From NCBI RefSeq assembly GCF_030538495.1, contig NZ_JAUNTW010000010.1, positions 25,832 to 89,831 on the forward strand: a stretch of DNA of 64,000 bases. Reading direction: 5' to 3'. The stretch's first letter is position 1. Each line of letters begins with the position of its first letter. Positions 1 to 64,000 of the stretch are shown here, in pieces. The notes beneath the pieces are model-generated. The model was not told the DNA's origin, made no database searches, and worked only from the letters and a program-made list of their open reading frames with translations. This DNA is from Paracoccus sp. (in: a-proteobacteria). GTDB lineage: Bacteria > Pseudomonadota > Alphaproteobacteria > Rhodobacterales > Rhodobacteraceae. The translations under genes and the position numbers were made by a program.

Positions 1-145
1 ACAAAAGCCCCGGCCCGTCGCGCATCAATCCGGGGTTCCATGTCGCCACGCGAACGGGGTCAGCCGCCGCCGGTCCCGCCAGCAGCAGCGCAACAAAAAA
101 GGGACGCCAAAGCGCCCCTTTCGTGATTTTTGCCTGAAAAATCAA
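1..145 (-). CDS. Partial endonuclease/exonuclease/phosphatase-family protein (N-terminus only)
   Basis: Read on the minus strand, this edge encodes a hydrophobic signal-like segment (RPFFVALLLAGPAAADP) followed by VRVATWNPGLMRDGPGLLL, and then leaves the window. The ATWN..L...GPGLLL pattern resembles the start of secreted endonuclease/exonuclease/phosphatase-fold proteins that, from memory, lie near leuD in Rhodobacterales. No ATG or GTG is available in frame. The only candidate start is a TTG at 145-143, which overlaps the TGA of the upstream VPLPA-CTERM gene. A terminator-like hairpin (95-120) falls inside the first codons. Seen: the open frame and signal-like segment. Inferred: family and start. 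The start could be non-canonical or the 5' end could be damaged. Confidence 0.5.
   Translation of the reverse strand, partial: MIFQAKITKGALWRPFFVALLLAGPAAADPVRVATWNPGLMRDGPGLL
95..120 (-). terminator. Terminator-like hairpin after the VPLPA-CTERM gene
   Basis: On the minus strand a 9-bp stem with one A-C mismatch (112-120 against 99-107, loop 108-111) is followed by six T. It lies just 3' of the VPLPA-CTERM stop codon but inside the presumed N-terminal coding region of the next gene, so it would act as a terminator or attenuator between the two. Confidence 0.5.
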
Positions 146-876
146 GCTTTTTTGCGGCGGCGCAGAGCGGCAAAGCCACCCAGACCAGCAACCAGCAGCG
201 CAGCCGAAGCCGGCAGCGGGACCGGGGCCACATCCGCGATTTCGATGAACTGCGCGGTCAGCGACACGCGGGTTTGCAGTTCTTCGGCGGTCCAGATGGT
301 CGGGATGCCGTCGGCGTCCAGATCAAAGCCAAAGTGGTCGATGTCGAACACAAAGGTTTTGCCGCCGATTTCAAAGGTTTCCGACACGTCGGCATTGTGG
401 ATCGCCTGCATGCGGTCGGCACAGCCATTGATGTTGATGCCCTGACGGTTCGGTTCGCCATTGTCGCAGATGCGCGAATTGTTGCGCGTTTCCAGCAGCG
501 TAAAGTCATACGCATTCGTCACGGTGCGCAGTTCGCCGTCGATGCGCACATCAAAGCTGAGGTTCAGGCGCGCGGCCGACACCGGCGTGCCAACGGTGAA
601 AAAGTTGTGATGCGTCAGCGAGCCAAGCTCGGCGACGGTGCCAGCGGTCATGGCTTTGTTGGAAACGCCCGCAAAGGACAGGCCGCTTTTCGGGGTGGCG
701 GTTTGCACGCCCCAGAAGATTTCGTTGGTGTTACGACCGGTCACAGCGGTGCCGCCGCCAACAATATTGGTCCACGCACCGGTGACATTTTCGACAACAA
801 CGGTGGCTGCGGATGCGCCAGCCGTTGCACCCAGCAGGGCAACCAAGGCGCCTGCGATTGCATTTTTAGTGCTCAT
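142..876 (-). CDS. VPLPA-CTERM surface protein, THxN family
   Basis: A secreted protein of 244 residues. The start at 876 is chosen because GGAG lies 6-9 nt upstream of MSTKNAIAG. The N-terminus is a signal peptide ending near TAGASA. The middle holds SLTHHNFFT, matching the THxN signature of a PEP-CTERM subfamily. The C-terminus is a textbook sorting tail: VPLPA, a hydrophobic stretch, then RRRKKA. In known systems an exosortase recognises such tails and cleaves them, anchoring or releasing the protein at the surface; no exosortase gene is in the window. It lies downstream of leuD on the same strand. The function of the exported domain is unknown. Confidence 0.85.
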   Translation of the reverse strand: MSTKNAIAGALVALLGATAGASAATVVVENVTGAWTNIVGGGTAVTGRNTNEIFWGVQTATPKSGLSFAGVSNKAMTAGTVAELGSLTHHNFFTVGTPVSAARLNLSFDVRIDGELRTVTNAYDFTLLETRNNSRICDNGEPNRQGININGCADRMQAIHNADVSETFEIGGKTFVFDIDHFGFDLDADGIPTIWTAEELQTRVSLTAQFIEIADVAPVPLPASAALLVAGLGGFAALRRRKKA

Positions 877-1015
877 GAACATCTCCATCATGAAACATGT
901 ACCGCAGGCATCCGCACCACACAGACCTCTGCTGATCGGGGGATGCCAGCAATCCCACATCTATTCAAGACAATTTTATGTAAAAAATGCACGACAGCGC
1001 AATGACTGTTGCAAA

Positions 1016-1621
1016 TCACACCCATGGGGCAGTCTGCGACAGTTCAACCTCGAATTGTGTTATCGCAGAAGCTTTTTCCATGGTCAAGCCGATATCGTCC
1101 AGCCCGTTCAACAAACAGTGTTTGCGAAACGGGTCCACGTCAAAGGCAAAGCTGACCCCGTCTGATGTCGTCACCGTCTGCGCATCCAGATCAACCGTCA
1201 GGCGAGCATTCGCGCCTTTTCCCGCGTCCTGCATCAGCGCGTCCACGGCATCCTGCGGCAGAACGACCGGCAAGATTCCGTTTTTAAAACAGTTGTTAAA
1301 GAAAATATCGGCAAAGCTGGTGGAAATTACGCAGCGAATCCCGAAATCCAGCAATGCCCAAGGCGCATGTTCGCGCGATGATCCGCAGCCGAAATTATCG
1401 CCCGCCACGATGATCTGCGCATCGCGATAGGCGGGTTGGTTCAGCACGAAATCGGGCAATTCGTTGCCGTCGCGGTCATAACGCATTTCGTCGAACAGAT
1501 TGACGCCCAGCCCCGACCGCTGAATCGTTTTCAGAAATTGCTTGGGGATGATCATATCGGTGTCGATATTAACCAACGGCATGGGGGCCGCGATCCCGGT
1601 CAGGGTGGTGAATTTGTCCAT
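1016..1621 (-). CDS. leuD: 3-isopropylmalate dehydratase small subunit
   Basis: LeuD pairs with LeuC to isomerise 2-isopropylmalate to 3-isopropylmalate in leucine biosynthesis. The 201-residue length is normal. The family marks are the start [20 protein letters not shown], the [13 protein letters not shown] segment, and the swivel-domain motif [12 protein letters not shown] around residues 75-86. The leuC gene is not in the window. A PPC-repeat protein gene lies 63 nt upstream on the same strand, and a VPLPA-CTERM gene lies 139 nt downstream. Confidence 0.97.
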
Positions 1622-1684
1622 GACATGTCCTCTGGGCGTCGTATTCTTGGCGATTTATGCGTGCGGGGCGTGCGTGGCGCAACC

Positions 1685-2899
1685 TTATTCTGCGCGCAGC
1701 CAGCGGTCAAAGGCCAGCCCCACCGGGCGGGTGCGTCCCGTGGGCTGGCCATTGGCCTCAACATCCGTCAGCGCCATGCGATAGGTTGCGGGGTTCAGCA
1801 CAATCGGCCCGATCTGGGCGTTTGTGCCGTCATAATCATCGTTTTCGGTCAGCATGTAGCCGTTGTCGTCAAACAGCGCCAGCCCGGTGTCGATCCCCAC
1901 CGCGGAACCCAGCGTTTTGACGATCAGCACCGTGGGCCGGTCCAGCGTAAAGGTAAACCACTGCGCCGTGCCGTCATGCAGCACAACGGTTTCGCGGGCC
2001 TCGGTCAGGTCCAGTTCCTGCATCGGATAGGCACCGGCTTCGGGCGCGGTGTTGCCCCGGCGGAACGCGTCGCTGCGATACGCGTCCATGTCCAGCGTTT
2101 CGGCCGACAGGGTGATCGCCCCCGCGCCCGGCGTCACCGCCGCCACGCCGATGCAGTATTCCCCCGACCACAGCGCATCGGGAAAATCCAGCCGCGCGTT
2201 CAGACCATCGGCATCGTCATTCGACGCGATTTCATCGCCGTAATCGTCAAACACCGTCATATGCGGGTCCAGATCGTCGCTGGTCGCGCGCAGGGTCAGC
2301 GGCGTGTCGGTGTCCAGCCGGAACCGGTAATACTGCGCGCGGCTGCCATCCAGTTCATGCGTCACCGGACCATCGGCCAGCACCGCGTCCAGAACCGCGT
2401 CGGTCAGGTTGATGGCCGGGTCGTTCGATGAACAGGGGTGGATCTGGGTGTCATCGCGTTCGATCAATTCGGGATGATCCGGGCGGCCCACGCGCACCGT
2501 CGCGTCAAAGCCGTGATCGCCATAGCCTTCCACCCGCAGGCAGTAATCTCCGGCGGGCAGTGACTCATCAATCCGCGATGCCAGCGTGCCTGGGGCGTCG
2601 TCGTTAAAGGCCAGATCGTCGCCCGTGGCCGTCATCAGGGTTAACATCGTGTCGCCGTCATCGGTCGGGACAGCCTCGGACCGGACGCGCTGATCGGCGC
2701 TGACGCGGAACAGCAGATAGACGGCATCGGTCACGGTCACGGTCGCGTCGATCGCATCCGTGCTGGTGCTGATGTCGGACGCCTCGGCATTGCCGCCAAT
2801 CCACGCGGCGGGTTCGCCCGCACAGGTCGGCGCATCCGCAAAGGCAGGCAGCGACAGGATCAGGCCAAGGGTCGTGGCCCCCCAGAATATGTGCGACAT
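1685..2899 (-). CDS. Secreted protein with three pre-peptidase C-terminal (PPC) domains
   Basis: Predicted 404 residues with start at 2899, where AGGGG precedes MSHIFWGATTLGLILSLPAFA, a clear signal peptide. The mature protein is three successive beta-rich repeats (about residues 35-140, 165-265 and 290-395). Each carries the PPC pattern of a YY/YLLFRV- or WFTFTL-like strand, a D-x-x-(L/M)-x-(V/L)-(F/Y)-D/T-..G....NDD calcium-like turn and an (E/D)YC or YRM strand. PPC domains normally flank secreted peptidases; here no protease domain accompanies them. It is probably a periplasmic or extracellular binding or structural protein. It is divergent from pheT (140 nt between starts). Confidence 0.75.
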   Translation of the reverse strand: MSHIFWGATTLGLILSLPAFADAPTCAGEPAAWIGGNAEASDISTSTDAIDATVTVTDAVYLLFRVSADQRVRSEAVPTDDGDTMLTLMTATGDDLAFNDDAPGTLASRIDESLPAGDYCLRVEGYGDHGFDATVRVGRPDHPELIERDDTQIHPCSSNDPAINLTDAVLDAVLADGPVTHELDGSRAQYYRFRLDTDTPLTLRATSDDLDPHMTVFDDYGDEIASNDDADGLNARLDFPDALWSGEYCIGVAAVTPGAGAITLSAETLDMDAYRSDAFRRGNTAPEAGAYPMQELDLTEARETVVLHDGTAQWFTFTLDRPTVLIVKTLGSAVGIDTGLALFDDNGYMLTENDDYDGTNAQIGPIVLNPATYRMALTDVEANGQPTGRTRPVGLAFDRWLRAE

Positions 2900-3039
2900 G
2901 GTAAACCCCTGTTGAATCGCGGCGCAGTATAGGCGCACAGACGCCCGAAACCACCCAAAACCGCTTGACCCCGCGCGCGCAGGGCGGTTCAAGGCAGGAA
3001 ACAGACGGCCCCGATGGGCCACACGGGAAGGCCGCGCAC

Positions 3040-5427
3040 ATGAAATTCACGCTCTCTTGGTTGAAAGATCATCTGGATACCACCGCAACCGTCCATGAAA
3101 TCGCGGATGCGCTGACTGATCTGGGGCTCGAGGTCGAGGAACTGACCGATCCGGCGGCGAAACTGGCGGGCTTTACGCTGGCGCGCGTCGACCACGCCGA
3201 ACAGCATCCCGACGCCGACCGCCTGCGCGTCTGCCGCGTCATGACGGACGAAGGCGAAAAGCAGATCGTTTGCGGCGCCCCGAACGCGCGGGCGGGCATC
3301 ACCGTGGTTCTGTGCAAACCCGGCGATTATGTGCCGGGCATTGATACCACGCTGGGCGTCGGCAAAATCCGCGGCATCGAAAGCCACGGTATGATGGCGT
3401 CGGAACGCGAATTGGAACTGTCCGACGAACATAACGGCATCATCGAATTGCCGTCGGGCGATGTGGGGCAGCGGTTTGTTGACTGGCTGGCGGAACATCA
3501 GCCCGAAAAAATCGACCCGATGATCCATATCAAGATCACGCCGAACCGTCCCGATGCGCTGGGCGTGCGCGGGATTGCGCGCGATCTGGCGGCGCGGGGC
3601 TTGGGCGTGCTGAAACCGCTGCGGGGGGCGGATGTGACGGCGGCGTTCCCCTGTCCGATCAATGTGACGATTGCGCCGGATGTTGCGGAAAAAGCGCCGT
3701 TTTTCGCCGGTCGCGTGGTGCGCGGTCTGAAAAACGGCCCCAGCCCCGAATGGCTGCAAAAACGCCTGCGCGCGATTGGCCTGCGCCCGATCAATGCGCT
3801 GGTGGACATCACGAATTACATGACCTTTGACCTGAACCGCCCGCTGCATGTCTTTGATGCGGATAAGGTTTCGGGCGATCTGACCCTGCGCGGTGCGGCG
3901 GATGGCGAAACGCTGACGGCTTTGGATGACAAAACCTATGCGCTGCCGGCGGGGGCTGTGGTGATCTGCGACGATCACGGCCCCGACAGCATCGCGGGGA
4001 TCATGGGCGGCGCGCGCAGCGGGTCGCAGGACGACACGACATCCGTATTCATCGAGGCCGCGTATTTCGACCCGATCAGCACCGCCACCACCGGCCGCGC
4101 GTTAAAGATGAATTCCGACGCGCGCTATCGGTTCGAACGCGGGATCGACCCGGAGTTTACGTTACAGGGGCTGGATCTGGCCACGCAGATGGTGCTGGAC
4201 CTGTGCGGGGGCGAGCCGTCGGACATCGTGACCGCCGGTGTCGTGCCGGTAACCGACCGCGCCTATCGTCTGGACACTGCGCGCACGGCCAGCCTTGTGG
4301 GGCTGGACATTCCCGCCGATGTTCAACGCAGCACGTTGGAATCGCTGGGCTTTCGGATGGAGGGCGACATGGCGCATGTGCCGTCATGGCGCCCCGATGT
4401 GCTGGGTCAGGCCGATCTGGTCGAAGAAATCGCCCGCATTGCCAGCCTGACCAAATTGCAGGGCAAACCCCTGCCGCGTCCGCGCGCGGGCGTGCCGCAG
4501 CCGGTGCTGACCCCGTTGCAGGTGCGCGAAAAGGCGGCGCGGCGGATGGCGGCGTCGCTGGGCTATAACGAATGTGTGACCTACAGTTTCATTGATGCGG
4601 GGGCGGCGGCGCTGTTCGGCGGCGGATCGGACGCGGTGCGCGTCGAAAACCCGATCAGCAGCGAAATGACCCATCTTCGCCCCGATTTGCTGCCCGGTCT
4701 GTTGGCGGCGGCGGCGCGCAATCAGGCGCGCGGCTTTGCCGATCTGGCGCTGTTCGAACTGGGGCCGGTCTTTTCGGGCGGCGAACCCGGCGAACAGGTG
4801 GTGCAGATCAGCGGGTTGCTGGTCGGCCATATCGCCCCGCGCGACCCGTTCGGCAGCCGCCGCAAGGTCGATCTGTATGACGCCAAAGCCGATGCCGAGG
4901 CGATCCTGAACATCCTTGGCGCCCCCGCCAAGGCGCAGATCAACCGAAAACTGGACGCATGGTGGCATCCGGGCCGGGCGGGGAATGTCGCGCTGGGTCC
5001 GAACAAACTGGCGACGTTTGGCGAAATCCACCCCAAGGTTCTGCGCGACATGGATGTGAAGGGGCCTGCGGTCGGGTTCACCATTTATCTGACCGCGATT
5101 CCGTTCCCCAAGGTGAAAACGCCCACCCGTCCGGCGCTGAATATGTCGGAATTGCAGGCGGTTGAACGCGATTTCGCGTTCGTGGTGGATCCGGCAGTTG
5201 AGGCGCTGACCCTGGTCAACGCCGCCGCCGGTGCGGATAAGGCGTTGATCCAGCAGGTGACGGTGTTTGACCAATTCACCGGGCTGGACGGCGGCCAGAA
5301 ATCCATCGGCATCACCGCTCGCCTGCAACCGCGCGACAAAACCCTGACCGACGCCGAGATCGAGGCCGTTAGCCAGAAGATCATCGACAAGGTGCAAAAG
5401 GCGACCGGCGGCACGCTGCGCGGCTAA
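3040..5427 (+). CDS. pheT: Phenylalanine--tRNA ligase beta subunit
   Basis: The beta chain of the alpha2-beta2 synthetase that charges tRNA-Phe; it also carries the editing domain. The 795 residues run MKFTLSWLKDHLDT, an EMAP/tRNA-binding domain (about 40-150, HPDADRLRVCRV), B3/B4 editing domain, B5 domain, catalytic-like domain, and a C-terminal FDX-ACB anticodon-binding domain (about 705-795, ELQAVERDFAFVVD). The start at 3040 follows GGGAAGG. The usual partner pheS is not immediately upstream, where a divergent PPC-protein gene lies, so pheS must be encoded elsewhere. Confidence 0.97.
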   Translation: MKFTLSWLKDHLDTTATVHEIADALTDLGLEVEELTDPAAKLAGFTLARVDHAEQHPDADRLRVCRVMTDEGEKQIVCGAPNARAGITVVLCKPGDYVPGIDTTLGVGKIRGIESHGMMASERELELSDEHNGIIELPSGDVGQRFVDWLAEHQPEKIDPMIHIKITPNRPDALGVRGIARDLAARGLGVLKPLRGADVTAAFPCPINVTIAPDVAEKAPFFAGRVVRGLKNGPSPEWLQKRLRAIGLRPINALVDITNYMTFDLNRPLHVFDADKVSGDLTLRGAADGETLTALDDKTYALPAGAVVICDDHGPDSIAGIMGGARSGSQDDTTSVFIEAAYFDPISTATTGRALKMNSDARYRFERGIDPEFTLQGLDLATQMVLDLCGGEPSDIVTAGVVPVTDRAYRLDTARTASLVGLDIPADVQRSTLESLGFRMEGDMAHVPSWRPDVLGQADLVEEIARIASLTKLQGKPLPRPRAGVPQPVLTPLQVREKAARRMAASLGYNECVTYSFIDAGAAALFGGGSDAVRVENPISSEMTHLRPDLLPGLLAAAARNQARGFADLALFELGPVFSGGEPGEQVVQISGLLVGHIAPRDPFGSRRKVDLYDAKADAEAILNILGAPAKAQINRKLDAWWHPGRAGNVALGPNKLATFGEIHPKVLRDMDVKGPAVGFTIYLTAIPFPKVKTPTRPALNMSELQAVERDFAFVVDPAVEALTLVNAAAGADKALIQQVTVFDQFTGLDGGQKSIGITARLQPRDKTLTDAEIEAVSQKIIDKVQKATGGTLRG

Positions 5428-5445
5428 GATGGGCGCGGTTTCGCC

Positions 5446-6060
5446 ATGACCCTGACCCATCCGCGCATCTGGCTGTTTGCGGCGGTGTTTTTGGCCGTCA
5501 CCTGCGGGGCGCTGCTGCTGACCGATCCGGCGCGGGCCTTTGTTCTGGGGTTCGATGCGGGGGCCTGTGCGTTCATTCTGTCGCTGTGGCCGTTATGGCA
5601 CCGGGCGGATGCAGCGCGGTTGCGGGTCACGGCGGCGCGCGACGATAGCGGGCGGGCGCTGACCCTGACGCTGGCGGTTGCGGCCTTGGGGGCGGTGATG
5701 GTTGCGCTGGGGCTGGTTCTGCGGCAGAGCAGCGACGGCAATGTCGTGATGGTGGTGGCCACGCTGGTTCTGGCATGGCTGTTCGGCAATCTGATCTGCG
5801 CCATCCATTACGCGCATTTTTATTATGACCAGAGGCACGGCGACGACCGGCGCGGGTTGCAATTTCCCGATGACGCGCCGCCGGTCTTTTCCGATTTCTG
5901 TTATTTCTCGCTGGCGGTGGGGATGACGTTTCAGGCGCCGGATGTGGTGATCTGCGATGCGGCGCTGCGTCGGTTTGCGACGGTTCATTCGCTGGTGGCG
6001 TTTGCGTTCAATATCGGGCTGCTGGGGCTGTCGGTGAATGTGCTGGCGGGCGTGGTCTAG
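5446..6060 (+). CDS. DUF1345 integral membrane protein
   Basis: A 204-residue hydrophobic protein beginning 18 nt after pheT, so probably cotranscribed with it. Four or five membrane segments are visible (about residues 8-26, 33-50, 70-90, 98-120, 180-200). A conserved-looking polar stretch, HYAHFYYDQRHGDDRRGLQF (about residues 122-141), followed by CYFSLAVGMTFQAPDV, matches DUF1345 proteins, whose function is unknown. No enzymatic motif is evident. Confidence 0.8.
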   Translation: MTLTHPRIWLFAAVFLAVTCGALLLTDPARAFVLGFDAGACAFILSLWPLWHRADAARLRVTAARDDSGRALTLTLAVAALGAVMVALGLVLRQSSDGNVVMVVATLVLAWLFGNLICAIHYAHFYYDQRHGDDRRGLQFPDDAPPVFSDFCYFSLAVGMTFQAPDVVICDAALRRFATVHSLVAFAFNIGLLGLSVNVLAGVV

Positions 6061-6082
6061 CCCGCCCCACCGATCCCGCACA

Positions 6083-6106
6083 TGAAAAACGGGGCCGAAG
6101 CCCCGT
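6083..6106 (-). terminator. Rho-independent terminator of secA
   Basis: A perfect 7-bp GC stem (6089-6095 with 6100-6106) and a CGAA/TTCG tetraloop are followed on the minus strand by five T. It sits 4 nt past the secA stop codon, between secA and the convergent DUF1345 gene. It has few T on the plus strand, so it serves mainly secA. Confidence 0.85.
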
Positions 6107-6109
6107 TCA

Positions 6110-8812
<2,703 letters not shown>

Positions 8813-9014
8813 GTTACCTTCACAATCCCATGGGTGGGAAGATGCGGCCCGCCGGGCCACTTGCCCGCACCCCGCGCCTTGCCGTATCACGGGCGTAACG
8901 AAAGCGGCGGCACCTTCCACAAAGTTGCCTGCGGATGTAGGCCCCGCCCGCCCGACTGTCAATGTTCGCCCCCGGTTCGGACCCCGTGGGGCAGCGAAAA
9001 GCAAAGGATTTTCC

Positions 9015-9851
9015 ATGCTCAGATCATCATTTCTGGCCGCAGCCCTTGCCGCGCCGCTGTTGTTGCCGGGCGTCGCGGGCGCGCAGGACGCCGATACCGT
9101 GGTCGCCACCGTCAACGGTCAGGACATCACGCTGGGCCAGATGATCGTGATGCGTCAGTCGCTGGCCGATCCGAATGTGGACGGTATGCCGGACGCCGCG
9201 CTGTGGGATATGATGCTGGATCAGTTGATCCGGCAAACCGCCGTGGCCTCGGCCGGGGTCGAAAATGCGGGCGTGCGCGCGCAGCTGGAATTGCAGCGCC
9301 GCAACACGCTGGCGACCGCCGCCGTCAGCCGTCTGGCCGATGTGGAACCGTCGGATGATGAAATCCGCGAAACCTATGACCGGCTGATGGGCGATGTGGG
9401 CGGCGCGACCGAATACAACGCCGCGCATATTCTGGTGGACAGCCCGGAAAAAGCGGCCGAGGTTCGCGCGGAACTGGACGCGGGCGCTGATTTTGGCGAA
9501 CTGGCCGAGGCGTATTCCACCGGACCCAGCGGCCCGAACCGGGGCGATCTGGGCTGGTTCACCGCCGATCAGATGGTCACGCCCTTTGCCGATGCGGTGA
9601 TGGCGATGCAGCCGGGGCAGATCAGCGACCCGGTGCAGACCGATTTCGGCTGGCACATCATCCAGTTGAACGACACCCGGATGCAAGAGGCCCCGCCGCT
9701 GGCCGATGTCCGCGACCAGATCGCGCAACTGGTCCGCCGCACCAAGGTGGAAGACGACATCGAACGTCTGGTTCACGAAGCGGACGTGACCCGCGATGAC
9801 AGCATCAACCCCGCATTGATGAACAACCTGACTTTGTTAGAGGCTGAATAA
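9015..9851 (+). CDS. Periplasmic parvulin-type peptidyl-prolyl isomerase
   Basis: A PrsA/SurA-like folding helper of 278 residues acting outside the inner membrane. The start at 9015 opens a signal peptide ([23 protein letters not shown]). A helical chaperone segment (about 25-130) precedes a rotamase domain (about 133-230) with [16 protein letters not shown]-like [10 protein letters not shown] and [12 protein letters not shown] signatures. It is divergent from secA, an arrangement consistent with shared interest in exported proteins. It ends 1 nt before argJ begins, so the two are probably cotranscribed. Confidence 0.93.
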
Positions 9852-9852
9852 C

Positions 9853-11106
9853 ATGGGCAAAGCTGGACTTCCTGTTTCGCCGCTGGCTCCGGCCAGCTTT
9901 CCCGATCTGCCGGTCATTGACGGCGTGGATTTCGCCAGTGCTGCGGCGGGCGTGAAATATCAGGGCCGCACCGATGTGACGCTGATCCGCGTGGCTCCGG
10001 GGGCCAGCATTGCGGGCGCGTTCACGCGGTCTTCGACCCGCGCGGCCTGTGTGCTGGACAATCAGGCAAAACTGGCCGCAGGCGGGCATGATGACGCAGG
10101 CGCCGCGATCATCGTTAATTCGGGCAACGCAAACGCCTTTACCGGCGCGCGGGGGCAGGAATCGGTCGATGCCGTTACCGGGGCCGTGGCCGATGCGCTG
10201 AACCTGCCGCGCGCGCGGGTGTTTTCGTCATCGACCGGCGTCATCGGCGAACCGCTGCCGCATGACCGGATTGTTGCCGTGGTGGGCGATCTGGCCGCCG
10301 GGCTGGACGCCAACGGAGCCGCAGCGGCAGCGCGCGCGATCATGACGACCGACACCTTTCCCAAAGGGGCCAGTGCCGTGATCGCCGGGCAGGGCGGCGA
10401 TATTCGCATCACCGGCATTGCCAAGGGATCAGGCATGATTGCGCCCGATATGGCCACGATGCTGGTGTATATCTTTACCGATGCCCGGATTTCTGCGCCC
10501 CTGCTGCAACAGGCGCTGAGCGGCGGGCTGGATGCCACCTTCAACGCGATCACGGTGGACAGCGACACATCCACATCGGACGCGCTGATTCTGGCCGCGA
10601 CCGGGCGCAGCGACGCCGCCGAGATCACCACGCTGGACAGCGGCACCGGCGCGGAATTTGTCGCGGCGCTGCATGGCGTGATGCGCGAATTGGCGCAACT
10701 GGTCGTGCGCGACGGCGAAGGCGCGACGAAGTTTGTCGAAATCCAAGTCACCGGCGCGGCCTCGACCGATGACGCGCATCGCGTGGCCATGTCGATCGCC
10801 AATTCGCCGCTGGTGAAAACCGCGATTGCGGGGCAGGACGCGAATTGGGGCCGCATCGTCGCCGCCGTGGGGAAATCGGGGGCGCAGGCGGACCGCGACC
10901 GGCTGACGATCCGCTTTGGCGATCTGGTCGTGGCCGAAAACGGCTGGCGCGCGCCGGGTTATGACGAAGCCGCCGCCAGCGACTATATGACGCGGGCGGA
11001 ACTGGTCATCGGTGTGGATCTGGGCTTGGGCGACGGTGCGCGGACCGTGTGGACCTGCGATTTGACGCATGGTTACATCGACATCAACGCGGATTATCGG
11101 TCGTGA
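9853..11106 (+). CDS. argJ: Bifunctional glutamate N-acetyltransferase / amino-acid N-acetyltransferase
   Basis: ArgJ moves the acetyl group from N-acetylornithine to glutamate, closing the cyclic arginine pathway; it may also acetylate glutamate from acetyl-CoA. The 417-residue length is typical. The self-cleavage motif KGSGMIAPDMATML is intact with nucleophile Thr202, and TTDTFPKGA (about 165-173) and the C-terminal CDLTHGYIDINADYRS end are family hallmarks. The gene starts just after the parvulin stop. It shares GTGA with the start of mutT (4-nt overlap). Confidence 0.97.
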   Translation: MGKAGLPVSPLAPASFPDLPVIDGVDFASAAAGVKYQGRTDVTLIRVAPGASIAGAFTRSSTRAACVLDNQAKLAAGGHDDAGAAIIVNSGNANAFTGARGQESVDAVTGAVADALNLPRARVFSSSTGVIGEPLPHDRIVAVVGDLAAGLDANGAAAAARAIMTTDTFPKGASAVIAGQGGDIRITGIAKGSGMIAPDMATMLVYIFTDARISAPLLQQALSGGLDATFNAITVDSDTSTSDALILAATGRSDAAEITTLDSGTGAEFVAALHGVMRELAQLVVRDGEGATKFVEIQVTGAASTDDAHRVAMSIANSPLVKTAIAGQDANWGRIVAAVGKSGAQADRDRLTIRFGDLVVAENGWRAPGYDEAAASDYMTRAELVIGVDLGLGDGARTVWTCDLTHGYIDINADYRS

Positions 11107-11501
11107 AAACGGTTCTGGTTTCTGCCGTTGCGCTGATCGACCCGGACGGGCGGGTGTTGCTGGCGCAGCGCCCCCCCGGCAAATCCATGGCCGGCCTGTG
11201 GGAATTTCCGGGCGGCAAGGTTGAGCCCGGCGAAACCCCCGAAGCCGCGCTGATCCGCGAATTGCACGAAGAACTGGGGATCGAAACCTGGCAATCCTGC
11301 CTTGCGCCGCTGACCTTCGCCAGCCACAGCTATGACGATTTTCATTTGCTGATGCCGCTGTTTGCCTGCCGCAAATGGCAGGGGATCATTCAGCCGCGCG
11401 AAGGCCAGCAATTCGCCTGGGTGCGCGCGAATGATTTGCGCAATTACCCTATGCCCGCCGCCGATATTCCGCTGATCCCGGCGCTGCAATTGTGGCTGTG
11501 A
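11103..11501 (+). CDS. mutT: 8-oxo-dGTP diphosphatase (Nudix, MutT)
   Basis: MutT removes oxidised dGTP from the nucleotide pool and so prevents A-to-C transversions. Predicted 132 residues from a GTG start (VKTVLVSAVALI) that overlaps the argJ TGA by 4 nt; no better start fits the family N-terminus. The Nudix box is complete: GGKVEPGETPEAALIRELHE followed by ELGIE. The argJ-mutT overlap is, from memory, common in Rhodobacterales and implies translational coupling. Confidence 0.93.
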   Translation: MKTVLVSAVALIDPDGRVLLAQRPPGKSMAGLWEFPGGKVEPGETPEAALIRELHEELGIETWQSCLAPLTFASHSYDDFHLLMPLFACRKWQGIIQPREGQQFAWVRANDLRNYPMPAADIPLIPALQLWL

Positions 11502-11581
11502 CATAAAAATGCAATAATCACGCGAAATGAAGTGACACTATACCACCCTTGCGTGTAGCTTTGTTCCAAAGGGAGGCGCGC

Positions 11582-11707
11582 ATGATTCGCACAATTCAAA
11601 TCGCAAAGCATATTCTGGTGCAGGGTGTTGTGGAATCCACAGCCGCGAACGGGCAGATTTGCGTTCGCGTGGGGGACAAAACCTATACCGGGTGGCCGGT
11701 GTCGTAA
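11582..11707 (+). CDS. Small conserved-type protein, 41 residues
   Basis: A short gene with a strong ribosome site (AAAGGGAGG, 6 nt before ATG), followed 22 nt later by a strong terminator. The protein begins MIRTIQIAKHILVQGVV and ends VRVGDKTYTGWPVS. The beta-rich pattern VQG...(N/D)GQ..VRVGD..YTG.PV resembles short Rhodobacterales proteins I recall by pattern, whose role I do not know. No signal peptide or membrane helix. It has its own leader of about 80 nt after mutT and could be monocistronic or the tail of the argJ-mutT unit. Confidence 0.65.
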   Translation: MIRTIQIAKHILVQGVVESTAANGQICVRVGDKTYTGWPVS

Positions 11708-11728
11708 CGCCGGGTCACGCATATGCAG

Positions 11729-11757
11729 AAAAAAGGGGCCGTTCGGCCCCTTTTTTT
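11729..11757. terminator. Bidirectional rho-independent terminator
   Basis: A-rich run, GGGGCC, GTTC loop, GGCCCC and seven T: a perfect stem flanked by A and T tracts, so it can stop transcription in both directions. It separates the small protein gene (+) from the convergent 3-hydroxybutyryl-CoA dehydrogenase (-), whose stop codon lies in the T tract. Confidence 0.93.
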
Positions 11758-12631
11758 ATCGCGTCGGAACGGGTTCGTCGCCGCGATAGTCGTAAAATCC
11801 GCGCCCGGTTTTGCGGCCCAGCCAGCCCGCTTCGACATATTTCGTCAACAACGGGCAGGGGCGGTATTTCGTATCGGCCAGCCCGTCATGCAGCACGTTC
11901 ATAATCGCCAGACAGGTGTCCAGCCCGATGAAATCGGCCAGTTCCAGCGGCCCCATCGGGTGATTGGTCCCCAGCTTCATCGCGCTGTCGATGGATTTGA
12001 CCGACCCCACGCCTTCGTAGAGGGTATAGACCGCCTCATTGATCATCGGCATCAGGATACGGTTCACGATAAAGGCGGGGAAATCCTCGGCGCTTGCGGC
12101 GGTTTTGCCCAGCTTTTCAACGACCTGAAGCATCAGCTGATAGGTGTCTTCGTCGGTCGCAATGCCACGGATCAGTTCGACCAGCTGCATCACCGGCACG
12201 GGGTTCATGAAGTGGAACCCCATGAATTTTTCCGGGCGGTCGGTGCGGCTGGCCAGTCGCGTGATCGAAATCGACGACGTGTTGGATGTCAGGATCGTGT
12301 TCGGTTTCAGATGCGGAACCAGATCTTCGAAAATGGCGTGTTTGACGGTTTCGCGTTCGGTCGCGGCTTCGATCACCAGATCGGTCTGGCCCAGATCGGC
12401 CAGCTTCAGCGTGGTTTTGATGCGGCCCATGGCGGCCGCCTTATCTTCGGCGGATACTTTGCCGCGGCTGACCTGACGTTCGATGTTGCGGTCGATCAGG
12501 GCGACCGCCTTATTCAGCGCATCCTGGCTGATGTCGGTCATCAGCACGTCATAGCCCGCCAATGCAAAGACATGCGCGATGCCGTTGCCCATCTGCCCGG
12601 CGCCGATGACGCCCACCGATTGAATTGCCAT
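11756..12631 (-). CDS. 3-hydroxybutyryl-CoA dehydrogenase
   Basis: An NAD(P)-dependent enzyme interconverting 3-hydroxybutyryl-CoA and acetoacetyl-CoA, of 291 residues. The start at 12631 follows AGGGGA. The Rossmann fold opens at once with GVIGAGQMGNGIAHV, the catalytic region holds NTSSISIT and GFHFMNPVPVM (with the active-site His), and the C-terminal helical domain has NRILMPMINEA and GTNHPMGPLELADFIGLD. In related genomes, from memory, this gene sits close to etfBA; here two VPLPA-CTERM genes lie between. Likely roles are butyrate/PHB metabolism or beta-oxidation. Confidence 0.94.
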   Translation of the reverse strand: MAIQSVGVIGAGQMGNGIAHVFALAGYDVLMTDISQDALNKAVALIDRNIERQVSRGKVSAEDKAAAMGRIKTTLKLADLGQTDLVIEAATERETVKHAIFEDLVPHLKPNTILTSNTSSISITRLASRTDRPEKFMGFHFMNPVPVMQLVELIRGIATDEDTYQLMLQVVEKLGKTAASAEDFPAFIVNRILMPMINEAVYTLYEGVGSVKSIDSAMKLGTNHPMGPLELADFIGLDTCLAIMNVLHDGLADTKYRPCPLLTKYVEAGWLGRKTGRGFYDYRGDEPVPTR

Positions 12632-12838
12632 CACTGTCCCCTGTTCAGGTGTCGCCGCGACGATAGAGCGGCCCGCGCGCGGGATCAATGCGGAATACGG
12701 GCGGCGTCGATTTCGCGGCACATCCATCAGTTGTTAGCATTGGTTAAGTTTCAGCTATGCACCCCGCGCTTTACCGTGTTAGCGTCTTCATGTTGACCAT
12801 AGGTCAAAAAGGTTGTGAATGTTTTAATGAGGACGGCT

Positions 12839-13924
12839 ATGAAAACAAACGTAAAAACGGCCGCGTTTGCGGCTGGTCTGGCACTGATCGGCGGAGCTGC
12901 CGCCGCTGATTCTCTGTCGCCTGAGAATCTTCGCGTTACGCTCAGCTATGGGGAATCGGTCACGGTCAACCGTACGGTGACGGTTGATGCCGGGTCGCTG
13001 ACCACGGGCAAGGTCGATGTGTTCTTTCTGGCTGACACGACCGGGTCGATGGGCAGCTATATCAACACCGTGCGCACCTACGCCGACAACATTTTCGCCG
13101 GCACCCAGAACTTTGGCGATGTGGCTTGGGGTGTGGGCGAATACAAAGATTTTCCGCAAGGGTCATGGGGTGATCCCACTGACTTTCCGTGGCGCTTGAA
13201 TCAGGCGGTGACCCAAGACACCGACGCCCTGCGCACCGGTCTGGGGCAATGGTCGCCGTCGGGTGGCCACGACTGGCCCGAATCGAACCTGTATGCGCTG
13301 CAACAGGTCGCGACGGACCCGGCTGTGGGCTGGCGCGACGGGGCCAGCAGATTTGCTGTGTGGTTCGGTGATGCGCCGGGACATGATCCTGTCAGCACCG
13401 ACGGTTATCCGGGGCCGAATCTGGCGACGACCATCAGCGATCTGAACGACGCCGATATTACGGTGTTTGCTGTGGGATCGTATGATTTGAACATTAACAA
13501 TCAGGCAACCGACATCACGGGGGCGACCGGCGGCGCGGCCTTTCTGTCGGGCGATCCGGGCGGTTCGATCACCGACCTGATCCGTGGCGCTTTGGATGAC
13601 GCCTTTGCCAGCTATCGCAGCGTGTCGGTGCTGCCTTCGGGCGATCTGGACGGGCTGGATGTTGTGGTTTCGGCGGCGCATACGGGGTCGTTTGATCGTT
13701 CGACCACGCGCAGCTTTGACTTTCAGATCACCTACACGGCGCAGCGCGCAGGCAATTGGGATGTGATGCTGACGACCTTTGTGGACCGCAACAGCGTCGC
13801 GCAAGGTCTGGACAGCATTACCGCATCCGGCGCGCTCAGCCCGGCACCCGTGCCGCTGCCGGCTGCGGGGTGGCTGTTGGTCGCGGGCTTGGGCGGCATG
13901 GCTGCGCTGCGCCGCCGCCGCTGA
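12839..13924 (+). CDS. VPLPA-CTERM protein with von Willebrand factor A domain
   Basis: Predicted 361 residues; the start at 12839 is preferred over two upstream ATGs because GAGGA lies 6 nt before it and it opens the signal peptide MKTNVKTAAFAAGLALIGGA. A vWA domain (about 55-270) begins with VDVFFLADTTGSM, a metal-site (MIDAS) variant in which Thr replaces the first Ser, and includes WFGDAPGHDP and FAVGSYD strands. The C-terminus is a sorting tail, VPLPAAGWLLVAGLGG then RRRR. It is probably a cell-surface adhesion-type protein. It is divergent from 3-hydroxybutyryl-CoA dehydrogenase and followed by its own terminator. Confidence 0.88.
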   Translation: MKTNVKTAAFAAGLALIGGAAAADSLSPENLRVTLSYGESVTVNRTVTVDAGSLTTGKVDVFFLADTTGSMGSYINTVRTYADNIFAGTQNFGDVAWGVGEYKDFPQGSWGDPTDFPWRLNQAVTQDTDALRTGLGQWSPSGGHDWPESNLYALQQVATDPAVGWRDGASRFAVWFGDAPGHDPVSTDGYPGPNLATTISDLNDADITVFAVGSYDLNINNQATDITGATGGAAFLSGDPGGSITDLIRGALDDAFASYRSVSVLPSGDLDGLDVVVSAAHTGSFDRSTTRSFDFQITYTAQRAGNWDVMLTTFVDRNSVAQGLDSITASGALSPAPVPLPAAGWLLVAGLGGMAALRRRR

Positions 13925-13943
13925 TCCGGGGGAGACGAACGCG

Positions 13944-13973
13944 AAACGCCGTCCCATCGGGGCGGCGTTTTTT
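13944..13973 (+). terminator. Terminator of the vWA VPLPA-CTERM gene
   Basis: AAACGCCG pairs with CGGCGTTT, the stem extends inward through CCC/GGG around a short ATC loop, and a run of six T follows. It starts 20 nt after the stop codon. Confidence 0.88.
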
Positions 13974-13980
13974 ATGCGCG

Positions 13981-14010
13981 ATCCGGCGGGGCTGTCACGC
14001 CCCGCCGGAT
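13981..14010 (-). terminator. Perfect 12-bp GC hairpin downstream of the third VPLPA-CTERM gene
   Basis: ATCCGGCGGGGC (13981-13992) pairs exactly with 13999-14010 across a 6-nt loop. It lies downstream of the minus-strand gene ending at 14051 and is a variant of the etfA terminator at 14993-15021 (same core, one loop change), but lacks the adjacent T run on the minus strand. It is either a weakened terminator copy or an RNA 3'-end stabiliser. Confidence 0.6.
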
Positions 14011-14047
14011 GATGTCAGGGGTTAACCCCCAGAAATCGCAGCCTTTC
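13986..14047. repeat. 62-bp direct repeat, copy 1
   Basis: Matches 15001-15062 at 56 of 62 positions by eye. It contains the inner GC hairpin, a GATGATGTCAGGGG block, a small CCCC/GGGG palindrome and GAAATC.CAGC. It lies immediately downstream of the VPLPA-CTERM gene ending at 14051. Confidence 0.9.
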
Positions 14048-14050
14048 GCC

Positions 14051-14866
14051 TTACGCCCGGCGACGCAGCGCCGCAAAGGCCCCTAGCCCGGCCAGCAGCA
14101 ACGCCCCACCGGCAGGCAGCGGAACGGGGGCGGGTTGGGGCGCGTCGTTCAGGACGGTGACGGCCAGGGTTTCGACGCGATAACGGAATTGCGTATCGGT
14201 CAGCGTTTGCAGCGTGGTCCAATCCATGCGGGTGTGGTATTCGCCGGTAGCTTCATCATATTCTTCGACCTCATGTGTTTCGCCGATATAATGATAATCT
14301 GCGAACCAACCGTCGCTGTTTCGTGCATACAGCACGGCTGTCAGGTCAACGTGATCCCACAGGCTAAACGGATTGTCGAAAATCGTATTTGCCCAGACGT
14401 AAAGCCCGCTGCCGGAAAAAAGGCGCGAGGTCGGAGTAGATGATGTCTCGGCACTTCTAAGTATATACATGGATTGGTGGTAATAATAACCACCGTCATA
14501 ATAAACATCCTGATTTACCGACCACCTGTCGAGATTTACAACGGTGCTGAATTCAGCGTCACCCACCCAAACATGCGTCGGAATAGCGGCCGAGCTTTGG
14601 GCAATCTCATCGTTGAATACCGGCTTTCCGCCCGCGTAAGAATCAACCTGCGGGGGCGTATAGCGATAATTCTCGAAGGTTGCAGAATCAATAATCCATT
14701 CCGCGCGCACGCTTTCGCCGATTATATTACGTCCCGCCTCGCCAAAAATGCCGGTCAGGTCATGGCCGCGGGTCACGGTCCCCGTCGCGGTCACTTTGAC
14801 CACGGCGGCGGATGCGGCGGATGACAGCAGGGCGGCGGTTAAGGTTAATGTGGCGAATTTAAGCAT
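14051..14866 (-). CDS. VPLPA-CTERM surface protein of unknown fold
   Basis: Predicted 271 residues; the start at 14866 follows AAAGGG and opens a signal peptide (MLKFATLTLTAALLSSAASA). The mature region is beta-rich with many Tyr and Trp (for example DVYYDGGYYYHQSMYILR around residue 120). The C-terminus has the sorting tail VPLPAGGALLLAGLG then RRRA. The central coding sequence is visibly AT-richer than neighbouring genes, and the gene lies between two 62-bp direct repeats, both hints of recent gain. The fold of the exported part was not recognised. Confidence 0.83.
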   Translation of the reverse strand: MLKFATLTLTAALLSSAASAAVVKVTATGTVTRGHDLTGIFGEAGRNIIGESVRAEWIIDSATFENYRYTPPQVDSYAGGKPVFNDEIAQSSAAIPTHVWVGDAEFSTVVNLDRWSVNQDVYYDGGYYYHQSMYILRSAETSSTPTSRLFSGSGLYVWANTIFDNPFSLWDHVDLTAVLYARNSDGWFADYHYIGETHEVEEYDEATGEYHTRMDWTTLQTLTDTQFRYRVETLAVTVLNDAPQPAPVPLPAGGALLLAGLGAFAALRRRA

Positions 14867-14992
14867 ATAATACCCTTTCACAGAAAACATTCACGCGGAA
14901 TTGTTATCAGGGGGCCGGGGCGTCACAAAGCCCTTTTTGCGCTGATTGCGCGGCGGTCGTATTCGGGTTACGTCGCCGTCACGCGCCGCCAA

Positions 14993-15021
14993 TAAAAAAG
15001 GCGGGGCTGTGACGCCCCGCC
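14993..15021 (-). terminator. Rho-independent terminator of etfBA
   Basis: On the minus strand GGCGGGGC, a 6-nt loop and GCCCCGCC are followed by six T and ATT. It starts about 30 nt after the etfA stop codon. Confidence 0.92.
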
Positions 15022-15062
15022 GGATGATGTCAGGGGGTAATCCCCCGAAATCACAGCTTTTC
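15001..15062. repeat. 62-bp direct repeat, copy 2 (etfA 3' end plus terminator stem)
   Basis: The second copy of the repeat at 13986-14047. It includes the last codons of etfA (AAG CTG TGA, minus strand), the spacer and the terminator stem. Because it spans functional etfA sequence, this copy is probably the original and 13986-14047 the duplicate. Confidence 0.9.
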
Positions 15063-15977
15063 AGTCAGTTCCGGCACGACGGTGAACAGGTCGCCGACCA
15101 GCCCGTAATCCGCGACTTGGAAAATCGGGGCTTCTTCGTCTTTGTTGATCGCGACGATGACTTTGCTGTCTTTCATCCCGGCAAGGTGCTGAATCGCGCC
15201 GGAAATACCGACGGCGACATACAGTTCCGGGGCCACGACTTTACCGGTCTGGCCGACCTGCCAATCGTTCGGGGCATAGCCCGAATCGACCGCTGCGCGC
15301 GATGCGCCAACGGCGGCGCCCAGCTTGTCGGCCAGCGTTTCGATCAGCGCGAACTGTTCCTTGGACCCCAAAGCGCGACCGCCCGAGACCACACGCCCGG
15401 CCGAGGTCAGCTCGGGGCGGTCGGATTTCGCCACTTCGTCCGCGACCCAGGCCGACAGCGCCGGATCATCGGCCAGCGTCGCATCCGACACGGCGGCGTC
15501 CGCGCCAGCACCGGCGGCGTCAAACGACGCGGTGCGGATGGTCATGACCTTTTTCGCGTCCGACGATTTCACCGTCTGGATCGCGTTGCCCGCGTAAACG
15601 GGGCGTTCAAAGGTATCGGCGTCCACCACGCCCGACACGTCCGAAATCACCATCACATCCAGCAGCGCGGCCACGCGCGGCATGACGTTTTTCGCATCAG
15701 TCGTCGCCGGGGCGACGATATGCGAATAATCGCCCGCCAGCGACACGATCAGCGCAGCGGTCGGTTCAGCCAGACGGTGACCGTAACGCGCATCTTCGGC
15801 GACCAGCACGCGGGCCACGCCGTCGATTTTCGCAGCTTCTGCCGCGGCGTCGCGCGCGGATGCACCGGCGCACAGCACGGTGACATCGCCCAAGCCTTTG
15901 ACGGCATTCACAGCTTTCGCCGTGGCATCGCGGTTCAGAACGCCGCCGGTAACCTCACCCAGAAGAAGAACAGCCAT
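15051..15977 (-). CDS. etfA: Electron transfer flavoprotein alpha subunit
   Basis: The FAD-binding half of the EtfAB heterodimer, which collects electrons from acyl-CoA and other dehydrogenases and passes them to ETF-quinone oxidoreductase. The 308 residues include SAGRVVSGGRALGSKEQF and VAVGISGAIQHLAGMKDS, the FAD site. The ATG at 15977 overlaps the etfB TGA by one base (TGATG); an in-frame GTG one codon earlier is less likely. It is cotranscribed with etfB and ends at a strong terminator. Confidence 0.97.
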   Translation of the reverse strand: MAVLLLGEVTGGVLNRDATAKAVNAVKGLGDVTVLCAGASARDAAAEAAKIDGVARVLVAEDARYGHRLAEPTAALIVSLAGDYSHIVAPATTDAKNVMPRVAALLDVMVISDVSGVVDADTFERPVYAGNAIQTVKSSDAKKVMTIRTASFDAAGAGADAAVSDATLADDPALSAWVADEVAKSDRPELTSAGRVVSGGRALGSKEQFALIETLADKLGAAVGASRAAVDSGYAPNDWQVGQTGKVVAPELYVAVGISGAIQHLAGMKDSKVIVAINKDEEAPIFQVADYGLVGDLFTVVPELTEKL

Positions 15978-16735
15978 CACACAACCCCCGCTTCTTTCAG
16001 TTTCGCGACCAGTTCGTCAACCGAACCCACCTTGATGCCCGCCTTGCGGCCTTCGGGTTCCTTGGTGGAAACCACGGTCAGGCGCGGGGTGACATCGACG
16101 CCGTAATCGGCGGCGGTTTTTTCGTCCAACGGCTTTTTCTTGGCCTTCATGATGTTGGGCAGCGACGCATAGCGCGGTTCGTTCAGGCGCAGGTCCGCCG
16201 TCACAATCGCGGGCAGGGTGACGCTGATCGTTTGCAGACCGCCGTCCACTTCGCGGGTCACAACGGCTTTGTCGCCGTCGATGTCCACCTTGCTGGCAAA
16301 GGTCGCCTGACCCCAGCCCAACAGAGCGGCCAGCATCTGACCCGTCGCGTTCATGTCGTTGTCGATCGCCTGTTTCCCGGCGATGACCAGTTGCGGCTGT
16401 TCGGCATCAACCACGGCTTTCAGGATTTTGGCGACGGCCAGCGGTTCGATGTCCTGATGCACATCATCGGCGGCGACGACCAGAATCGCGCGGTCGGCCC
16501 CCATGGCCAAGGCGGTGCGCAGCGTTTCGGCGGCCTGTTTCACGCCGATGCTGACGGCAACGACCTCGGTCGCGGCGCCTTTTTCTTTCAGGCGGATCGC
16601 CTCTTCCACGGCGATTTCGTCAAAGGGGTTCATCGACATTTTGACATTCGCCAGATCAACACCCGATCCGTCCGCTTTGACACGGGCCTTCACGTTATAG
16701 TCGATCACGCGCTTGACCGGCACGAGGACTTTCAT
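15977..16735 (-). CDS. etfB: Electron transfer flavoprotein beta subunit
   Basis: The AMP-binding partner of EtfA, with normal length of 252 residues. It starts [20 protein letters not shown] after an AGGGAGAGAGG ribosome site. The signature [20 protein letters not shown] and the AMP-site region [20 protein letters not shown] are present. It is the first gene of the etfBA pair and is preceded by 120 nt after the adenosyltransferase gene on the same strand. Confidence 0.97.
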
Positions 16736-16855
16736 GCGCCTCTCTCCCTAAATTGCGTCATATCTGCGACATTTTTTAACGGTGGTCGCGCCGCAATAAC
16801 AGGGGAAAAATGCGATTTGGCCTAATGGGTCAGCCCATCTGCCCTTTTGTGGGCG

Positions 16856-17428
16856 CTAACGGCTGCCGCCCGGCACCCATAACACGTCATTGGTGCCGTT
16901 TTCATTGGCCACACGCGCGGCCACGAACAGCCAATCCGACAGCCGGTTCAGATACCGAATCGCCGCAGGGTTCGCGTCATCGGCCTGTGCCAGCCGCGTG
17001 GCGCAGCGTTCGGCGCGGCGCGCGACGGTGCGCGACAGATGCAGATGCGCGGCCAGAACCGACCCTCCGGGCAGGATGAAACTGCGCAGAGGTTCCAGTG
17101 GCGCGTTCATCGCGTCGATTTCGGTTTCCAGCCGGTCCACCTGCGCGTCGATCATGCGCAGCACCGGATAGCCCGCGTCAGAGTCGGCGGCCATGTTCGG
17201 GCGCGACAGATCCGCGCCCAGATCGAACAGGTCGTTCTGAATCACCGCCAGCCGGTCGCCCATGGTCACATCGGCGTGCAACCGGCACAGGCCCAGCGTC
17301 GCGTTCAGTTCGTCCACCGTGCCATAGGCTTCGACCCGCGCGTCATGTTTCGCCACCCGGCTGCCATCCGACAGCGCGGTGTCGCCCTTATCCCCGGTGC
17401 GGGTATAGATTTTGTTCAGAACAACCAT
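16856..17428 (-). CDS. Cob(I)yrinic acid a,c-diamide adenosyltransferase, PduO type
   Basis: Transfers the adenosyl group of ATP to cob(I)alamin to make coenzyme B12. The 190 residues carry the PduO-type ATP-binding motif YTRTGDKGDTALSDG at residues 8-22, YGTVDELNATLG, and the C-terminal RYLNRLSDWLFVAARVAN helix. The start ATG at 17428 overlaps the TGA of the upstream small membrane protein by one base. Its position upstream of etfBA is, from memory, a recurrent Rhodobacterales arrangement. The cobyric acid synthase cobQ lies 7 kb away. Confidence 0.94.
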   Translation of the reverse strand: MVVLNKIYTRTGDKGDTALSDGSRVAKHDARVEAYGTVDELNATLGLCRLHADVTMGDRLAVIQNDLFDLGADLSRPNMAADSDAGYPVLRMIDAQVDRLETEIDAMNAPLEPLRSFILPGGSVLAAHLHLSRTVARRAERCATRLAQADDANPAAIRYLNRLSDWLFVAARVANENGTNDVLWVPGGSR

Positions 17429-17628
17429 CAGCCTGCCGCCAGATAGGAAATGAGGATTAACAACACCACGGCCCCCGCCTGTAAAATCAGACGCCACCGC
17501 ATCATTTTGTTGCTGGCGGATGGGTTCGCGCCTTTGTTGCGCATGAATTTTCCGATGCCCAGAACCAGCACCGCGACAACGGCGGCGCACAGAATGGCAA
17601 CCGCGATCAGGCCAATATTGGTGGACAT
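17428..17628 (-). CDS. Twin transmembrane helix small protein (HIG1-like)
   Basis: Only 66 residues: one membrane helix (about 5-24), a basic loop GKFMRNKGANPSASNKMMRW, and a second helix (about 44-64). The layout and the S.K.MRWR segment fit the HIG1/twin-helix family seen upstream of adenosyltransferase genes in this order. AAAGGCGG serves as ribosome site, and the stop codon overlaps the next start (TGATG). It is probably an inner-membrane protein; a link to respiratory complexes is known for HIG1 relatives but only inferred here. Confidence 0.82.
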   Translation of the reverse strand: MSTNIGLIAVAILCAAVVAVLVLGIGKFMRNKGANPSASNKMMRWRLILQAGAVVLLILISYLAAG

Positions 17629-17654
17629 ATGCACCGCCTTTCGATGCGGATAAC

Positions 17655-18488
17655 CTAGCCGCGCCGGGCGATGACGTCCAGTATGCGCGTGGACAGCACC
17701 CGCCGCCCAATCCCGGCAAGCCATGTCGGCGTGGTGACGTAATACCGGGGCGAGGGGTTGCGCGCGGTCAAGGCGCGGATAATCCGGTCGCTGACCGCGG
17801 ATGCGGGCAGTTGAAAGCGGTCCTTTTTGCCGCTGTTGTCATACAGCCGCGCCAGCAACCCGCCGCGATATTGATCGGCGCGCGCGCTGTTTTGCCAATC
17901 AACCCAGCGTTCAAAATGCGGGATGGCGTTTGCGCGAATATGGCTGGCAATGGGGCCGGGGGCGATCAGAATGACCTTGACCGGGGTGTCGTGCATTTCC
18001 AGCCGCAGAACATCGGTCAGCCCTTCAAGCGCGAATTTCGTCGCGACATAGGGGCCGCGCCATGTGATCCCGACCATGCCCAGAACCGAACTGATGCTGA
18101 TGATTCGCCCGCCATGGTCACGAAAATGCGGGATCAGCCGGGTGGTCAGGTCATGAGTGCCGAACAGATTCGCTTCGAATATCGCGCGCAGGCCGTCGCG
18201 GGGAATATCCTCGACCGCGCCGGGCAGGGCAAAGGCCGCGTTGTTGATCAGCGCGTCGATCCGCCCCCCAGCCAAGGCCGCCTGCGCACAGGCCGCCACG
18301 CTGTCCGGGTCGGACAATTCCAGATGCAAACACTCCATCCCTTCGGCCCGGCGGGCGGCGATGTCATCGGGTTTGCGGCAGGTGGCAACGACCTGCCAAC
18401 CTAAATGATGCAGACGCCGTGCGGCGTCCAGCCCGATGCCCGACGAACAGCCGGTGATCAGAACGCGGCCCTTGGGCTTGGTTGTCAT
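17655..18488 (-). CDS. Short-chain dehydrogenase/reductase
   Basis: A classical SDR of 277 residues. The NAD(P) site is TGCSSGIG (about residues 13-20), followed by NNAAFALPG, the catalytic SSVLGM...YVATK triad region (Ser about 147, Tyr about 161, Lys about 165), and APGPI. The basic residues near CRKPDD suggest NADP preference. The C-terminal part (RYYVTTPTWLAGIGRRVLS) resembles SDRs acting on lipophilic substrates. It overlaps the upstream SH3-protein gene by 4 nt. Substrate unknown. Confidence 0.9.
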   Translation of the reverse strand: MTTKPKGRVLITGCSSGIGLDAARRLHHLGWQVVATCRKPDDIAARRAEGMECLHLELSDPDSVAACAQAALAGGRIDALINNAAFALPGAVEDIPRDGLRAIFEANLFGTHDLTTRLIPHFRDHGGRIISISSVLGMVGITWRGPYVATKFALEGLTDVLRLEMHDTPVKVILIAPGPIASHIRANAIPHFERWVDWQNSARADQYRGGLLARLYDNSGKKDRFQLPASAVSDRIIRALTARNPSPRYYVTTPTWLAGIGRRVLSTRILDVIARRG

Positions 18489-18970
18489 TGCAGGGACAGA
18501 AACTGGCTGGACATGAACCCCTCGCGTCCTTGTGCGTCACGAATATTGACCCAAGCGGCATCGGTTGGCCCAATTGCGTGAACCCGTGCGCCATTTGTCA
18601 AGGCGCCCACTACGCCATCATTCGTCGATGGACCAGAGCGGAAATTCACCCGATTGCCTGTGACCATCATCACCGGCAAATCACTGTCGGGCAGGGCGGT
18701 GACGGCGGCAGCGGGTGCCACATCGCGGCCCGCATATTCCGGCGATGACCGCAGGGCCGGGCCGGGGAATTGCTGCACCTGTTCCGGCGTCTGTTCGGTC
18801 GTGACAACTTCAGGTTCGGCCACAGGTGCGGGAACCGGCGTGGTTTCCACAACCGGCACCGGTTCTGGCGCGGGGCGACGCGCGGATCGCAGATCATCGC
18901 CCCCCATCACCGACAGAACGCCAAACATCGCCACCAAAGTGACCACCAGCAATAGACCCAATCGCAACAT
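18485..18970 (-). CDS. Bacterial SH3-domain protein with membrane anchor
   Basis: 161 residues: an N-terminal membrane helix (MLRLGLLLVVTLVAMFGVLS), a Pro/Val/Glu-rich linker (about 30-75), and a C-terminal SH3b domain (about 100-161) with GNRVNFRSGPSTNDGVVGAL and WVNIRDAQGREGFM. SH3b domains often bind cell-wall peptides, so a periplasmic envelope role is likely. Its last four bases overlap the start of the SDR gene. It is divergent from parC. Confidence 0.85.
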   Translation of the reverse strand: MLRLGLLLVVTLVAMFGVLSVMGGDDLRSARRPAPEPVPVVETTPVPAPVAEPEVVTTEQTPEQVQQFPGPALRSSPEYAGRDVAPAAAVTALPDSDLPVMMVTGNRVNFRSGPSTNDGVVGALTNGARVHAIGPTDAAWVNIRDAQGREGFMSSQFLSLQ

Positions 18971-19111
18971 GTCCCGTCCTGCATTTCTTGGCGGATATCC
19001 CGCCGCTTTACCGTGCCTGCGGTCCTAACGCGACATCTGGTGTGATGTTCCGCTGCGTATCGGCGGAAATTGATCTGGACCGGGGCGGTCCGGGCGCGTA
19101 TTCCCCCGCCT

Positions 19112-21355
19112 ATGTCTGATGATCTGCCCACCGAACCCGACGATAGCCTGCATTCTGAACCGCTCAGCCGCGCGATTGGCGAACGGTATCTGACCTATGC
19201 GCTGTCCACGATCATGCACCGCGCCTTGCCCGATGCCCGCGACGGGCTGAAGCCTGTGCATCGCCGCATCCTGTTTGCAATGCGCGAATTGCGGCTGGCC
19301 CCGAACGGCGCGTTCCGTAAATCGGCGAAAATTACCGGCGATGTGATGGGCAACTATCACCCGCATGGCGATGCCGCGATTTACGACGCCATGGCGCGGT
19401 TGGCGCAGGATTTTGCCATGCGCTATCCTCTGGTGGACGGGCAGGGCAACTTTGGCAATATCGACGGCGACAACCCCGCCGCCGCCCGCTATACCGAGGC
19501 GCGACTGGCCCAGACATCGGAAACCCTGATGGATGGTTTGGCCGAAGATGCGGTTGATTTCCGCGCCAATTACGACGGCACGCTGACCGAACCCGTTGTT
19601 TTGCCGTCGGCTTTTCCGAACCTGTTGGCGAATGGCGCGTCGGGCATTGCGGTGGGTATGGCCACCAACATCCCGCCCCATAACCTGCACGAAGTCATCG
19701 ACGCCTGCCTGCATCTGATCAAAACGCCCGATGCCCGCGACGACACGCTGGCCGGGATCATCAACGGCCCCGACTTTCCAACTGGCGGCGTGCTGGTCGA
19801 AAGCCGCGATTCGATTGCCGAAACCTATCGCACCGGGCGCGGCGCGTTCCGCCTGCGCGCCCGTTGGGAACAAGAGGATCTGGGCCGCGGTCAGTGGCAG
19901 ATCGTCGTCACCGAAATCCCCTATCAGGTGCAGAAATCCAAGCTGATCGAACGGCTGGCCGAACTGATCCAGACGCGGAAAATCCCGATCCTTGCCGATG
20001 TCCGCGACGAATCCGCCGAAGATATTCGTATCGTTCTGGAACCCAAAACCCGCGCGGTTGACCCCGATCAACTGATGGCCGCGCTGTTCCGGGTCAGCGA
20101 TCTGGAAATCCGCTTTAACCTGAATATGAACGTGCTGATCGACGGGCGCGTGCCGCAGGTGTGCAGCCTGAAACAGGTGCTGCGCGCGTTTCTCGATCAC
20201 CGCCGCGAGGTGCTGATCCGGCGCGCGAATTACCGGCTGGACAAAATCGCCGCGCGTCTGACCGTTCTGGAAGGCTATCTGGTCGCCTATCTGAACCTTG
20301 ACCGCGTGATCGAGATTATCCGGCACGAAGACGATCCCAAAGCCGTGATGATGGCCGAATTTGGCCTGTCCGATGTTCAGGTCGAGGCGATCCTGAACAT
20401 GCGCCTGCGCGCCCTGCGCAAGCTGGAAGAAATCGAACTGCGCGCCGAACGCGACAACCTGATGGCGGAACGCGACGAATTGCGCGCGATGCTGGCCGAT
20501 GACGGCGCGCAATGGTCCCGCATCAGCGATCAGTTGCGCGATGTGCGCACCATGTTCGGCAAATCCACCCCCGCCGGTCAGCGCCGCACCACCTTGGCCG
20601 AGGCCAGCGACACCCCCGTCATTGATCTGGATTCGATGATCGAACGCGAACCTCTGACGGTGATCTTGTCGAAAATGGGCTGGATCCGGTCGATGAAGGG
20701 GCATCAGCCGCTGGACGCCGAACTGAAATTCAAAGACGGCGACGGCCCCGGTTTCGCCATCCACGCCGAAACCACCGACAAACTGATGGTGTTCGCGTCG
20801 AATGGCCGGTTCTATACCTTGCCCGCCACGAACCTGCCCGGCGGGCGCGGCATGGGCGAGCCTCTGCGCCTGATGATCGACCTGCCGAACGAGGCCGAGG
20901 TGATCGCCATGTTCCCGTGGCGCGAGGGTGAAAAATATCTGGTCGCCTCGCGCGCGGGGGACGGGTTTATCGTCGGCGCGGGCGATATTCTGGCGCAGAC
21001 CAAAACCGGCAAACAGGTGCTGAACGGTGATGCGCTGCTGTGCCGCGCGGTGTCGGGCGATCACGTCGCCGTCATCGGCAGCAACCGCAAAATGCTGGTG
21101 TTCCCGCTGTCGGACCTGCCCGAAATGGCGCGGGGCAAGGGCGTGCGGCTGCAAAAATACCGCGACGGCGGCGGTTTGCTGGCCGACAGCCAATTGTCGG
21201 ATGCCTGTTTCGTGACGCTGGAACAGGGGCTGAGCTGGCCGATGACCGGCGGCAAAACCCGCACGGAATCGGATCTGACGGAATGGCTGGGCAAACGCGC
21301 CAGTGCCGGGCGCATGGCCCCGCGCGGGTTTCCGCGGGATAATCGGTTCGCGTGA
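19112..21355 (+). CDS. parC: DNA topoisomerase IV subunit A
   Basis: The DNA-cleaving subunit of topoisomerase IV, which decatenates daughter chromosomes with ParE. Predicted 747 residues. The catalytic Tyr127 lies in AARYTEAR, preceded by [11 protein letters not shown] and [13 protein letters not shown]. The position matching E. coli ParC Ser80 is Ala88, and that of Glu84 is Asp92. The C-terminal beta-pinwheel region covers about 500-720 ([17 protein letters not shown] repeats). The start at 19112 ([10 protein letters not shown]) is a choice; an in-frame TTG at 19070 is possible, and neither has a strong ribosome site. Confidence 0.96.
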
Positions 21356-21363
21356 CGCTGACG

Positions 21364-21441
21364 GATAGCGGGCTGGGGGCGTTGCCCCCACCTGCCGCGG
21401 GCGCGGCAGGTTCCCCCAGGATATTTGCACCAAGATGAAAG
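21364..21441 (+). repeat. 3'-end motif A after parC: paired hairpins then GGATATTT block
   Basis: Two GC hairpins (GGGGGC/GCCCCC, then CCTGCCGC/GCGGCAGG) are followed by CCCCAGGATATTTGCACCAA and GATGAAAG. It points away from the parC stop and probably works as a terminator or 3'-end processing signal. Related copies occur at 21550-21579, 26703-26751, 45499-45548 and 45563-45620. Confidence 0.75.
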
Positions 21442-21549
21442 AGGGGATCACGCCCGGCCTTGGGCGTCAGACGCATCGGCCGGGCGCTTTCACCTTGGGC
21501 GGTCATCGGCGTCCCCGCCTGTACCGCCCATTCGGTATGGCAGGTAAAC

Positions 21550-21579
21550 CTTTCATCTTGGTTAAAATATCCCCGCCGG
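21550..21579 (-). repeat. 3'-end motif B after gloA (inverted)
   Basis: On the minus strand it reads GGCGGGGATATTTTAACCAA then GATGAAAG, the same block as motif A but facing the other way. It follows the gloA stop codon at 21606. Thus parC and gloA, which converge, each have one copy in their own direction. Confidence 0.75.
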
Positions 21580-21605
21580 AGGCAAAAAAGTTCGGCGCTG
21601 CGGGG

Positions 21606-22001
21606 TTATTTGTAACGGCCGGCGCGTTGCAGCACCTCGATTTCGTATCCGTCGGGGTCTTGGATGAAAAAGAACCGGGCGATCACCTCGCCACCCGGGG
21701 CAAAATCCACCGGCTTGCGCGGGTTCAGACCTTCGGCCGTCATGCGCGCATGTTCGGCGTCCAGATTGGCGACCGAAAACGCGATATGGCCATAGCCGTC
21801 GCCCAGATCATAGGGTTCGGTCCGCCCTTTATTGATCGTCAGTTCCAGTTCGGTTTCGCTGTCGTCATTGGCCAGATAGACCAGCGTAAAGGCGTCAAAA
21901 TCCAGCCGCTGCGCTACGCGCAAGCCGAAGGCGCGTTCATAAAACGCGACCGAGCGGGTCTCATCCAGAACGCGGATCATGCTGTGGATGTATTTTGCCA
22001 T
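21606..22001 (-). CDS. gloA: Lactoylglutathione lyase (glyoxalase I, VOC family)
   Basis: Converts the hemithioacetal of methylglyoxal and glutathione to S-lactoylglutathione. The 131 residues begin HSMIRVLDETRSVAFYERAF and contain ETELELTINKG, GYGHIAFSV (metal His) and DPDGYEIEVLQR (metal Glu). The ATG at 22001 overlaps the pyrG TGA by one base, so translation is probably coupled to pyrG. It ends before an inverted copy of the 3'-end motif. Confidence 0.94.
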   Translation of the reverse strand: MAKYIHSMIRVLDETRSVAFYERAFGLRVAQRLDFDAFTLVYLANDDSETELELTINKGRTEPYDLGDGYGHIAFSVANLDAEHARMTAEGLNPRKPVDFAPGGEVIARFFFIQDPDGYEIEVLQRAGRYK

Positions 22002-23644
22002 CAGACCAGCCGCCCTTCGTCCATGGCGGCGCGGATAAAGCCCGCGAACAGAGGGGCGGGTTCAAACGGTTTGGATTTCAGTTCGGGATGCGATTGCACA
22101 CCGATGAACCACGGGTGATCGGCGTATTCGACCACCTCGGGCAGTTTGCCATCGGGCGACATGCCGGAAAAGCGCAGGCCCGCTTGTTCCAGCTGTTCGC
22201 GATATTTCGCGTCCACTTCATACCGGTGACGGTGGCGGTCTTCGATTTCCAAAGCGCCGTCATAGACTTGCGACACGCGCGAATCGGGGGTCAGCACGGC
22301 GGTATAGGCGCCCAGCCGCATCGTGCCGCCTTTGTCGTCGCCAACCTTGCGTTTCACGGTGTAATTGCCCTGCACCCATTCCTTGAGGTGATACACCACG
22401 GGGGTGAAACGGGTTTCGCCAGCTTCGTGGTCGAATTCTTCGGAACCGGCGTCGGGCATATTGGCCAGATTGCGCGCGGCCTCGATCACGGCCATTTGCA
22501 TCCCCAGACAGATGCCCAGATACGGCACCTTTTTTTCGCGGGCGTATTTCGCGGCGGCGATCATGCCTTCGGTGCCGCGTTCGCCAAAGCCTCCGGGAAC
22601 GATGATGCCGTGGAACCCGTCCAGCAGCCGCGCGCCGTCGCGTTCCAGTTTTTCGCTGTCCACCCATTCGGTTTTGACGCGCACGCGGTTGGCCATACCG
22701 CCATGGGTCAGCGCCTCGGAGATCGACTTATAGGCGTCCTCAAGCTGGGTGTATTTGCCGACCACGGCGATGCGCACCTGACCTTCGGCATTGTCCAGCC
22801 GGTCCATCACGTCTTCCCATTTCGACAGGTCGGGACGAGGGGCGGGGCTGATCTGGAACGCGTCCAGAACCGCCCGGTCCAGCCCGACCCGGTGATAGGC
22901 CAAGGGCGCTTCGTAAATGGATTTCAGGTCATAGGCGGGGATCACGGCATCCGGGCGCACATTGCAGAACAGCGCGATTTTCGCGCGTTCCTTTTCCGGG
23001 ATCGGCTGTTCGCTGCGGCAGACCAGAACATCGGGGGCAATGCCGATGCTGCGCAATTCCTTGACGCTGTGCTGGGTCGGTTTGGTTTTCAATTCGCCCG
23101 ACGCGGCCAGCCACGGAAGCAGGGTCAGATGCATGAAAATGCACTGACCACGGGGGCGGTCTTGGGCGAATTGGCGGATCGCTTCGAAAAAGGGCAGGCC
23201 TTCGATGTCGCCCACGGTGCCGCCGATTTCGCACAGCATGAAATCAACTTCGTCTTCGCCAATGGCCAGAAAGTCTTTGATTTCATTGGTGACATGCGGG
23301 ATCACCTGAATGGTTTTGCCCAGATATTCGCCGCGGCGTTCCTTTTCCAGAACGGTGGAATAGATGCGGCCCGACGATACCGAATCGGTGCGGCGCGCGG
23401 AAACGCCGGTAAAGCGTTCGTAATGGCCCAGATCCAGATCGGTTTCGGCGCCGTCATCGGTCACGAAGACTTCGCCATGTTCGAACGGCGACATGGTGCC
23501 GGGGTCCACATTCAGATAGGGGTCCAGTTTGCGCAGCCGCACCGTGTAGCCGCGGGCCTGCAACAGCGCGCCCAAGGCGGCCGATGCCAGCCCCTTGCCA
23601 AGCGATGAAACCACGCCGCCGGTGATGAAAACATAACGCGCCAT
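22001..23644 (-). CDS. pyrG: CTP synthase
   Basis: Makes CTP from UTP using glutamine nitrogen and ATP. The 547 residues start [20 protein letters not shown] (synthetase domain, about 1-270, with [15 protein letters not shown]), followed by a class-I glutamine amidotransferase domain (about 290-545) with [18 protein letters not shown] (catalytic Cys) and the [10 protein letters not shown] His/Glu pair. The family N-terminus sets the start at 23644. It is cotranscribed with gloA downstream. Confidence 0.98.
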
Positions 23645-23791
23645 GCTGGCCCCCGTGATGGAATTTCGAATCAATGCGGACCGTCCGAACGCACGGTATC
23701 ACGGGGCTTAGATCCTAACCGATTTACCCCGTGGTCGCAACGGACCGCAAAATGCAACAGGGGCGGATCGCGCCGCCCCGACAGGATGGGT

Positions 23792-24217
23792 TCAGTTGGC
23801 CGGCGGCGGCGTCAGCGGATCACCCGCCGGAGCCGGAGCCGTCGCCGCAGGTGCCGGCGCGTCGGGCGCGGGCGGGGTCAGCGGATCACCGCTGGTTGCG
23901 GGCGGGGGCGTATAGGTCGGCAGCGACGGCACGGTTTGCGTGGCCGGAGCCGGAGCGCCCAGCTGATCCATGATCGACGTGCCGGTCGCCTGACGCGCCG
24001 CCATCACCGTCAACCCGATCGAGGTGCAGAAAATCGCGATCCCGAACACCCAGGTCAGTTTGGTCAGCGTATTCGCCGCCTGACGGCCGGTCATGACGCC
24101 ACCGGCGCCGCCGCCGCCCCCCATGCCAAGCCCACCACCTTCGGAGCGTTGCAGCAACACAACCCCGGTCAGCAGGACTGCCAGAATCAGGTGAACGGTC
24201 AACAGGACGTTTTCCAC
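23792..24217 (-). CDS. secG: Protein translocase subunit SecG
   Basis: The small third subunit of the SecYEG channel. 141 residues: helix 1 (about 4-22, VHLILAVLLTGVVLLQ), the family motif RSEGGGLGMGGGG, helix 2 (about 53-72, LTWVFGIAIFCTSIGLTVMA), then an unusually long Ala/Pro tail with a repeated GDPLTPP motif (about residues 110 and 132). It is longer than the E. coli protein, as is common in this order. It is divergent from cobQ (73 nt between starts). Confidence 0.93.
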   Translation of the reverse strand: MENVLLTVHLILAVLLTGVVLLQRSEGGGLGMGGGGGAGGVMTGRQAANTLTKLTWVFGIAIFCTSIGLTVMAARQATGTSIMDQLGAPAPATQTVPSLPTYTPPPATSGDPLTPPAPDAPAPAATAPAPAGDPLTPPPAN

Positions 24218-24290
24218 GGAAATGGGCCTTTCATTTGCGGACGCGCCTATCTAGTCATCGAAACGGGTGAAGGCAAGCAAAGTGTCGAAA

Positions 24291-25736
24291 ATGGTTGCGG
24301 TGATGATACAGGGGACCGGCTCGAATGTCGGGAAATCGCTGCTGGTGGCGGGTTTATGCCGTTGCGCGCGGCGTCGCGGGTTGTCGGTTGCGCCCTTTAA
24401 ACCGCAAAATATGTCGAACAATGCCGCTGTGACGGTGGATGGCGGCGAAATTGGTCGCGCGCAGGCGTTGCAGGCGCGGGCCTGCGGGTTGGACGCGCAT
24501 ACCGATATGAACCCGGTGCTGCTGAAGCCCGAAACCGACACCGGGTCGCAGGTCATCGTTCAGGGCCGCGCCATTGGCCGGGCGCAGGCGCGCGATTATG
24601 CGGCGCTGAAACCGCAATTGCTGGGCGCGGTGCTGGACAGTTTTCACCGCCTGTCTGCCGCGCATGATCTGGTGATTGTCGAAGGCGCAGGCAGCCCGGC
24701 GGAAATCAACCTGCGTCCCCGCGACATTGCCAATATGGGATTTGCCCGCGCCGCCGGGGTGCCGGTGGTGCTGGCCGGGGACATCGACCGGGGCGGAGTC
24801 ATCGCGCAGATCGTTGGCACTCAGGCCGTCATGGATGCGGACGACGCGGCCATGGTGCGCGGGTTTTTGGTGAACAAATTTCGCGGCGATCCCCGGCTGT
24901 TTGACGACGGCTATCAGATGATTGCCGACCGCACCGGCTGGCGCGGCTTTGGCGTTTTGCCGTGGTTTCCCGGCGCGCATCGCCTGCCCGCCGAGGACGC
25001 CGTGGATCTGCGCGGCGCGTCGGGGCAGGGGGTGCATGTCGTTTGCCTGACCCTGTCGCGAATCGCCAATTTCGACGATCTGGACCCTCTGGCCGCTGAA
25101 CCGGGGGTGCGGTTAACCATGCTGCGCGCGGGTCAGGCGATCCCCGGCGATGCCGCGCTGGTCATCATTCCGGGCAGCAAATCCACGCTGGGCGATCTGG
25201 CCTTTCTGCGCGCGCAGGGCTGGGACATTGATCTGGCCGCGCATATCCGGCGGGGCGGGCATGTGCTGGGAATCTGCGGCGGCTATCAGATGCTGGGGCG
25301 CAGCATTACCGATGCAGGCGGCGCGGACGGAGCGGCGGGGCAGGTCGCGGGGCTGGGCCTGTTGGCCGTCGATACCGTCATGGCGGCGGACAAACGCGTG
25401 ACGCGCGCGACGGGTCAGGCGCTGGGCCAGCCGGTCGCGGGATACGAAATCCATATCGGGCGCAGCGACGGCCCCGATTGCGCGCGGCCTTTCGCGCATA
25501 TCCCCCACCCGGACGGCGCGATCAGCGGGGACGGGCGCATCTGCGGCACCTATCTGCATGGGCTGTTTTCGGATGACGCGTTCCGCGCGGCCTATCTGGC
25601 GCGGCTGGGGGTGGCATCCGCCCCCGGTTACGAAATGGGGGTTGATCAGGCGCTGAATGATCTGGCCGATCATATCGACGCACATATGGATGTGGACGGC
25701 TTGCTGTCGGTTGCACAGCAAGCCGCGCCGGGTTAG
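24291..25736 (+). CDS. cobQ: Cobyric acid synthase
   Basis: Amidates adenosylcobyrinic acid a,c-diamide at four side chains using glutamine, in B12 synthesis. Predicted 481 residues: N-terminal BioD-like ATP-binding domain ([32 protein letters not shown]), then a glutaminase domain with Cys in [12 protein letters not shown] and His in GTYLHGLF. The start is uncertain: a GTG at 24267 and ATGs at 24291 and 24303 are all in frame with no convincing ribosome site. No cobalamin riboswitch was seen in the short gap from secG. ispH begins 10 nt after the stop codon. Confidence 0.95.
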
Positions 25737-25745
25737 GGCAGGGAC

Positions 25746-26699
25746 ATGGAACACGCTAAGCCCCCTCTGACCCTGTATCTGGCCGCGCCGCGCGGGTTTT
25801 GCGCCGGTGTCGATCGCGCCATCAAAATCGTAGAGATGGCCCTGCAAAAATGGGGCGCTCCGGTCTTTGTCCGCCACGAAATCGTGCATAACAAATATGT
25901 CGTGGACAGCCTGCGCGACAAAGGCGCGGTCTTTGTCGAGGAATTGGACGAATGCCCCGATGACCGCCCGGTGATATTCTCGGCGCATGGCGTGCCGAAA
26001 TCCGTCCCGGCCGAGGCCCGCCGCCGCGACATGGTGTTCGTGGACGCCACCTGTCCGCTGGTCAGCAAAGTGCATGTCGAGGCCGAACGCCATCACGCCG
26101 ATGGCCTGCAAATGGTGATGATCGGCCATGCCGGCCACCCCGAGGTGTTGGGCACCATGGGCCAACTGCCCGATGGCGAAGTGATCTTGGTCGAAACCGT
26201 CGCCGATGTCGCCGTGATTGAACCGCGCGACCCGCAGCGTCTGGCCTTTATCACGCAAACCACCTTGTCGGTGGACGATACGGCGGCCATCGTCGCGGCC
26301 TTGCACGCGCGGTTCCCGGCCATCGTCGGCCCCGCGAAAGAGGATATTTGCTATGCCACGACCAACCGTCAGGCGGCCGTCAAGGCGGTTGCGCCCCTGA
26401 TCGACGCGCTGCTGGTCATTGGCGCGCCCAATTCGTCAAATTCAAAACGGCTGGTCGAGGTGGGCCGCGCCGAAGGCTGCGCCTATTCCCAACTGGTGAT
26501 GCGCGCGGATGAAATCGACTGGCGCGCCATGTCCGGCGCACGCGCGGTCGGCGTCACCGCCGGGGCAAGCGCGCCCGAGGTCTTGGTGAATGAGGTCATC
26601 GACGCTTTTCGCGATCGTTACGATTTATCGGTCGAAATCGTCGAAACCGCGCAGGAAAACATCGAATTCAAAGTGCCGCGCGTGTTGCGCGAAACCTGA
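25746..26699 (+). CDS. ispH: 4-hydroxy-3-methylbut-2-enyl diphosphate reductase
   Basis: The last step of the methylerythritol phosphate route to isoprenoids; a [4Fe-4S] enzyme. 317 residues. The three cluster cysteines are present: Cys19 ([10 protein letters not shown]), Cys103 ([11 protein letters not shown]) and Cys202 ([10 protein letters not shown]). TQTTLS holds the catalytic Glu-region Thr, and SSNSKRLVE binds substrate phosphate. It begins 10 nt after cobQ on the same strand. A copy of the 3'-end motif follows the stop codon. Confidence 0.97.
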
Positions 26700-26702
26700 C
26701 GC

Positions 26703-26751
26703 CGCGGGGGCCAGCCCCCGCACCCCCGGGATATTTATGCACAGAAGATAA
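26703..26751 (+). repeat. 3'-end motif C after ispH
   Basis: A GC hairpin (GCGGGGG/CCCCCGC) is followed by CCCCCGGGATATTTATGCAC and AGAAGATAA, pointing away from ispH. Same design as the copies after parC, gloA, the aldehyde dehydrogenase and the response regulator. Confidence 0.75.
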
Positions 26752-26826
26752 CCATGACGCTGTATTCCATGCGACATTTATTCAGCGGCTGTGTGATCGC
26801 AAACGGTTCAAGAGGTGTGGCCGCGC

Positions 26827-27276
26827 ATGGCTGAGTTATTCGCATGGACCGATGGCGCGTGCAGCGGCAATCCCGGCCCCGGTGGCTGGGGCGTGTTGAT
26901 GCGCGCGCTGGACGGGGACCGTATTGTCAAGGAACGCGAATTGCAGGGCGGCGAGCCTGACACCACCAACAACCGGATGGAGCTGATGGCCGCGATTTCG
27001 GCCCTTGAGGCGCTGACCCGGTCCAGCGACATCGTGGTGGTGACCGACAGCGCCTATGTCAAAAATGGTGTGACGCAGTGGATCCATGGCTGGAAACGCA
27101 ATGGCTGGCGCACGGCGGATCGTAAGCCCGTGAAAAACGTCGAATTATGGCAGCGGCTGGACGCGGCTCAGGCCCAGCATCGCGTTGAATGGCGCTGGAT
27201 CAAGGGGCACGCCGGTCATGCGGAAAACGAACGCGCCGACGAATTGGCGCGCGCCGGGATGGAGCCGTTCAAATGA
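26827..27276 (+). CDS. rnhA: Ribonuclease HI
   Basis: Cuts the RNA strand of RNA-DNA hybrids. 149 residues with the full catalytic set Asp9 ([17 protein letters not shown]), Glu52 ([10 protein letters not shown]), Asp74 (VTDSAYV) and Asp138 (ERADELAR), plus the basic handle near [14 protein letters not shown]. The start at 26827 follows AAGAGGTG and fits the family N-terminus; a GTG 12 nt upstream is less likely. The stop codon overlaps the TRIC gene start by 4 nt (ATGA). Confidence 0.97.
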
Positions 27277-27905
27277 CCGCCGCCGGGCTGGTTCTGGCGT
27301 TGGATTATGCGTCGGCGTTGATTTTTGCCCTGACCGGTGCCTTGGTCGCCAGCCGCAAGCAGTTGGATGTGACGGGCTTTGTGTTCATGGCGGCGTTAAC
27401 CGCGTTGGGGGGCGGCACGCTGCGCGATTTGATGCTGGATCGCGATGTGTTGGTCTGGGTCGCGCGACCGTCGCTGATTGTCATGGCGGCGGCGGCGGCG
27501 ATTGTGGTGTTTTGGACCGCGCATTTGCTGGAAAGTCGCGCGAAAACATTGGTTTGGCTGGATGCTTTTGCGCTGGCGATTGCGGTGCCTGCGGGGGTTG
27601 GGGTCGCGCTGGGTATGGGCGTTCCGGCGGTGATCGTGGTGATTATGGGGATCGCGACCGGCACCTTTGGCGGGCTGATGCGCGATGTGGTCGGCAACGA
27701 AGTTCCGGTGATTTTCCGGCAGGGCGAATTGTATATCACCGCGGCCTTTGGCGGGGCAATGATGGCGGTGGGGCTGGTCTGGCTGGGGCTGCCGCAGCCG
27801 GTGGCGCTGTTGGGTTGCGGGCTGGCCACGCTGGCGCTGCGGCTGGGCAGTATGATCTGGGGGTGGTCGCTGCCGCTGTATAAGCCGCGCCCACCCCGCG
27901 TTTAA
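27273..27905 (+). CDS. TRIC-family cation channel (UPF0126)
   Basis: 210 residues with about seven membrane segments in two similar halves. Each half carries the family glycine/arginine signature: [18 protein letters not shown] (about 45-62) and [19 protein letters not shown] (about 130-148). Prokaryotic TRIC homologues form trimeric potassium-selective channels. The ATG overlaps the rnhA stop codon by 4 nt, so it is translated with ribonuclease HI, an arrangement with no obvious functional reason. It converges without a gap on the yjdM-like gene. Confidence 0.9.
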
Positions 27906-28202
27906 TCAGCGTTTGCGCAGAAATTCCGTGCGCAGGACAAGACCGCGGATACTGTCATGGCGGCAATCCACTTCGTCCGGGTTGTCGGTTAGGCGGATCG
28001 ATCGGATCACCGTGCCTTGTTTTAGCGTGGTGCTGGTGCCTTTGACCTTGAGGTCTTTGATCAGCGTGACCTGATCGCCGTCGGCCAGTTCATTGCCGGC
28101 GCTGTCGCGGACGATACCCGCCGCCGCAGCCTCGGCCGCCAGTTCAGAGGCGGGGCGCCATTCGCCGGTTACCTCGTCATAGACATAATCATCATCGGCC
28201 AT
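27906..28202 (-). CDS. PhnA/YjdM family protein
   Basis: 98 residues. The start at 28202 follows AAAGGA. The C-terminal part matches the PhnA family (SAGNELADGDQVTLIKDLKVKG, then KQGTVIRSIRLTD and DCRHDSIRGLVLRTEFLRK). The zinc-finger N-terminus of longer PhnA proteins is absent, replaced by an acidic stretch (ADDDYVYDEVTGEWRP). The old name, alkylphosphonate utilisation protein, reflects genome position in E. coli rather than a shown role. It is convergent with the TRIC gene and downstream of the MscS gene. Confidence 0.85.
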   Translation of the reverse strand: MADDDYVYDEVTGEWRPASELAAEAAAAGIVRDSAGNELADGDQVTLIKDLKVKGTSTTLKQGTVIRSIRLTDNPDEVDCRHDSIRGLVLRTEFLRKR

Positions 28203-28222
28203 GTGGTATCCTTTCTGTCGGC

Positions 28223-30667
28223 TTAGTCGTCGTCGGGCAGTTCGCGCTGCGCGGGCTGAACCCATTGTTTTGACCGGGTTTCGCCCAGATCCTTTAAGAT
28301 GTCCTTGGCCTGCGGGTTGTCGATGGCGTGGGATGCCATGGCCAGATCTTCGGGGTTGCGAATCCACAGGTCGCGCTGCGGGTGGGGCAGCTCGATGCCT
28401 TCGGCGGTGAATCGTTCGGCGATCTGGTGCAGCACCTCGGAGGTGACGCCCATGCCCGACCCGATATCGGACAGAATCGCCCGAACCTCAAAATTGATGG
28501 AATCCGCACCGAAGGACCGCAGCAGCACAAAGGGCGGTGGATCAATCGTGACCAGCGGGTGATCCGCGATGATCGACAGCAAGATGTCCTGAACCCGGCG
28601 GGTGTCGCTGCCATAGGCGACGCCCACGGGGATGATGATCCGGCCCATCGTATTGCCGCGCGTCCAGTTGGTCACGGGCTGGCTGATCAGGTCGCTGTTG
28701 GGGACGATCACCTCGGTCCGGTCAAAGGTTTCGACGCGGGTGGATCGCACCGAAATTTGCTTCACGATGCCCTGCTGGCCGCCCGCGCTGATCCAGTCGC
28801 CGACGCTGACCGGGCGTTCGATCAGCAGAATGATCCCGGAAATAAAGTTCGACACGATGTTTTGCAGGCCAAAGCCGATGCCCACCGACAGCGCACCCGC
28901 AACCAGTGCGATGCCCGACAGGTCGATCCCCGCGGATGTGATTGCCAGCAGTGCCGCAACCACAATCCCGATGTAACCCACGCCCGCGACGACTGCGTTT
29001 TGCCCGCCCGCATCCAGCCGCGTTTTGGGCAGGATGGATCCGCGCAACCCGCCCTGCACGGCGCGGGTAATCGTGTAACCGATTGAAAAGATGATCAGAA
29101 ATGTCAGGATCGCACTGGGAGACAGCCGCACCCCGCCCAGATTGAACCCGGCCAGAAAGCGGATCCAGTATTCGCCCAATTCGTCAATCGTGGCGCCCCA
29201 GATCATCATGAACAGCGGCACCGAGGCCAACATCAGCGACAGCCCGATCAGCAGCGGTGCCAGACCGTCGCGCGCGCCGTCGCGGTCACGTTGCAGCGCG
29301 CCAAAGACATCCGACGTGAAATCCTGCAACAAAATCAACGCACCAACCAAGGCCAGCGTCATCAGCCACGGCCACAGGATAAAATTGCCCAGATTGATCA
29401 GACCGAATGCGGTGATGACCACGGCCACAACGGCCACCAACCGCGAAATCGCGCCGCACCATGCCAGTGCCTTGTGCCGATACAGCGTGTCGGCCACGTC
29501 GCCCTGATCCAGCTTGCGCATCAGCGTTCCCAGACGGAACAGCGCCAGAGCCGCCAGCACGATCAGCACCAGATGCCAGACCGCCGCGCCGGTTTCGGTA
29601 AACTGCATCGGCACGCGGTCCGATGTGGTTGTGCCGCGTTCCAACAGGCCCGACAGGGGCAGCACCGCGCGGCCCAGAATATAGTGCAGCGCCAGCAGCC
29701 CCGACAGAGTTTTCACCATCCGCCCCGCAGCGATCCGGGGTTTTTGCGCCATCTTAACTGTGTCGTAAACCACGGCATCGGCGGGGAAAATCTGGCGCGC
29801 CAGCCACAGCCCGCTGAACAAAATCACCCCGGCAACGGGCAGCACCTGCAAAATCGGTGTGGTCCACGGACCCGACAGCCCGGTTGCGCGCACAGCGTTG
29901 ATGGCCAGTGCCACCCCCAGCATCGGCAACGCAATCTGGCCCAGCGATACGATAAAGGCCACCACGGCCCGCGTATGGGCCGAGGTCTGGACTGACAGCC
30001 GCGAGGGCAGCGATTGCACCCATTGCCGCCCATAGGTCAGCAGCAGAATCGCGGAAAACAAAAACGCCAGAACGCGCGGCATCCGGGGGCGCAAATCCTG
30101 CCAGCGATTTGCGTCAATGCTGGTTAATTCGTCCGCCACGCCTGCGGTCAGACGCGCGCCATCAGTCAGCGCATCGGGCCAACTGGACGGCATCAGCGGC
30201 GATTCGACCATGCGGGCCAGTTCGAATGCCTGACGGGTGCGAATCACTTCGTCAATTTGGGCGATGATGGTGTTGGCACGGCTTAGCGCCTCGGTCGCGG
30301 TGGTGCGGGGGGCGCTTGCCGTGGCCAGCTGTTCGGTCAGCTCGGCGCGGCGGGCGGCGACGTCCTCGGCCTCGGGGGTGCCGTCTTCGGGTGCGGGGCC
30401 AAGCGCATCCAGTTGATTTCGCAGCAAAGTGATGCGTTCAGAATTGATCGTTTGGGCGGCCTGAAAATCCGCCCGCCAGTTCACCATCCGCGCCCGCGCC
30501 CGCGCCAGATCCTGCGATGACGCATCGGGATCCAGCACCATCGCTTCGGCCCGGTCGGCCAGCAATTGCCATGCCGGATAATTCGGCCCCAGCGATTGTT
30601 GCGCCAAAACCGGGGTGGACATCAGGGCCAGAACCGTCAGCAGAACGGCGATCAGCGAACGCATCAT
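28223..30667 (-). CDS. Large MscS-family mechanosensitive channel with DUF3772 N-terminus
   Basis: 814 residues: signal peptide (MMRSLIAVLLTVLALMSTPV then LAQ), a periplasmic helical domain (about 25-170, DUF3772-like with coiled-coil character), about ten membrane segments (about 195-610), and the conserved MscS core (about 610-790) with GIGFGLQNIVSNFISGIILL and GDWISAGGQQGIVKQISVRS. Such large channels release solutes during osmotic downshock. It lies 4 nt downstream of the cysteine synthase gene on the same strand, so it is probably cotranscribed. Confidence 0.92.
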   Translation of the reverse strand: MMRSLIAVLLTVLALMSTPVLAQQSLGPNYPAWQLLADRAEAMVLDPDASSQDLARARARMVNWRADFQAAQTINSERITLLRNQLDALGPAPEDGTPEAEDVAARRAELTEQLATASAPRTTATEALSRANTIIAQIDEVIRTRQAFELARMVESPLMPSSWPDALTDGARLTAGVADELTSIDANRWQDLRPRMPRVLAFLFSAILLLTYGRQWVQSLPSRLSVQTSAHTRAVVAFIVSLGQIALPMLGVALAINAVRATGLSGPWTTPILQVLPVAGVILFSGLWLARQIFPADAVVYDTVKMAQKPRIAAGRMVKTLSGLLALHYILGRAVLPLSGLLERGTTTSDRVPMQFTETGAAVWHLVLIVLAALALFRLGTLMRKLDQGDVADTLYRHKALAWCGAISRLVAVVAVVITAFGLINLGNFILWPWLMTLALVGALILLQDFTSDVFGALQRDRDGARDGLAPLLIGLSLMLASVPLFMMIWGATIDELGEYWIRFLAGFNLGGVRLSPSAILTFLIIFSIGYTITRAVQGGLRGSILPKTRLDAGGQNAVVAGVGYIGIVVAALLAITSAGIDLSGIALVAGALSVGIGFGLQNIVSNFISGIILLIERPVSVGDWISAGGQQGIVKQISVRSTRVETFDRTEVIVPNSDLISQPVTNWTRGNTMGRIIIPVGVAYGSDTRRVQDILLSIIADHPLVTIDPPPFVLLRSFGADSINFEVRAILSDIGSGMGVTSEVLHQIAERFTAEGIELPHPQRDLWIRNPEDLAMASHAIDNPQAKDILKDLGETRSKQWVQPAQRELPDDD

Positions 30668-30671
30668 AGGA

Positions 30672-31703
30672 TCAATCTTGGTAAACTTCGGGCAGGGTGG
30701 GCGTGTCTTTGGTCAGCCAATCCGGCACCGGCAGTCCCTTGGCGCGCAGAAATTCCGGGTTGAACAATTTCGTCTGATAGCGCGTGCCGTAATCGCACAG
30801 GATCGTCACAATGGTGTGGCCCGGCCCCATTTCGCGCGCCATGCGAACCGCGCCCGCAATGTTGATGCCGGACGAGCCGCCCAGACACAAACCTTCGTAT
30901 TTCAGCAGGTCAAAGACGATGGGCAACGCCTCGGCATCGCTGATTCGCCAGCTGAAATCGGGGGTCAGGCCGTCCAGATTCGCGGTAATGCGGCCTTGGC
31001 CGATTCCTTCGGTGATCGAACTGCCGGGCGCGTCGAATTCGCCGGTGGTATAGAACGAATGCAGCGCCGCGCCTTCGGGATCGGCCAGACCGATTTTCAC
31101 GCCGCGCGGTTGCAGCGCCATGGCGACCCCGGCCAGCGTGCCGCCCGAGCCGACCGCGCAGACGAAACCGTCCACCTTACCGCCGGTCTGTTCCCAGATT
31201 TCCGGCCCCGTGGTTTCGATATGGGCCTGACGGTTGGCGGTGTTGTCAAACTGGTTCGCCCAGATCGCGCCATTGGGTTCGGTTTTCGCCAGCTCTGCCG
31301 CTAACCGCCCGGAATAATGCACATAATTATTGGGGTTTTTGTAGGGGGCGGCCGGCACCTCGACCAAGGTTGCGCCGGCCAGACGCAGCATGTCTTTCTT
31401 TTCCTGACTTTGGGTTTCGGGGATCACGATCACCGATTTGAACCCCATCGAGGCCCCGACAAGCGCCAGCCCGATGCCGGTATTGCCCGCCGTTCCTTCG
31501 ACAATCGTTCCGCCCGGTTTCAGCAGCCCACGCGCCACGGCGTCGCGGATGATATACAGCGCCGCGCGGTCCTTAACCGATTGGCCGGGATTCATGAATT
31601 CGGCCTTGCCCAAGATGTCGCAGCCCGTTTCATCGCTGGCGCGATTCAGGCGGATAAGAGGGGTGTTGCCGATGGCGTCGGCCAGATCAGAACAGATTCG
31701 CAT
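30672..31703 (-). CDS. cysK: Cysteine synthase A-like PLP enzyme
   Basis: A fold-type II pyridoxal phosphate enzyme of 343 residues making cysteine from O-acetylserine and sulfide. The PLP lysine is Lys44 in NPGQSVKDRAAL, the substrate loop is EGTAGNTGIG, the phosphate site GSGGTLAGV, and LCLGGSSGIN is near the C-terminus. It is slightly longer than typical CysK (about 310-325). The gene is preceded by a 5' leader with a long-range inverted repeat. Related cystathionine beta-synthase-like activity cannot be excluded. Confidence 0.93.
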   Translation of the reverse strand: MRICSDLADAIGNTPLIRLNRASDETGCDILGKAEFMNPGQSVKDRAALYIIRDAVARGLLKPGGTIVEGTAGNTGIGLALVGASMGFKSVIVIPETQSQEKKDMLRLAGATLVEVPAAPYKNPNNYVHYSGRLAAELAKTEPNGAIWANQFDNTANRQAHIETTGPEIWEQTGGKVDGFVCAVGSGGTLAGVAMALQPRGVKIGLADPEGAALHSFYTTGEFDAPGSSITEGIGQGRITANLDGLTPDFSWRISDAEALPIVFDLLKYEGLCLGGSSGINIAGAVRMAREMGPGHTIVTILCDYGTRYQTKLFNPEFLRAKGLPVPDWLTKDTPTLPEVYQD

Positions 31704-31764
31704 AAGGCCGTTCCTGCATCAAAAGGGTTAAGATTTCGCAAACACCTACACATTCAACGGCCTT
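31704..31764 (-). promoter_or_regulatory. Inverted repeat in the cysteine synthase leader
   Basis: AAGGCCGTT (31704-31712) and its exact complement AACGGCCTT (31756-31764) bracket 43 nt just upstream of the ATG. On the mRNA the 3' arm directly abuts the start codon and lies beside the AGGA ribosome site, so folding could restrict translation start. It may instead be a terminator arm of the upstream Nudix gene. Confidence 0.4.
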
Positions 31765-31782
31765 GGGGGCAACCCCGGCCCA

Positions 31783-32820
31783 TCAGCCGCGCAGCCGCGC
31801 ATGGTTGGCGTCCAGCCACAGCGACAACAGCGCCAGCGGGCCGTTGCTGACCTGTCCCGCTGCCAGCATATCCGACAAATCCCGCCGGTTCAGCAGATGG
31901 CCGCGAATATCCTCGGCCTCTGATTCCAGACCGTAAACGCCGGTGGCATCGTCTGGCAAATCCGTAATACCTACAAATTGATACAGATATTCCGTAACCG
32001 TTCCGGGGCTGGCATAGACATGCGCCGCAGGGATCAGGTCGCGGATGGTTAACGCGGCCTCTTCGCGGGCTTCGCGGATACCGGCCTGTTCCGGGGTTTC
32101 CCCTGCGTCAATGCGGCCCGCGATCGCTTCGATCTGCCACGGCTGAGGGTCGCCGCGCAGGGCCGGAATAACGCGGAATTGTTCGATGACCAGCACCCGA
32201 TCCCGCACCGGATCCCATGGCAGAATGACAACGGCATCGCCGGAAATAAACGCCTCTCGCTTCACGACCGGACCCATTTTTCCGTTGTGAAAACGGTGGG
32301 ATAGCTGCCATTCCTGCGCGGTAAAGAACCCCTGATAGGTGGTTTTACAGGCGTGCCATTGCACATCGTCGGCGCCCCGTGGGGCCACCACCGGCGCGCC
32401 CGATCCCGGCCCGTTCATGGCGCGCAACCGGCTGCTGGCCCATGTCCCGATCATCGGCAGACGCGCGGCCAGCAGATCAGGCGGCGTCAGCGCGGGCGCG
32501 GCCAGCAGCTGGCGCGCGATCTCGACCGCCAGATCGCGGTGCCACGGCCCATCCGCCCCGCCACAGCCCAGCCCCAGAACCGGCCCCTGCGCGGTGTCGC
32601 GCGGCGTCAGCCCCATCACGGCGGCATAGCGCGCCACGGCCAGATTCGGCACCACCCGCACCGCCGCCGTCTGCCCGCCGGGTGCCAGCGTGGGCCAGCC
32701 CTGACGCGCCAGCCCCGACCGCGCGCCCCCGCGCAGATGCCCGTCGATCATCACCGCATCGCCCGACAGACCCAGCACAGCCAGCATCGCCGGTTCCGCC
32801 AGAATACCGCATAGAATCAT
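31783..32820 (-). CDS. Nudix hydrolase with N-terminal extension (ADP-sugar diphosphatase-like)
   Basis: 345 residues. The C-terminal half (about 190-340) is a Nudix domain like that of ADP-ribose pyrophosphatases, with VILPWDPVRDRVLVIEQFR and the box GRIDAGETPEQAGIREAREE followed by AAL, where Ala replaces the usual Gly near the box end. The N-terminal 150 residues (CGILAEPAMLAVLGLSGDAV) look like a gamma-glutamylcyclotransferase-fold or related small domain, but I am not sure. It overlaps the upstream DUF2059 gene by 4 nt. Confidence 0.83.
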   Translation of the reverse strand: MILCGILAEPAMLAVLGLSGDAVMIDGHLRGGARSGLARQGWPTLAPGGQTAAVRVVPNLAVARYAAVMGLTPRDTAQGPVLGLGCGGADGPWHRDLAVEIARQLLAAPALTPPDLLAARLPMIGTWASSRLRAMNGPGSGAPVVAPRGADDVQWHACKTTYQGFFTAQEWQLSHRFHNGKMGPVVKREAFISGDAVVILPWDPVRDRVLVIEQFRVIPALRGDPQPWQIEAIAGRIDAGETPEQAGIREAREEAALTIRDLIPAAHVYASPGTVTEYLYQFVGITDLPDDATGVYGLESEAEDIRGHLLNRRDLSDMLAAGQVSNGPLALLSLWLDANHARLRG

Positions 32821-33671
32821 AGGTCTTGTCCCTGCATATGCACCGCCGCCGCCATCCCCATATCAAAGGACAGCCGCGTGAACACCGCGTCATAGCCCAT
32901 AAACAGCGCATCCATCAGCGCGCGGCTGTCCGCCGTTTCGGCAAAGGCGATGATCTGGTCCAGTTCCGCATCGTCCAGCGGCGAATAGGCCAGCATGAAA
33001 TAGGCCGTCAGCCAGTCGCGGGCCTGCGTTTCGATGTCGGCGCGCTGCGCCCAGGTGTCGTTCAGCAACTGCTCCAGCGTCAGGGGCATGTCCTGCGCGC
33101 CGCCACGGGCCAGACCGCGCGAAAAGGCGATGCTGGAATTCATCGCCGACGCGGTGTTGGCGTCAACCAGATCGGCCGCGTCGATCAGCGCGCGAATCTG
33201 CGCCAGACGGGGGGCGTTCGTCAGATCGGCCAAGGCGACCTGCGCGCGGGCCTGATCGTCGATGTCAGGGTCCAGCATCGCGCGGCGCGTCGATGTTTCC
33301 AGCCCGATCACGCGCCGTCCCAAGGCGCTGTCATAGAAATGCAGCGCCGCATCGGTCTGCGCGGCGTTAACCGTCTGCAAAGCATGGTGAAATTCCTGCC
33401 GCAGCAGGGCGCGCAACCGGTCGGGCGCATGAATCCGCGCGACGCTGTCCATCCACGGGCCGGGATCGCCGCGAATGAAATCATCCGCAATGGCGCGCGC
33501 CTCGGTTTCCGCTTCCTGTTGAAAAATGGCGATAATATCGTCAAACTCCATGACCGACCACAGCCGATCTAGTTGAAGCTGCGCCTGTTCGCGCGACGGC
33601 GGCGCGGCCTGCGCAGGCATGGCCAGCCCCGCGCCCAAGATCACCGCCAGCAGCAAAATCACCCGTATCAT
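32817..33671 (-). CDS. Periplasmic DUF2059 protein
   Basis: 284 residues: signal peptide MIRVILLLAVILGAGLAMPA then QAAPP, followed by an all-helical region. The stretch FYDSALGRRVIGLETSTRRA near residue 115 and the C-terminal YFMLAYSPLDDAELDQIIAF are DUF2059 features. Function unknown. The stop codon overlaps the start of the Nudix gene. It sits upstream of, and in opposite direction to, tRNA-Ser. Confidence 0.8.
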   Translation of the reverse strand: MIRVILLLAVILGAGLAMPAQAAPPSREQAQLQLDRLWSVMEFDDIIAIFQQEAETEARAIADDFIRGDPGPWMDSVARIHAPDRLRALLRQEFHHALQTVNAAQTDAALHFYDSALGRRVIGLETSTRRAMLDPDIDDQARAQVALADLTNAPRLAQIRALIDAADLVDANTASAMNSSIAFSRGLARGGAQDMPLTLEQLLNDTWAQRADIETQARDWLTAYFMLAYSPLDDAELDQIIAFAETADSRALMDALFMGYDAVFTRLSFDMGMAAAVHMQGQDL

Positions 33672-33772
33672 CGCGCGGCACCCCGATCTTTTTGCGTTGC
33701 GCGTATTTTTTCGATGAAACCCCCTTGCACTTCAACCCCCATCCCTTTACATCCCCGCCACCACCCAAGCGC

Positions 33773-33862
33773 GGAGAGGTGCCGGAGTGGTCGAACGGGG
33801 CGGTCTCGAAAACCGTTGAGCCTTCACGGGTTCCGTGGGTTCGAATCCCACCCTCTCCGCCA
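33773..33862 (+). tRNA. tRNA-Ser (anticodon CGA)
   Basis: A class II tRNA with encoded CCA. The acceptor stem GGAGAGG (33773-33779) pairs with CCTCTCC (33852-33858), discriminator G at 33859, CCA at 33860-33862. The anticodon loop is CTCGAAA (anticodon CGA, reading UCG), a long variable arm follows, and the T arm holds GGGTTCGAATCCC. It ends 5 nt before the stop of the convergent Nudix gene. Confidence 0.97.
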
Positions 33863-33866
33863 TCAT

Positions 33867-34424
33867 TCATTTATATGTGCTGGCAACAGTTGTGCGCGAT
33901 GTTGCAGCCTGTCTGCCAAGGCTGCGGCGCGTATTTTCATTGATGTTGCTTGGATCACGCGAATGGCTCAGCCAATCAGGCGGCGTGGTGCCCGGCCAAA
34001 ATCCGGTCGCATCCCGAACCGACCTGATCCATTGCTGAAAATGCGGCACAGCGCGGGGATGGGCCAGATAATCCGCGATGGGCATCATACGCCAGAATTG
34101 GCCTTCGTCCCCGAACCGGATGGCGGCAATGTCGGCCGCCGTCAGATTGCCCCAAAACAGCCACGACACCATCCCCGGCGCCTGATGCGACGGAAAGGGG
34201 CGGCCCTGCACGCGATCCGGGGGCAGGGTCAGGCCGAATTCCTCGGTCAGTTCGCGCAGGGCGCAGCTGCGCGCATCCTCGGTCCCTTCGCGGCCGCCGC
34301 CGGGCAAATCCCAATGCGCGGGAAAGGGAATGTCGGGTCGTTCATCGCGTAAATAGGTTAACAGCGCCCCATCATGGCACAGCAACAGTTTCGCACCGTG
34401 AAAGGGGGCTTCTTCTGTGTCCAA
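33867..34424 (-). CDS. Nudix hydrolase
   Basis: 185 residues with the Nudix box GGGREGTEDARSCALRELTE followed by EFGL at about residues 42-65, preceded by IPFPAHWDLP. The C-terminal 40 residues are Ser/Thr/Arg-rich and end just beside tRNA-Ser, suggesting a non-conserved extension. The frame has no ATG before the family region; the TTG at 34424 is the likely start, as a nearby ATG is out of frame. Substrate unknown. Confidence 0.85.
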   Translation of the reverse strand: MDTEEAPFHGAKLLLCHDGALLTYLRDERPDIPFPAHWDLPGGGREGTEDARSCALRELTEEFGLTLPPDRVQGRPFPSHQAPGMVSWLFWGNLTAADIAAIRFGDEGQFWRMMPIADYLAHPRAVPHFQQWIRSVRDATGFWPGTTPPDWLSHSRDPSNINENTRRSLGRQAATSRTTVASTYK

Positions 34425-34453
34425 ATACTCATCCCCACCCCGCCACGGGGGCG

Positions 34454-34714
34454 TCAGTCATTAATATCGCGATCCCATATCCGCACATTCCCGCGCGGGC
34501 CAGAGAGGCGGCGCAGGGCGAACCAGATAACGGCCGAGAGCAGCGCGGTGATCACCAAGGTCAGCGGCAGGCCCGCGCCCCAGATGCCGGTCAGCAGCAA
34601 CAGGCCCATGACCGCAATTGCGCCCGAAATCCCCATCAGCACCCATCCCGGCAACACCAGTTCCAGCCCCGCCAGAATCAGCGCAAGGATCAGCCACAGC
34701 CAGCCATTCATCAT
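34454..34714 (-). CDS. NfeD-like small membrane protein
   Basis: 86 residues: two or three membrane helices (about 4-24, 27-47 and 50-66) and a short polar tail (RLSGPRGNVRIWDRDIND). Size and the GLELVLPGWVLMGISGAIAV pattern fit the NfeD/YbbK membrane family, partners of stomatin-like proteins. The start overlaps the SPFH gene stop by 4 nt (ATGA), supporting that partnership. Confidence 0.85.
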   Translation of the reverse strand: MMNGWLWLILALILAGLELVLPGWVLMGISGAIAVMGLLLLTGIWGAGLPLTLVITALLSAVIWFALRRLSGPRGNVRIWDRDIND

Positions 34715-35601
34715 GATGCGCGCCCCCGCATCATTTTGAACGCATCGCCGAACGCCTCAAGAGCGGTTGCGGGCAGGATGACGGTTTGTTTGCCGTCGCC
34801 TTGGCCGACGGTGGTTAATGCCTCGACCTGACGCAGGGCCAGTTGGTATTGCGCGGCTTCCAGCCCGCCTTTGGCGATCGCCTCGGCAATGGCGGTGGTG
34901 GCAAAAGCTTCGGCTTCGGCCATGATGCGTTTGGCCTTGGCGCTTTGTTCGGCGGCATAGAGATCACCGTCGGCGGCCAGTTCCACGGCGCGGCGTTTGC
35001 CCTCGGCCTCGGTCACTTGGGCGCGGCGGGCGCGTTCGGCGTTCAGCTGTTGCAGCATGGCGGCGCGGGTGGCGTCGTCCAGATTCACGTCCAGAATTTC
35101 GGCGCGCGTCACCTCGATCCCCCAATCATCGACGACATTGGCCAGCGATTCGCGGATGCGGTCGATCAGCGATGCGCGGTTCGATTGCACCTGGTCCAGT
35201 TCCATCGTGCCGATTTCCGACCGCACGATCCCGGCCACCGTGGTGGCAATTGCGGCGTCAATATCGCGGATCCGGTAAACGGTCTTTTCCGGTTCGATGA
35301 TGCGATAAAACACAGAGGTTTCCACCTGCACCAGCACGTTATCGGCGGTGATGGCGTCTTGACGATTGGTCGGCAACTGGCGTTCCAGAACCGAAATCCG
35401 ATGCGCCACGCGGTCCAGAAACGGCATGGTAAAGTTGATCCCCGGCCCCAGAACCGCGCGCAGCCGCCCGAACCGTTCCACGACAAACTTTTCCGATTGC
35501 GGCACGATGCGCACGGCGGAACTGACCGCCATAAACACCACAATCGCCAGAATAATCAGGGCCAGATTGCCCCCGATCAGCGAAAAAATCTGATCTTCCA
35601 T
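34711..35601 (-). CDS. SPFH/band 7 stomatin-like protein (QmcA type)
   Basis: 296 residues: one N-terminal membrane helix (about 8-28), a band-7/SPFH domain (about 30-190: VPQSEKFVVERFGRL, GPGINFTMPFLDRVAHRISV, TADNVLVQVETSVFYRI), and a coiled-coil helical tail (about 190-260) rich in Ala/Glu. These proteins form membrane microdomain scaffolds and often modulate the FtsH protease. It is the first gene of a pair with the NfeD-like gene and lies 12 nt downstream of the formylglutamate hydrolase gene. Confidence 0.95.
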   Translation of the reverse strand: MEDQIFSLIGGNLALIILAIVVFMAVSSAVRIVPQSEKFVVERFGRLRAVLGPGINFTMPFLDRVAHRISVLERQLPTNRQDAITADNVLVQVETSVFYRIIEPEKTVYRIRDIDAAIATTVAGIVRSEIGTMELDQVQSNRASLIDRIRESLANVVDDWGIEVTRAEILDVNLDDATRAAMLQQLNAERARRAQVTEAEGKRRAVELAADGDLYAAEQSAKAKRIMAEAEAFATTAIAEAIAKGGLEAAQYQLALRQVEALTTVGQGDGKQTVILPATALEAFGDAFKMMRGRAS

Positions 35602-35613
35602 CCTGTTACCCCT

Positions 35614-36486
35614 TTATTCTGCGGCAACGGCATCCTGAGCGCCGCCGATTCGTGCCAGCCGTTCAATCACCCGTGCCAGCCGCGCGGCGAATCGGTCAAA
35701 ATCCGGGCGCGGCGTCACCTCTGATTCGTTCATATACAGCGAACGGTTAATTTCCAGTTGAAGAACATGCATATTCTGCGCCGGTCGGCCATAATTTTGC
35801 GCGATATAGGCGCCGGAAAACGGCGAGTTGCGCCGGATGGTCCAGCCCTGCGATTCGACGGCCTGACAGACGGTGTCGGTGATGCGCGCCGCCGCCGACA
35901 GGCCGTGGCGGTTGCCCAGCACCATATCGGGCGGCGCTCCGGTCAGATGGATCAGCGCGTCCTGCGGCATGGAATGCATGTCGATCAGCACCGCCTGACC
36001 AAAACGCGCCCGCGTCTGCGCCATCAGCGCGGCCAGTGCGGCGTGATAGGGCCGCCAATAGGCGTTTATCCGGCGCGTGGCCTCGGGGCGGTCGATGGGG
36101 GTCCGGTGAATCGCGCGGCCCTGCGACACGACGCGCGGAATGACACCTAACCCCGCCATCGTGCGCTGATTCAGCGGCTGACGCGGCACGCCACGCACGA
36201 TTTTCGGGTCCATCTCATCGGGGCCGCGATTCAGATCGACCACGGCGCGCGGCATCCGCGCGGTCAGCGTCACCGCTCCAAAATCCGGCGCGCAGGCGAT
36301 CAGATCATCGACAAAGGCATCCTCGGACGATCGCAGCACGGGCAGGGATAAGTCCGTGTTTTCCAGGAACCAATCGGGATAATCACGGCCCGAATGGGGG
36401 GATGCGAAAATCACCCCGCTGGTCCATTCCGCAGGCCGTGTTAAGGTAAAGGGCAGGTCGTTATCCGTCACAATCCGGGTCGCCAT
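35614..36486 (-). CDS. N-formylglutamate amidohydrolase family protein
   Basis: 290 residues. The family motifs are FASPHSGRDYP (metal-site His and Arg, about 27-37), ARMPRAVVDLNRGPDEMDP (about 76-94) and VLIDMHSMPQD. The reaction releases formate from N-formyl-L-glutamate, the last step of one histidine-degradation route. No other hut gene is near, so the physiological substrate is uncertain. It is the first gene of a three-gene minus-strand group with SPFH and NfeD. Confidence 0.9.
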   Translation of the reverse strand: MATRIVTDNDLPFTLTRPAEWTSGVIFASPHSGRDYPDWFLENTDLSLPVLRSSEDAFVDDLIACAPDFGAVTLTARMPRAVVDLNRGPDEMDPKIVRGVPRQPLNQRTMAGLGVIPRVVSQGRAIHRTPIDRPEATRRINAYWRPYHAALAALMAQTRARFGQAVLIDMHSMPQDALIHLTGAPPDMVLGNRHGLSAAARITDTVCQAVESQGWTIRRNSPFSGAYIAQNYGRPAQNMHVLQLEINRSLYMNESEVTPRPDFDRFAARLARVIERLARIGGAQDAVAAE

Positions 36487-36531
36487 TGGGTTGGGTGAAT
36501 CTTAACGTGAAGATTCTGTGTCGGATAGGGG

Positions 36532-36560
36532 TTGAAACCCCGATGCCACATCTGTATAGA
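36532..36560 (+). promoter_or_regulatory. Sigma-70-type promoter for tRNA-Val
   Basis: TTGAAA (36532-36537), exact 17-nt spacing, TATAGA (36555-36560). The expected transcript start is about 45 nt before tRNA-Val, on the same strand. Confidence 0.7.
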
Positions 36561-36611
36561 CACCCGAACCGAACGGGATTGTGCCGGATTTGGCAGAATC
36601 ACCCAACGGAC

Positions 36612-36686
36612 GGGCGGTTAGCTCAGCGGTAGAGCACTACGTTGACATCGTAGTGGCCACTGGTTCGATCCCAGTACCGCCCACCA
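36612..36686 (+). tRNA. tRNA-Val (anticodon GAC)
   Basis: 75 nt with encoded CCA. The acceptor stem GGGCGGT pairs with ACCGCCC, the D arm is GCTCAGCGGTAGAGC, the anticodon stem CTACG/CGTAG carries loop TTGACAT (anticodon GAC, reading GUC/GUU), and the T arm is CTGGTTCGATCCCAG. Confidence 0.98.
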
Positions 36687-36768
36687 TTTTATTCGCCGCC
36701 CCCGGCTAAGGCGTCGGGGGCATTTCGTTTTCCAATGCGGCTGCGAGCCGCGAGGATGGAGAAAACCG

Positions 36769-36894
36769 ATGAAGGTTCGCAATTCGCTCCGCTCGCTGAA
36801 AAGCCGGCATCGCGACTGTCAAGTGGTGCGCCGCAAAGGCCGCATCTATGTGATCAACAAAACCAACCGTCGTTTCAAGGCTCGTCAGGGCTGA
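36769..36894 (+). CDS. rpmJ: 50S ribosomal protein bL36 (zinc-free form)
   Basis: 41 residues beginning [20 protein letters not shown] and ending [12 protein letters not shown]. It has a single Cys, not the four metal ligands of the zinc-binding form, and the extra few residues typical of the C-minus variant. A GGATGGAGA ribosome site lies 9 nt upstream. It follows tRNA-Val by 82 nt and ends at a strong terminator; the tRNA promoter may serve both. Confidence 0.96.
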
Positions 36895-36930
36895 TCGGTT
36901 GGCCGCATCTGCGGATCGCATGAAAACGAT

Positions 36931-36955
36931 AAGCCCGCCCGATGGCGGGCTTTTT
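36931..36955 (+). terminator. Terminator of rpmJ
   Basis: AAGCCCGCC, loop CGAT, GGCGGGCTT and a five-T run: a perfect 9-bp stem located 36 nt after the rpmJ stop codon. Confidence 0.93.
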
Positions 36956-36968
36956 GCTGTGTAAAACC

Positions 36969-37463
36969 ATGATCTTTCGCCACCACCACGCCGATGGAAT
37001 CGCGTCGCGGGCCGGGTTTTCGGACTGTGGCCGGTGGCGTTATCTGCTGGAGCGACGCTGGGCGCCGGGGTCGGGGCTGGTTTGGGTGATGCTGAACCCC
37101 TCAACCGCGGATGAGATGCGCAATGACCCCACGATTGAACGCTGCCAGCGGCGCGCGGTGCGTCTGGGATTCGGGGCGATGCGGATCGTCAATTTGTTTG
37201 CGTGGCGGGCGACGGATCCGCGCGATTTGCGCCGCGCGGCGGACCCGATTGGGGCGGAAAATGACGCGGCCTTGCGGGATGCGGCGCTGTGGGGTGACCA
37301 GATTTTGTGCGGTTGGGGTGTGCATGGCGCTTATCTGGGGCGTGAGGCGCAGGTGCAGGCAATGCTGGGCGCGGATCTGTGGCATCTGGGGCTGACGCAG
37401 GGCGGACATCCACGCCATCCGCTATATGTCAGCTATGCGGTGGCCCCGCAGCCGTGGCGTTAA
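36969..37463 (+). CDS. DUF1643 domain protein
   Basis: 164 residues from ATG 36969. The family pattern is clear: GFSDCGRWRYLLERRW (about 16-31), VWVMLNPSTADEMRNDPTI, RCQRRAVRLGFGAMRIVNLF, and near the end GLTQGGHPRHPLYVS. DUF1643 proteins are widespread and uncharacterised; the conserved Asn-Pro-Ser and His residues suggest an enzyme. An in-frame start nine codons upstream lies by the terminator and is unlikely. Confidence 0.87.
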   Translation: MIFRHHHADGIASRAGFSDCGRWRYLLERRWAPGSGLVWVMLNPSTADEMRNDPTIERCQRRAVRLGFGAMRIVNLFAWRATDPRDLRRAADPIGAENDAALRDAALWGDQILCGWGVHGAYLGREAQVQAMLGADLWHLGLTQGGHPRHPLYVSYAVAPQPWR

Positions 37464-37541
37464 CCCTTTGCTAAGAAAATGATTTGGAAATCCACGGGCT
37501 TGCGGTAATTAGACGTAAAGAGCGTTGCAGGATACAAGCCT

Positions 37542-38366
37542 ATGTTATTACTGAGTGGATTATTGACATTGCTGGCGGCGGGGCTGGCATTGGATTTCTC
37601 TGCCCCCGAACAGGCTGCCGGTGACGATGACGCCCCGCCCCCCGCCGATGATGATTTGCCGCCGATCCTGCCCGAACCGCAGGTTCTCTATGGCGATGAT
37701 GGCGATCAGGAACTGGCCGGTGGGCAGGGGGCCGATACGATTTTCGGCGGTTCGGGCGATGACTGGATTCAGGGCGACGTGGATTACGGCCCCGGCGGCA
37801 ATGACGTGATTTATGGCGGTGATGGCGATGATCTGCTGGCCGGGCAGGGCGGCGATGACCTGATCTATGGCGGCGCGGGCAATGACACGATTCTGGGCGG
37901 GCAGGGCAATGACACTCTGTTCGGTGGCGACGGCGACGATTGGCTGTCGGGCAATGATGGCGATGATGTGCTGATCTCGACTGCCGGGTCCGACGATCTG
38001 GACGGCGGCGCGGGCAATGACGTTCTGATCGGGCATAACGGCCCCGAAACCGTCTGGATGAATGGCGGTGAAGGCGACGACACCCTGATGCCCGGCGCGC
38101 ATGATTTTGTGTCGGGCAATGCCGGAAATGACGTCTTTGTCCTGCGCCCGGTCCCCGAAGGCATCCCGACCATTGCCGATTTCGACGCGGCCGAGGATGA
38201 AATCCACATCCATTTGCCGCAGGATCAGGCCGAAACGGCGGTTCTGGACCTGCGCCGCGATGATGACGACACGTTTTTGCTGATGGTGGACGGGAACCCG
38301 GTCAGCCGGTTGCTGGGGCATGGCGGTTTGCAGTTGTCGGATGTCAGGATTATCCCGATCCGCTGA
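37542..38366 (+). CDS. Short RTX (hemolysin-type calcium-binding) repeat protein with N-terminal hydrophobic anchor
   Basis: 274 residues. A hydrophobic N-terminus (MLLLSGLLTLLAAGLALDFS) looks like an uncleaved anchor or signal; an acidic, Pro-rich linker follows (about 22-50). About ten nonapeptide RTX repeats of the GGxGxDxxx type cover about 50-175 (GGDGDDLLAGQGGDDLIYGG, GGAGNDTI and so on), which bind calcium and fold as a parallel beta-roll. The C-terminal 80 residues have DFDAAEDEIHIHLP, common at the end of such proteins. No toxin or enzyme domain and no type I exporter gene are nearby. Confidence 0.85.
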   Translation: MLLLSGLLTLLAAGLALDFSAPEQAAGDDDAPPPADDDLPPILPEPQVLYGDDGDQELAGGQGADTIFGGSGDDWIQGDVDYGPGGNDVIYGGDGDDLLAGQGGDDLIYGGAGNDTILGGQGNDTLFGGDGDDWLSGNDGDDVLISTAGSDDLDGGAGNDVLIGHNGPETVWMNGGEGDDTLMPGAHDFVSGNAGNDVFVLRPVPEGIPTIADFDAAEDEIHIHLPQDQAETAVLDLRRDDDDTFLLMVDGNPVSRLLGHGGLQLSDVRIIPIR

Positions 38367-38372
38367 TTTTGC

Positions 38373-38401
38373 TTGTCATTTCGGCGCGCTTTGTCTATAC
38401 G
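38373..38401 (+). promoter_or_regulatory. Sigma-70-type promoter for rpsO
   Basis: TTGTCA (38373-38378), 17-nt spacer, TATACG (38396-38401), about 90 nt upstream of the rpsO start codon. Confidence 0.65.
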
Positions 38402-38490
38402 CGCGCATCCGCCCTTGGGTGGATATTTGGGCCTTGCTGGACGACATCCCGGCCTGTGCCGTCACATAAACCCATATAAAGGAGAATCCG

Positions 38491-38760
38491 ATGTCGATCA
38501 CCGTTGAAGAAAAAGCCCGCGTTATCAAAGAATTCGGCACCAAAGAAGGCGACACCGGCTCGCCCGAGGTTCAGGTCGCGATCCTGTCGTCGCGCATCGC
38601 CACGCTGACCGAACATTTCAAATCGCACAAAAAAGACAATCACAGCCGCCGCGGTCTGTTGATGATGGTTGCTCAGCGCCGCAAGCTGCTGGATTACCTG
38701 AAGAAAAAAGAAGAAGCCCGTTACACGGCTCTGATCGCGAAACTGGGCCTGCGCCGCTGA
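38491..38760 (+). CDS. rpsO: 30S ribosomal protein uS15
   Basis: 89 residues, start preceded by a near-perfect AAAGGAG. The sequence [40 protein letters not shown] and [20 protein letters not shown] is canonical. S15 binds the 16S rRNA central domain early in assembly. A leader of about 90 nt could hold autoregulatory structure. pnp follows, the classic gene order, though separated here by a terminator. Confidence 0.99.
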
Positions 38761-38780
38761 TTCGATCCGATTTTCTGGAA

Positions 38781-38807
38781 AATGCCCGTCTTGGACGGGC
38801 ATTTTTC
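38781..38807 (+). terminator. Terminator between rpsO and pnp
   Basis: ATGCCCGTC, TTG loop, GACGGGCAT and a five-T tract, starting about 20 nt after the rpsO stop codon. Read-through to pnp may still occur; the remaining 200 nt before pnp hold a small GGTCT/AGACC hairpin (about 38831-38848) and GC-rich potential stems near the ribosome site. Confidence 0.9.
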
Positions 38808-39009
38808 GTTTTCGGTTCATGTTTTGGTAAGGTCTGTGGTTTAGACCCGTGTCTGAACTGACTTTCCAAAAGGGGTAAATTCCTGTATGTGGCTGAAATC
38901 TGTGACGTGAGGCTGGTCCCCGGCCACATGCGTAAGGATAGGGGAAGGCGGCAATGGGGCCGCCACAGAAACGGACGGCCAGAGGGCTGGCGCGTCCAGA
39001 GGAATTCAG

Positions 39010-41148
39010 ATGTTTGATGAAGTGAAAAAATCAATCCAGTGGGGTCAGGAAACGCTGACACTGGAAACGGGTAAGGTTGCGCGTCAGGCCGACGGCACCG
39101 TCATTGCCACGCTGGGCGAAACCAGCGTCATGGCGAACGTCACCTTTGCCAAAGAACCCAAGCCGGGGCAGGACTTTTTCCCGCTGACCGTGCATTATCA
39201 GGAAAAATACTATGCCGCCGGCAAAGTGCCGGGCGGTTTCTTTAAACGCGAGGCGCGCCCGACCGAAAAAGAGACGCTGACCGCGCGCCTGATCGACCGC
39301 CCGTGCCGCCCGCTGTTTGCCGCCGGCTTCAAAAACGAAGTGCTGGTGATGTGCACCGTGTTGTCGCATGATCTGGTGAACGATCCCGACATCGTGGCGA
39401 TGATCGCGGCATCGGCGGCGCTGACCATTTCGGGCGTGCCGTTCATGGGGCCGATTGGCGCCGCGCGCGTGGGCTTTGCCAATGGTGAATATGTCCTGAA
39501 CCCGGAAATCGCGGATATGGACAATCTGCGGTCGAACCCGGAACAGCGTCTGGATCTGGTCGTTGCTGGCACCAAAGACGCCGTGATGATGGTCGAATCC
39601 GAAGCCTATGAACTGACCGAAGATGAAATGCTGGGCGCGGTCAAATTTGGCCACGAACAGATGCAGCCGGTCATCGACCTGATCATTGATCTGGCTGAAG
39701 CCGCCGCGAAAGAACCCTTTGATTTCAAATCGCCCGATTATTCCGCGCTGTATGATCGCGTGAAATCGCTGGGCGAAACCGATATGCGCGCGGCCTATGC
39801 CCTGCGCGACAAAGGCGAACGCCGCGACGCAATCGACGCCGCCAAGGCGACCATCATCGCCGGTCTGTCGGACGACGAACTGGCCGACGCCAATCTGGGT
39901 TCGGCCCTGAAAAAGCTGGAATCGGGCATCCTGCGCGGTGACATCATTTCGGGCGGCGCGCGGATTGACGGGCGCGACAACACCACCATCCGCGCCATCG
40001 ACAGCGAAGTCGGCATCCTGCCGCGCACCCATGGTTCGGCGCTGTTCACCCGCGGCGAAACGCAGGCACTGGCCGTCACCACGCTGGGCACCGGTGACGA
40101 TGAACAGATCATCGACGCGCTGCACGGCAATTTCCGCAGTAATTTCCTGCTGCATTACAACTTCCCCCCCTATTCCGTGGGTGAGGTTGGGCGCGTCGGT
40201 TCGCCCGGTCGCCGCGAAATTGGTCACGGCAAACTGGCATGGCGCGCCTTGCAGGCGGTTCTGCCCGCACCGACCGATTTCCCCTATACCATCCGCGTTG
40301 TGTCGGAAATCACCGAATCGAACGGGTCGTCGTCCATGGCGTCGGTCTGTGGTGGCAGCTTGTCGATGATGGATGCGGGCGTTCCTCTGAAGGCGCCGGT
40401 GGCTGGCGTCGCCATGGGTCTGATTCTGGAAGATGACGGCCGTTTCGCGGTTCTGACCGACATTCTGGGCGACGAAGATCACCTGGGCGACATGGACTTT
40501 AAGGTGGCTGGCACCGAAAACGGCATCACCAGCCTGCAAATGGACATCAAGGTCGCGGGCATCACCCCGGAAATCATGCAGCAGGCTTTGGCGCAGGCCA
40601 AAGACGGCCGGATGCATATCCTGGGCGAAATGTCCAAAGCCCTGACCGAAGGCCGCCGCGAATTTTCCGCCCATGCCCCGCGCATCGAAACCATGACCAT
40701 TCCGACGGACAAAATCCGCGAAGTGATCGGTTCGGGCGGTAAGGTCATCCGCGAAATCGTGGAAACTTCGGGCGCCAAGGTGGACATCAGCGATGATGGC
40801 ACGATCAAAATCGCATCCTCGAACGGGGATTCGATCAAGAAAGCCTATGACATGATCTGGTCGATCGTGGCTGAACCCGAAGAGGGTCAGATCTACACCG
40901 GTAAGGTCGTGAAACTGGTCGATTTCGGCGCTTTCGTGAACTTTTTCGGCAAACGCGACGGGCTGGTGCATGTCAGCCAGATCGCGAACAAACGTCTGGG
41001 CCACCCCAACGAATTGCTGAAAGAGGGCCAAGAGGTGAAGGTGAAACTGCTGGGCTTTGACGACCGCGGCAAGGTGCGCCTTGGCATGAAAATGGTCGAT
41101 CAGGAAACCGGCGAAGAAATCGTCGAGAAAAAAGACGACGCTGAATAA
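39010..41148 (+). CDS. pnp: Polyribonucleotide nucleotidyltransferase (PNPase)
   Basis: A 3'-5' phosphorolytic exoribonuclease and degradosome component. 712 residues: two RNase PH-like domains (about 1-225 and 300-540; [32 protein letters not shown]-type motif [17 protein letters not shown], catalytic Asp in [15 protein letters not shown]), a KH domain (about 555-620, [15 protein letters not shown]) and an S1 domain (about 622-695, [20 protein letters not shown]). The ribosome site AGAGGAA precedes the start. The 249-nt leader after rpsO may hold autoregulatory structure. Confidence 0.98.
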
Positions 41149-41152
41149 TATA

Positions 41153-41178
41153 TATGCGCCCCTTTTTAGGGGCGCATA
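41153..41178 (+). terminator. Hairpin after pnp
   Basis: A perfect 10-bp stem (TATGCGCCCC with GGGGCGCATA) around a TTTTTA loop, 5 nt after the pnp stop codon. There is no T run after the stem, so it may stabilise or process the 3' end rather than terminate fully. Confidence 0.6.
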
Positions 41179-41207
41179 ATCACCGCTCCTGCTGAAAGTT
41201 CCCCTTA

Positions 41208-42299
41208 ATGTTTCAACATTTTCGGTCTTTCTTTGCGCGTTACCCGAATATTGACGGCAATACGTTTCTGCTGTGGGAACCATGTTCCGCAAGTCATCGT
41301 GAGATTTTGCCAGGTTTTGCAAGCTATTTATTGCATCTGGGGTATCGCGTGGTGGTCATATGTGCGCCATCACCGAATGATCAGGGGCTTTTTGATCGCC
41401 TGACGCATCCGAATCTAGAGCACGTTTATTTGCCTCGGTGGCGCGTCCGTCAGCTTTTTTCTTCGCCTGATATTACGCAGGCTGCTGGTGTTATGATAAC
41501 AACGGCAGGCAAGCTGCCAAAGCGGCAAGATGGATATTATGATCTTGACCGATTGTTTCCTGCGGGTCGTTCGCGGTGTTTGGCCGTTGTTGAGCATGAT
41601 GCGGCCAAGTTGATTGCGTGCAATCAATGGAATCCGCATATTATTACCCTTAGAAAGGTGAATGGTTGCGACGCGAATTCCGTGGTTGTGAATCCGCATC
41701 GGTTTGGCAGCGTTCAAAATCACCCGAAAGGTCAAGTGCCTCAGTTTCTGGTCGTGGGCGCGGCGCGCTCCGCCCGCCGGAACCAGAATATGATTTACGA
41801 TGCCGTGCGGCGTTTGCACGGTCGCGGCCTGACCAATTTTGCTGTTCGTGTCGTCGGCAAGCTTGGGGGTGAGCCGATTCCTGCGGATTTGTCCACGGCA
41901 ATAAACATGCTGGGTCCGGTTTCTTTTTCGCGTTTGTATCAAGAAGCAGAGCAGTCTGACTTTATCCTGACCTCGTTTCAAGAAAACAATGCCGACCATG
42001 CGTTTTATCGGACGACCGGAACATCGGGCGCGTTTCAGCTGGCCTATGGTTTCCACCGACCGATGATCCTGCAAAAATCGTTTGCCGAGGGGACGCCGCT
42101 TAACTCCGACAACGCTTTATTCTACGGCAGTGATGACCAGCTGTTTGACGCGATGTTGACGGCAATTGAAATGAGCCAAGCGGACTATGCGCATATGCAA
42201 ACCAACCTGACAGGCGCGGTAGACGCGCTGTGGTCTGAATCGTTGGAAAATCTTAGGACATATATCAATGAATATTCCGATCGTTTTCTGTTTCGATGA
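41208..42299 (+). CDS. Glycosyltransferase-like protein (GT-B-type fold suspected)
   Basis: 363 residues without signal peptide. The N-terminal half (ASYLLHLGYRVVVICAPSPN) looks like a Rossmann-like acceptor domain. The C-terminal half carries PQFLVVGAARSARRNQNMIY, VRVVGKLGG and LGPVSFSRLYQEAEQSDFIL, followed by a Gly/Ser-rich loop and QLAYGFHRPMI, the pattern of a glycosyltransferase family-1-type nucleotide-sugar domain. Family assignment is by pattern only. The DNA is AT-richer than neighbours, the ribosome site is weak, and the 3' end overlaps the next gene by 32 nt. Probably surface polysaccharide or glycoprotein synthesis. Confidence 0.65.
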   Translation: MFQHFRSFFARYPNIDGNTFLLWEPCSASHREILPGFASYLLHLGYRVVVICAPSPNDQGLFDRLTHPNLEHVYLPRWRVRQLFSSPDITQAAGVMITTAGKLPKRQDGYYDLDRLFPAGRSRCLAVVEHDAAKLIACNQWNPHIITLRKVNGCDANSVVVNPHRFGSVQNHPKGQVPQFLVVGAARSARRNQNMIYDAVRRLHGRGLTNFAVRVVGKLGGEPIPADLSTAINMLGPVSFSRLYQEAEQSDFILTSFQENNADHAFYRTTGTSGAFQLAYGFHRPMILQKSFAEGTPLNSDNALFYGSDDQLFDAMLTAIEMSQADYAHMQTNLTGAVDALWSESLENLRTYINEYSDRFLFR

Positions 42300-43215
42300 T
42301 CGCATATTGCTTGGCGCGGGGGTGTCCATTCTGTCGCTGATCGAGGCAGCGGACGATCAGACAGTTTACGACATTCACATCCTGCACGCTGACCTGGCCC
42401 CGTCCAGCACCGATGCCCTTGAATCCTTGGTGCGCGACACGCGCCATAAAATGTCATTCCATCGCGTTTCCGCGGATCGCTTTGCTGACGCCCCCAAAAA
42501 TCGCGGCAGCTGGACCGAAGTTGTTTATTTCCGCCTGCTGATTTCGGAGATTTTGGGCGAATATGACCGGGCGATTTATTCCGATGTTGATGTTTTTTTC
42601 AAATGCGACATGGGTGGCCTTTTCCAGTCCGATCTGCAAGGCGCGGAATGGGGCGGCGTTGTTGCTGAGCGAAATTCGCCTGATTTTGTCATGCACAAAC
42701 ATTTCCCGGAAAATGAAAAAGAGTTCATCTATTTTTCCGGCTTCATGCTGATGGACTTGGCCCTGATGAGGCGCAACGCGGCTGTTGGCCGCTATTTTGA
42801 CGCAATCCGCATGTTTGGTGACCGGCTGTCGTTTTTCGATCTGGACCTATTGAACATCGCCACGCCTCAGATCGCCAGCCTGCCTTTTAAATATGTGACC
42901 CTCGAAGATATCTATGAGTCAGACGATATTTCCCAGGCTCGGGATTTCAAATTTCTGAAAAGCGTCTATTCCGTCGATCAGCTGGAACACGAACGCGAAA
43001 ATCCCGCGATTATCCACTATGCCGGGCCGCGTGGTAAGCCTTGGCAGCGGCGCGATGTGCCGGATTACTATCTGCGTGCCGTGAAAAAGCTGCCGCCTGC
43101 GTTGCGAAAAACCACGTTCCGGGATTTTCGCAAACGGCTGCTGGGAAAAACGGGGCGCGCGCATCTGGTATCGCGCACCCCGCATCAGCGGCTCAGTCCA
43201 TTTTCACGGTTCTGA
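42268..43215 (+). CDS. Glycosyltransferase family 8 protein
   Basis: 315 residues. The GT8 hallmarks are visible: the start IPIVFCFDDRILLGAGVSIL, the metal-binding D-x-D in YDRAIYSDVDVFFKCDM (about residues 93-109), FSGFMLMDLALMR, and the C-terminal IIHYAGPRGKPW histidine motif. Such enzymes move glucose or galactose from a UDP-sugar onto lipopolysaccharide or proteins. AGGA lies 9 nt before the ATG. It overlaps the preceding gene by 32 nt, so both are expressed together. The basic C-terminal tail may bind membrane. Confidence 0.92.
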   Translation: MNIPIVFCFDDRILLGAGVSILSLIEAADDQTVYDIHILHADLAPSSTDALESLVRDTRHKMSFHRVSADRFADAPKNRGSWTEVVYFRLLISEILGEYDRAIYSDVDVFFKCDMGGLFQSDLQGAEWGGVVAERNSPDFVMHKHFPENEKEFIYFSGFMLMDLALMRRNAAVGRYFDAIRMFGDRLSFFDLDLLNIATPQIASLPFKYVTLEDIYESDDISQARDFKFLKSVYSVDQLEHERENPAIIHYAGPRGKPWQRRDVPDYYLRAVKKLPPALRKTTFRDFRKRLLGKTGRAHLVSRTPHQRLSPFSRF

Positions 43216-43231
43216 TCCGGCGGGCGCCAGC

Positions 43232-43888
43232 TTACGCCGGATCCTTGGCGAACCGCAGATAAGGCAATCTGATGTCCAGCGTGCCGAACCGTTCGGTCGC
43301 CGCCGCATCATCCAGCGACAGCGCCACGATCACATCCTGACCCGGCACCCAGTTCGCAGGCGTGGCCAGCGGCACCCCGTCGGTTTTCTGCACCGCATCC
43401 AAGGCGCGCAGAATTTCAGCAAAGTTGCGCCCCACCGACATGGGATAGGTCATCGTCAGCCGCACCTTTTTATCGGGACCGATGATGTAAACCGTGCGCA
43501 CCGTCGCGGAATGGGCGGGGGTGCGGCCATCGGTGGGCAGGTAGAACTCGGCCGGCAGCATGTCAAAGGCTTTCGACACCGTCAGGTCGGTGTCGTCGAT
43601 GATGGGGAAATTCGCCGGGCTTTCGGCAAAGGCGGAAATGTCGCGTTTCCATTTCTGATGGTCGTCCACGCTGTCCACGGACACGCCGATCACCTTGGTG
43701 TTGCGGCGTTCCCATTCGGCGGCCAGTTGCGCAACCGCGCCGAACTCGGTCGTGCAAACGGGGGTGAAATCGCGCGGATGGCTGAACAAAATCGCATAGC
43801 TGTCACCGATCCAGTCGTGAAAACGGATTTCGCCTTCGGTCGAAGGGGCGGTGAAATCGGGGGCAATGTCATTGATGCGCAGCGACAT
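43232..43888 (-). CDS. 1-Cys peroxiredoxin (Prx6 type)
   Basis: Reduces hydrogen peroxide and organic hydroperoxides. 218 residues; the start at 43888 follows AAAGGA. The peroxidatic Cys45 lies in SHPRDFTPVCTTE and there is no other Cys, so it is a true 1-Cys enzyme needing an external reductant. The C-terminal Prx6 extension (NWVPGQDVIVALSLDD, LPYLRFAKDPA) is present. The open frame continues far upstream over the aldehyde dehydrogenase gene, but that is an antisense artefact. Divergent from the aldehyde dehydrogenase. Confidence 0.96.
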   Translation of the reverse strand: MSLRINDIAPDFTAPSTEGEIRFHDWIGDSYAILFSHPRDFTPVCTTEFGAVAQLAAEWERRNTKVIGVSVDSVDDHQKWKRDISAFAESPANFPIIDDTDLTVSKAFDMLPAEFYLPTDGRTPAHSATVRTVYIIGPDKKVRLTMTYPMSVGRNFAEILRALDAVQKTDGVPLATPANWVPGQDVIVALSLDDAAATERFGTLDIRLPYLRFAKDPA

Positions 43889-44014
43889 GGAACATCCTTT
43901 CCGTTGGGTGCGTTGCCTGTAACATAGGAACGCCCGCCCCAATTGCCAGAGGGCTTGCGGACCCAGCCGTGCAGTGCCACCCTGCGCCCAACACATGACA
44001 CCCCGGAGGATCCC

Positions 44015-45466
44015 ATGACCGACATTCAGGACAAACGGACATTCTATATCAACGGCGAATGGGTTGCGCCCGCATCGGCGAATGATCTGGAGGTGGTCGA
44101 CCCCTCGACCGAGGAAGCCGTGGCGGTCATCAGTCTGGGCGATCAGGCCGATACCGACCGCGCGGTCGCGGCGGCCAAGGCGGCGCTGCCCGCATGGTCG
44201 GCCACGTCCAAGGCCGAACGTCTGGCTTTGGTCGAAAAAATTCTGTCGGTTTATAAGGATCGTGCATCGGATATGGCACGCGCCATCAGTCTGGAAATGG
44301 GCGCGCCGCAGGATATGGCACTGGACGCACAGGCGGCGTCCGGGACGGAACATATCGAAAATTTCATCGCCGCGTTCCGGGATTTCGAATTCATCCGCCC
44401 ACTGGGCGATCACGCCCCCACGACGATGATTGCATGGGAACCGATCGGGGTGGTCGGCCTGATCACGCCGTGGAACTGGCCGATGAATCAGGTCACGCTC
44501 AAGGTGATCCCGGCGATTCTGGGCGGCAATACCTGCGTGCTGAAACCGTCCGAAATCGCGCCTCTGTCGTCGATGCTGTTTGCGGAAATCATGCATGATG
44601 CGGGGACTCCGGCGGGGGTGTTCAATCTGGTGAATGGCGACGGCGAAGGTGTGGGAACGCAGCTGTCCACGCATGACGATGTGGAAATGATTTCCTTTAC
44701 CGGGTCCACGCGCGCGGGCATCGCCATCAGCAAAGCTGCCGCCGACAGCCTGAAAAAAGTCGCCCTGGAGCTGGGCGGCAAGGGCGCAAATCTGATCTTT
44801 GCCGATGCCGATGACAACGCGGTCAAACGCGGCGCGCGGCATTGTTTCAACAATTCGGGCCAGTCCTGCAACGCGCCCACGCGCATGCTGGTCGAACGCT
44901 CGGCCTATGATGCGGCGGTGGAAACGGCGGCGCAGGTTGCCCATGACACCGCGGTCGCGACCGCGCATCAGCCGGGCAAACATATCGGCCCTGTGGTCAG
45001 CAAGGCGCAATGGGATAAGATTCAGGATCTGATCCAGAAAGGCATCGACGAAGGCGCACGTCTGGTCGCCGGTGGTCCCGGCCTGCCCGAAGGCGTCAAT
45101 CGCGGCTATTTCGTGCGCCCGACGGTCTTTGCCGATGTAACGCCGGATATGACGATCATGCGCGAAGAAATCTTTGGCCCGGTGCTGTCGATCATGCCCT
45201 TTGACGACGAAGATGAGGCGCTGCGCATCGCCAATGACACGCGCTACGGCCTGACGAATTATGTGCAATCGCAGGATGGCGAACGCCGCAACCGCCTGGC
45301 GCGGCAATTGCGGTCGGGGATGGTCGAAATGAACGGCGAATCCCGCGGCGCAGGCGCGTTCTTTGGTGGCATCGGCATGTCGGGACGCGCACGCGAAGGC
45401 GGCGTTTGGGGGATTGAGGAGTTCATGGATTCCAAAGCCATCAGCGGCTGGGACACCGACGCCTGA
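44015..45466 (+). CDS. NAD(P)-dependent aldehyde dehydrogenase
   Basis: 483 residues; GGAGGA precedes the start at 44015. All catalytic residues are present: Asn154 (TPWNWPMNQ), Glu252 (ALELGGKGAN) and nucleophile Cys285 (NNSGQSCNAPTR). Coenzyme motifs FTGSTRAGIAI and EEIFGPVLSIM are normal. Substrate cannot be read from sequence. It is divergent from the peroxiredoxin, so both may belong to an oxidative or aldehyde-stress response, which is inference only. A large 3'-end motif follows. Confidence 0.95.
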   Translation: MTDIQDKRTFYINGEWVAPASANDLEVVDPSTEEAVAVISLGDQADTDRAVAAAKAALPAWSATSKAERLALVEKILSVYKDRASDMARAISLEMGAPQDMALDAQAASGTEHIENFIAAFRDFEFIRPLGDHAPTTMIAWEPIGVVGLITPWNWPMNQVTLKVIPAILGGNTCVLKPSEIAPLSSMLFAEIMHDAGTPAGVFNLVNGDGEGVGTQLSTHDDVEMISFTGSTRAGIAISKAAADSLKKVALELGGKGANLIFADADDNAVKRGARHCFNNSGQSCNAPTRMLVERSAYDAAVETAAQVAHDTAVATAHQPGKHIGPVVSKAQWDKIQDLIQKGIDEGARLVAGGPGLPEGVNRGYFVRPTVFADVTPDMTIMREEIFGPVLSIMPFDDEDEALRIANDTRYGLTNYVQSQDGERRNRLARQLRSGMVEMNGESRGAGAFFGGIGMSGRAREGGVWGIEEFMDSKAISGWDTDA

Positions 45467-45498
45467 CCTAAGGCCGCGCTTTGCGTCCCGCGACCGCC

Positions 45499-45548
45499 GG
45501 GGGTTTTGCACCCCCGGACCCCCGCAGGATATTTCCGCACAGAAGATA
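45499..45548 (+). repeat. 3'-end motif D after aldehyde dehydrogenase
   Basis: A hairpin (CCGGGGGTTTTGCACCCCCGG) then CCCCCGCAGGATATTTCCGC and ACAGAAGATAA, pointing away from the aldehyde dehydrogenase. It faces the inverted copy at 45563-45620; the two AGAAGATA/TATCTTCT ends are 14 nt apart, forming one large palindrome. Confidence 0.8.
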
Positions 45549-45562
45549 AAAGCGACGTTCTC

Positions 45563-45620
45563 TATCTTCTGTGTAAAAATATCCCACAGGGGGTCCGGGG
45601 GATGTGAAATCCCCCGGCGC
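45563..45620 (-). repeat. 3'-end motif E after the response regulator (inverted)
   Basis: On the minus strand the GC hairpin (CCGGGGGATTTCACATCCCCCGG) is followed by GACCCCCTGTGGGATATTTT and ACACAGAAGATA. It follows the minus-strand response regulator that ends at 45645. Confidence 0.8.
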
Positions 45621-45644
45621 TGTCCACCGGCGCGACGTTTCGGT

Positions 45645-46346
45645 TCACCCCAATTCCGCCATGAAAATATAGCCCGCGCCGTAGATCGTTTTGATCAGGC
45701 GCGGGTTTTTGGGGTCTTCGCCCAGTTTGGTGCGCAGGCGGGATATGCGCACATCCATGGCGCGGTCAAAGCTGTCGCCCGCCGTCCCGCCCAGCGTTTC
45801 CAGCATTTGCGCCCGTGTGATCAGGCGGCGGGGATTGTCGGTGAACATGCGCAGCACCTCGGCCTCGGCATGGCTGAGGGGGTGTTCGCCCCCGTCGGGC
45901 GCGGTCAGGGTGTAGCGGTCGAAATCCGCCGTCCATCCGGCAAAGCGGACAATCTGACCGCTGCGGGTCTGGCCCGCCATGGGGCGGCGCAGGCGGGCGC
46001 GGATGCGGGCCACCACCTCGGCGGGCTCAAAGGGTTTGATGATGTAGTCATCCGCGCCCAGCTCCAGCCCGGTGATGCGGTCCTGCAGCTGTGAGCGGCC
46101 CGATACGATGATGATCGCCGCGCCCGATTCCGTCGCCAGACGGTGAACCAGTGCCAGCCCGTCGCGGTCGGGCAGGCCCAGATCAATCAGGCAGGCGTCG
46201 GGGGTGATGCGGCGCAGGGCGGCCTCGAATTCCGTTGCGCGGGCAAAGGATTGGGTGCGAAAGCCCGCATCCCCCAGCACCGCCGACAGCAGGCGGCGGA
46301 TTTCGGGTTCGTCGTCCAGAATCGCAATCAGGGGCGCGTCGGTCAT
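45645..46346 (-). CDS. OmpR-family response regulator
   Basis: 233 residues: receiver domain (about 5-118) with acidic pocket DDE (11-13), phospho-acceptor Asp55 (ACLIDLGLPDRDG) and Lys in DDYIIKPFEP; then a winged-helix DNA-binding domain (about 130-230) with LSHAEAEVLRMF, RAMDVRISRLRTKLGEDP and LIKTIYGAGYIF. It acts as transcription factor for the neighbouring sensor kinase, whose stop codon overlaps this start by 4 nt (ATGA). Target genes unknown. Confidence 0.95.
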   Translation of the reverse strand: MTDAPLIAILDDEPEIRRLLSAVLGDAGFRTQSFARATEFEAALRRITPDACLIDLGLPDRDGLALVHRLATESGAAIIIVSGRSQLQDRITGLELGADDYIIKPFEPAEVVARIRARLRRPMAGQTRSGQIVRFAGWTADFDRYTLTAPDGGEHPLSHAEAEVLRMFTDNPRRLITRAQMLETLGGTAGDSFDRAMDVRISRLRTKLGEDPKNPRLIKTIYGAGYIFMAELG

Positions 46347-48232
46347 GGCGTATCCTTAACGGCCTCGGCCAGCGTGGCGGCAAGGCGGGCGGTGGTAAAG
46401 GGTTTGGTCAGCACCGGGCAATCCGCGCCCGCGCGCAAGGGATGCCCCGGCGGCAGCGAGGTCATCAGCACCGCCGGCAGCGCGCCGCCGGTCAGGTCCA
46501 GCCCCAGCCCGTCGCCCAGCTGAATATCGGACAGGATCAGCGTCAGGCCGGGCAGGTCGGTGATGGCGCGGGCTTCGGACAGGGTGGCGGCCTCGATCAC
46601 GGCGTGGCCGAGGCTGGTCAGTTGATCGCGGATCTGTGCGCGCAGGGTGTCGTCGTCTTCGGCCAGCAGCACCATTTGCCGCAGCACCGGACGCCATGGC
46701 AGGCGCAGCGTGACCTGCGCGCCGGTGGCGGTGTTGTCCAGCCGCATCGTGCCGCCCGCGCGTTTGGTCTGGTCATAGACCATCGACAGGCCCAGCCCCG
46801 ACCCCTGACCGCCTTTCGTGGTAAAGAACGGCTCGGTCCCGCGGGTCAGGGCGTCGGGCGAAAATCCGGGGCCGGTATCGGTCACGGACAGCACCAGCCA
46901 TTGCCCGCTTTGGCGCGCGGACAGGGTGATCGTTCCGGGGCCAGCCATAGCGGCATTGGCGTTCAGGATCAGGTTCAGCACCGAATCATGCAGCGCGCCG
47001 GGATCCAAGAGCAGCGGTTCACCCGGCAGGTCAGCCCGCACATCCAGCACCACCCCGTCGGCCAGCGACGGCCGCGCCAGCGTGGCGATTTCCGCCAGCA
47101 ACGCGGGCAGGTCGGTGGGTTCAGGCGCCAGATCGCGCCCGCCGCTGATCTGCGACAGCCGGTTCAGCAGCGCCGCCCCCCGGCGCGCGGCGGCCAGAGT
47201 CGCCTGCACATCGCCCGCCGCATCCGGGGGCAGATCGCCCGCCGCCAGCCGCGCCTGAAGCCCCAGAATGATGGTCAGCAGATTGCCGAAATCATGCGCC
47301 ACGCCAGACGTCAGTTGCGCGGCCAGATTGCGGCGCGATGCGTGGGCCAGGGCTTCGCGGGTCTGAACTTCATCGGTGATGTCGGTGGACAGGATATAGA
47401 CGCCGCCGCCGTCATCCTGCGCGGGCGTCAGGGAAATGCGGATGCGCCGCCCGGATGCGGGATGCGTGACCTCGAACAGTTGCGGTTCGCCCGCTTGGGC
47501 GCGCTGCATGAACGGCAACAGCGCGCCATGCGTGGCCGGGTCATGCGCCTGTTCCATGGTCAGCCCGACCACATCATCGGACGCGCCCGGAAACACGGAT
47601 GCCAGCCGCCGGTTGGAAAAAGTATAGCGCAGATCGGGCGCCATATGCGCAATATGGGCGGGGATCATTTCAATCACCTGCCGGGTGCGCGCCTGCGTTT
47701 GGGTCAGGATGCGCTGCGCCTCATGCAATGCCGCGTTTGTGGCGGCCAGTGCGCGGTTGGCGGCGGACAGGCGTTCGGCGTGATCCAGCACCTGTTGCGA
47801 CAATTCCGCCGAATGGGCGCGCAGCAGGGTTTCTTGGTGCTTCACATCGGTGATGTCGGTGTAAACCGTGATCCAGCCGCCCTGAGACAGAGGCGCGCCC
47901 TCGACCCCGACCCAGCGGCCATTGGGGCGTTCGCGTTCGATGTAATGCGGCTGAAAGGCGCGGGCCTGTTCCACGCGCGCCGTGATCGCCGCGTCCGGGT
48001 CATCCTGCGGGCCATATTCGCCGCGCGCGACCAGAAAGGCGATGATGTCGGCGAAATCCGTGCCGGGGCGGGTCAGATCATCGGGCAGGTCGAACATCGT
48101 CTGAAATTGCCGATTCGACACCGCCAGCCGCAGATCGGCGTCAAAAATCGACAGCGCCTGCGCAATCAGGTTCAGCCCCGATTGCGTCATATCCGCCTGT
48201 AATTCAGCGGTATTCCGTGCTGTGTGCTGCAT
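46343..48232 (-). CDS. Hybrid PAS sensor histidine kinase with C-terminal receiver
   Basis: 629 residues, no membrane helix or signal peptide, so cytosolic. Order: PAS with PAS-7-like features (about 15-130), a coiled coil (about 135-185), second PAS (about 186-290), HisKA with phospho-acceptor His313 (SGVAHDFGNLLTIILGLQ), ATPase domain (N-box LNLILNANAAM, DTGPGF, GSGLGLSM), then a receiver (about 518-629) with Asp569 (LILSDIQLGDG). It overlaps the response regulator gene by 4 nt. No histidine phosphotransfer protein is encoded nearby. Confidence 0.94.
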   Translation of the reverse strand: MQHTARNTAELQADMTQSGLNLIAQALSIFDADLRLAVSNRQFQTMFDLPDDLTRPGTDFADIIAFLVARGEYGPQDDPDAAITARVEQARAFQPHYIERERPNGRWVGVEGAPLSQGGWITVYTDITDVKHQETLLRAHSAELSQQVLDHAERLSAANRALAATNAALHEAQRILTQTQARTRQVIEMIPAHIAHMAPDLRYTFSNRRLASVFPGASDDVVGLTMEQAHDPATHGALLPFMQRAQAGEPQLFEVTHPASGRRIRISLTPAQDDGGGVYILSTDITDEVQTREALAHASRRNLAAQLTSGVAHDFGNLLTIILGLQARLAAGDLPPDAAGDVQATLAAARRGAALLNRLSQISGGRDLAPEPTDLPALLAEIATLARPSLADGVVLDVRADLPGEPLLLDPGALHDSVLNLILNANAAMAGPGTITLSARQSGQWLVLSVTDTGPGFSPDALTRGTEPFFTTKGGQGSGLGLSMVYDQTKRAGGTMRLDNTATGAQVTLRLPWRPVLRQMVLLAEDDDTLRAQIRDQLTSLGHAVIEAATLSEARAITDLPGLTLILSDIQLGDGLGLDLTGGALPAVLMTSLPPGHPLRAGADCPVLTKPFTTARLAATLAEAVKDTP

Positions 48233-48396
48233 GTTTTCCCCCGATACCGGCTTAGCACCGGGCGAAAAAAACCGAAAGCCCGTAACAATTCGTTAGATTC
48301 GGGCAAAATTGCGGTAATGATTAGCCGTGAAGGTCAGGCGATGCAGATGGCAGGGGGGCCATCCGCAACCGGCATTTGGCCGACGAGGGAGGACAC

Positions 48397-50373
48397 ATGA
48401 CACATCAGCAGCCGCCTGCGGGCGAATGGCAATCTATACCCGCGCTGCTGGCGCGGAATGTGGCCCGTTTCGGGAACAGGCCCGCCTATCGCGAAAAGGA
48501 ATTCGGCATCTGGCAAAGCTGGACCTGGGCGCAGGCGGCGGATGAAATCCGCGCGCTTGCCTTGGGGATGTTGGTTCTGGGTCTGCGTCCGGGCGATCAT
48601 GTGGCGATCATCGGGCGCAACCGTCCGGCGCATTACTGGGGCATGATTGCGGCGCAGATGTGCGGCGCGGTGCCGGTGCCGCTGTATCAGGACGCCGTGG
48701 CCGAAGAAATGGCCTATGTTCTGGACCATTGCGGCGCGCGTTTCGTGATCTGCGGCGATCAGGAACAGGTCGATAAGGTGCTGGAGGTTGAACAGACCGT
48801 ATCGGGCATTGATCAGATCATCTACACCGACAAACGCGGGATGCGGAAATACGACCATACCCGCATGAACGCCTTGGCCGATGTGCAGGCCGAAGGCCGC
48901 GCCGCCGCCACCCGTCTGGGTGCGGAACTGGATGCGCGCATCGCGGCGCTGACCTATGACAGCACCTGTGTGATGCTGTATACATCCGGCACCACCGGCA
49001 AACCCAAAGGCGTGGTTCTGTCGAACCGCAACATCATTGAAACGGCGAAAAATTCGTCGGCCTTTGACAATCTGGATCACCGCGAAGAGGTCGTCGCCTA
49101 TCTGCCGATGGCATGGGTGGGGGATTTCATCTTTTCGCTGGGTCAGGCGATGTGGTCGGGCTTTACCGTGAACTGCCCCGAAGGCGCGCATACGATGATG
49201 ACCGATATGCGCGAAATCGGGCCGACCTATTTCTTTGCCCCGCCGCGCGTGTTCGAAGGTCAGTTGACCAGCGTCATGATCCGCATGGAGGATGCCGGCC
49301 CGTTCAAACGCTGGCTGTTCAAACGCTATATGGATGTGGCGCGCCGGGTGGGTCCGAATATGCTGGACGGAAAACCCGTCAGCGCGGGCGACAAATTCGC
49401 CTATAATCTGGGCAAGTTTTTCATCTTTGGCCCGCTGAAAAACACGCTGGGCCTGTCGCGGGTGCGCGTGGGTTACACCGCGGGCGAGGCGATCGGCCCC
49501 GAGATTTTCGATTTCTACCGGTCCTTGGGCATCAACCTGAAACAGCTTTATGGCCAGACCGAGGCAGGCGTGTTCGTCACCCAGCAGCCCGATGGTCAGG
49601 TGCGGTCGGACACGGTGGGCGTCCCCAGCCCCGGCGTCGAGGTGCGCATCGGCGACAATGGCGAAGTGTTCTATCGCAGCCCCGGCGCCTTTGTTGAATA
49701 TTACAAAAACCCCGAAAGCACCGCATCGACCAAAGACCCCGAAGGCTGGGTCGCCACCGGCGATGCGGGCTTTTTCGAAGAAGGCACCGGCCATCTGCGC
49801 ATCATCGACCGCGCCAAAGACGTGGGCAAGATGGCCGATGGCAGCATGTTCGCGCCCAAATATGTTGAAAACAAACTGAAGTTTTATCCCAACATTCTTG
49901 AGGCCGTCGTGCTGGGCAATGGGCGCGATTATTGCACCGCGTTCATCAATATCGACCTGACCGCGGTTGGCAACTGGGCCGAACGCAACAACATCGCCTA
50001 TGCGTCCTATCAGGAACTGGCGGGGCATCCGCAGGTCTATCAGACGATCAAACAGCATGTCGAAGAGGTGAACAAATCCGTCGCCCAGGACAAAATGCTG
50101 TCGGGCTGTCAGATTCACCGCTTTCTGGTGCTGCACAAGGAACTGGATCCCGATGATGGCGAAATGACCCGCACGCGCAAGGTGCGCCGCGCGGTCATCA
50201 ACGACAAATTCGCTGATCTTGTGGCCGCGCTCTATGACGGGTCGCGCAGCGTCTATACCGAAACCGAAGTGACCTATGAAGACGGTCGCAAAGGCAGCAT
50301 CAAGGCGACCTTGCAGATCGAAGATGCGCAGGTGTTCGGCGACGCCGCCCGCAAAGGGGTGGCCGCCGAATGA
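48397..50373 (+). CDS. AMP-forming acyl-CoA synthetase (long-chain type)
   Basis: 658 residues activating a carboxylic acid to its CoA thioester through an acyl-adenylate. The P-loop YTSGTTGKPKGVVLSNRN (about 197-214), YGQTEAGVF, the adenylate motif GWVATGDAGFFEEG and the hinge region IIDRAKDVGKMADG are all intact. The length and insertions fit long-chain-like ligases. GGGAGGA precedes the start at 48397. It is the first gene of a seven-gene unit with an ABC importer, suggesting that imported acids are activated on entry. Divergent from the sensor kinase. Confidence 0.92.
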   Translation: MTHQQPPAGEWQSIPALLARNVARFGNRPAYREKEFGIWQSWTWAQAADEIRALALGMLVLGLRPGDHVAIIGRNRPAHYWGMIAAQMCGAVPVPLYQDAVAEEMAYVLDHCGARFVICGDQEQVDKVLEVEQTVSGIDQIIYTDKRGMRKYDHTRMNALADVQAEGRAAATRLGAELDARIAALTYDSTCVMLYTSGTTGKPKGVVLSNRNIIETAKNSSAFDNLDHREEVVAYLPMAWVGDFIFSLGQAMWSGFTVNCPEGAHTMMTDMREIGPTYFFAPPRVFEGQLTSVMIRMEDAGPFKRWLFKRYMDVARRVGPNMLDGKPVSAGDKFAYNLGKFFIFGPLKNTLGLSRVRVGYTAGEAIGPEIFDFYRSLGINLKQLYGQTEAGVFVTQQPDGQVRSDTVGVPSPGVEVRIGDNGEVFYRSPGAFVEYYKNPESTASTKDPEGWVATGDAGFFEEGTGHLRIIDRAKDVGKMADGSMFAPKYVENKLKFYPNILEAVVLGNGRDYCTAFINIDLTAVGNWAERNNIAYASYQELAGHPQVYQTIKQHVEEVNKSVAQDKMLSGCQIHRFLVLHKELDPDDGEMTRTRKVRRAVINDKFADLVAALYDGSRSVYTETEVTYEDGRKGSIKATLQIEDAQVFGDAARKGVAAE

Positions 50374-50424
50374 ACGCAAACACATACGAAACGGGCAGCC
50401 GTTCACAGCAAAAAGGGGGGCGGC

Positions 50425-51249
50425 ATGGCCTATGATCCCGCAGCCGAAGGTTACGTCACCGCAGACGGTCGCCAGATCGGCGGCGTCCTGATGGAGATGA
50501 AAAACATCACCCTGCGATTTGGCGGTGTGGTGGCCATCAAGGACATTTCGTTTGACATCCGCGACGGCGAAATCCGCGCGATTATCGGCCCGAACGGCGC
50601 CGGGAAATCGTCGATGATGAACGTCATGTCGGGATTCTATGTCCCGCAAGAAGGCGAGGTTTGGTTCAAAGGATACCGCCGCGGCCCCATGCGCCCCTAT
50701 GAGGTGGCGCGTCTGGGTCTGGCCCGCACGTTCCAGAACATCGCCCTGTTCGACGGCATGTCGGTTCTGGACAACATCATGACCGGGCGGCTGAATAAGA
50801 TGAATTCGGGCTTTCTGTCTCAGGCCCTGTGGTGGGGTGCGGCGGAACGCGAAGAAAACGAAAACCGCGAACAGGTCGAAAAGATCATCGACTTTCTGGA
50901 AATCCAGAACATCCGCAAAACGCCGGTCGGGCGTCTGCCCTATGGCCTGAAAAAGCGGGTCGAACTGGCGCGCGCACTGGCTGCGGAACCCAAATTGCTG
51001 ATGCTGGACGAACCCATGGCCGGCATGAATGTCGAAGAAAAAGAAGACATGTCCCGGTTCATTCTGGACGTGAACGATGAATTCGGCACCACGATTGTTC
51101 TGATCGAACACGATATGGGCGTGGTCATGGACCTGTCCGACCGCGTGGTCGTGATGGATTACGGCAAGAAAATCGGTGACGGCACCCCCGACGAGGTGCG
51201 CAACAACCAAGAGGTGATCGACGCCTATCTGGGGGTGTCACATGACTGA
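50425..51249 (+). CDS. ABC transporter ATP-binding protein, LivG type
   Basis: 274 residues: Walker A GPNGAGKSS (about 54-62), Q-loop ARTFQNIALF, a signature region reading LPYGLKKRVELARAL (the LSGGQ loop is degenerate as in some LivG proteins), Walker B LLMLDEPMAGMN and switch His in IEHDMGVVM. It is one of two ATPases of the HAAT-type importer; a purine-rich GGGGGG ribosome site precedes the start. It has a short extra N-terminus of about 20 residues. Confidence 0.94.
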   Translation: MAYDPAAEGYVTADGRQIGGVLMEMKNITLRFGGVVAIKDISFDIRDGEIRAIIGPNGAGKSSMMNVMSGFYVPQEGEVWFKGYRRGPMRPYEVARLGLARTFQNIALFDGMSVLDNIMTGRLNKMNSGFLSQALWWGAAEREENENREQVEKIIDFLEIQNIRKTPVGRLPYGLKKRVELARALAAEPKLLMLDEPMAGMNVEEKEDMSRFILDVNDEFGTTIVLIEHDMGVVMDLSDRVVVMDYGKKIGDGTPDEVRNNQEVIDAYLGVSHD

Positions 51250-51282
51250 TAACACAACAATTTCCACGCGGGGGGCCGTCTG

Positions 51283-52266
51283 ATGGACCAGCTTATCTAT
51301 GCCGCCGAGGTGTTTCTGAACGGTCTGATGACCGGCGTGATGTATGCGCTGGTTGCGCTGGGTTTCGTGCTGATCTTTAAGGCGTCGGGCGTGTTCAACT
51401 ATGCCCAAGGGGTGCTGGCGCTGTTTGCGGCGCTGACCTTGGTTGGCATCCAGAACGGGCAAATCCCGTTTGCGCATCTGATCAACGCCATTTTCGGCAC
51501 GCATCTGCATCACTTTGGCTGGACGGTTCCGGCGGTGCTGGCGATCCTGCTGACGGCGGGCGTGATGGTGGTGCTGGCCTTTCTGATCGAAAAGCTGGTG
51601 TTGCAGCATCTGGTCGGTCAGGAACCGATCATCCTGTTCATGGCAACCATCGGTCTGGCCTATTTCCTGGAAGGCATGGGCGATGTGATGTGGGGCGCGG
51701 ACGTCAAAACGCTGGATGTCGGCCTGCCGCAAGGGGTGTCGGACACCATCGAAAACGTGACCGACAGCATCTTTGGTTACGGCTTCTTTATCGACCGTCT
51801 GGACCTGTGGGCGACCTTTGTCGCGGCAATGCTGGTCGCGTCGCTGGTGGCCTTTGCGCAATACACCAAACAGGGCCGCGCCATGCGCGCCGTGGCCGAC
51901 GACCATCAGGCCGCGTTGTCGGTGGGCATCAGCCTGCGCTTTATCTGGGTGATGGTGTGGTCGATTGCGGGCTTTGTCGCACTGGTCGCGGGCATCATGT
52001 GGGGGACCAAATCGGGCGTGCAGTTCAGTCTGTCGCTGATCGCGCTCAAGGCGTTGCCGGTGCTGATGCTGGGCGGCTTTACGTCCATCCCCGGCGCGAT
52101 CATCGGCGGCCTGATCATCGGCGTGGGCGAAAAGCTGTTCGAATTCTGGATCGGCCCGATGATCGGAGGCGCGACGGAAAACTGGTTCGCCTATGTGCTG
52201 GCGCTGCTGTTTCTGGTGTTCCGCCCGCAAGGTCTGTTCGGCGAAAAAATCATCGAGCGGGTGTAA
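51283..52266 (+). CDS. ABC transporter permease, LivH type
   Basis: 327 residues with about eight membrane helices. The N-terminal LIYAAEVFLNGLMTGVMYAL and FKASGVFNYAQGVLAL, and the EAA-like loop AVADDHQAALSVGISLRFIW (about 205-224) are standard for branched-chain-type permeases. It forms the membrane channel with the LivM-type protein. It starts 33 nt after the LivG-type gene. Confidence 0.94.
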   Translation: MDQLIYAAEVFLNGLMTGVMYALVALGFVLIFKASGVFNYAQGVLALFAALTLVGIQNGQIPFAHLINAIFGTHLHHFGWTVPAVLAILLTAGVMVVLAFLIEKLVLQHLVGQEPIILFMATIGLAYFLEGMGDVMWGADVKTLDVGLPQGVSDTIENVTDSIFGYGFFIDRLDLWATFVAAMLVASLVAFAQYTKQGRAMRAVADDHQAALSVGISLRFIWVMVWSIAGFVALVAGIMWGTKSGVQFSLSLIALKALPVLMLGGFTSIPGAIIGGLIIGVGEKLFEFWIGPMIGGATENWFAYVLALLFLVFRPQGLFGEKIIERV

Positions 52267-52335
52267 CAATGAACGCAACCATTTTCGCACCCAATCCGCC
52301 CGCAGCGGGCGCAATGACGGCAAAGGGGGAAAGCC

Positions 52336-53412
52336 ATGCTGTATCGTGAGGCAGGCGATTTCAAGACAAGCTATGGCGATGACAGCCAGACCTTTCCAAT
52401 CCGGCTGGACCGCATGGGTTACTATGTCGTGCTGGCGGTTGCCTTTGGGATCATTCCGTTTCTGGTCAATGATTACTGGGCGAACGCCGTGCTGGTGCCG
52501 TTCCTGATCTATGCCATTGCGGCGCTTGGGCTGAACATCCTGACGGGCTATGCCGGGCAGGTCAGTCTGGGGACGGGCGGCTTTATGGCCGTGGGCGCCT
52601 ATGCCGTTTACAAACTGATGACGGCCTTTCCCGACATCAACATCGTGATCCACATTCTGTTGGCGGGCGGGATTACGGCCATGGTCGGCGTGGCCTTTGG
52701 CCTGCCCAGCCTGCGGATCAAGGGGTTTTATCTGGCCGTGGCCACGCTGGCGGCGCAGTTCTTTCTGGTCTGGCTGTTCAACAAGGTGCCGTGGTTTTAC
52801 AACTATTCCGCATCGGGTCAGATCAACGCGCCGGAACGCACCATTCTGGGCCATGCCGTGACCGGCCCGGCGACGACCGCCCCGGCGAAATACCTGATCT
52901 GTCTGTGCTTTGCCTTTGTGCTGGCATGGGTGGCGCGCAACCTGACGCGCGGCACGCTGGGCCGCAAATGGATGGCCATTCGCGACATGGACATCGCCGC
53001 CGAAATCATCGGGGTGAACCCCTTGCGCGCGAAACTGTCGGCCTTTGCGGTCAGCAGCTTTTTCGTGGGCATCGCCGGCGCGCTGCTGTTCGCCGTCTAT
53101 CTGGGCGCGGCCGAAGTGGGCGAGGCGTTCGGCATCAACAAATCGTTCCTGGTGCTGTTCATGATTATCATTGGCGGTCTGGGCAGCATTTTCGGCAGCT
53201 TTGCGGGCGCGGCGTTTCTGGTGCTGTTGCCGGTGATGCTGAAGAACCTGCTGGTCGGCGTCATGGGCTGGCCGACCGATCTGGCCGCGCATATCGAATT
53301 GATGATCGTGGGCGCGCTGATTGTGTTCTTCCTGATCGTCGAACCGCACGGGCTGGCCCGTTTGTGGTCGCTGGTCAAGGAAAAGCTGCGGCTGTGGCCG
53401 TTCCCGCACTAA
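52336..53412 (+). CDS. ABC transporter permease, LivM type
   Basis: 358 residues and about ten membrane helices. The family marks are AALGLNILTGYAGQVSLGTG, the loop GRKWMAIRDMDIAAEIIGVN (about 215-234) and GGLGSIFGSFAGAAFLVLLP. AAAGGGGGAAAG is the ribosome site. Between it and the LivH-type gene is a 69-nt gap holding the start of a 26-codon frame (52269-52349) that runs into this gene; it has no good ribosome site. Confidence 0.94.
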   Translation: MLYREAGDFKTSYGDDSQTFPIRLDRMGYYVVLAVAFGIIPFLVNDYWANAVLVPFLIYAIAALGLNILTGYAGQVSLGTGGFMAVGAYAVYKLMTAFPDINIVIHILLAGGITAMVGVAFGLPSLRIKGFYLAVATLAAQFFLVWLFNKVPWFYNYSASGQINAPERTILGHAVTGPATTAPAKYLICLCFAFVLAWVARNLTRGTLGRKWMAIRDMDIAAEIIGVNPLRAKLSAFAVSSFFVGIAGALLFAVYLGAAEVGEAFGINKSFLVLFMIIIGGLGSIFGSFAGAAFLVLLPVMLKNLLVGVMGWPTDLAAHIELMIVGALIVFFLIVEPHGLARLWSLVKEKLRLWPFPH

Positions 53413-53459
53413 TCCACAGAACCGGATAACCGGCTGTAATCTTGGGGAGGAGAACCCGA

Positions 53460-54743
53460 ATGAAACTGAAACTTACCGCAATGGTTGCCGCGGGCCTGAT
53501 GGCCGCAGCCCCTGCATTGGCCGATCTGGTCGTGCCGAACCTGTCTTATCGCACCGGCCCCTATGGCGCGAACGGCACCCAATACGCCGACGGGTTCAAC
53601 GATTACTTCACGCTGCTGAACGAACGTGATGGCGGCATCGGCGGCGAACTGGTCCGCACGCCGGAATGTGAAACCGCATATAACACCGAACGCGGGGTTG
53701 AGTGTTACGAATCGACCAAAGGCAGCGGCGCATTGGTCTATAACCCGCTGTCCACCGGCATCACCTATCAGCTGATCCCCAAGGTCGCGGTTGATAAAAT
53801 CCCGCTCTATACGCCGGGTTATGGCCGCACCTCGGCCAAGAATGGTCAGGTGTTCGAATGGGTGTTCAACGCGCCCGCGAACTATTGGGATGGGGCGTCG
53901 GTGGCGGTGAAATACCTGCTGGACGAAAACGGCGGCGATCTGAGCGGCAAGAAAATCACTCTGCTGTATCACAACAGCGCCTATGGCCGCGAACCGATCC
54001 GCACCCTGCAAGAACTGTCGAAAAAGCACGGCTTTACCTTTACCGAAATGGCCGTTGATGCGCCCGGTCAGGAACAAAAAAGCCAATGGCTGTCGATCCG
54101 CCGCGACCGTCCCGATTACGTCCTGATCTGGGGCTGGGGCGTTATGAACCAGGCCGCGATTCAGGAAGCCGCGAATATCCGCTTCCCCATGGAAAACTTC
54201 ATCGGCATCTGGTGGTCGGGGTCCGAAGTGGATGTGCGCCCGGTGGGTGCGGGCGCCAACGGGTATAAGGCGCTGACCTTCCACGGGGTTGGCACGGATT
54301 ATCCGATCTATGCCGACCTGAAAACGCATGTTCTGGACACCGGCAAGGCATCGCAGGGCGGCCAGCATGTTGGCACGGTGCTGTATTCGCGTGGCATGTA
54401 TGCCGCCGTTGTTATTTCCGAGGCGATCCGCAAGGCGCAGGACATCCACGGCACCGCTCAGGTCACCGCCGAACAGGTGCGTGACGGGTTCGAGGCTTTG
54501 GACATGACCGCCGCCCGTCTGGAAGAACTGGGCCTGCCCGATTTCGGCCCGGAATTTAACATCACCTGCGACAACCACGGCGGCAACGGTCAGGCCCGGA
54601 TGCAGCAATGGGATGCCTCGGCGGGTCGCTGGAACCTGATCACCGAATTCACCACCCCCGACGCCGAGGTGCTGGATCCGCTGATCGCGGAAGACAGCGC
54701 AGCCTATGCGGCGGAAAACAACATCACGCCGCGCGATTGCTGA
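53460..54743 (+). CDS. ABC transporter periplasmic substrate-binding protein (HAAT family)
   Basis: 427 residues; GGGGAGGAGA precedes the start at 53460. Signal peptide MKLKLTAMVAAGLMAAAPAL then ADLVV, cleaved around residue 21. The mature part is a two-lobed type I binding fold starting PNLSYRTGPYGANGTQYADG, with WVFNAPANYWDGASVAVKYL and HVGTVLYSRGMYAAVVISEA. It is longer than LivJ/LivK and diverged in the ligand region, so the substrate need not be an amino acid. A GC hairpin follows directly. Confidence 0.93.
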   Translation: MKLKLTAMVAAGLMAAAPALADLVVPNLSYRTGPYGANGTQYADGFNDYFTLLNERDGGIGGELVRTPECETAYNTERGVECYESTKGSGALVYNPLSTGITYQLIPKVAVDKIPLYTPGYGRTSAKNGQVFEWVFNAPANYWDGASVAVKYLLDENGGDLSGKKITLLYHNSAYGREPIRTLQELSKKHGFTFTEMAVDAPGQEQKSQWLSIRRDRPDYVLIWGWGVMNQAAIQEAANIRFPMENFIGIWWSGSEVDVRPVGAGANGYKALTFHGVGTDYPIYADLKTHVLDTGKASQGGQHVGTVLYSRGMYAAVVISEAIRKAQDIHGTAQVTAEQVRDGFEALDMTAARLEELGLPDFGPEFNITCDNHGGNGQARMQQWDASAGRWNLITEFTTPDAEVLDPLIAEDSAAYAAENNITPRDC

Positions 54744-54751
54744 TGCCATTT

Positions 54752-54773
54752 CCCCGGCGGTTCGCCGCCGGGG
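54752..54773 (+). promoter_or_regulatory. Intercistronic UUCG hairpin after the binding-protein gene
   Basis: CCCCGGCGG, loop TTCG, CCGCCGGGG: a perfect 9-bp stem with an extra-stable tetraloop and no T run, 8 nt after the binding-protein stop codon. It is probably an mRNA stabiliser that raises binding-protein yield over downstream genes, not a terminator. Confidence 0.7.
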
Positions 54774-54792
54774 TCCACCAAAGGAGATTGCC

Positions 54793-55617
54793 ATGCTGGA
54801 CGCGACCGCGCCGCAGGAAAACCTGCTGGAAGTCAACAATATCGAGGTGATTTACAATCACGTCATTCTGGTGCTGAAAGGCGTCAGCCTGTCCGTGCCT
54901 AAGGGGTCGATCACCGCCTTGCTGGGCGGCAATGGCGCGGGCAAAACCACCACGCTCAAGGCCATTTCGAACCTGCTGCAATCCGAACGCGGCGAGGTGA
55001 CGAAAGGCAGCATCGTGTATCGCGGTGACAGCGTCACCGACCTGAACCCCGCCGCTTTGGTCAAAAAGGGCGTGATTCAGGTGATGGAGGGACGCCACTG
55101 TTTCGAACACCTGACGGTCGAAGAAAACCTGCTGACCGGCGCCTATACCCGCAGCGATGGCGGGGCCGTGGTGAAACGCGATCTGGAAATGGTCTATGAA
55201 TATTTCCCGCGTCTGCGCGAACGTCGCCGGTCGCAGGCGGGCTATACCTCGGGCGGGGAACAGCAGATGGTGGCCATGGGCCGCGCGTTGATGAGCCGCC
55301 CGGAAACCATCCTGCTGGATGAACCGTCGATGGGTCTGGCCCCGCAATTGGTTGAACAGATTTTCGAAATCGTCCGTGCCGTGAACGAAGGCGAAGGCGT
55401 GACCTTCCTGTTGGCCGAACAGAACACCAATGTCGCGCTGCGTTATGCGCATTACGGCTATATTCTGGAAAACGGCCGCGTGGTGATGGACGGCCCGGCG
55501 GCGGCGCTGCGCGAAAACCCGGATGTGAAGGAATTTTATCTGGGCATGTCCGACGAAGGCCGCAAATCCTTCCGCGACGTGCGCAGCTATCGCCGCCGCA
55601 AACGCTGGCTGGCCTAA
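54793..55617 (+). CDS. ABC transporter ATP-binding protein, LivF type
   Basis: 274 residues: Walker A GGNGAGKTTTLKAI (about 44-57), Q-loop region VIQVMEGRHCFEHLTVEENL, signature YTSGGEQQMVAMGRAL, Walker B ILLDEPSMGLAP, switch region LLAEQNTNVAL. It is the second ATPase of the importer. The C-terminal 25 residues (RKSFRDVRSYRRRKRW) are a basic extension beyond usual LivF. AAGGAGA precedes the start at 54793. Confidence 0.94.
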   Translation: MLDATAPQENLLEVNNIEVIYNHVILVLKGVSLSVPKGSITALLGGNGAGKTTTLKAISNLLQSERGEVTKGSIVYRGDSVTDLNPAALVKKGVIQVMEGRHCFEHLTVEENLLTGAYTRSDGGAVVKRDLEMVYEYFPRLRERRRSQAGYTSGGEQQMVAMGRALMSRPETILLDEPSMGLAPQLVEQIFEIVRAVNEGEGVTFLLAEQNTNVALRYAHYGYILENGRVVMDGPAAALRENPDVKEFYLGMSDEGRKSFRDVRSYRRRKRWLA

Positions 55618-55667
55618 AATGAGCGGCCTGAAACGCGGGTGTAAGATTTGACAGCAGGGGAACGGTG

Positions 55668-56888
55668 ATGACCGGATATTACGACGAACTGGAAACCCGC
55701 AGCGATGATGAACGCGCGGCAGGGTTGGCGCAGGCGCTGCCGGTGGCCTTGGAACGCGCGCGCATGGCCCCGGCGCTTGCGCGGCTGTTGCGCGATATTG
55801 ACCCCGCAGAGGTGACGGATCGCGCGGCCTTGGCCAAACTGCCGGTGATCCGCAAGGCCGAACTGTCCGAGGCGCAAAAGAAATCCCCGCCCTTTGGTGG
55901 CTTTGCCACGCGCAAAGCGGCTGAATTTGACCATATTTTCCAAAGCCCCGGCCCCATTTACGAACCCGGCCGCCGCGACGGCGATTGGTGGCGTCTGGGC
56001 CGGTTCCTGCACGCGGCGGGCGTGGGGCGCGGCGATATTGTGCAAAACTGTTTCGGCTATCACCTGACGCCTGCGGGGATGATGTTTGAATCGGGCGCGC
56101 GCGCCGTGGACGCCGCCGTGCTGCCCGCTGGCACGGGCCAAACCGAATTGCAGGTGCGCGCCGCCGCTGACATTGGCACGACCTGTTACGCCGGAACACC
56201 CGATTTCCTGAAAATCATTCTGGATAAGGCCGATGAGATGGGCGAAACCCTGTCCATCACGCGGGCCGTCGTAGGGGGCGGGGCGTTGTTTCCGTCGCTG
56301 CGTCAGGGCTATGCTGATCGGGGGATCGTGACGCGGCAATGCTATGCCACGGCGGATCTGGGCAACATCGCCTATGAATCGGACGCCATGGACGGCATGA
56401 TCGTGGACGAAGGCGTGATCGTCGAAATCGTCCGCCCCGGCACCGGCGACCCGGTGGCTGATGGTGAAGTGGGCGAAGTGTTGGTGACGACTCTGAACCC
56501 CGACTACCCGCTGATCCGGTTCGCGACCGGCGATTTGTCGGCGGTTCTGCCGGGGATCAGCCCCTGCGGTCGCACCAATATGCGGATCAAAGGCTGGATG
56601 GGCCGCGCCGACCAGACAACCAAGATCAAGGGCATGTTCGTGCGCCCCGAACAGGTCGCGGCCTTTGTCGCGCGTCACCCCGAAATCACGCGCGCGCGCG
56701 TGGTGGCGGATCGCGACGGCGACATGGATGTGATGCTGGTTCAGGTGGAATCGACGGCTGATTCGGCGGATGCCTATGCCGCATCGGTGGCGGAAACGCT
56801 GAAAATGCGCGGACGGATCGAGATTGTCGCCCCCGGCAGCCTGCCCAATGATGGCAAAGTCATCGAAGACCGCCGGAAATATGATTAA
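55668..56888 (+). CDS. Phenylacetate-CoA ligase-like protein with altered nucleotide loop
   Basis: 406 residues; the ATG at 55668 is preferred over the adjacent GTG. It resembles the PaaK family: LPVIRKAELSEAQKKSPPFG near residue 60, GDWWRLGRFLHAAGVGRGDI, GGGALFPSLRQGYADRGI, LIRFATGDLSAVLPG, GRADQTTKIKGMFVRPEQV and the C-terminal LPNDGKVIEDRRKYD. The usual SSGTTGxP loop is replaced by QSPGPIYEPG (about 93-102), so ATP handling may differ or activity be lost. It begins 50 nt after the LivF-type gene as the last gene of the transporter unit. Confidence 0.83.
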   Translation: MTGYYDELETRSDDERAAGLAQALPVALERARMAPALARLLRDIDPAEVTDRAALAKLPVIRKAELSEAQKKSPPFGGFATRKAAEFDHIFQSPGPIYEPGRRDGDWWRLGRFLHAAGVGRGDIVQNCFGYHLTPAGMMFESGARAVDAAVLPAGTGQTELQVRAAADIGTTCYAGTPDFLKIILDKADEMGETLSITRAVVGGGALFPSLRQGYADRGIVTRQCYATADLGNIAYESDAMDGMIVDEGVIVEIVRPGTGDPVADGEVGEVLVTTLNPDYPLIRFATGDLSAVLPGISPCGRTNMRIKGWMGRADQTTKIKGMFVRPEQVAAFVARHPEITRARVVADRDGDMDVMLVQVESTADSADAYAASVAETLKMRGRIEIVAPGSLPNDGKVIEDRRKYD

Positions 56889-56981
56889 CGCCCGGTTAAA
56901 TAATTCGCATTTTATGCGTTAACTTGTTTGGTCCCGCTGTCGCTGCAACATACCCCTGTAACGTGAAAAGGGGTGGCCAAA

Positions 56982-57743
56982 ATGGCTAAGACAGCGGGCC
57001 AAAACAGGCCATCTATTATTATTAAACGTGTCGAAGGTGGTGGCGAAGCTGGCCATCATGGCGGCGCATGGAAGGTTGCCTATGCGGATTTTGTAACCGC
57101 GATGATGGCGTTTTTCCTGTTGATGTGGCTGCTGAACGCCACAACCGAAGATACGCGGGTTGGGTTGGCGGATTATTTCAACCCGACGATTATTCACACC
57201 GCTGGCGCGTCCGGTGATGGGGTCGAAATCGGGCATCGCGTTGTTTCGCCAGATGAAACGACGGGCGACGATGCCGGGGCGTTTGACGAAATGGCCCGCC
57301 ATATTCAGGACGCTCTGACCGGATCGGGGGCCGAATCGGCGCAGATGGCCAATCTGTTGCGCCATGTCGTGACCCGCATCACCGACGAAGGGCTGGTGAT
57401 CGAACTGTCCGATCTGATCGACCAGCCTTTGTTTGTGGATGACACCGCGCAGCCGCAGCCCGAACTGGCCGAATTGATGCGCCTGATGGGCCGCATTATC
57501 GCGCAGACGCGCAACGAACTGGCCTTGGCCGGGCATGTGCGCGCCTATCCCGAAACGCTGGTCAATTCGCCGGTCTGGGCGCTGTCGGACGCGCGCGCGC
57601 ATATGGTGCGCAACCTGCTGGAACAAACAACGATTGATTCGCAGCGAATCCAGCGGGTGACCGGATTTGCGGACCGCAAAAACCGCACGGACAACCCGAT
57701 GGACCCAAAAAACAACCGAATTGAGCTGATTTTACTGCGATAG
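56982..57743 (+). CDS. motB: Flagellar motor stator protein MotB
   Basis: 253 residues: a single membrane helix (about 33-54) with the proton-accepting Asp36 in WKVAYADFVTAMMAFFLLMW, a plug/linker region, and a C-terminal OmpA-like peptidoglycan-binding domain (about 125-253: LADVDDT-region, VWALSDARAHMVRNLL, NPMDPKNNRIELILLR). The ATG at 56982 is preferred to a GTG three codons earlier. MotA is not adjacent. It is the first gene of the flagellar group. Confidence 0.94.
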   Translation: MAKTAGQNRPSIIIKRVEGGGEAGHHGGAWKVAYADFVTAMMAFFLLMWLLNATTEDTRVGLADYFNPTIIHTAGASGDGVEIGHRVVSPDETTGDDAGAFDEMARHIQDALTGSGAESAQMANLLRHVVTRITDEGLVIELSDLIDQPLFVDDTAQPQPELAELMRLMGRIIAQTRNELALAGHVRAYPETLVNSPVWALSDARAHMVRNLLEQTTIDSQRIQRVTGFADRKNRTDNPMDPKNNRIELILLR

Positions 57744-57829
57744 CCGGGATTCATCGCGGCGGGGTTAGGCTTATCTTAAACCTTTGGCGCGATAACGGGG
57801 ACAAGGATTGACCAGCAAAGGGTGTCAAA

Positions 57830-59143
57830 ATGTCTATGTCTGCCGCGATGAATGCCAGTGTGTCCGGTCTTGTCGCAAATTCCTCACGTCTCAGCACGAT
57901 CTCCGACAACATCGCCAATTCGCAAACGCATGGCTATAAACGTGTCACGACCGAATTTAGTTCGATCTTTCTGAATCAGGGCCGTGCGGCGGGCTTGTAT
58001 GCGGCGGGGGGCGTCCGCTTCGAATCGGGCCGCGTCGTGGAAGAGGACGGCGCCCTGATTTCCACCACCCATCCGCTGGATGTTGCCGTGGCGGGACGCG
58101 GGATGTTGCCGGTCATGGGCCGACATTCGGACGAAGGCAGTGCCTTGCTGATGACGCGGACCGGATCGTTCCGCCCCGACGCCGAAGGGGTTCTGACCAC
58201 GGGCAGCGGGCTGACCCTGATGGGCTGGCCGCTGGACCGGGACGGCACTATGGCCCCGCCGGCGCGCGATTCAGTTGGGCAGCTTCAGAAAATCGTGCTG
58301 GGCAGCAATCAAAGCTATGGCGACCCGACCACCACCGTGCGTCTGGGGGTCAACCTGCCCGCAGATGAAACCCGCCCGACCGGCGGCGGTTCTTATGACC
58401 TGCCGTTGGAATATTTCGACAATTTGGGCGCCTCGCAGACGCTGAACACGACCTTTACCCCGGCGACGGATGATGACGGCGATATCATCGCGAATACCTG
58501 GGTCATGGAAATCCGCGACATGGCAAATGCTGCGCCGGGCGGCCAACTGGTCGGCAGCTATACCCTTGAATTTCATAATGACCCCAATCTGGGCGGCAGC
58601 CTGAAATCGGTAACGGCGGGCGATGATTCCGCGGAATATGACCCGGTTCTGGGCGCGGTCGGGGTTCAGGTCGAAGGCGGCGGCACGATTCAGGTTGGCA
58701 TTGGTATGCTGAACGGGCCGGGGGGGATGACCCAGCTGTCCGCCAGCTTTGCGCCCACCAATATTTCAAAAGACGGCTCACCGGCGGGGCAGCTGCTGGC
58801 GGTCGAAATCGACGGGCAGGGGATCCTGAGGGCGACCTATGACACCGGCCATATCAAGGCGCTGTATAAAATTCCGCTGGTTGACGTGCCGAACCCGAAC
58901 GCGCTGACGGGGCTGGATAATCAGGTGTATAAAGTGTCGTCCAGCTCGGGGGCGTTGTATCTGTGGGACGCGGGTGATGGGCCGACGGGTTCGGTGGTGG
59001 GCTATGCCCGCGAAGGTTCGACCGTGGACATCGCGCATGAACTGACCAGCCTGATCCAGACGCAGCGCGCCTATTCGTCGAATGCCAAGATCGTGCAGAC
59101 CGTCGATGAGATGCTGCAGGAAACCACCAATATCAAGCGTTGA
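57830..59143 (+). CDS. flgE: Flagellar hook protein FlgE
   Basis: 437 residues forming the hook filament. The N-terminal rod-type motif (SAAMNASVSGLVANSSRLST, ISDNIANSQTHGYKRV) and the C-terminal AREGSTVDIAHELTSLIQTQ and RAYSSNAKIVQTVDEMLQET are the paired coiled-coil ends of FlgE/F/G proteins; length and the QTLNTTFTPATDDD middle favour FlgE. Exported by the flagellar type III apparatus, with no Sec signal. Confidence 0.92.
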   Translation: MSMSAAMNASVSGLVANSSRLSTISDNIANSQTHGYKRVTTEFSSIFLNQGRAAGLYAAGGVRFESGRVVEEDGALISTTHPLDVAVAGRGMLPVMGRHSDEGSALLMTRTGSFRPDAEGVLTTGSGLTLMGWPLDRDGTMAPPARDSVGQLQKIVLGSNQSYGDPTTTVRLGVNLPADETRPTGGGSYDLPLEYFDNLGASQTLNTTFTPATDDDGDIIANTWVMEIRDMANAAPGGQLVGSYTLEFHNDPNLGGSLKSVTAGDDSAEYDPVLGAVGVQVEGGGTIQVGIGMLNGPGGMTQLSASFAPTNISKDGSPAGQLLAVEIDGQGILRATYDTGHIKALYKIPLVDVPNPNALTGLDNQVYKVSSSSGALYLWDAGDGPTGSVVGYAREGSTVDIAHELTSLIQTQRAYSSNAKIVQTVDEMLQETTNIKR

Positions 59144-59160
59144 TCTGACATAGGTGTAAC

Positions 59161-60606
59161 ATGAACATGATGCGCGCGCTGAACAGCGCAATGTCCGGCC
59201 TGACGGCGACGGCGCACGGGACCGAAACGGTTGCGGCGAATCTGGCCAATATCAAAACCCCCGGCTATGCCCGGCGTGAGGTTGTCCAATCCGCCCAGAC
59301 CATGGGCGGAAACGCGGGCGGCGTGCGCATCGACAGCGTGGACCGCGCCGTGAATGCGGCCTTGCTGGCGGAAATGCGGCTGGCGACCTCCGCCCGTTCG
59401 GCGGCGGCGGCCCACAGCCATTTTACCACCCGCGTCGAAGGCGTCATCGGAATGCCGGGCGAACCGCAGGCGCTGACCACCACGCTGACGACCTTTCGCG
59501 CGGCGATTGACCATGCGGCCAACCGGCCCGATGACGACCTGCGCCTGATGCGGCTGGCGGAAACGGCGGATCATCTGGCACGCGGGCTGAACGCGGCCAG
59601 TCGCGATATTCAACAGGAACGGCTGCAGGCCGATCACCGCATTGACAGCGATGTCCGCGATCTGAACAGCGGGTTGCAACGCGTGGCCTATCTGAACCGC
59701 CGTATCGCCGTGGTCGAAGCTGCGGGCAAGGATACGTCATCTCTGGCGGATGAACGCCAGTCCACCATCGACCGGCTGGCTCAGATCGTCCCCCTGCAAG
59801 AGGTGACGCGCCCCGGTGGTGCGGTCGCGCTGTTTACCCTGTCCGGCGGGGTGCTGCTGGATGGCACGCGTCCGGCGGAATTCGGGTTCACGCCCTCGGC
59901 CCAGATGGCGCCGGACAGTGTGGCCGGAGACGGAACCGTGTCGCATGTGACACTGAACGGGCAGCCTCTGACCGGCACGCGTCTGGCGATGTTCAGCGGC
60001 GGCACCTTGGCCGCAAATCTGGACATTCGCGACAATCGCGCCCCGGCGATTCAGCGCGATCTGGATATGCTGGCCTTGGATTTGTCGGTTCGGGTTGGGG
60101 TGCTGGCCGACCCCGATGACGACACGCAGCCGGGCCTGTTCACCGATGCGCAGGATGTTGTCCGCGCCGATCAGGTGGCCGGGCTGGCGGCGCGTCTGGC
60201 GCTGAACGCGGCGGTGTCGCAACCGGCTCAGGCGTGGCGGATGCGTGACGGCGTGGCCACAGCCGCGCCCGGGAATATTGGTGAATCCGGGCGTCTGCAC
60301 GCCCTTGCGCAGGCCCTGAATACGGTCCGCGCGCCCATGGACGGCAGCAGCTTTACCGGCGCGGCGGACCTTGCGGGGCGCTTTGCGCAGGTGGAATCGC
60401 GCGTCGCGTCGTCTCGGGTGGCCGATGACGCCGATCTGGCGGTGCGCAACAGCCGGATGGAGATTATCACCGCCCGTTTCCTGAAAGACGGCGTTGATAG
60501 CGACGCCGAAATGCAGCGCCTGCTGCAATATGAACAGGCCTATGCCGCCAATGCCCGTGTGATCCGGGCGGTTGATGAAATGCTGGACCAATTGCTGAGG
60601 ATCTGA
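59161..60606 (+). CDS. flgK: Flagellar hook-associated protein 1 FlgK
   Basis: 481 residues linking hook to filament. The N-terminus (MMRALNSAMSGLTATAHGTE, VAANLANIKTPGYARREVV) and the C-terminus (LLQYEQAYAANARVIRAVDE, MLDQLLRI) are the typical rod/hook pattern. The variable domain is D/A-rich. It starts 17 nt after flgE and ends 3 nt before flgL. Confidence 0.94.
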   Translation: MNMMRALNSAMSGLTATAHGTETVAANLANIKTPGYARREVVQSAQTMGGNAGGVRIDSVDRAVNAALLAEMRLATSARSAAAAHSHFTTRVEGVIGMPGEPQALTTTLTTFRAAIDHAANRPDDDLRLMRLAETADHLARGLNAASRDIQQERLQADHRIDSDVRDLNSGLQRVAYLNRRIAVVEAAGKDTSSLADERQSTIDRLAQIVPLQEVTRPGGAVALFTLSGGVLLDGTRPAEFGFTPSAQMAPDSVAGDGTVSHVTLNGQPLTGTRLAMFSGGTLAANLDIRDNRAPAIQRDLDMLALDLSVRVGVLADPDDDTQPGLFTDAQDVVRADQVAGLAARLALNAAVSQPAQAWRMRDGVATAAPGNIGESGRLHALAQALNTVRAPMDGSSFTGAADLAGRFAQVESRVASSRVADDADLAVRNSRMEIITARFLKDGVDSDAEMQRLLQYEQAYAANARVIRAVDEMLDQLLRI

Positions 60607-60609
60607 TCC

Positions 60610-61623
60610 ATGAACCTGTCATCCATTGGCGACCAGTCGCGCCAGTTTTCGCTGCACACCCAGACGCAGCGCACCAAAGATCAAATCGCCGATCTGACCA
60701 AACAGGTCACGACGGGCGAATACGCCGATATGGCGGCGCAGCTGCGCGGCAATACCCGCGGGCTGAGCGATATCGAATCCAAAATCACCCTGCTGGGTCA
60801 GGCGCAATCCAACCTGACCGAGGCGGCGCAGCTGACCGATCTGATGCAGCATCAGCTGAACGGCGTTCATCAGATGACGTCCGATTTGTCGCTGCGCCTG
60901 ATCGGCTTTCAGGGCGCAAGCAGCATTGAAAATACTGATGCGGTGCAAAGTCTGGCCTTGACCTCGCTGGACATTGCGGTGGCGCGGCTGAATGCAACGG
61001 TGGGCGGGCGTTATGCCTTTTCCGCGACGCGGCCGGATCAGCCGTCACTGATTTCCGCGCCGCAATTGCTGGACGCGGCGCGTCAGGCGGCCGAAGGCGC
61101 GGACACCGCCGCCGATATCATCGCCGCCGTGACGGCGTGGTTCGACGCGCCCGTCGATCAGCCCGGTTATCTGCGCGATGCCTATGGCGGGTCGGTTGAT
61201 GCGCCGGTGCATTTGCCCTTGGGGCAGGGGGCCACTACGGCGATCACGCTGTCGGCGGCATCCGACCCGATTCGTGACGCGCTTAAGGCGTTGACCTTGG
61301 CGGCTCTGGCGCAGGATTACGCGGCGGATCAACCCGACATTCAGCACCAGATGTTGGGGGCTGCGGGCGCGATGATGCTGGCCGGCGATCCCGAACTGGT
61401 GGGCGCGCAAGGCCGTCTGGGTGCCGTGCAACAACAGATCGAGGCCGCGCAGGTCGAAGCGCGTTCCTATATGTCCACGCTGGAACTGGCCCGCAACGAC
61501 ATTCGCGGCGCTGATGTGTACCGAAGCTCGACCGAGCTGACCGAAGTGCAAAGCCAGCTTGAGGCGATCTATGCCCTCACCGCGCGTCTGTCGCGCCTGA
61601 AATTGGTGGATTTCCTGCGATGA
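60610..61623 (+). CDS. flgL: Flagellar hook-associated protein 3 FlgL
   Basis: 337 residues with flagellin-like ends: MNLSSIGDQSRQFSLHTQTQ, DQIADLTKQVTTGEYADMAA, and a long helical C-terminus with ARNDIRGADVYRSSTELTEV and SQLEAIYALTARLSRLKLVD. It joins FlgK to the filament. Its stop codon overlaps the start of flgI by 4 nt, implying coupling. Confidence 0.92.
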   Translation: MNLSSIGDQSRQFSLHTQTQRTKDQIADLTKQVTTGEYADMAAQLRGNTRGLSDIESKITLLGQAQSNLTEAAQLTDLMQHQLNGVHQMTSDLSLRLIGFQGASSIENTDAVQSLALTSLDIAVARLNATVGGRYAFSATRPDQPSLISAPQLLDAARQAAEGADTAADIIAAVTAWFDAPVDQPGYLRDAYGGSVDAPVHLPLGQGATTAITLSAASDPIRDALKALTLAALAQDYAADQPDIQHQMLGAAGAMMLAGDPELVGAQGRLGAVQQQIEAAQVEARSYMSTLELARNDIRGADVYRSSTELTEVQSQLEAIYALTARLSRLKLVDFLR

Positions 61624-62720
61624 ACTATCTGATGGCGGTGATGATGTGGGTGATGCTGGCGGTGTCGGCGGCGGCGAACCCGGTGCGGATTAAGGATCTG
61701 GCTGATTTCGACGGCGTGCGCGGCAATGATTTGGTGGGCTATGGTCTGGTTGTGGGGCTGGACGGCACCGGTGACGGGATGCGCAACGCCCCCTTTACCG
61801 AAGAGATGCTGGCCGGGTTGCTGGAACGGTTGGGCGTGAATGTCAGCGATGACGCGCTGCGGTCGAAAAACGTCGCGGCGGTGATTGTGACGGCGGCGCT
61901 GCCGCCCTTTGCGCGATCGGGCAGCCGCATTGATGTGAATGTGTCCACGATTGGCGATGCCAAAAGCTTGCTGGGCGGCACGCTGGTTATGACCCCGCTG
62001 AAGGCGGCGGATGGCAATATCTATGCCGTGGCGCAGGGCTCGATCATCGCGGGCGGGGTGTCGGTGTCGGGCGACGCCGCCCGCGTGGTCGAAGGCGTGC
62101 CGACCGCCGGGCGCATCCCCGTGGGCGCGCGGGTGGAACGCGAGGTCGAATTTGACTTTGCCGCCATTCAGGACCTGCGCATCGCGCTGCGAACCGCCGA
62201 TTTCACCACGGCCGCGCGGGTCGAGGATGCGATTAACCGCGAATTTGGCCGTCAACTGGCCGTCGCTGTGGACAGTGGCACGGTGCAGGTGAATTTTCGC
62301 GGTCTCGGTTCGGTCAATCCGGCGCGTGTGGTCGGGCGGATCGAAAACCTGACCGTCCAGCCCGAAGATCGCGCCAAAGTCGTGATCGACCATAAGGCCG
62401 GAACGATTGTGATGGGCGAACGCGTTCAGATTTCGCGCGTGGCTGTGTCGCAAGGCAGCCTGACCCTGCGCGTCAGTGAAGCCCCCGTCGTGTCGCAGCC
62501 CAACCCGTTTTCGGCGGGCGAAACCATCACGGTTCCGCGCAGCAACGCCGAAATCCGTCAGGAACCCGGCATTGGCTTTGCCGAGGTCGGCGGTCAGGCC
62601 AATCTGACCGATCTGGTCGAGGGGTTGAACGCGCTTGGCGTGCGTCCGCGCGAAATGATCGACATTTTGAAGTCGATCCATTCCGCCGGGGCGCTGCACG
62701 CGGAATTGGTGATCGAATAG
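61620..62720 (+). CDS. flgI: Flagellar P-ring protein FlgI
   Basis: 366 residues building the ring in the peptidoglycan layer. A Sec signal peptide (MNYLMAVMMWVMLAVSAAA) is followed by NPVRIKDLADFDGVRGNDLV, GYGLVVGLDGTGDGMRN, and ends with LVEGLNALGVRPREMIDILK and SIHSAGALHAELVIE, all canonical. It overlaps flgL by 4 nt and converges on pdeM. Confidence 0.97.
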   Translation: MNYLMAVMMWVMLAVSAAANPVRIKDLADFDGVRGNDLVGYGLVVGLDGTGDGMRNAPFTEEMLAGLLERLGVNVSDDALRSKNVAAVIVTAALPPFARSGSRIDVNVSTIGDAKSLLGGTLVMTPLKAADGNIYAVAQGSIIAGGVSVSGDAARVVEGVPTAGRIPVGARVEREVEFDFAAIQDLRIALRTADFTTAARVEDAINREFGRQLAVAVDSGTVQVNFRGLGSVNPARVVGRIENLTVQPEDRAKVVIDHKAGTIVMGERVQISRVAVSQGSLTLRVSEAPVVSQPNPFSAGETITVPRSNAEIRQEPGIGFAEVGGQANLTDLVEGLNALGVRPREMIDILKSIHSAGALHAELVIE

Positions 62721-62740
62721 GGCCGTTTCGCACCCGCCGT

Positions 62741-63412
62741 TCAGCGCCACCGGCGCGGGCGGCGGGGTTGCGGGACGGGAACCGCGATGACCGACGAACC
62801 GCAGGTCAGGGCGACCCCCTGCGACACCAATTCGCGCAGCGGGCCGTCATTGACCGCCAGCCCCCCGGTATAGACCCCAAAGGACGGCAAAATCAGGTGA
62901 TCTTGACCGACCAGAAAGCACCGTCGCCTCTGACCCGCCAGTTGGATGCAGGGGTGATAATGGCCCGACACATCCGGCCCGTCCCCGGCCTGATGGCGAA
63001 AGGTCAGGGCGCGGCGCCATTCAGGGGCGCACTGACCCGGCAGATTGGTTGGGTTGGGGTCGTGATTGCCCGTCACCCACAACCACGACCTGCCACGCGC
63101 CATCTGCTCCAGCCGGTTGCGGATGTCGTCGGTCAGGTCATCGGTGGCCCGGTCATCGTCGAAGCTGTCGCCCAGACTGACCACGGTTTCGGGGCGCAAC
63201 GCGTCAATCTCTGCGCCCAAACGATCGAGGGTTGCGTGATTTTCATAAGGCGGCAACAAGGCACTCCCGCCGCGCGCCCAGCGGTCGGATTTGCCCAGAT
63301 GCAGGTCGGACACAATCAGCGCCCGTTCCTTGGGCCACCACAATGCACCCGATGGGCGGGCGATAAAGTCCTGCTCGGAAAAGGAAAATGCGTAATCGGT
63401 CGGTTGGGTCAT
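62741..63412 (-). CDS. pdeM: Ligase-associated DNA damage response endonuclease PdeM-like
   Basis: A calcineurin-type metallophosphoesterase of 223 residues from 63412. The metal motifs are complete: IVSDLHLGKS (about 35-44), SLGDSFDDDR, VTGNHDPNP and SGHYHP. Relatives named PdeM are usually found with a DEAD/DEAH-box helicase (Lhr-type) and an ATP-dependent DNA ligase, acting in DNA repair. The sequence upstream of its start is non-coding to the window edge, so that partner is not seen. It converges on flgI with 20 nt between stop codons. Confidence 0.88.
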   Translation of the reverse strand: MTQPTDYAFSFSEQDFIARPSGALWWPKERALIVSDLHLGKSDRWARGGSALLPPYENHATLDRLGAEIDALRPETVVSLGDSFDDDRATDDLTDDIRNRLEQMARGRSWLWVTGNHDPNPTNLPGQCAPEWRRALTFRHQAGDGPDVSGHYHPCIQLAGQRRRCFLVGQDHLILPSFGVYTGGLAVNDGPLRELVSQGVALTCGSSVIAVPVPQPRRPRRWR

Positions 63413-63603
63413 GGCGATCCGTCCACGAACAGACGGCAGAGGGGGGGGGCGGGGCTGCGGTCGGGTGATGCGCCCCATTGGCACAGTCGCCCCACTTGGC
63501 GCAAGGTGGGGCGTGGCTGCTGCGATCCGCGCCGGTATCCTTGCCGTCACGCCGCATCATCCATCGCGCGTCAGCCGGCTGCGCCCAGCGGCCGCGATAC
63601 ACC
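63413..63603. other. Non-coding lead-in upstream of pdeM
   Basis: No credible gene. It holds a run of nine G (about 63440-63448) and a hairpin CGCCCCAC/GTGGGGCG (63488-63495 with 63506-63513). It probably includes the pdeM promoter. The tandem repeats begin just after it, and a faint, shorter resemblance to the repeat unit is visible near 63570-63603. Confidence 0.6.
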
Positions 63604-64000
63604 TTCCGCATGCCGTGCGCTGCGTTGGCTGTGGGTTGGTGGGTGGACGGCGTTTGGCGGATTACTACGGGGCGGATAGAGCCATGTCTGCGGTGTGATT
63701 ATGCTGAATCCGTGGCCAGATGTTATGGCGTTATGCGTGTTCCGCATGCGCCACCCTGAACCGGCTGTCGGTTGTGTGGGTGGGCGGTATCTGGCGGATT
63801 GCGGGGGCGTATTGGGCTATGCTTGCGGCACCGTAGTGCGATAACCGCGGTCCGGTGTCTATCGTTGTGCGCGCTCCGCACTCGCACCCTGATTCGGCTG
63901 TGGGTTGTTGAGTGAAGGGCATTGGGGAATTACGGGGCCTGAAGGGCCATGTCTGCGGTGTGATTATGCTGAATCCGTGGCCAGATGTTATGGCGTTATG
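63604..64000. repeat. Degenerate tandem repeats of about 135 bp (at least three units)
   Basis: Units begin with a (T/C)TCCGCA block at 63604, 63740 and 63874, spaced 136 and 134 bp; the third runs off the window. Each has a GGCTGTGGGTTG-like block, a TGGCGGATT-like block and a final GCCATG..TGCGG block. The final 55 bp of units one and three (63681-63735 and 63946-64000) are identical, while unit two is strongly diverged there. Stop codons in all frames argue against coding. Confidence 0.85.

Follow-up and report, generated by a model that had tools for sequence, protein, structure and literature searches.

A tandem array of diverged noncoding repeats at the junction of the repair genes lhr and pdeM in a Paracoccus genome

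Direct tandem repeats of noncoding DNA are familiar in bacteria as minisatellites or VNTR loci, the copy number of which presumably shifts by slippage or unequal recombination. A second described system is the MIRU, which the title of their founding paper, as it stands in the reference list of PMC3914561, presents as tandem repeats between the genes of an operon, and which the consulted part of that article gives as 46-101 bp long and scattered over 41 loci. The array described here, at the junction of lhr and pdeM in a Paracoccus genome, resembles VNTR loci in its layout of direct noncoding tandem repeats and, presumably, in the way its copy number shifts, but its units are old and diverged (46-65% identical, with one pair, U1-U3, at 81%) and it is known from one genome. 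It resembles MIRU, as far as that title describes them, in that tandem repeats sit between genes of an operon; it differs in that its units measure about 104-136 bp, against the 46-101 bp given for MIRU in the consulted part of the same article, and in that the family lies at one locus, only the ends of two contigs (C1 and C3) matching clearly. Arrays behind aroB, topA and dnaJ in the same genome share its layout, noncoding and in tandem behind a stop codon, but the lhr/pdeM units match neither adjoining gene end. Neither this array nor gene-tail arrays in Paracoccus turned up in titles and the beginnings of abstracts, a scope that leaves their absence from print unproven.

The sequence analysed is a stretch of 64,000 nucleotides of contig C1 (the window), at the right-hand end of which the array begins. 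The features that concern us are:

62741..63412, minus strand: pdeM, ligase-associated DNA damage response endonuclease (TIGR04123, 184.8 bits, cut-off 150)
63413..63599, no strand: spacer between pdeM and the array, 187 bp
63600..63735, plus strand: tandem unit U1, 136 bp
63681..63735, plus strand: first copy of a 55-base exact match, in U1
63736..63869, plus strand: tandem unit U2, 134 bp
63870..64000, plus strand: tandem unit U3, 131 bp, truncated where the contig ends
63946..64000, plus strand: second copy of the 55-base exact match, in U3, stopping at the contig end

The pairwise identity among the three units is 63-81%. Local alignment scores of 54 (U1-U2), 49 (U2-U3) and 141 (U1-U3) lie above the maxima reached in 500 dinucleotide shuffles (34, 28 and 28, respectively), and the score of 39 that U1-U3 retain once the 55-bp block is taken out also exceeds its shuffle maximum of 28. 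These scores bear out the three tandem units of the original prediction, which had been made from the letters of the window. Tandem Repeats Finder gave no entry at the array at its default threshold; the divergence between units is presumably too great. U1-U3 and the units on C3 described below are direct head-to-tail copies, as in a minisatellite or noncoding tandem repeat. A special resemblance of units 2 and 3 in their first half had also been claimed; it holds over the first 30 alignment columns only (21/29 matching for U2-U3 against 18/30 and 18/29 for the other pairs), and over the whole first part U1 and U2 are the closest pair (57/79), with U1-U3 at 51/76 and U2-U3 at 48/74.

Units 1 and 3 had been described as sharing an identical 55-bp second half. 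The exact match is there (63681-63735 equals 63946-64000) and its left edge corresponds to a real sequence difference, but its right edge is not biological because the contig (89,831 bp) has its final base at position 64000. The divergence of unit 2 from the block, likewise claimed, is seen in 32/54 matching positions. We compared each contig end with all fetched contig-end stretches and with the window; of the 54 ends, 50 were readable, the four left out being those of C7 and C8, which read N. Exactly 55 bases were common with another place at 17 of the 50, and longer sharing occurred at none. Exact sharing of 55 bases at contig ends is what a de Bruijn assembler leaves behind when its word length is 55, and the length of the block is probably that word length. 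With the visible length set in this way, the identity of U1 and U3 extends over at least 55 bp, and the trap for the reader is that, where an exact repeat stops with its contig and equals the word size in length, that length means only "at least that long". The simplest account of the block is perhaps a 265-bp tandem duplication starting at 63681, of which only 55 bases of the second copy would be visible; the identity sets in abruptly within a unit, which does indicate a recent duplication or exchange. Homogenisation between alternate units, which had been proposed from the patchwork of similarities, is not supported as a pattern, for there is a single identical pair, and the assembler word length fixes how much of its identity is visible. 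The GCCAT...ATGGC inverted pair noted at the ends of the block is absent, by eye in the alignments, from unit 2 and from the C3 units.

Units beyond the window had also been expected. A sequence-only model built from U1-U3 (R1) was run against the whole of this genome and gave, outside U1-U3, one clear match (E 2.1e-8), which occupies C3:257111-257239, minus strand, and leaves 267 bp to the end of that contig (257,506 bp). A search of 238 kb gave two weaker, consecutive units on C3 (E 0.0043 and 0.0083). In this second search a match on C19 outscored both weak units (E 0.00081); it sits inside a transport-permease gene and was rejected as a member of the array. We accepted the weak C3 units on two grounds: they continue the series in position and direction, and the tail of C3 is self-similar at an offset of 132. 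The first C3 unit begins 28 bp past the lhr stop, and the C3 units, about 104-135 bp long, share one orientation; read in the orientation of the window, units are antisense to the operon on both C1 and C3. The six units are 46-65% identical in pairs, except for U1-U3, and have diverged evenly along their length. In all, the array probably holds at least six units, interrupted by a gap in the assembly, and the expectation of further units was correct, one being clear and two likely.

The genes on either side fit this arrangement. C3 carries, in order, a ligase-associated exonuclease (TIGR04122), an ATP-dependent ligase (TIGR04120) and an Lhr-type helicase (TIGR04121), and C1 carries PdeM (TIGR04123) on the other side of the gap, all above cut-off, so that both contig ends fit one operon gap. 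We infer that C1 adjoins C3 in the order lhr - array - pdeM, with a distance between the two genes of at least 424 + 588 = 1,012 bp plus the unassembled piece. The pdeM reading frame is open, with no stops. PdeM is present in 105/125 genomes of the genus, this one included, and the junction was sampled at 69 loci in 68 of 104 relatives, chiefly those in which PdeM matched better (the search supplied 29 loci and fetched stretches 40, one relative, G039, being in both). With gaps estimated from tblastn starts, and hence approximate, lhr and pdeM overlap in 65/68 Paracoccus relatives (-5 to -232 nt), and the remaining three have gaps of +10, +129 and +193. Among 80 named, mostly more distant loci, 10 had no lhr call and 70 were measurable, the gap being below 100 bp in 66/70; the four wider gaps are 210, 261, 432 and 3,130 bp, and for the last of these the top Lhr-like hit possibly belongs to a different gene. 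The overlap in relatives bears out the claim that the array lies upstream of a DNA-repair nuclease gene where coding sequence would be expected.

Two observations on the surroundings may be recorded here. In one relative (G084, L028:1290-1495) lhr and pdeM stand about 193 bp apart; the gap holds none of the units and shows, by eye, a GTGCCCGTCCG...CGGACGGGCAC hairpin. In the window, positions 57830-62720 hold flagellar genes, with FlgI recognised by family match and flgE-, flgK- and flgL-like neighbours by eye, in a Paracoccus genome of 2.67 Mb.

Only one of the genomes searched carries the units. None was found by DNA search in 100 other genomes of the genus, or by R1 at E 0.001 in 124 others of the genus, where the stricter filters lose weak matches; plasmids and phages gave none at E 0.01, and a 35-base pattern had 0 matches in viral contigs. 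The 393 other genomes of the family gave only two matches, both rejected: one of 23 nt lies inside a permease gene, and one of 32 nt aligns, by its query coordinates, with the spacer instead of the units.

We think it likely that the feature is the edge of a noncoding, minisatellite-like array of probably at least six direct repeats of about 104-136 bp between lhr and pdeM, largely neutral and specific to this lineage, which broke the lhr/pdeM overlap. Repeated tandem duplication at the junction, through replication slippage or unequal recombination in this lineage, would have produced a growing array that pushed the once-overlapping genes apart. The units would afterwards have decayed through point mutation and small indels, and at least one duplication, perhaps that of 265 bp from 63681, would be recent.

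We considered whether the array could instead serve, in several copies, as a promoter or as a binding region for a regulator, so that pdeM is transcribed on its own after loss of the overlap. A sigma-70-like pair, ATAACA-17-CATAAT, is present in both U1 and U3 and points to pdeM (two found against 0.2 in shuffles); a weaker version, ATAACA-17-CAGAAT, can be seen by eye at the same place in the best C3 unit, below the scan threshold; and an overlap that possibly couples translation has been lost, yet pdeM keeps an open frame and still exceeds the cut-off of its family. However, the two sigma-70-like matches are the two copies of one duplicated sequence, the 55-base block, and the promoter scan of the C3 tail found 0 pairs, against 0.1 in shuffles. 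No conserved core emerged from the six units, a sample that gives the test little power: no 20-column stretch was conserved beyond chance, 1250/2000 column shuffles reaching the observed maximum. The protein-binding element of the original prediction finds no backing in this same result. A 20-bp consensus, allowing up to 3 mismatches, occurs four times in the genome, all within the array, and so is not a site shared by a regulator. We regard a promoter or regulator-binding role as unlikely.

Decay of a coding repeat, or of a mobile element inserted between lhr and pdeM, would agree with the gain of at least 1 kb where most relatives examined have overlapping genes. Against it, three does not divide all of the unit spacings (136, 134 and 132), and four translated stretches had 0 Pfam matches, which upholds, in the frames tried, the description of the array as lacking coding capacity. 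The searches outside this genome, with no match in plasmids, phages or, under the stricter filters, the 124 other genomes of the genus and two short ones in the family (permease gene and spacer), also tell against an insertion. The marks of an insertion sequence or miniature transposon are missing, with 0 inverted pairs in 63300-64000 and no dispersed copies of the unit found in the sequenced parts of this genome. Either origin, from a coding repeat or from a mobile element, seems to us quite improbable.

Because the units are intergenic, repeated and partly diverged, they might also be read as tandem small-RNA genes or structured RNA elements, and on the plus strand, the only one given to it, RNAalifold predicted 20 pairs, 6 of them with at least one change on both sides. 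Yet folding z-scores spanned -1.24 to +1.76 in 12 folds (six units, both strands), the RNAalifold consensus reached only -4.88 kcal/mol, its covariation term of +1.2 being unfavourable, and there were 0 terminator-like sites in the array. Rfam returned nothing above the gathering score over 62700-64000, its three matches there (E 1.3-8.5) being far below that score and outside the array. Neither a conserved structure, on the one strand folded jointly, nor a known family, in the part of the window searched, was thus found, and we hold this reading, like the RNA element first suggested, to be very unlikely. An assembly error at the contig end, as the source of the third unit or of the tandem layout, is equally hard to credit. 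The contig does stop exactly at what is probably the word length, but U2 and the C3 units, on two contigs, are tandem copies that diverged independently, and a de Bruijn assembler requires reads for every step, here up to 64000.

The analysis thus removes a tempting regulatory reading of the array, and regulatory and RNA readings alike lack support. What stands of the earlier interpretation is the noncoding array, its further units and its position where coding sequence is expected; alternate homogenisation and an RNA or protein-binding element are not supported. The array is real but most likely non-functional, minisatellite-like, at the junction of two usually overlapping repair genes, and it looks like an old stuttering duplication, not a working element.

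A sample of about 631 kb of this genome held other noncoding tandem arrays:

L095:2573-3000, end of C12: array behind aroB, degenerate, units of about 110-140 bp, running into the contig end
L243:17995-19001 (C15:37995-39001): array behind the topoisomerase I gene (topA), about five 205-bp units, with an N run inside
L078:1059-1928 (C24:1059-1928): array behind dnaJ, decayed copies of the 3' part of dnaJ, 231-288 bp apart
L233:6358-7656 (C3:126358-127656): array between two genes, in a 1.3-kb noncoding gap, with a 319-bp unit

AroB and DnaJ were recognised by family matches above cut-off. For the topoisomerase, only the C-terminal part is matched and the score falls short of the whole-protein cut-off, probably since the gene is truncated in this stretch. 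Compared with the last 300 bp of their own gene, the arrays scored 45 (aroB), 38 (topA) and 109 (dnaJ, a 95-column match), where the maxima of 300 simple shuffles were 31, 30 and 33 and a second aroB run reached 35. The L233 array, with a direct repeat that is 79% identical over 187 nt, did not match the ends of its flanking genes. The lhr/pdeM unit scored 17-22 against the lhr and pdeM ends, below the maxima of 29-34 of 300 shuffles, and decayed duplication of a gene end thus finds no support as the source of these units. Loss of mismatch repair was rejected as a cause of the duplications, mutS and mutL both being present above cut-off.

The same sample held other kinds of self-similarity. 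C5:121988-122991 (L239:1988-2991) is a CRISPR array with 61-nt spacing, in which three consecutive spacers occur twice by eye, a duplicated spacer block. At L092:2670-2843 (end of C5) and L243:1184-1339, intergenic GGCCCAAATATCCCGG-type stretches stand in tandem pairs, and these stretches look like a dispersed intergenic repeat family. Like the CRISPR array, three further cases were set aside as ordinary: a phage-like region (L237, by eye), the repeats of an RTX-like protein (L067, by eye) and a partly doubled tRNA-Asp (L084), for which one gene was found and the second copy, seen by eye, is cut by the contig end. L063, at the start of C9, had a self-similarity score of 63.

As a control, 400 kb of four complete relatives gave 0/88 self-similar intergenic stretches of at least 150 bp. 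A 464-kb set of this genome gave 6/68, among them the CRISPR array, the phage-like region, a dispersed-element pair and the window array, so that two remain (topA and L233); outside the window and the contig ends, this amounts to two array-like gaps in 400 kb here versus 0 in 400 kb of the relatives. The contig-end set gave 6/50, a biased sample because repeats break assemblies. A scan of gene ends found five direct matches scoring at least 36 among 463 comparisons in this genome (topA 38, dnaJ 109, aroB 45 and two 5'-end matches, L233 and L104) and one, scoring 37, among 297 comparisons in the relatives, a value that the topA score of 38 hardly exceeds; with inverted comparisons as a control, no match came up in any of the six sets. 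An excess of arrays in this genome over its relatives is suggested by these counts, but weakly. We put forward only as a speculation, itself rather doubtful, that tandem re-copying of gene 3' ends with their spacer is heightened genome-wide in this lineage, leaving decaying tails behind aroB, topA and dnaJ and splitting the lhr/pdeM overlap.

If such re-copying of gene tails were true, this genome would hold a live record of the birth of intergenic DNA in bacteria. Should the gene-tail arrays prove lineage-specific, they would show the origin of new noncoding DNA in compact bacterial genomes, and they would show as well that a common gene overlap can be lost without loss of the gene.
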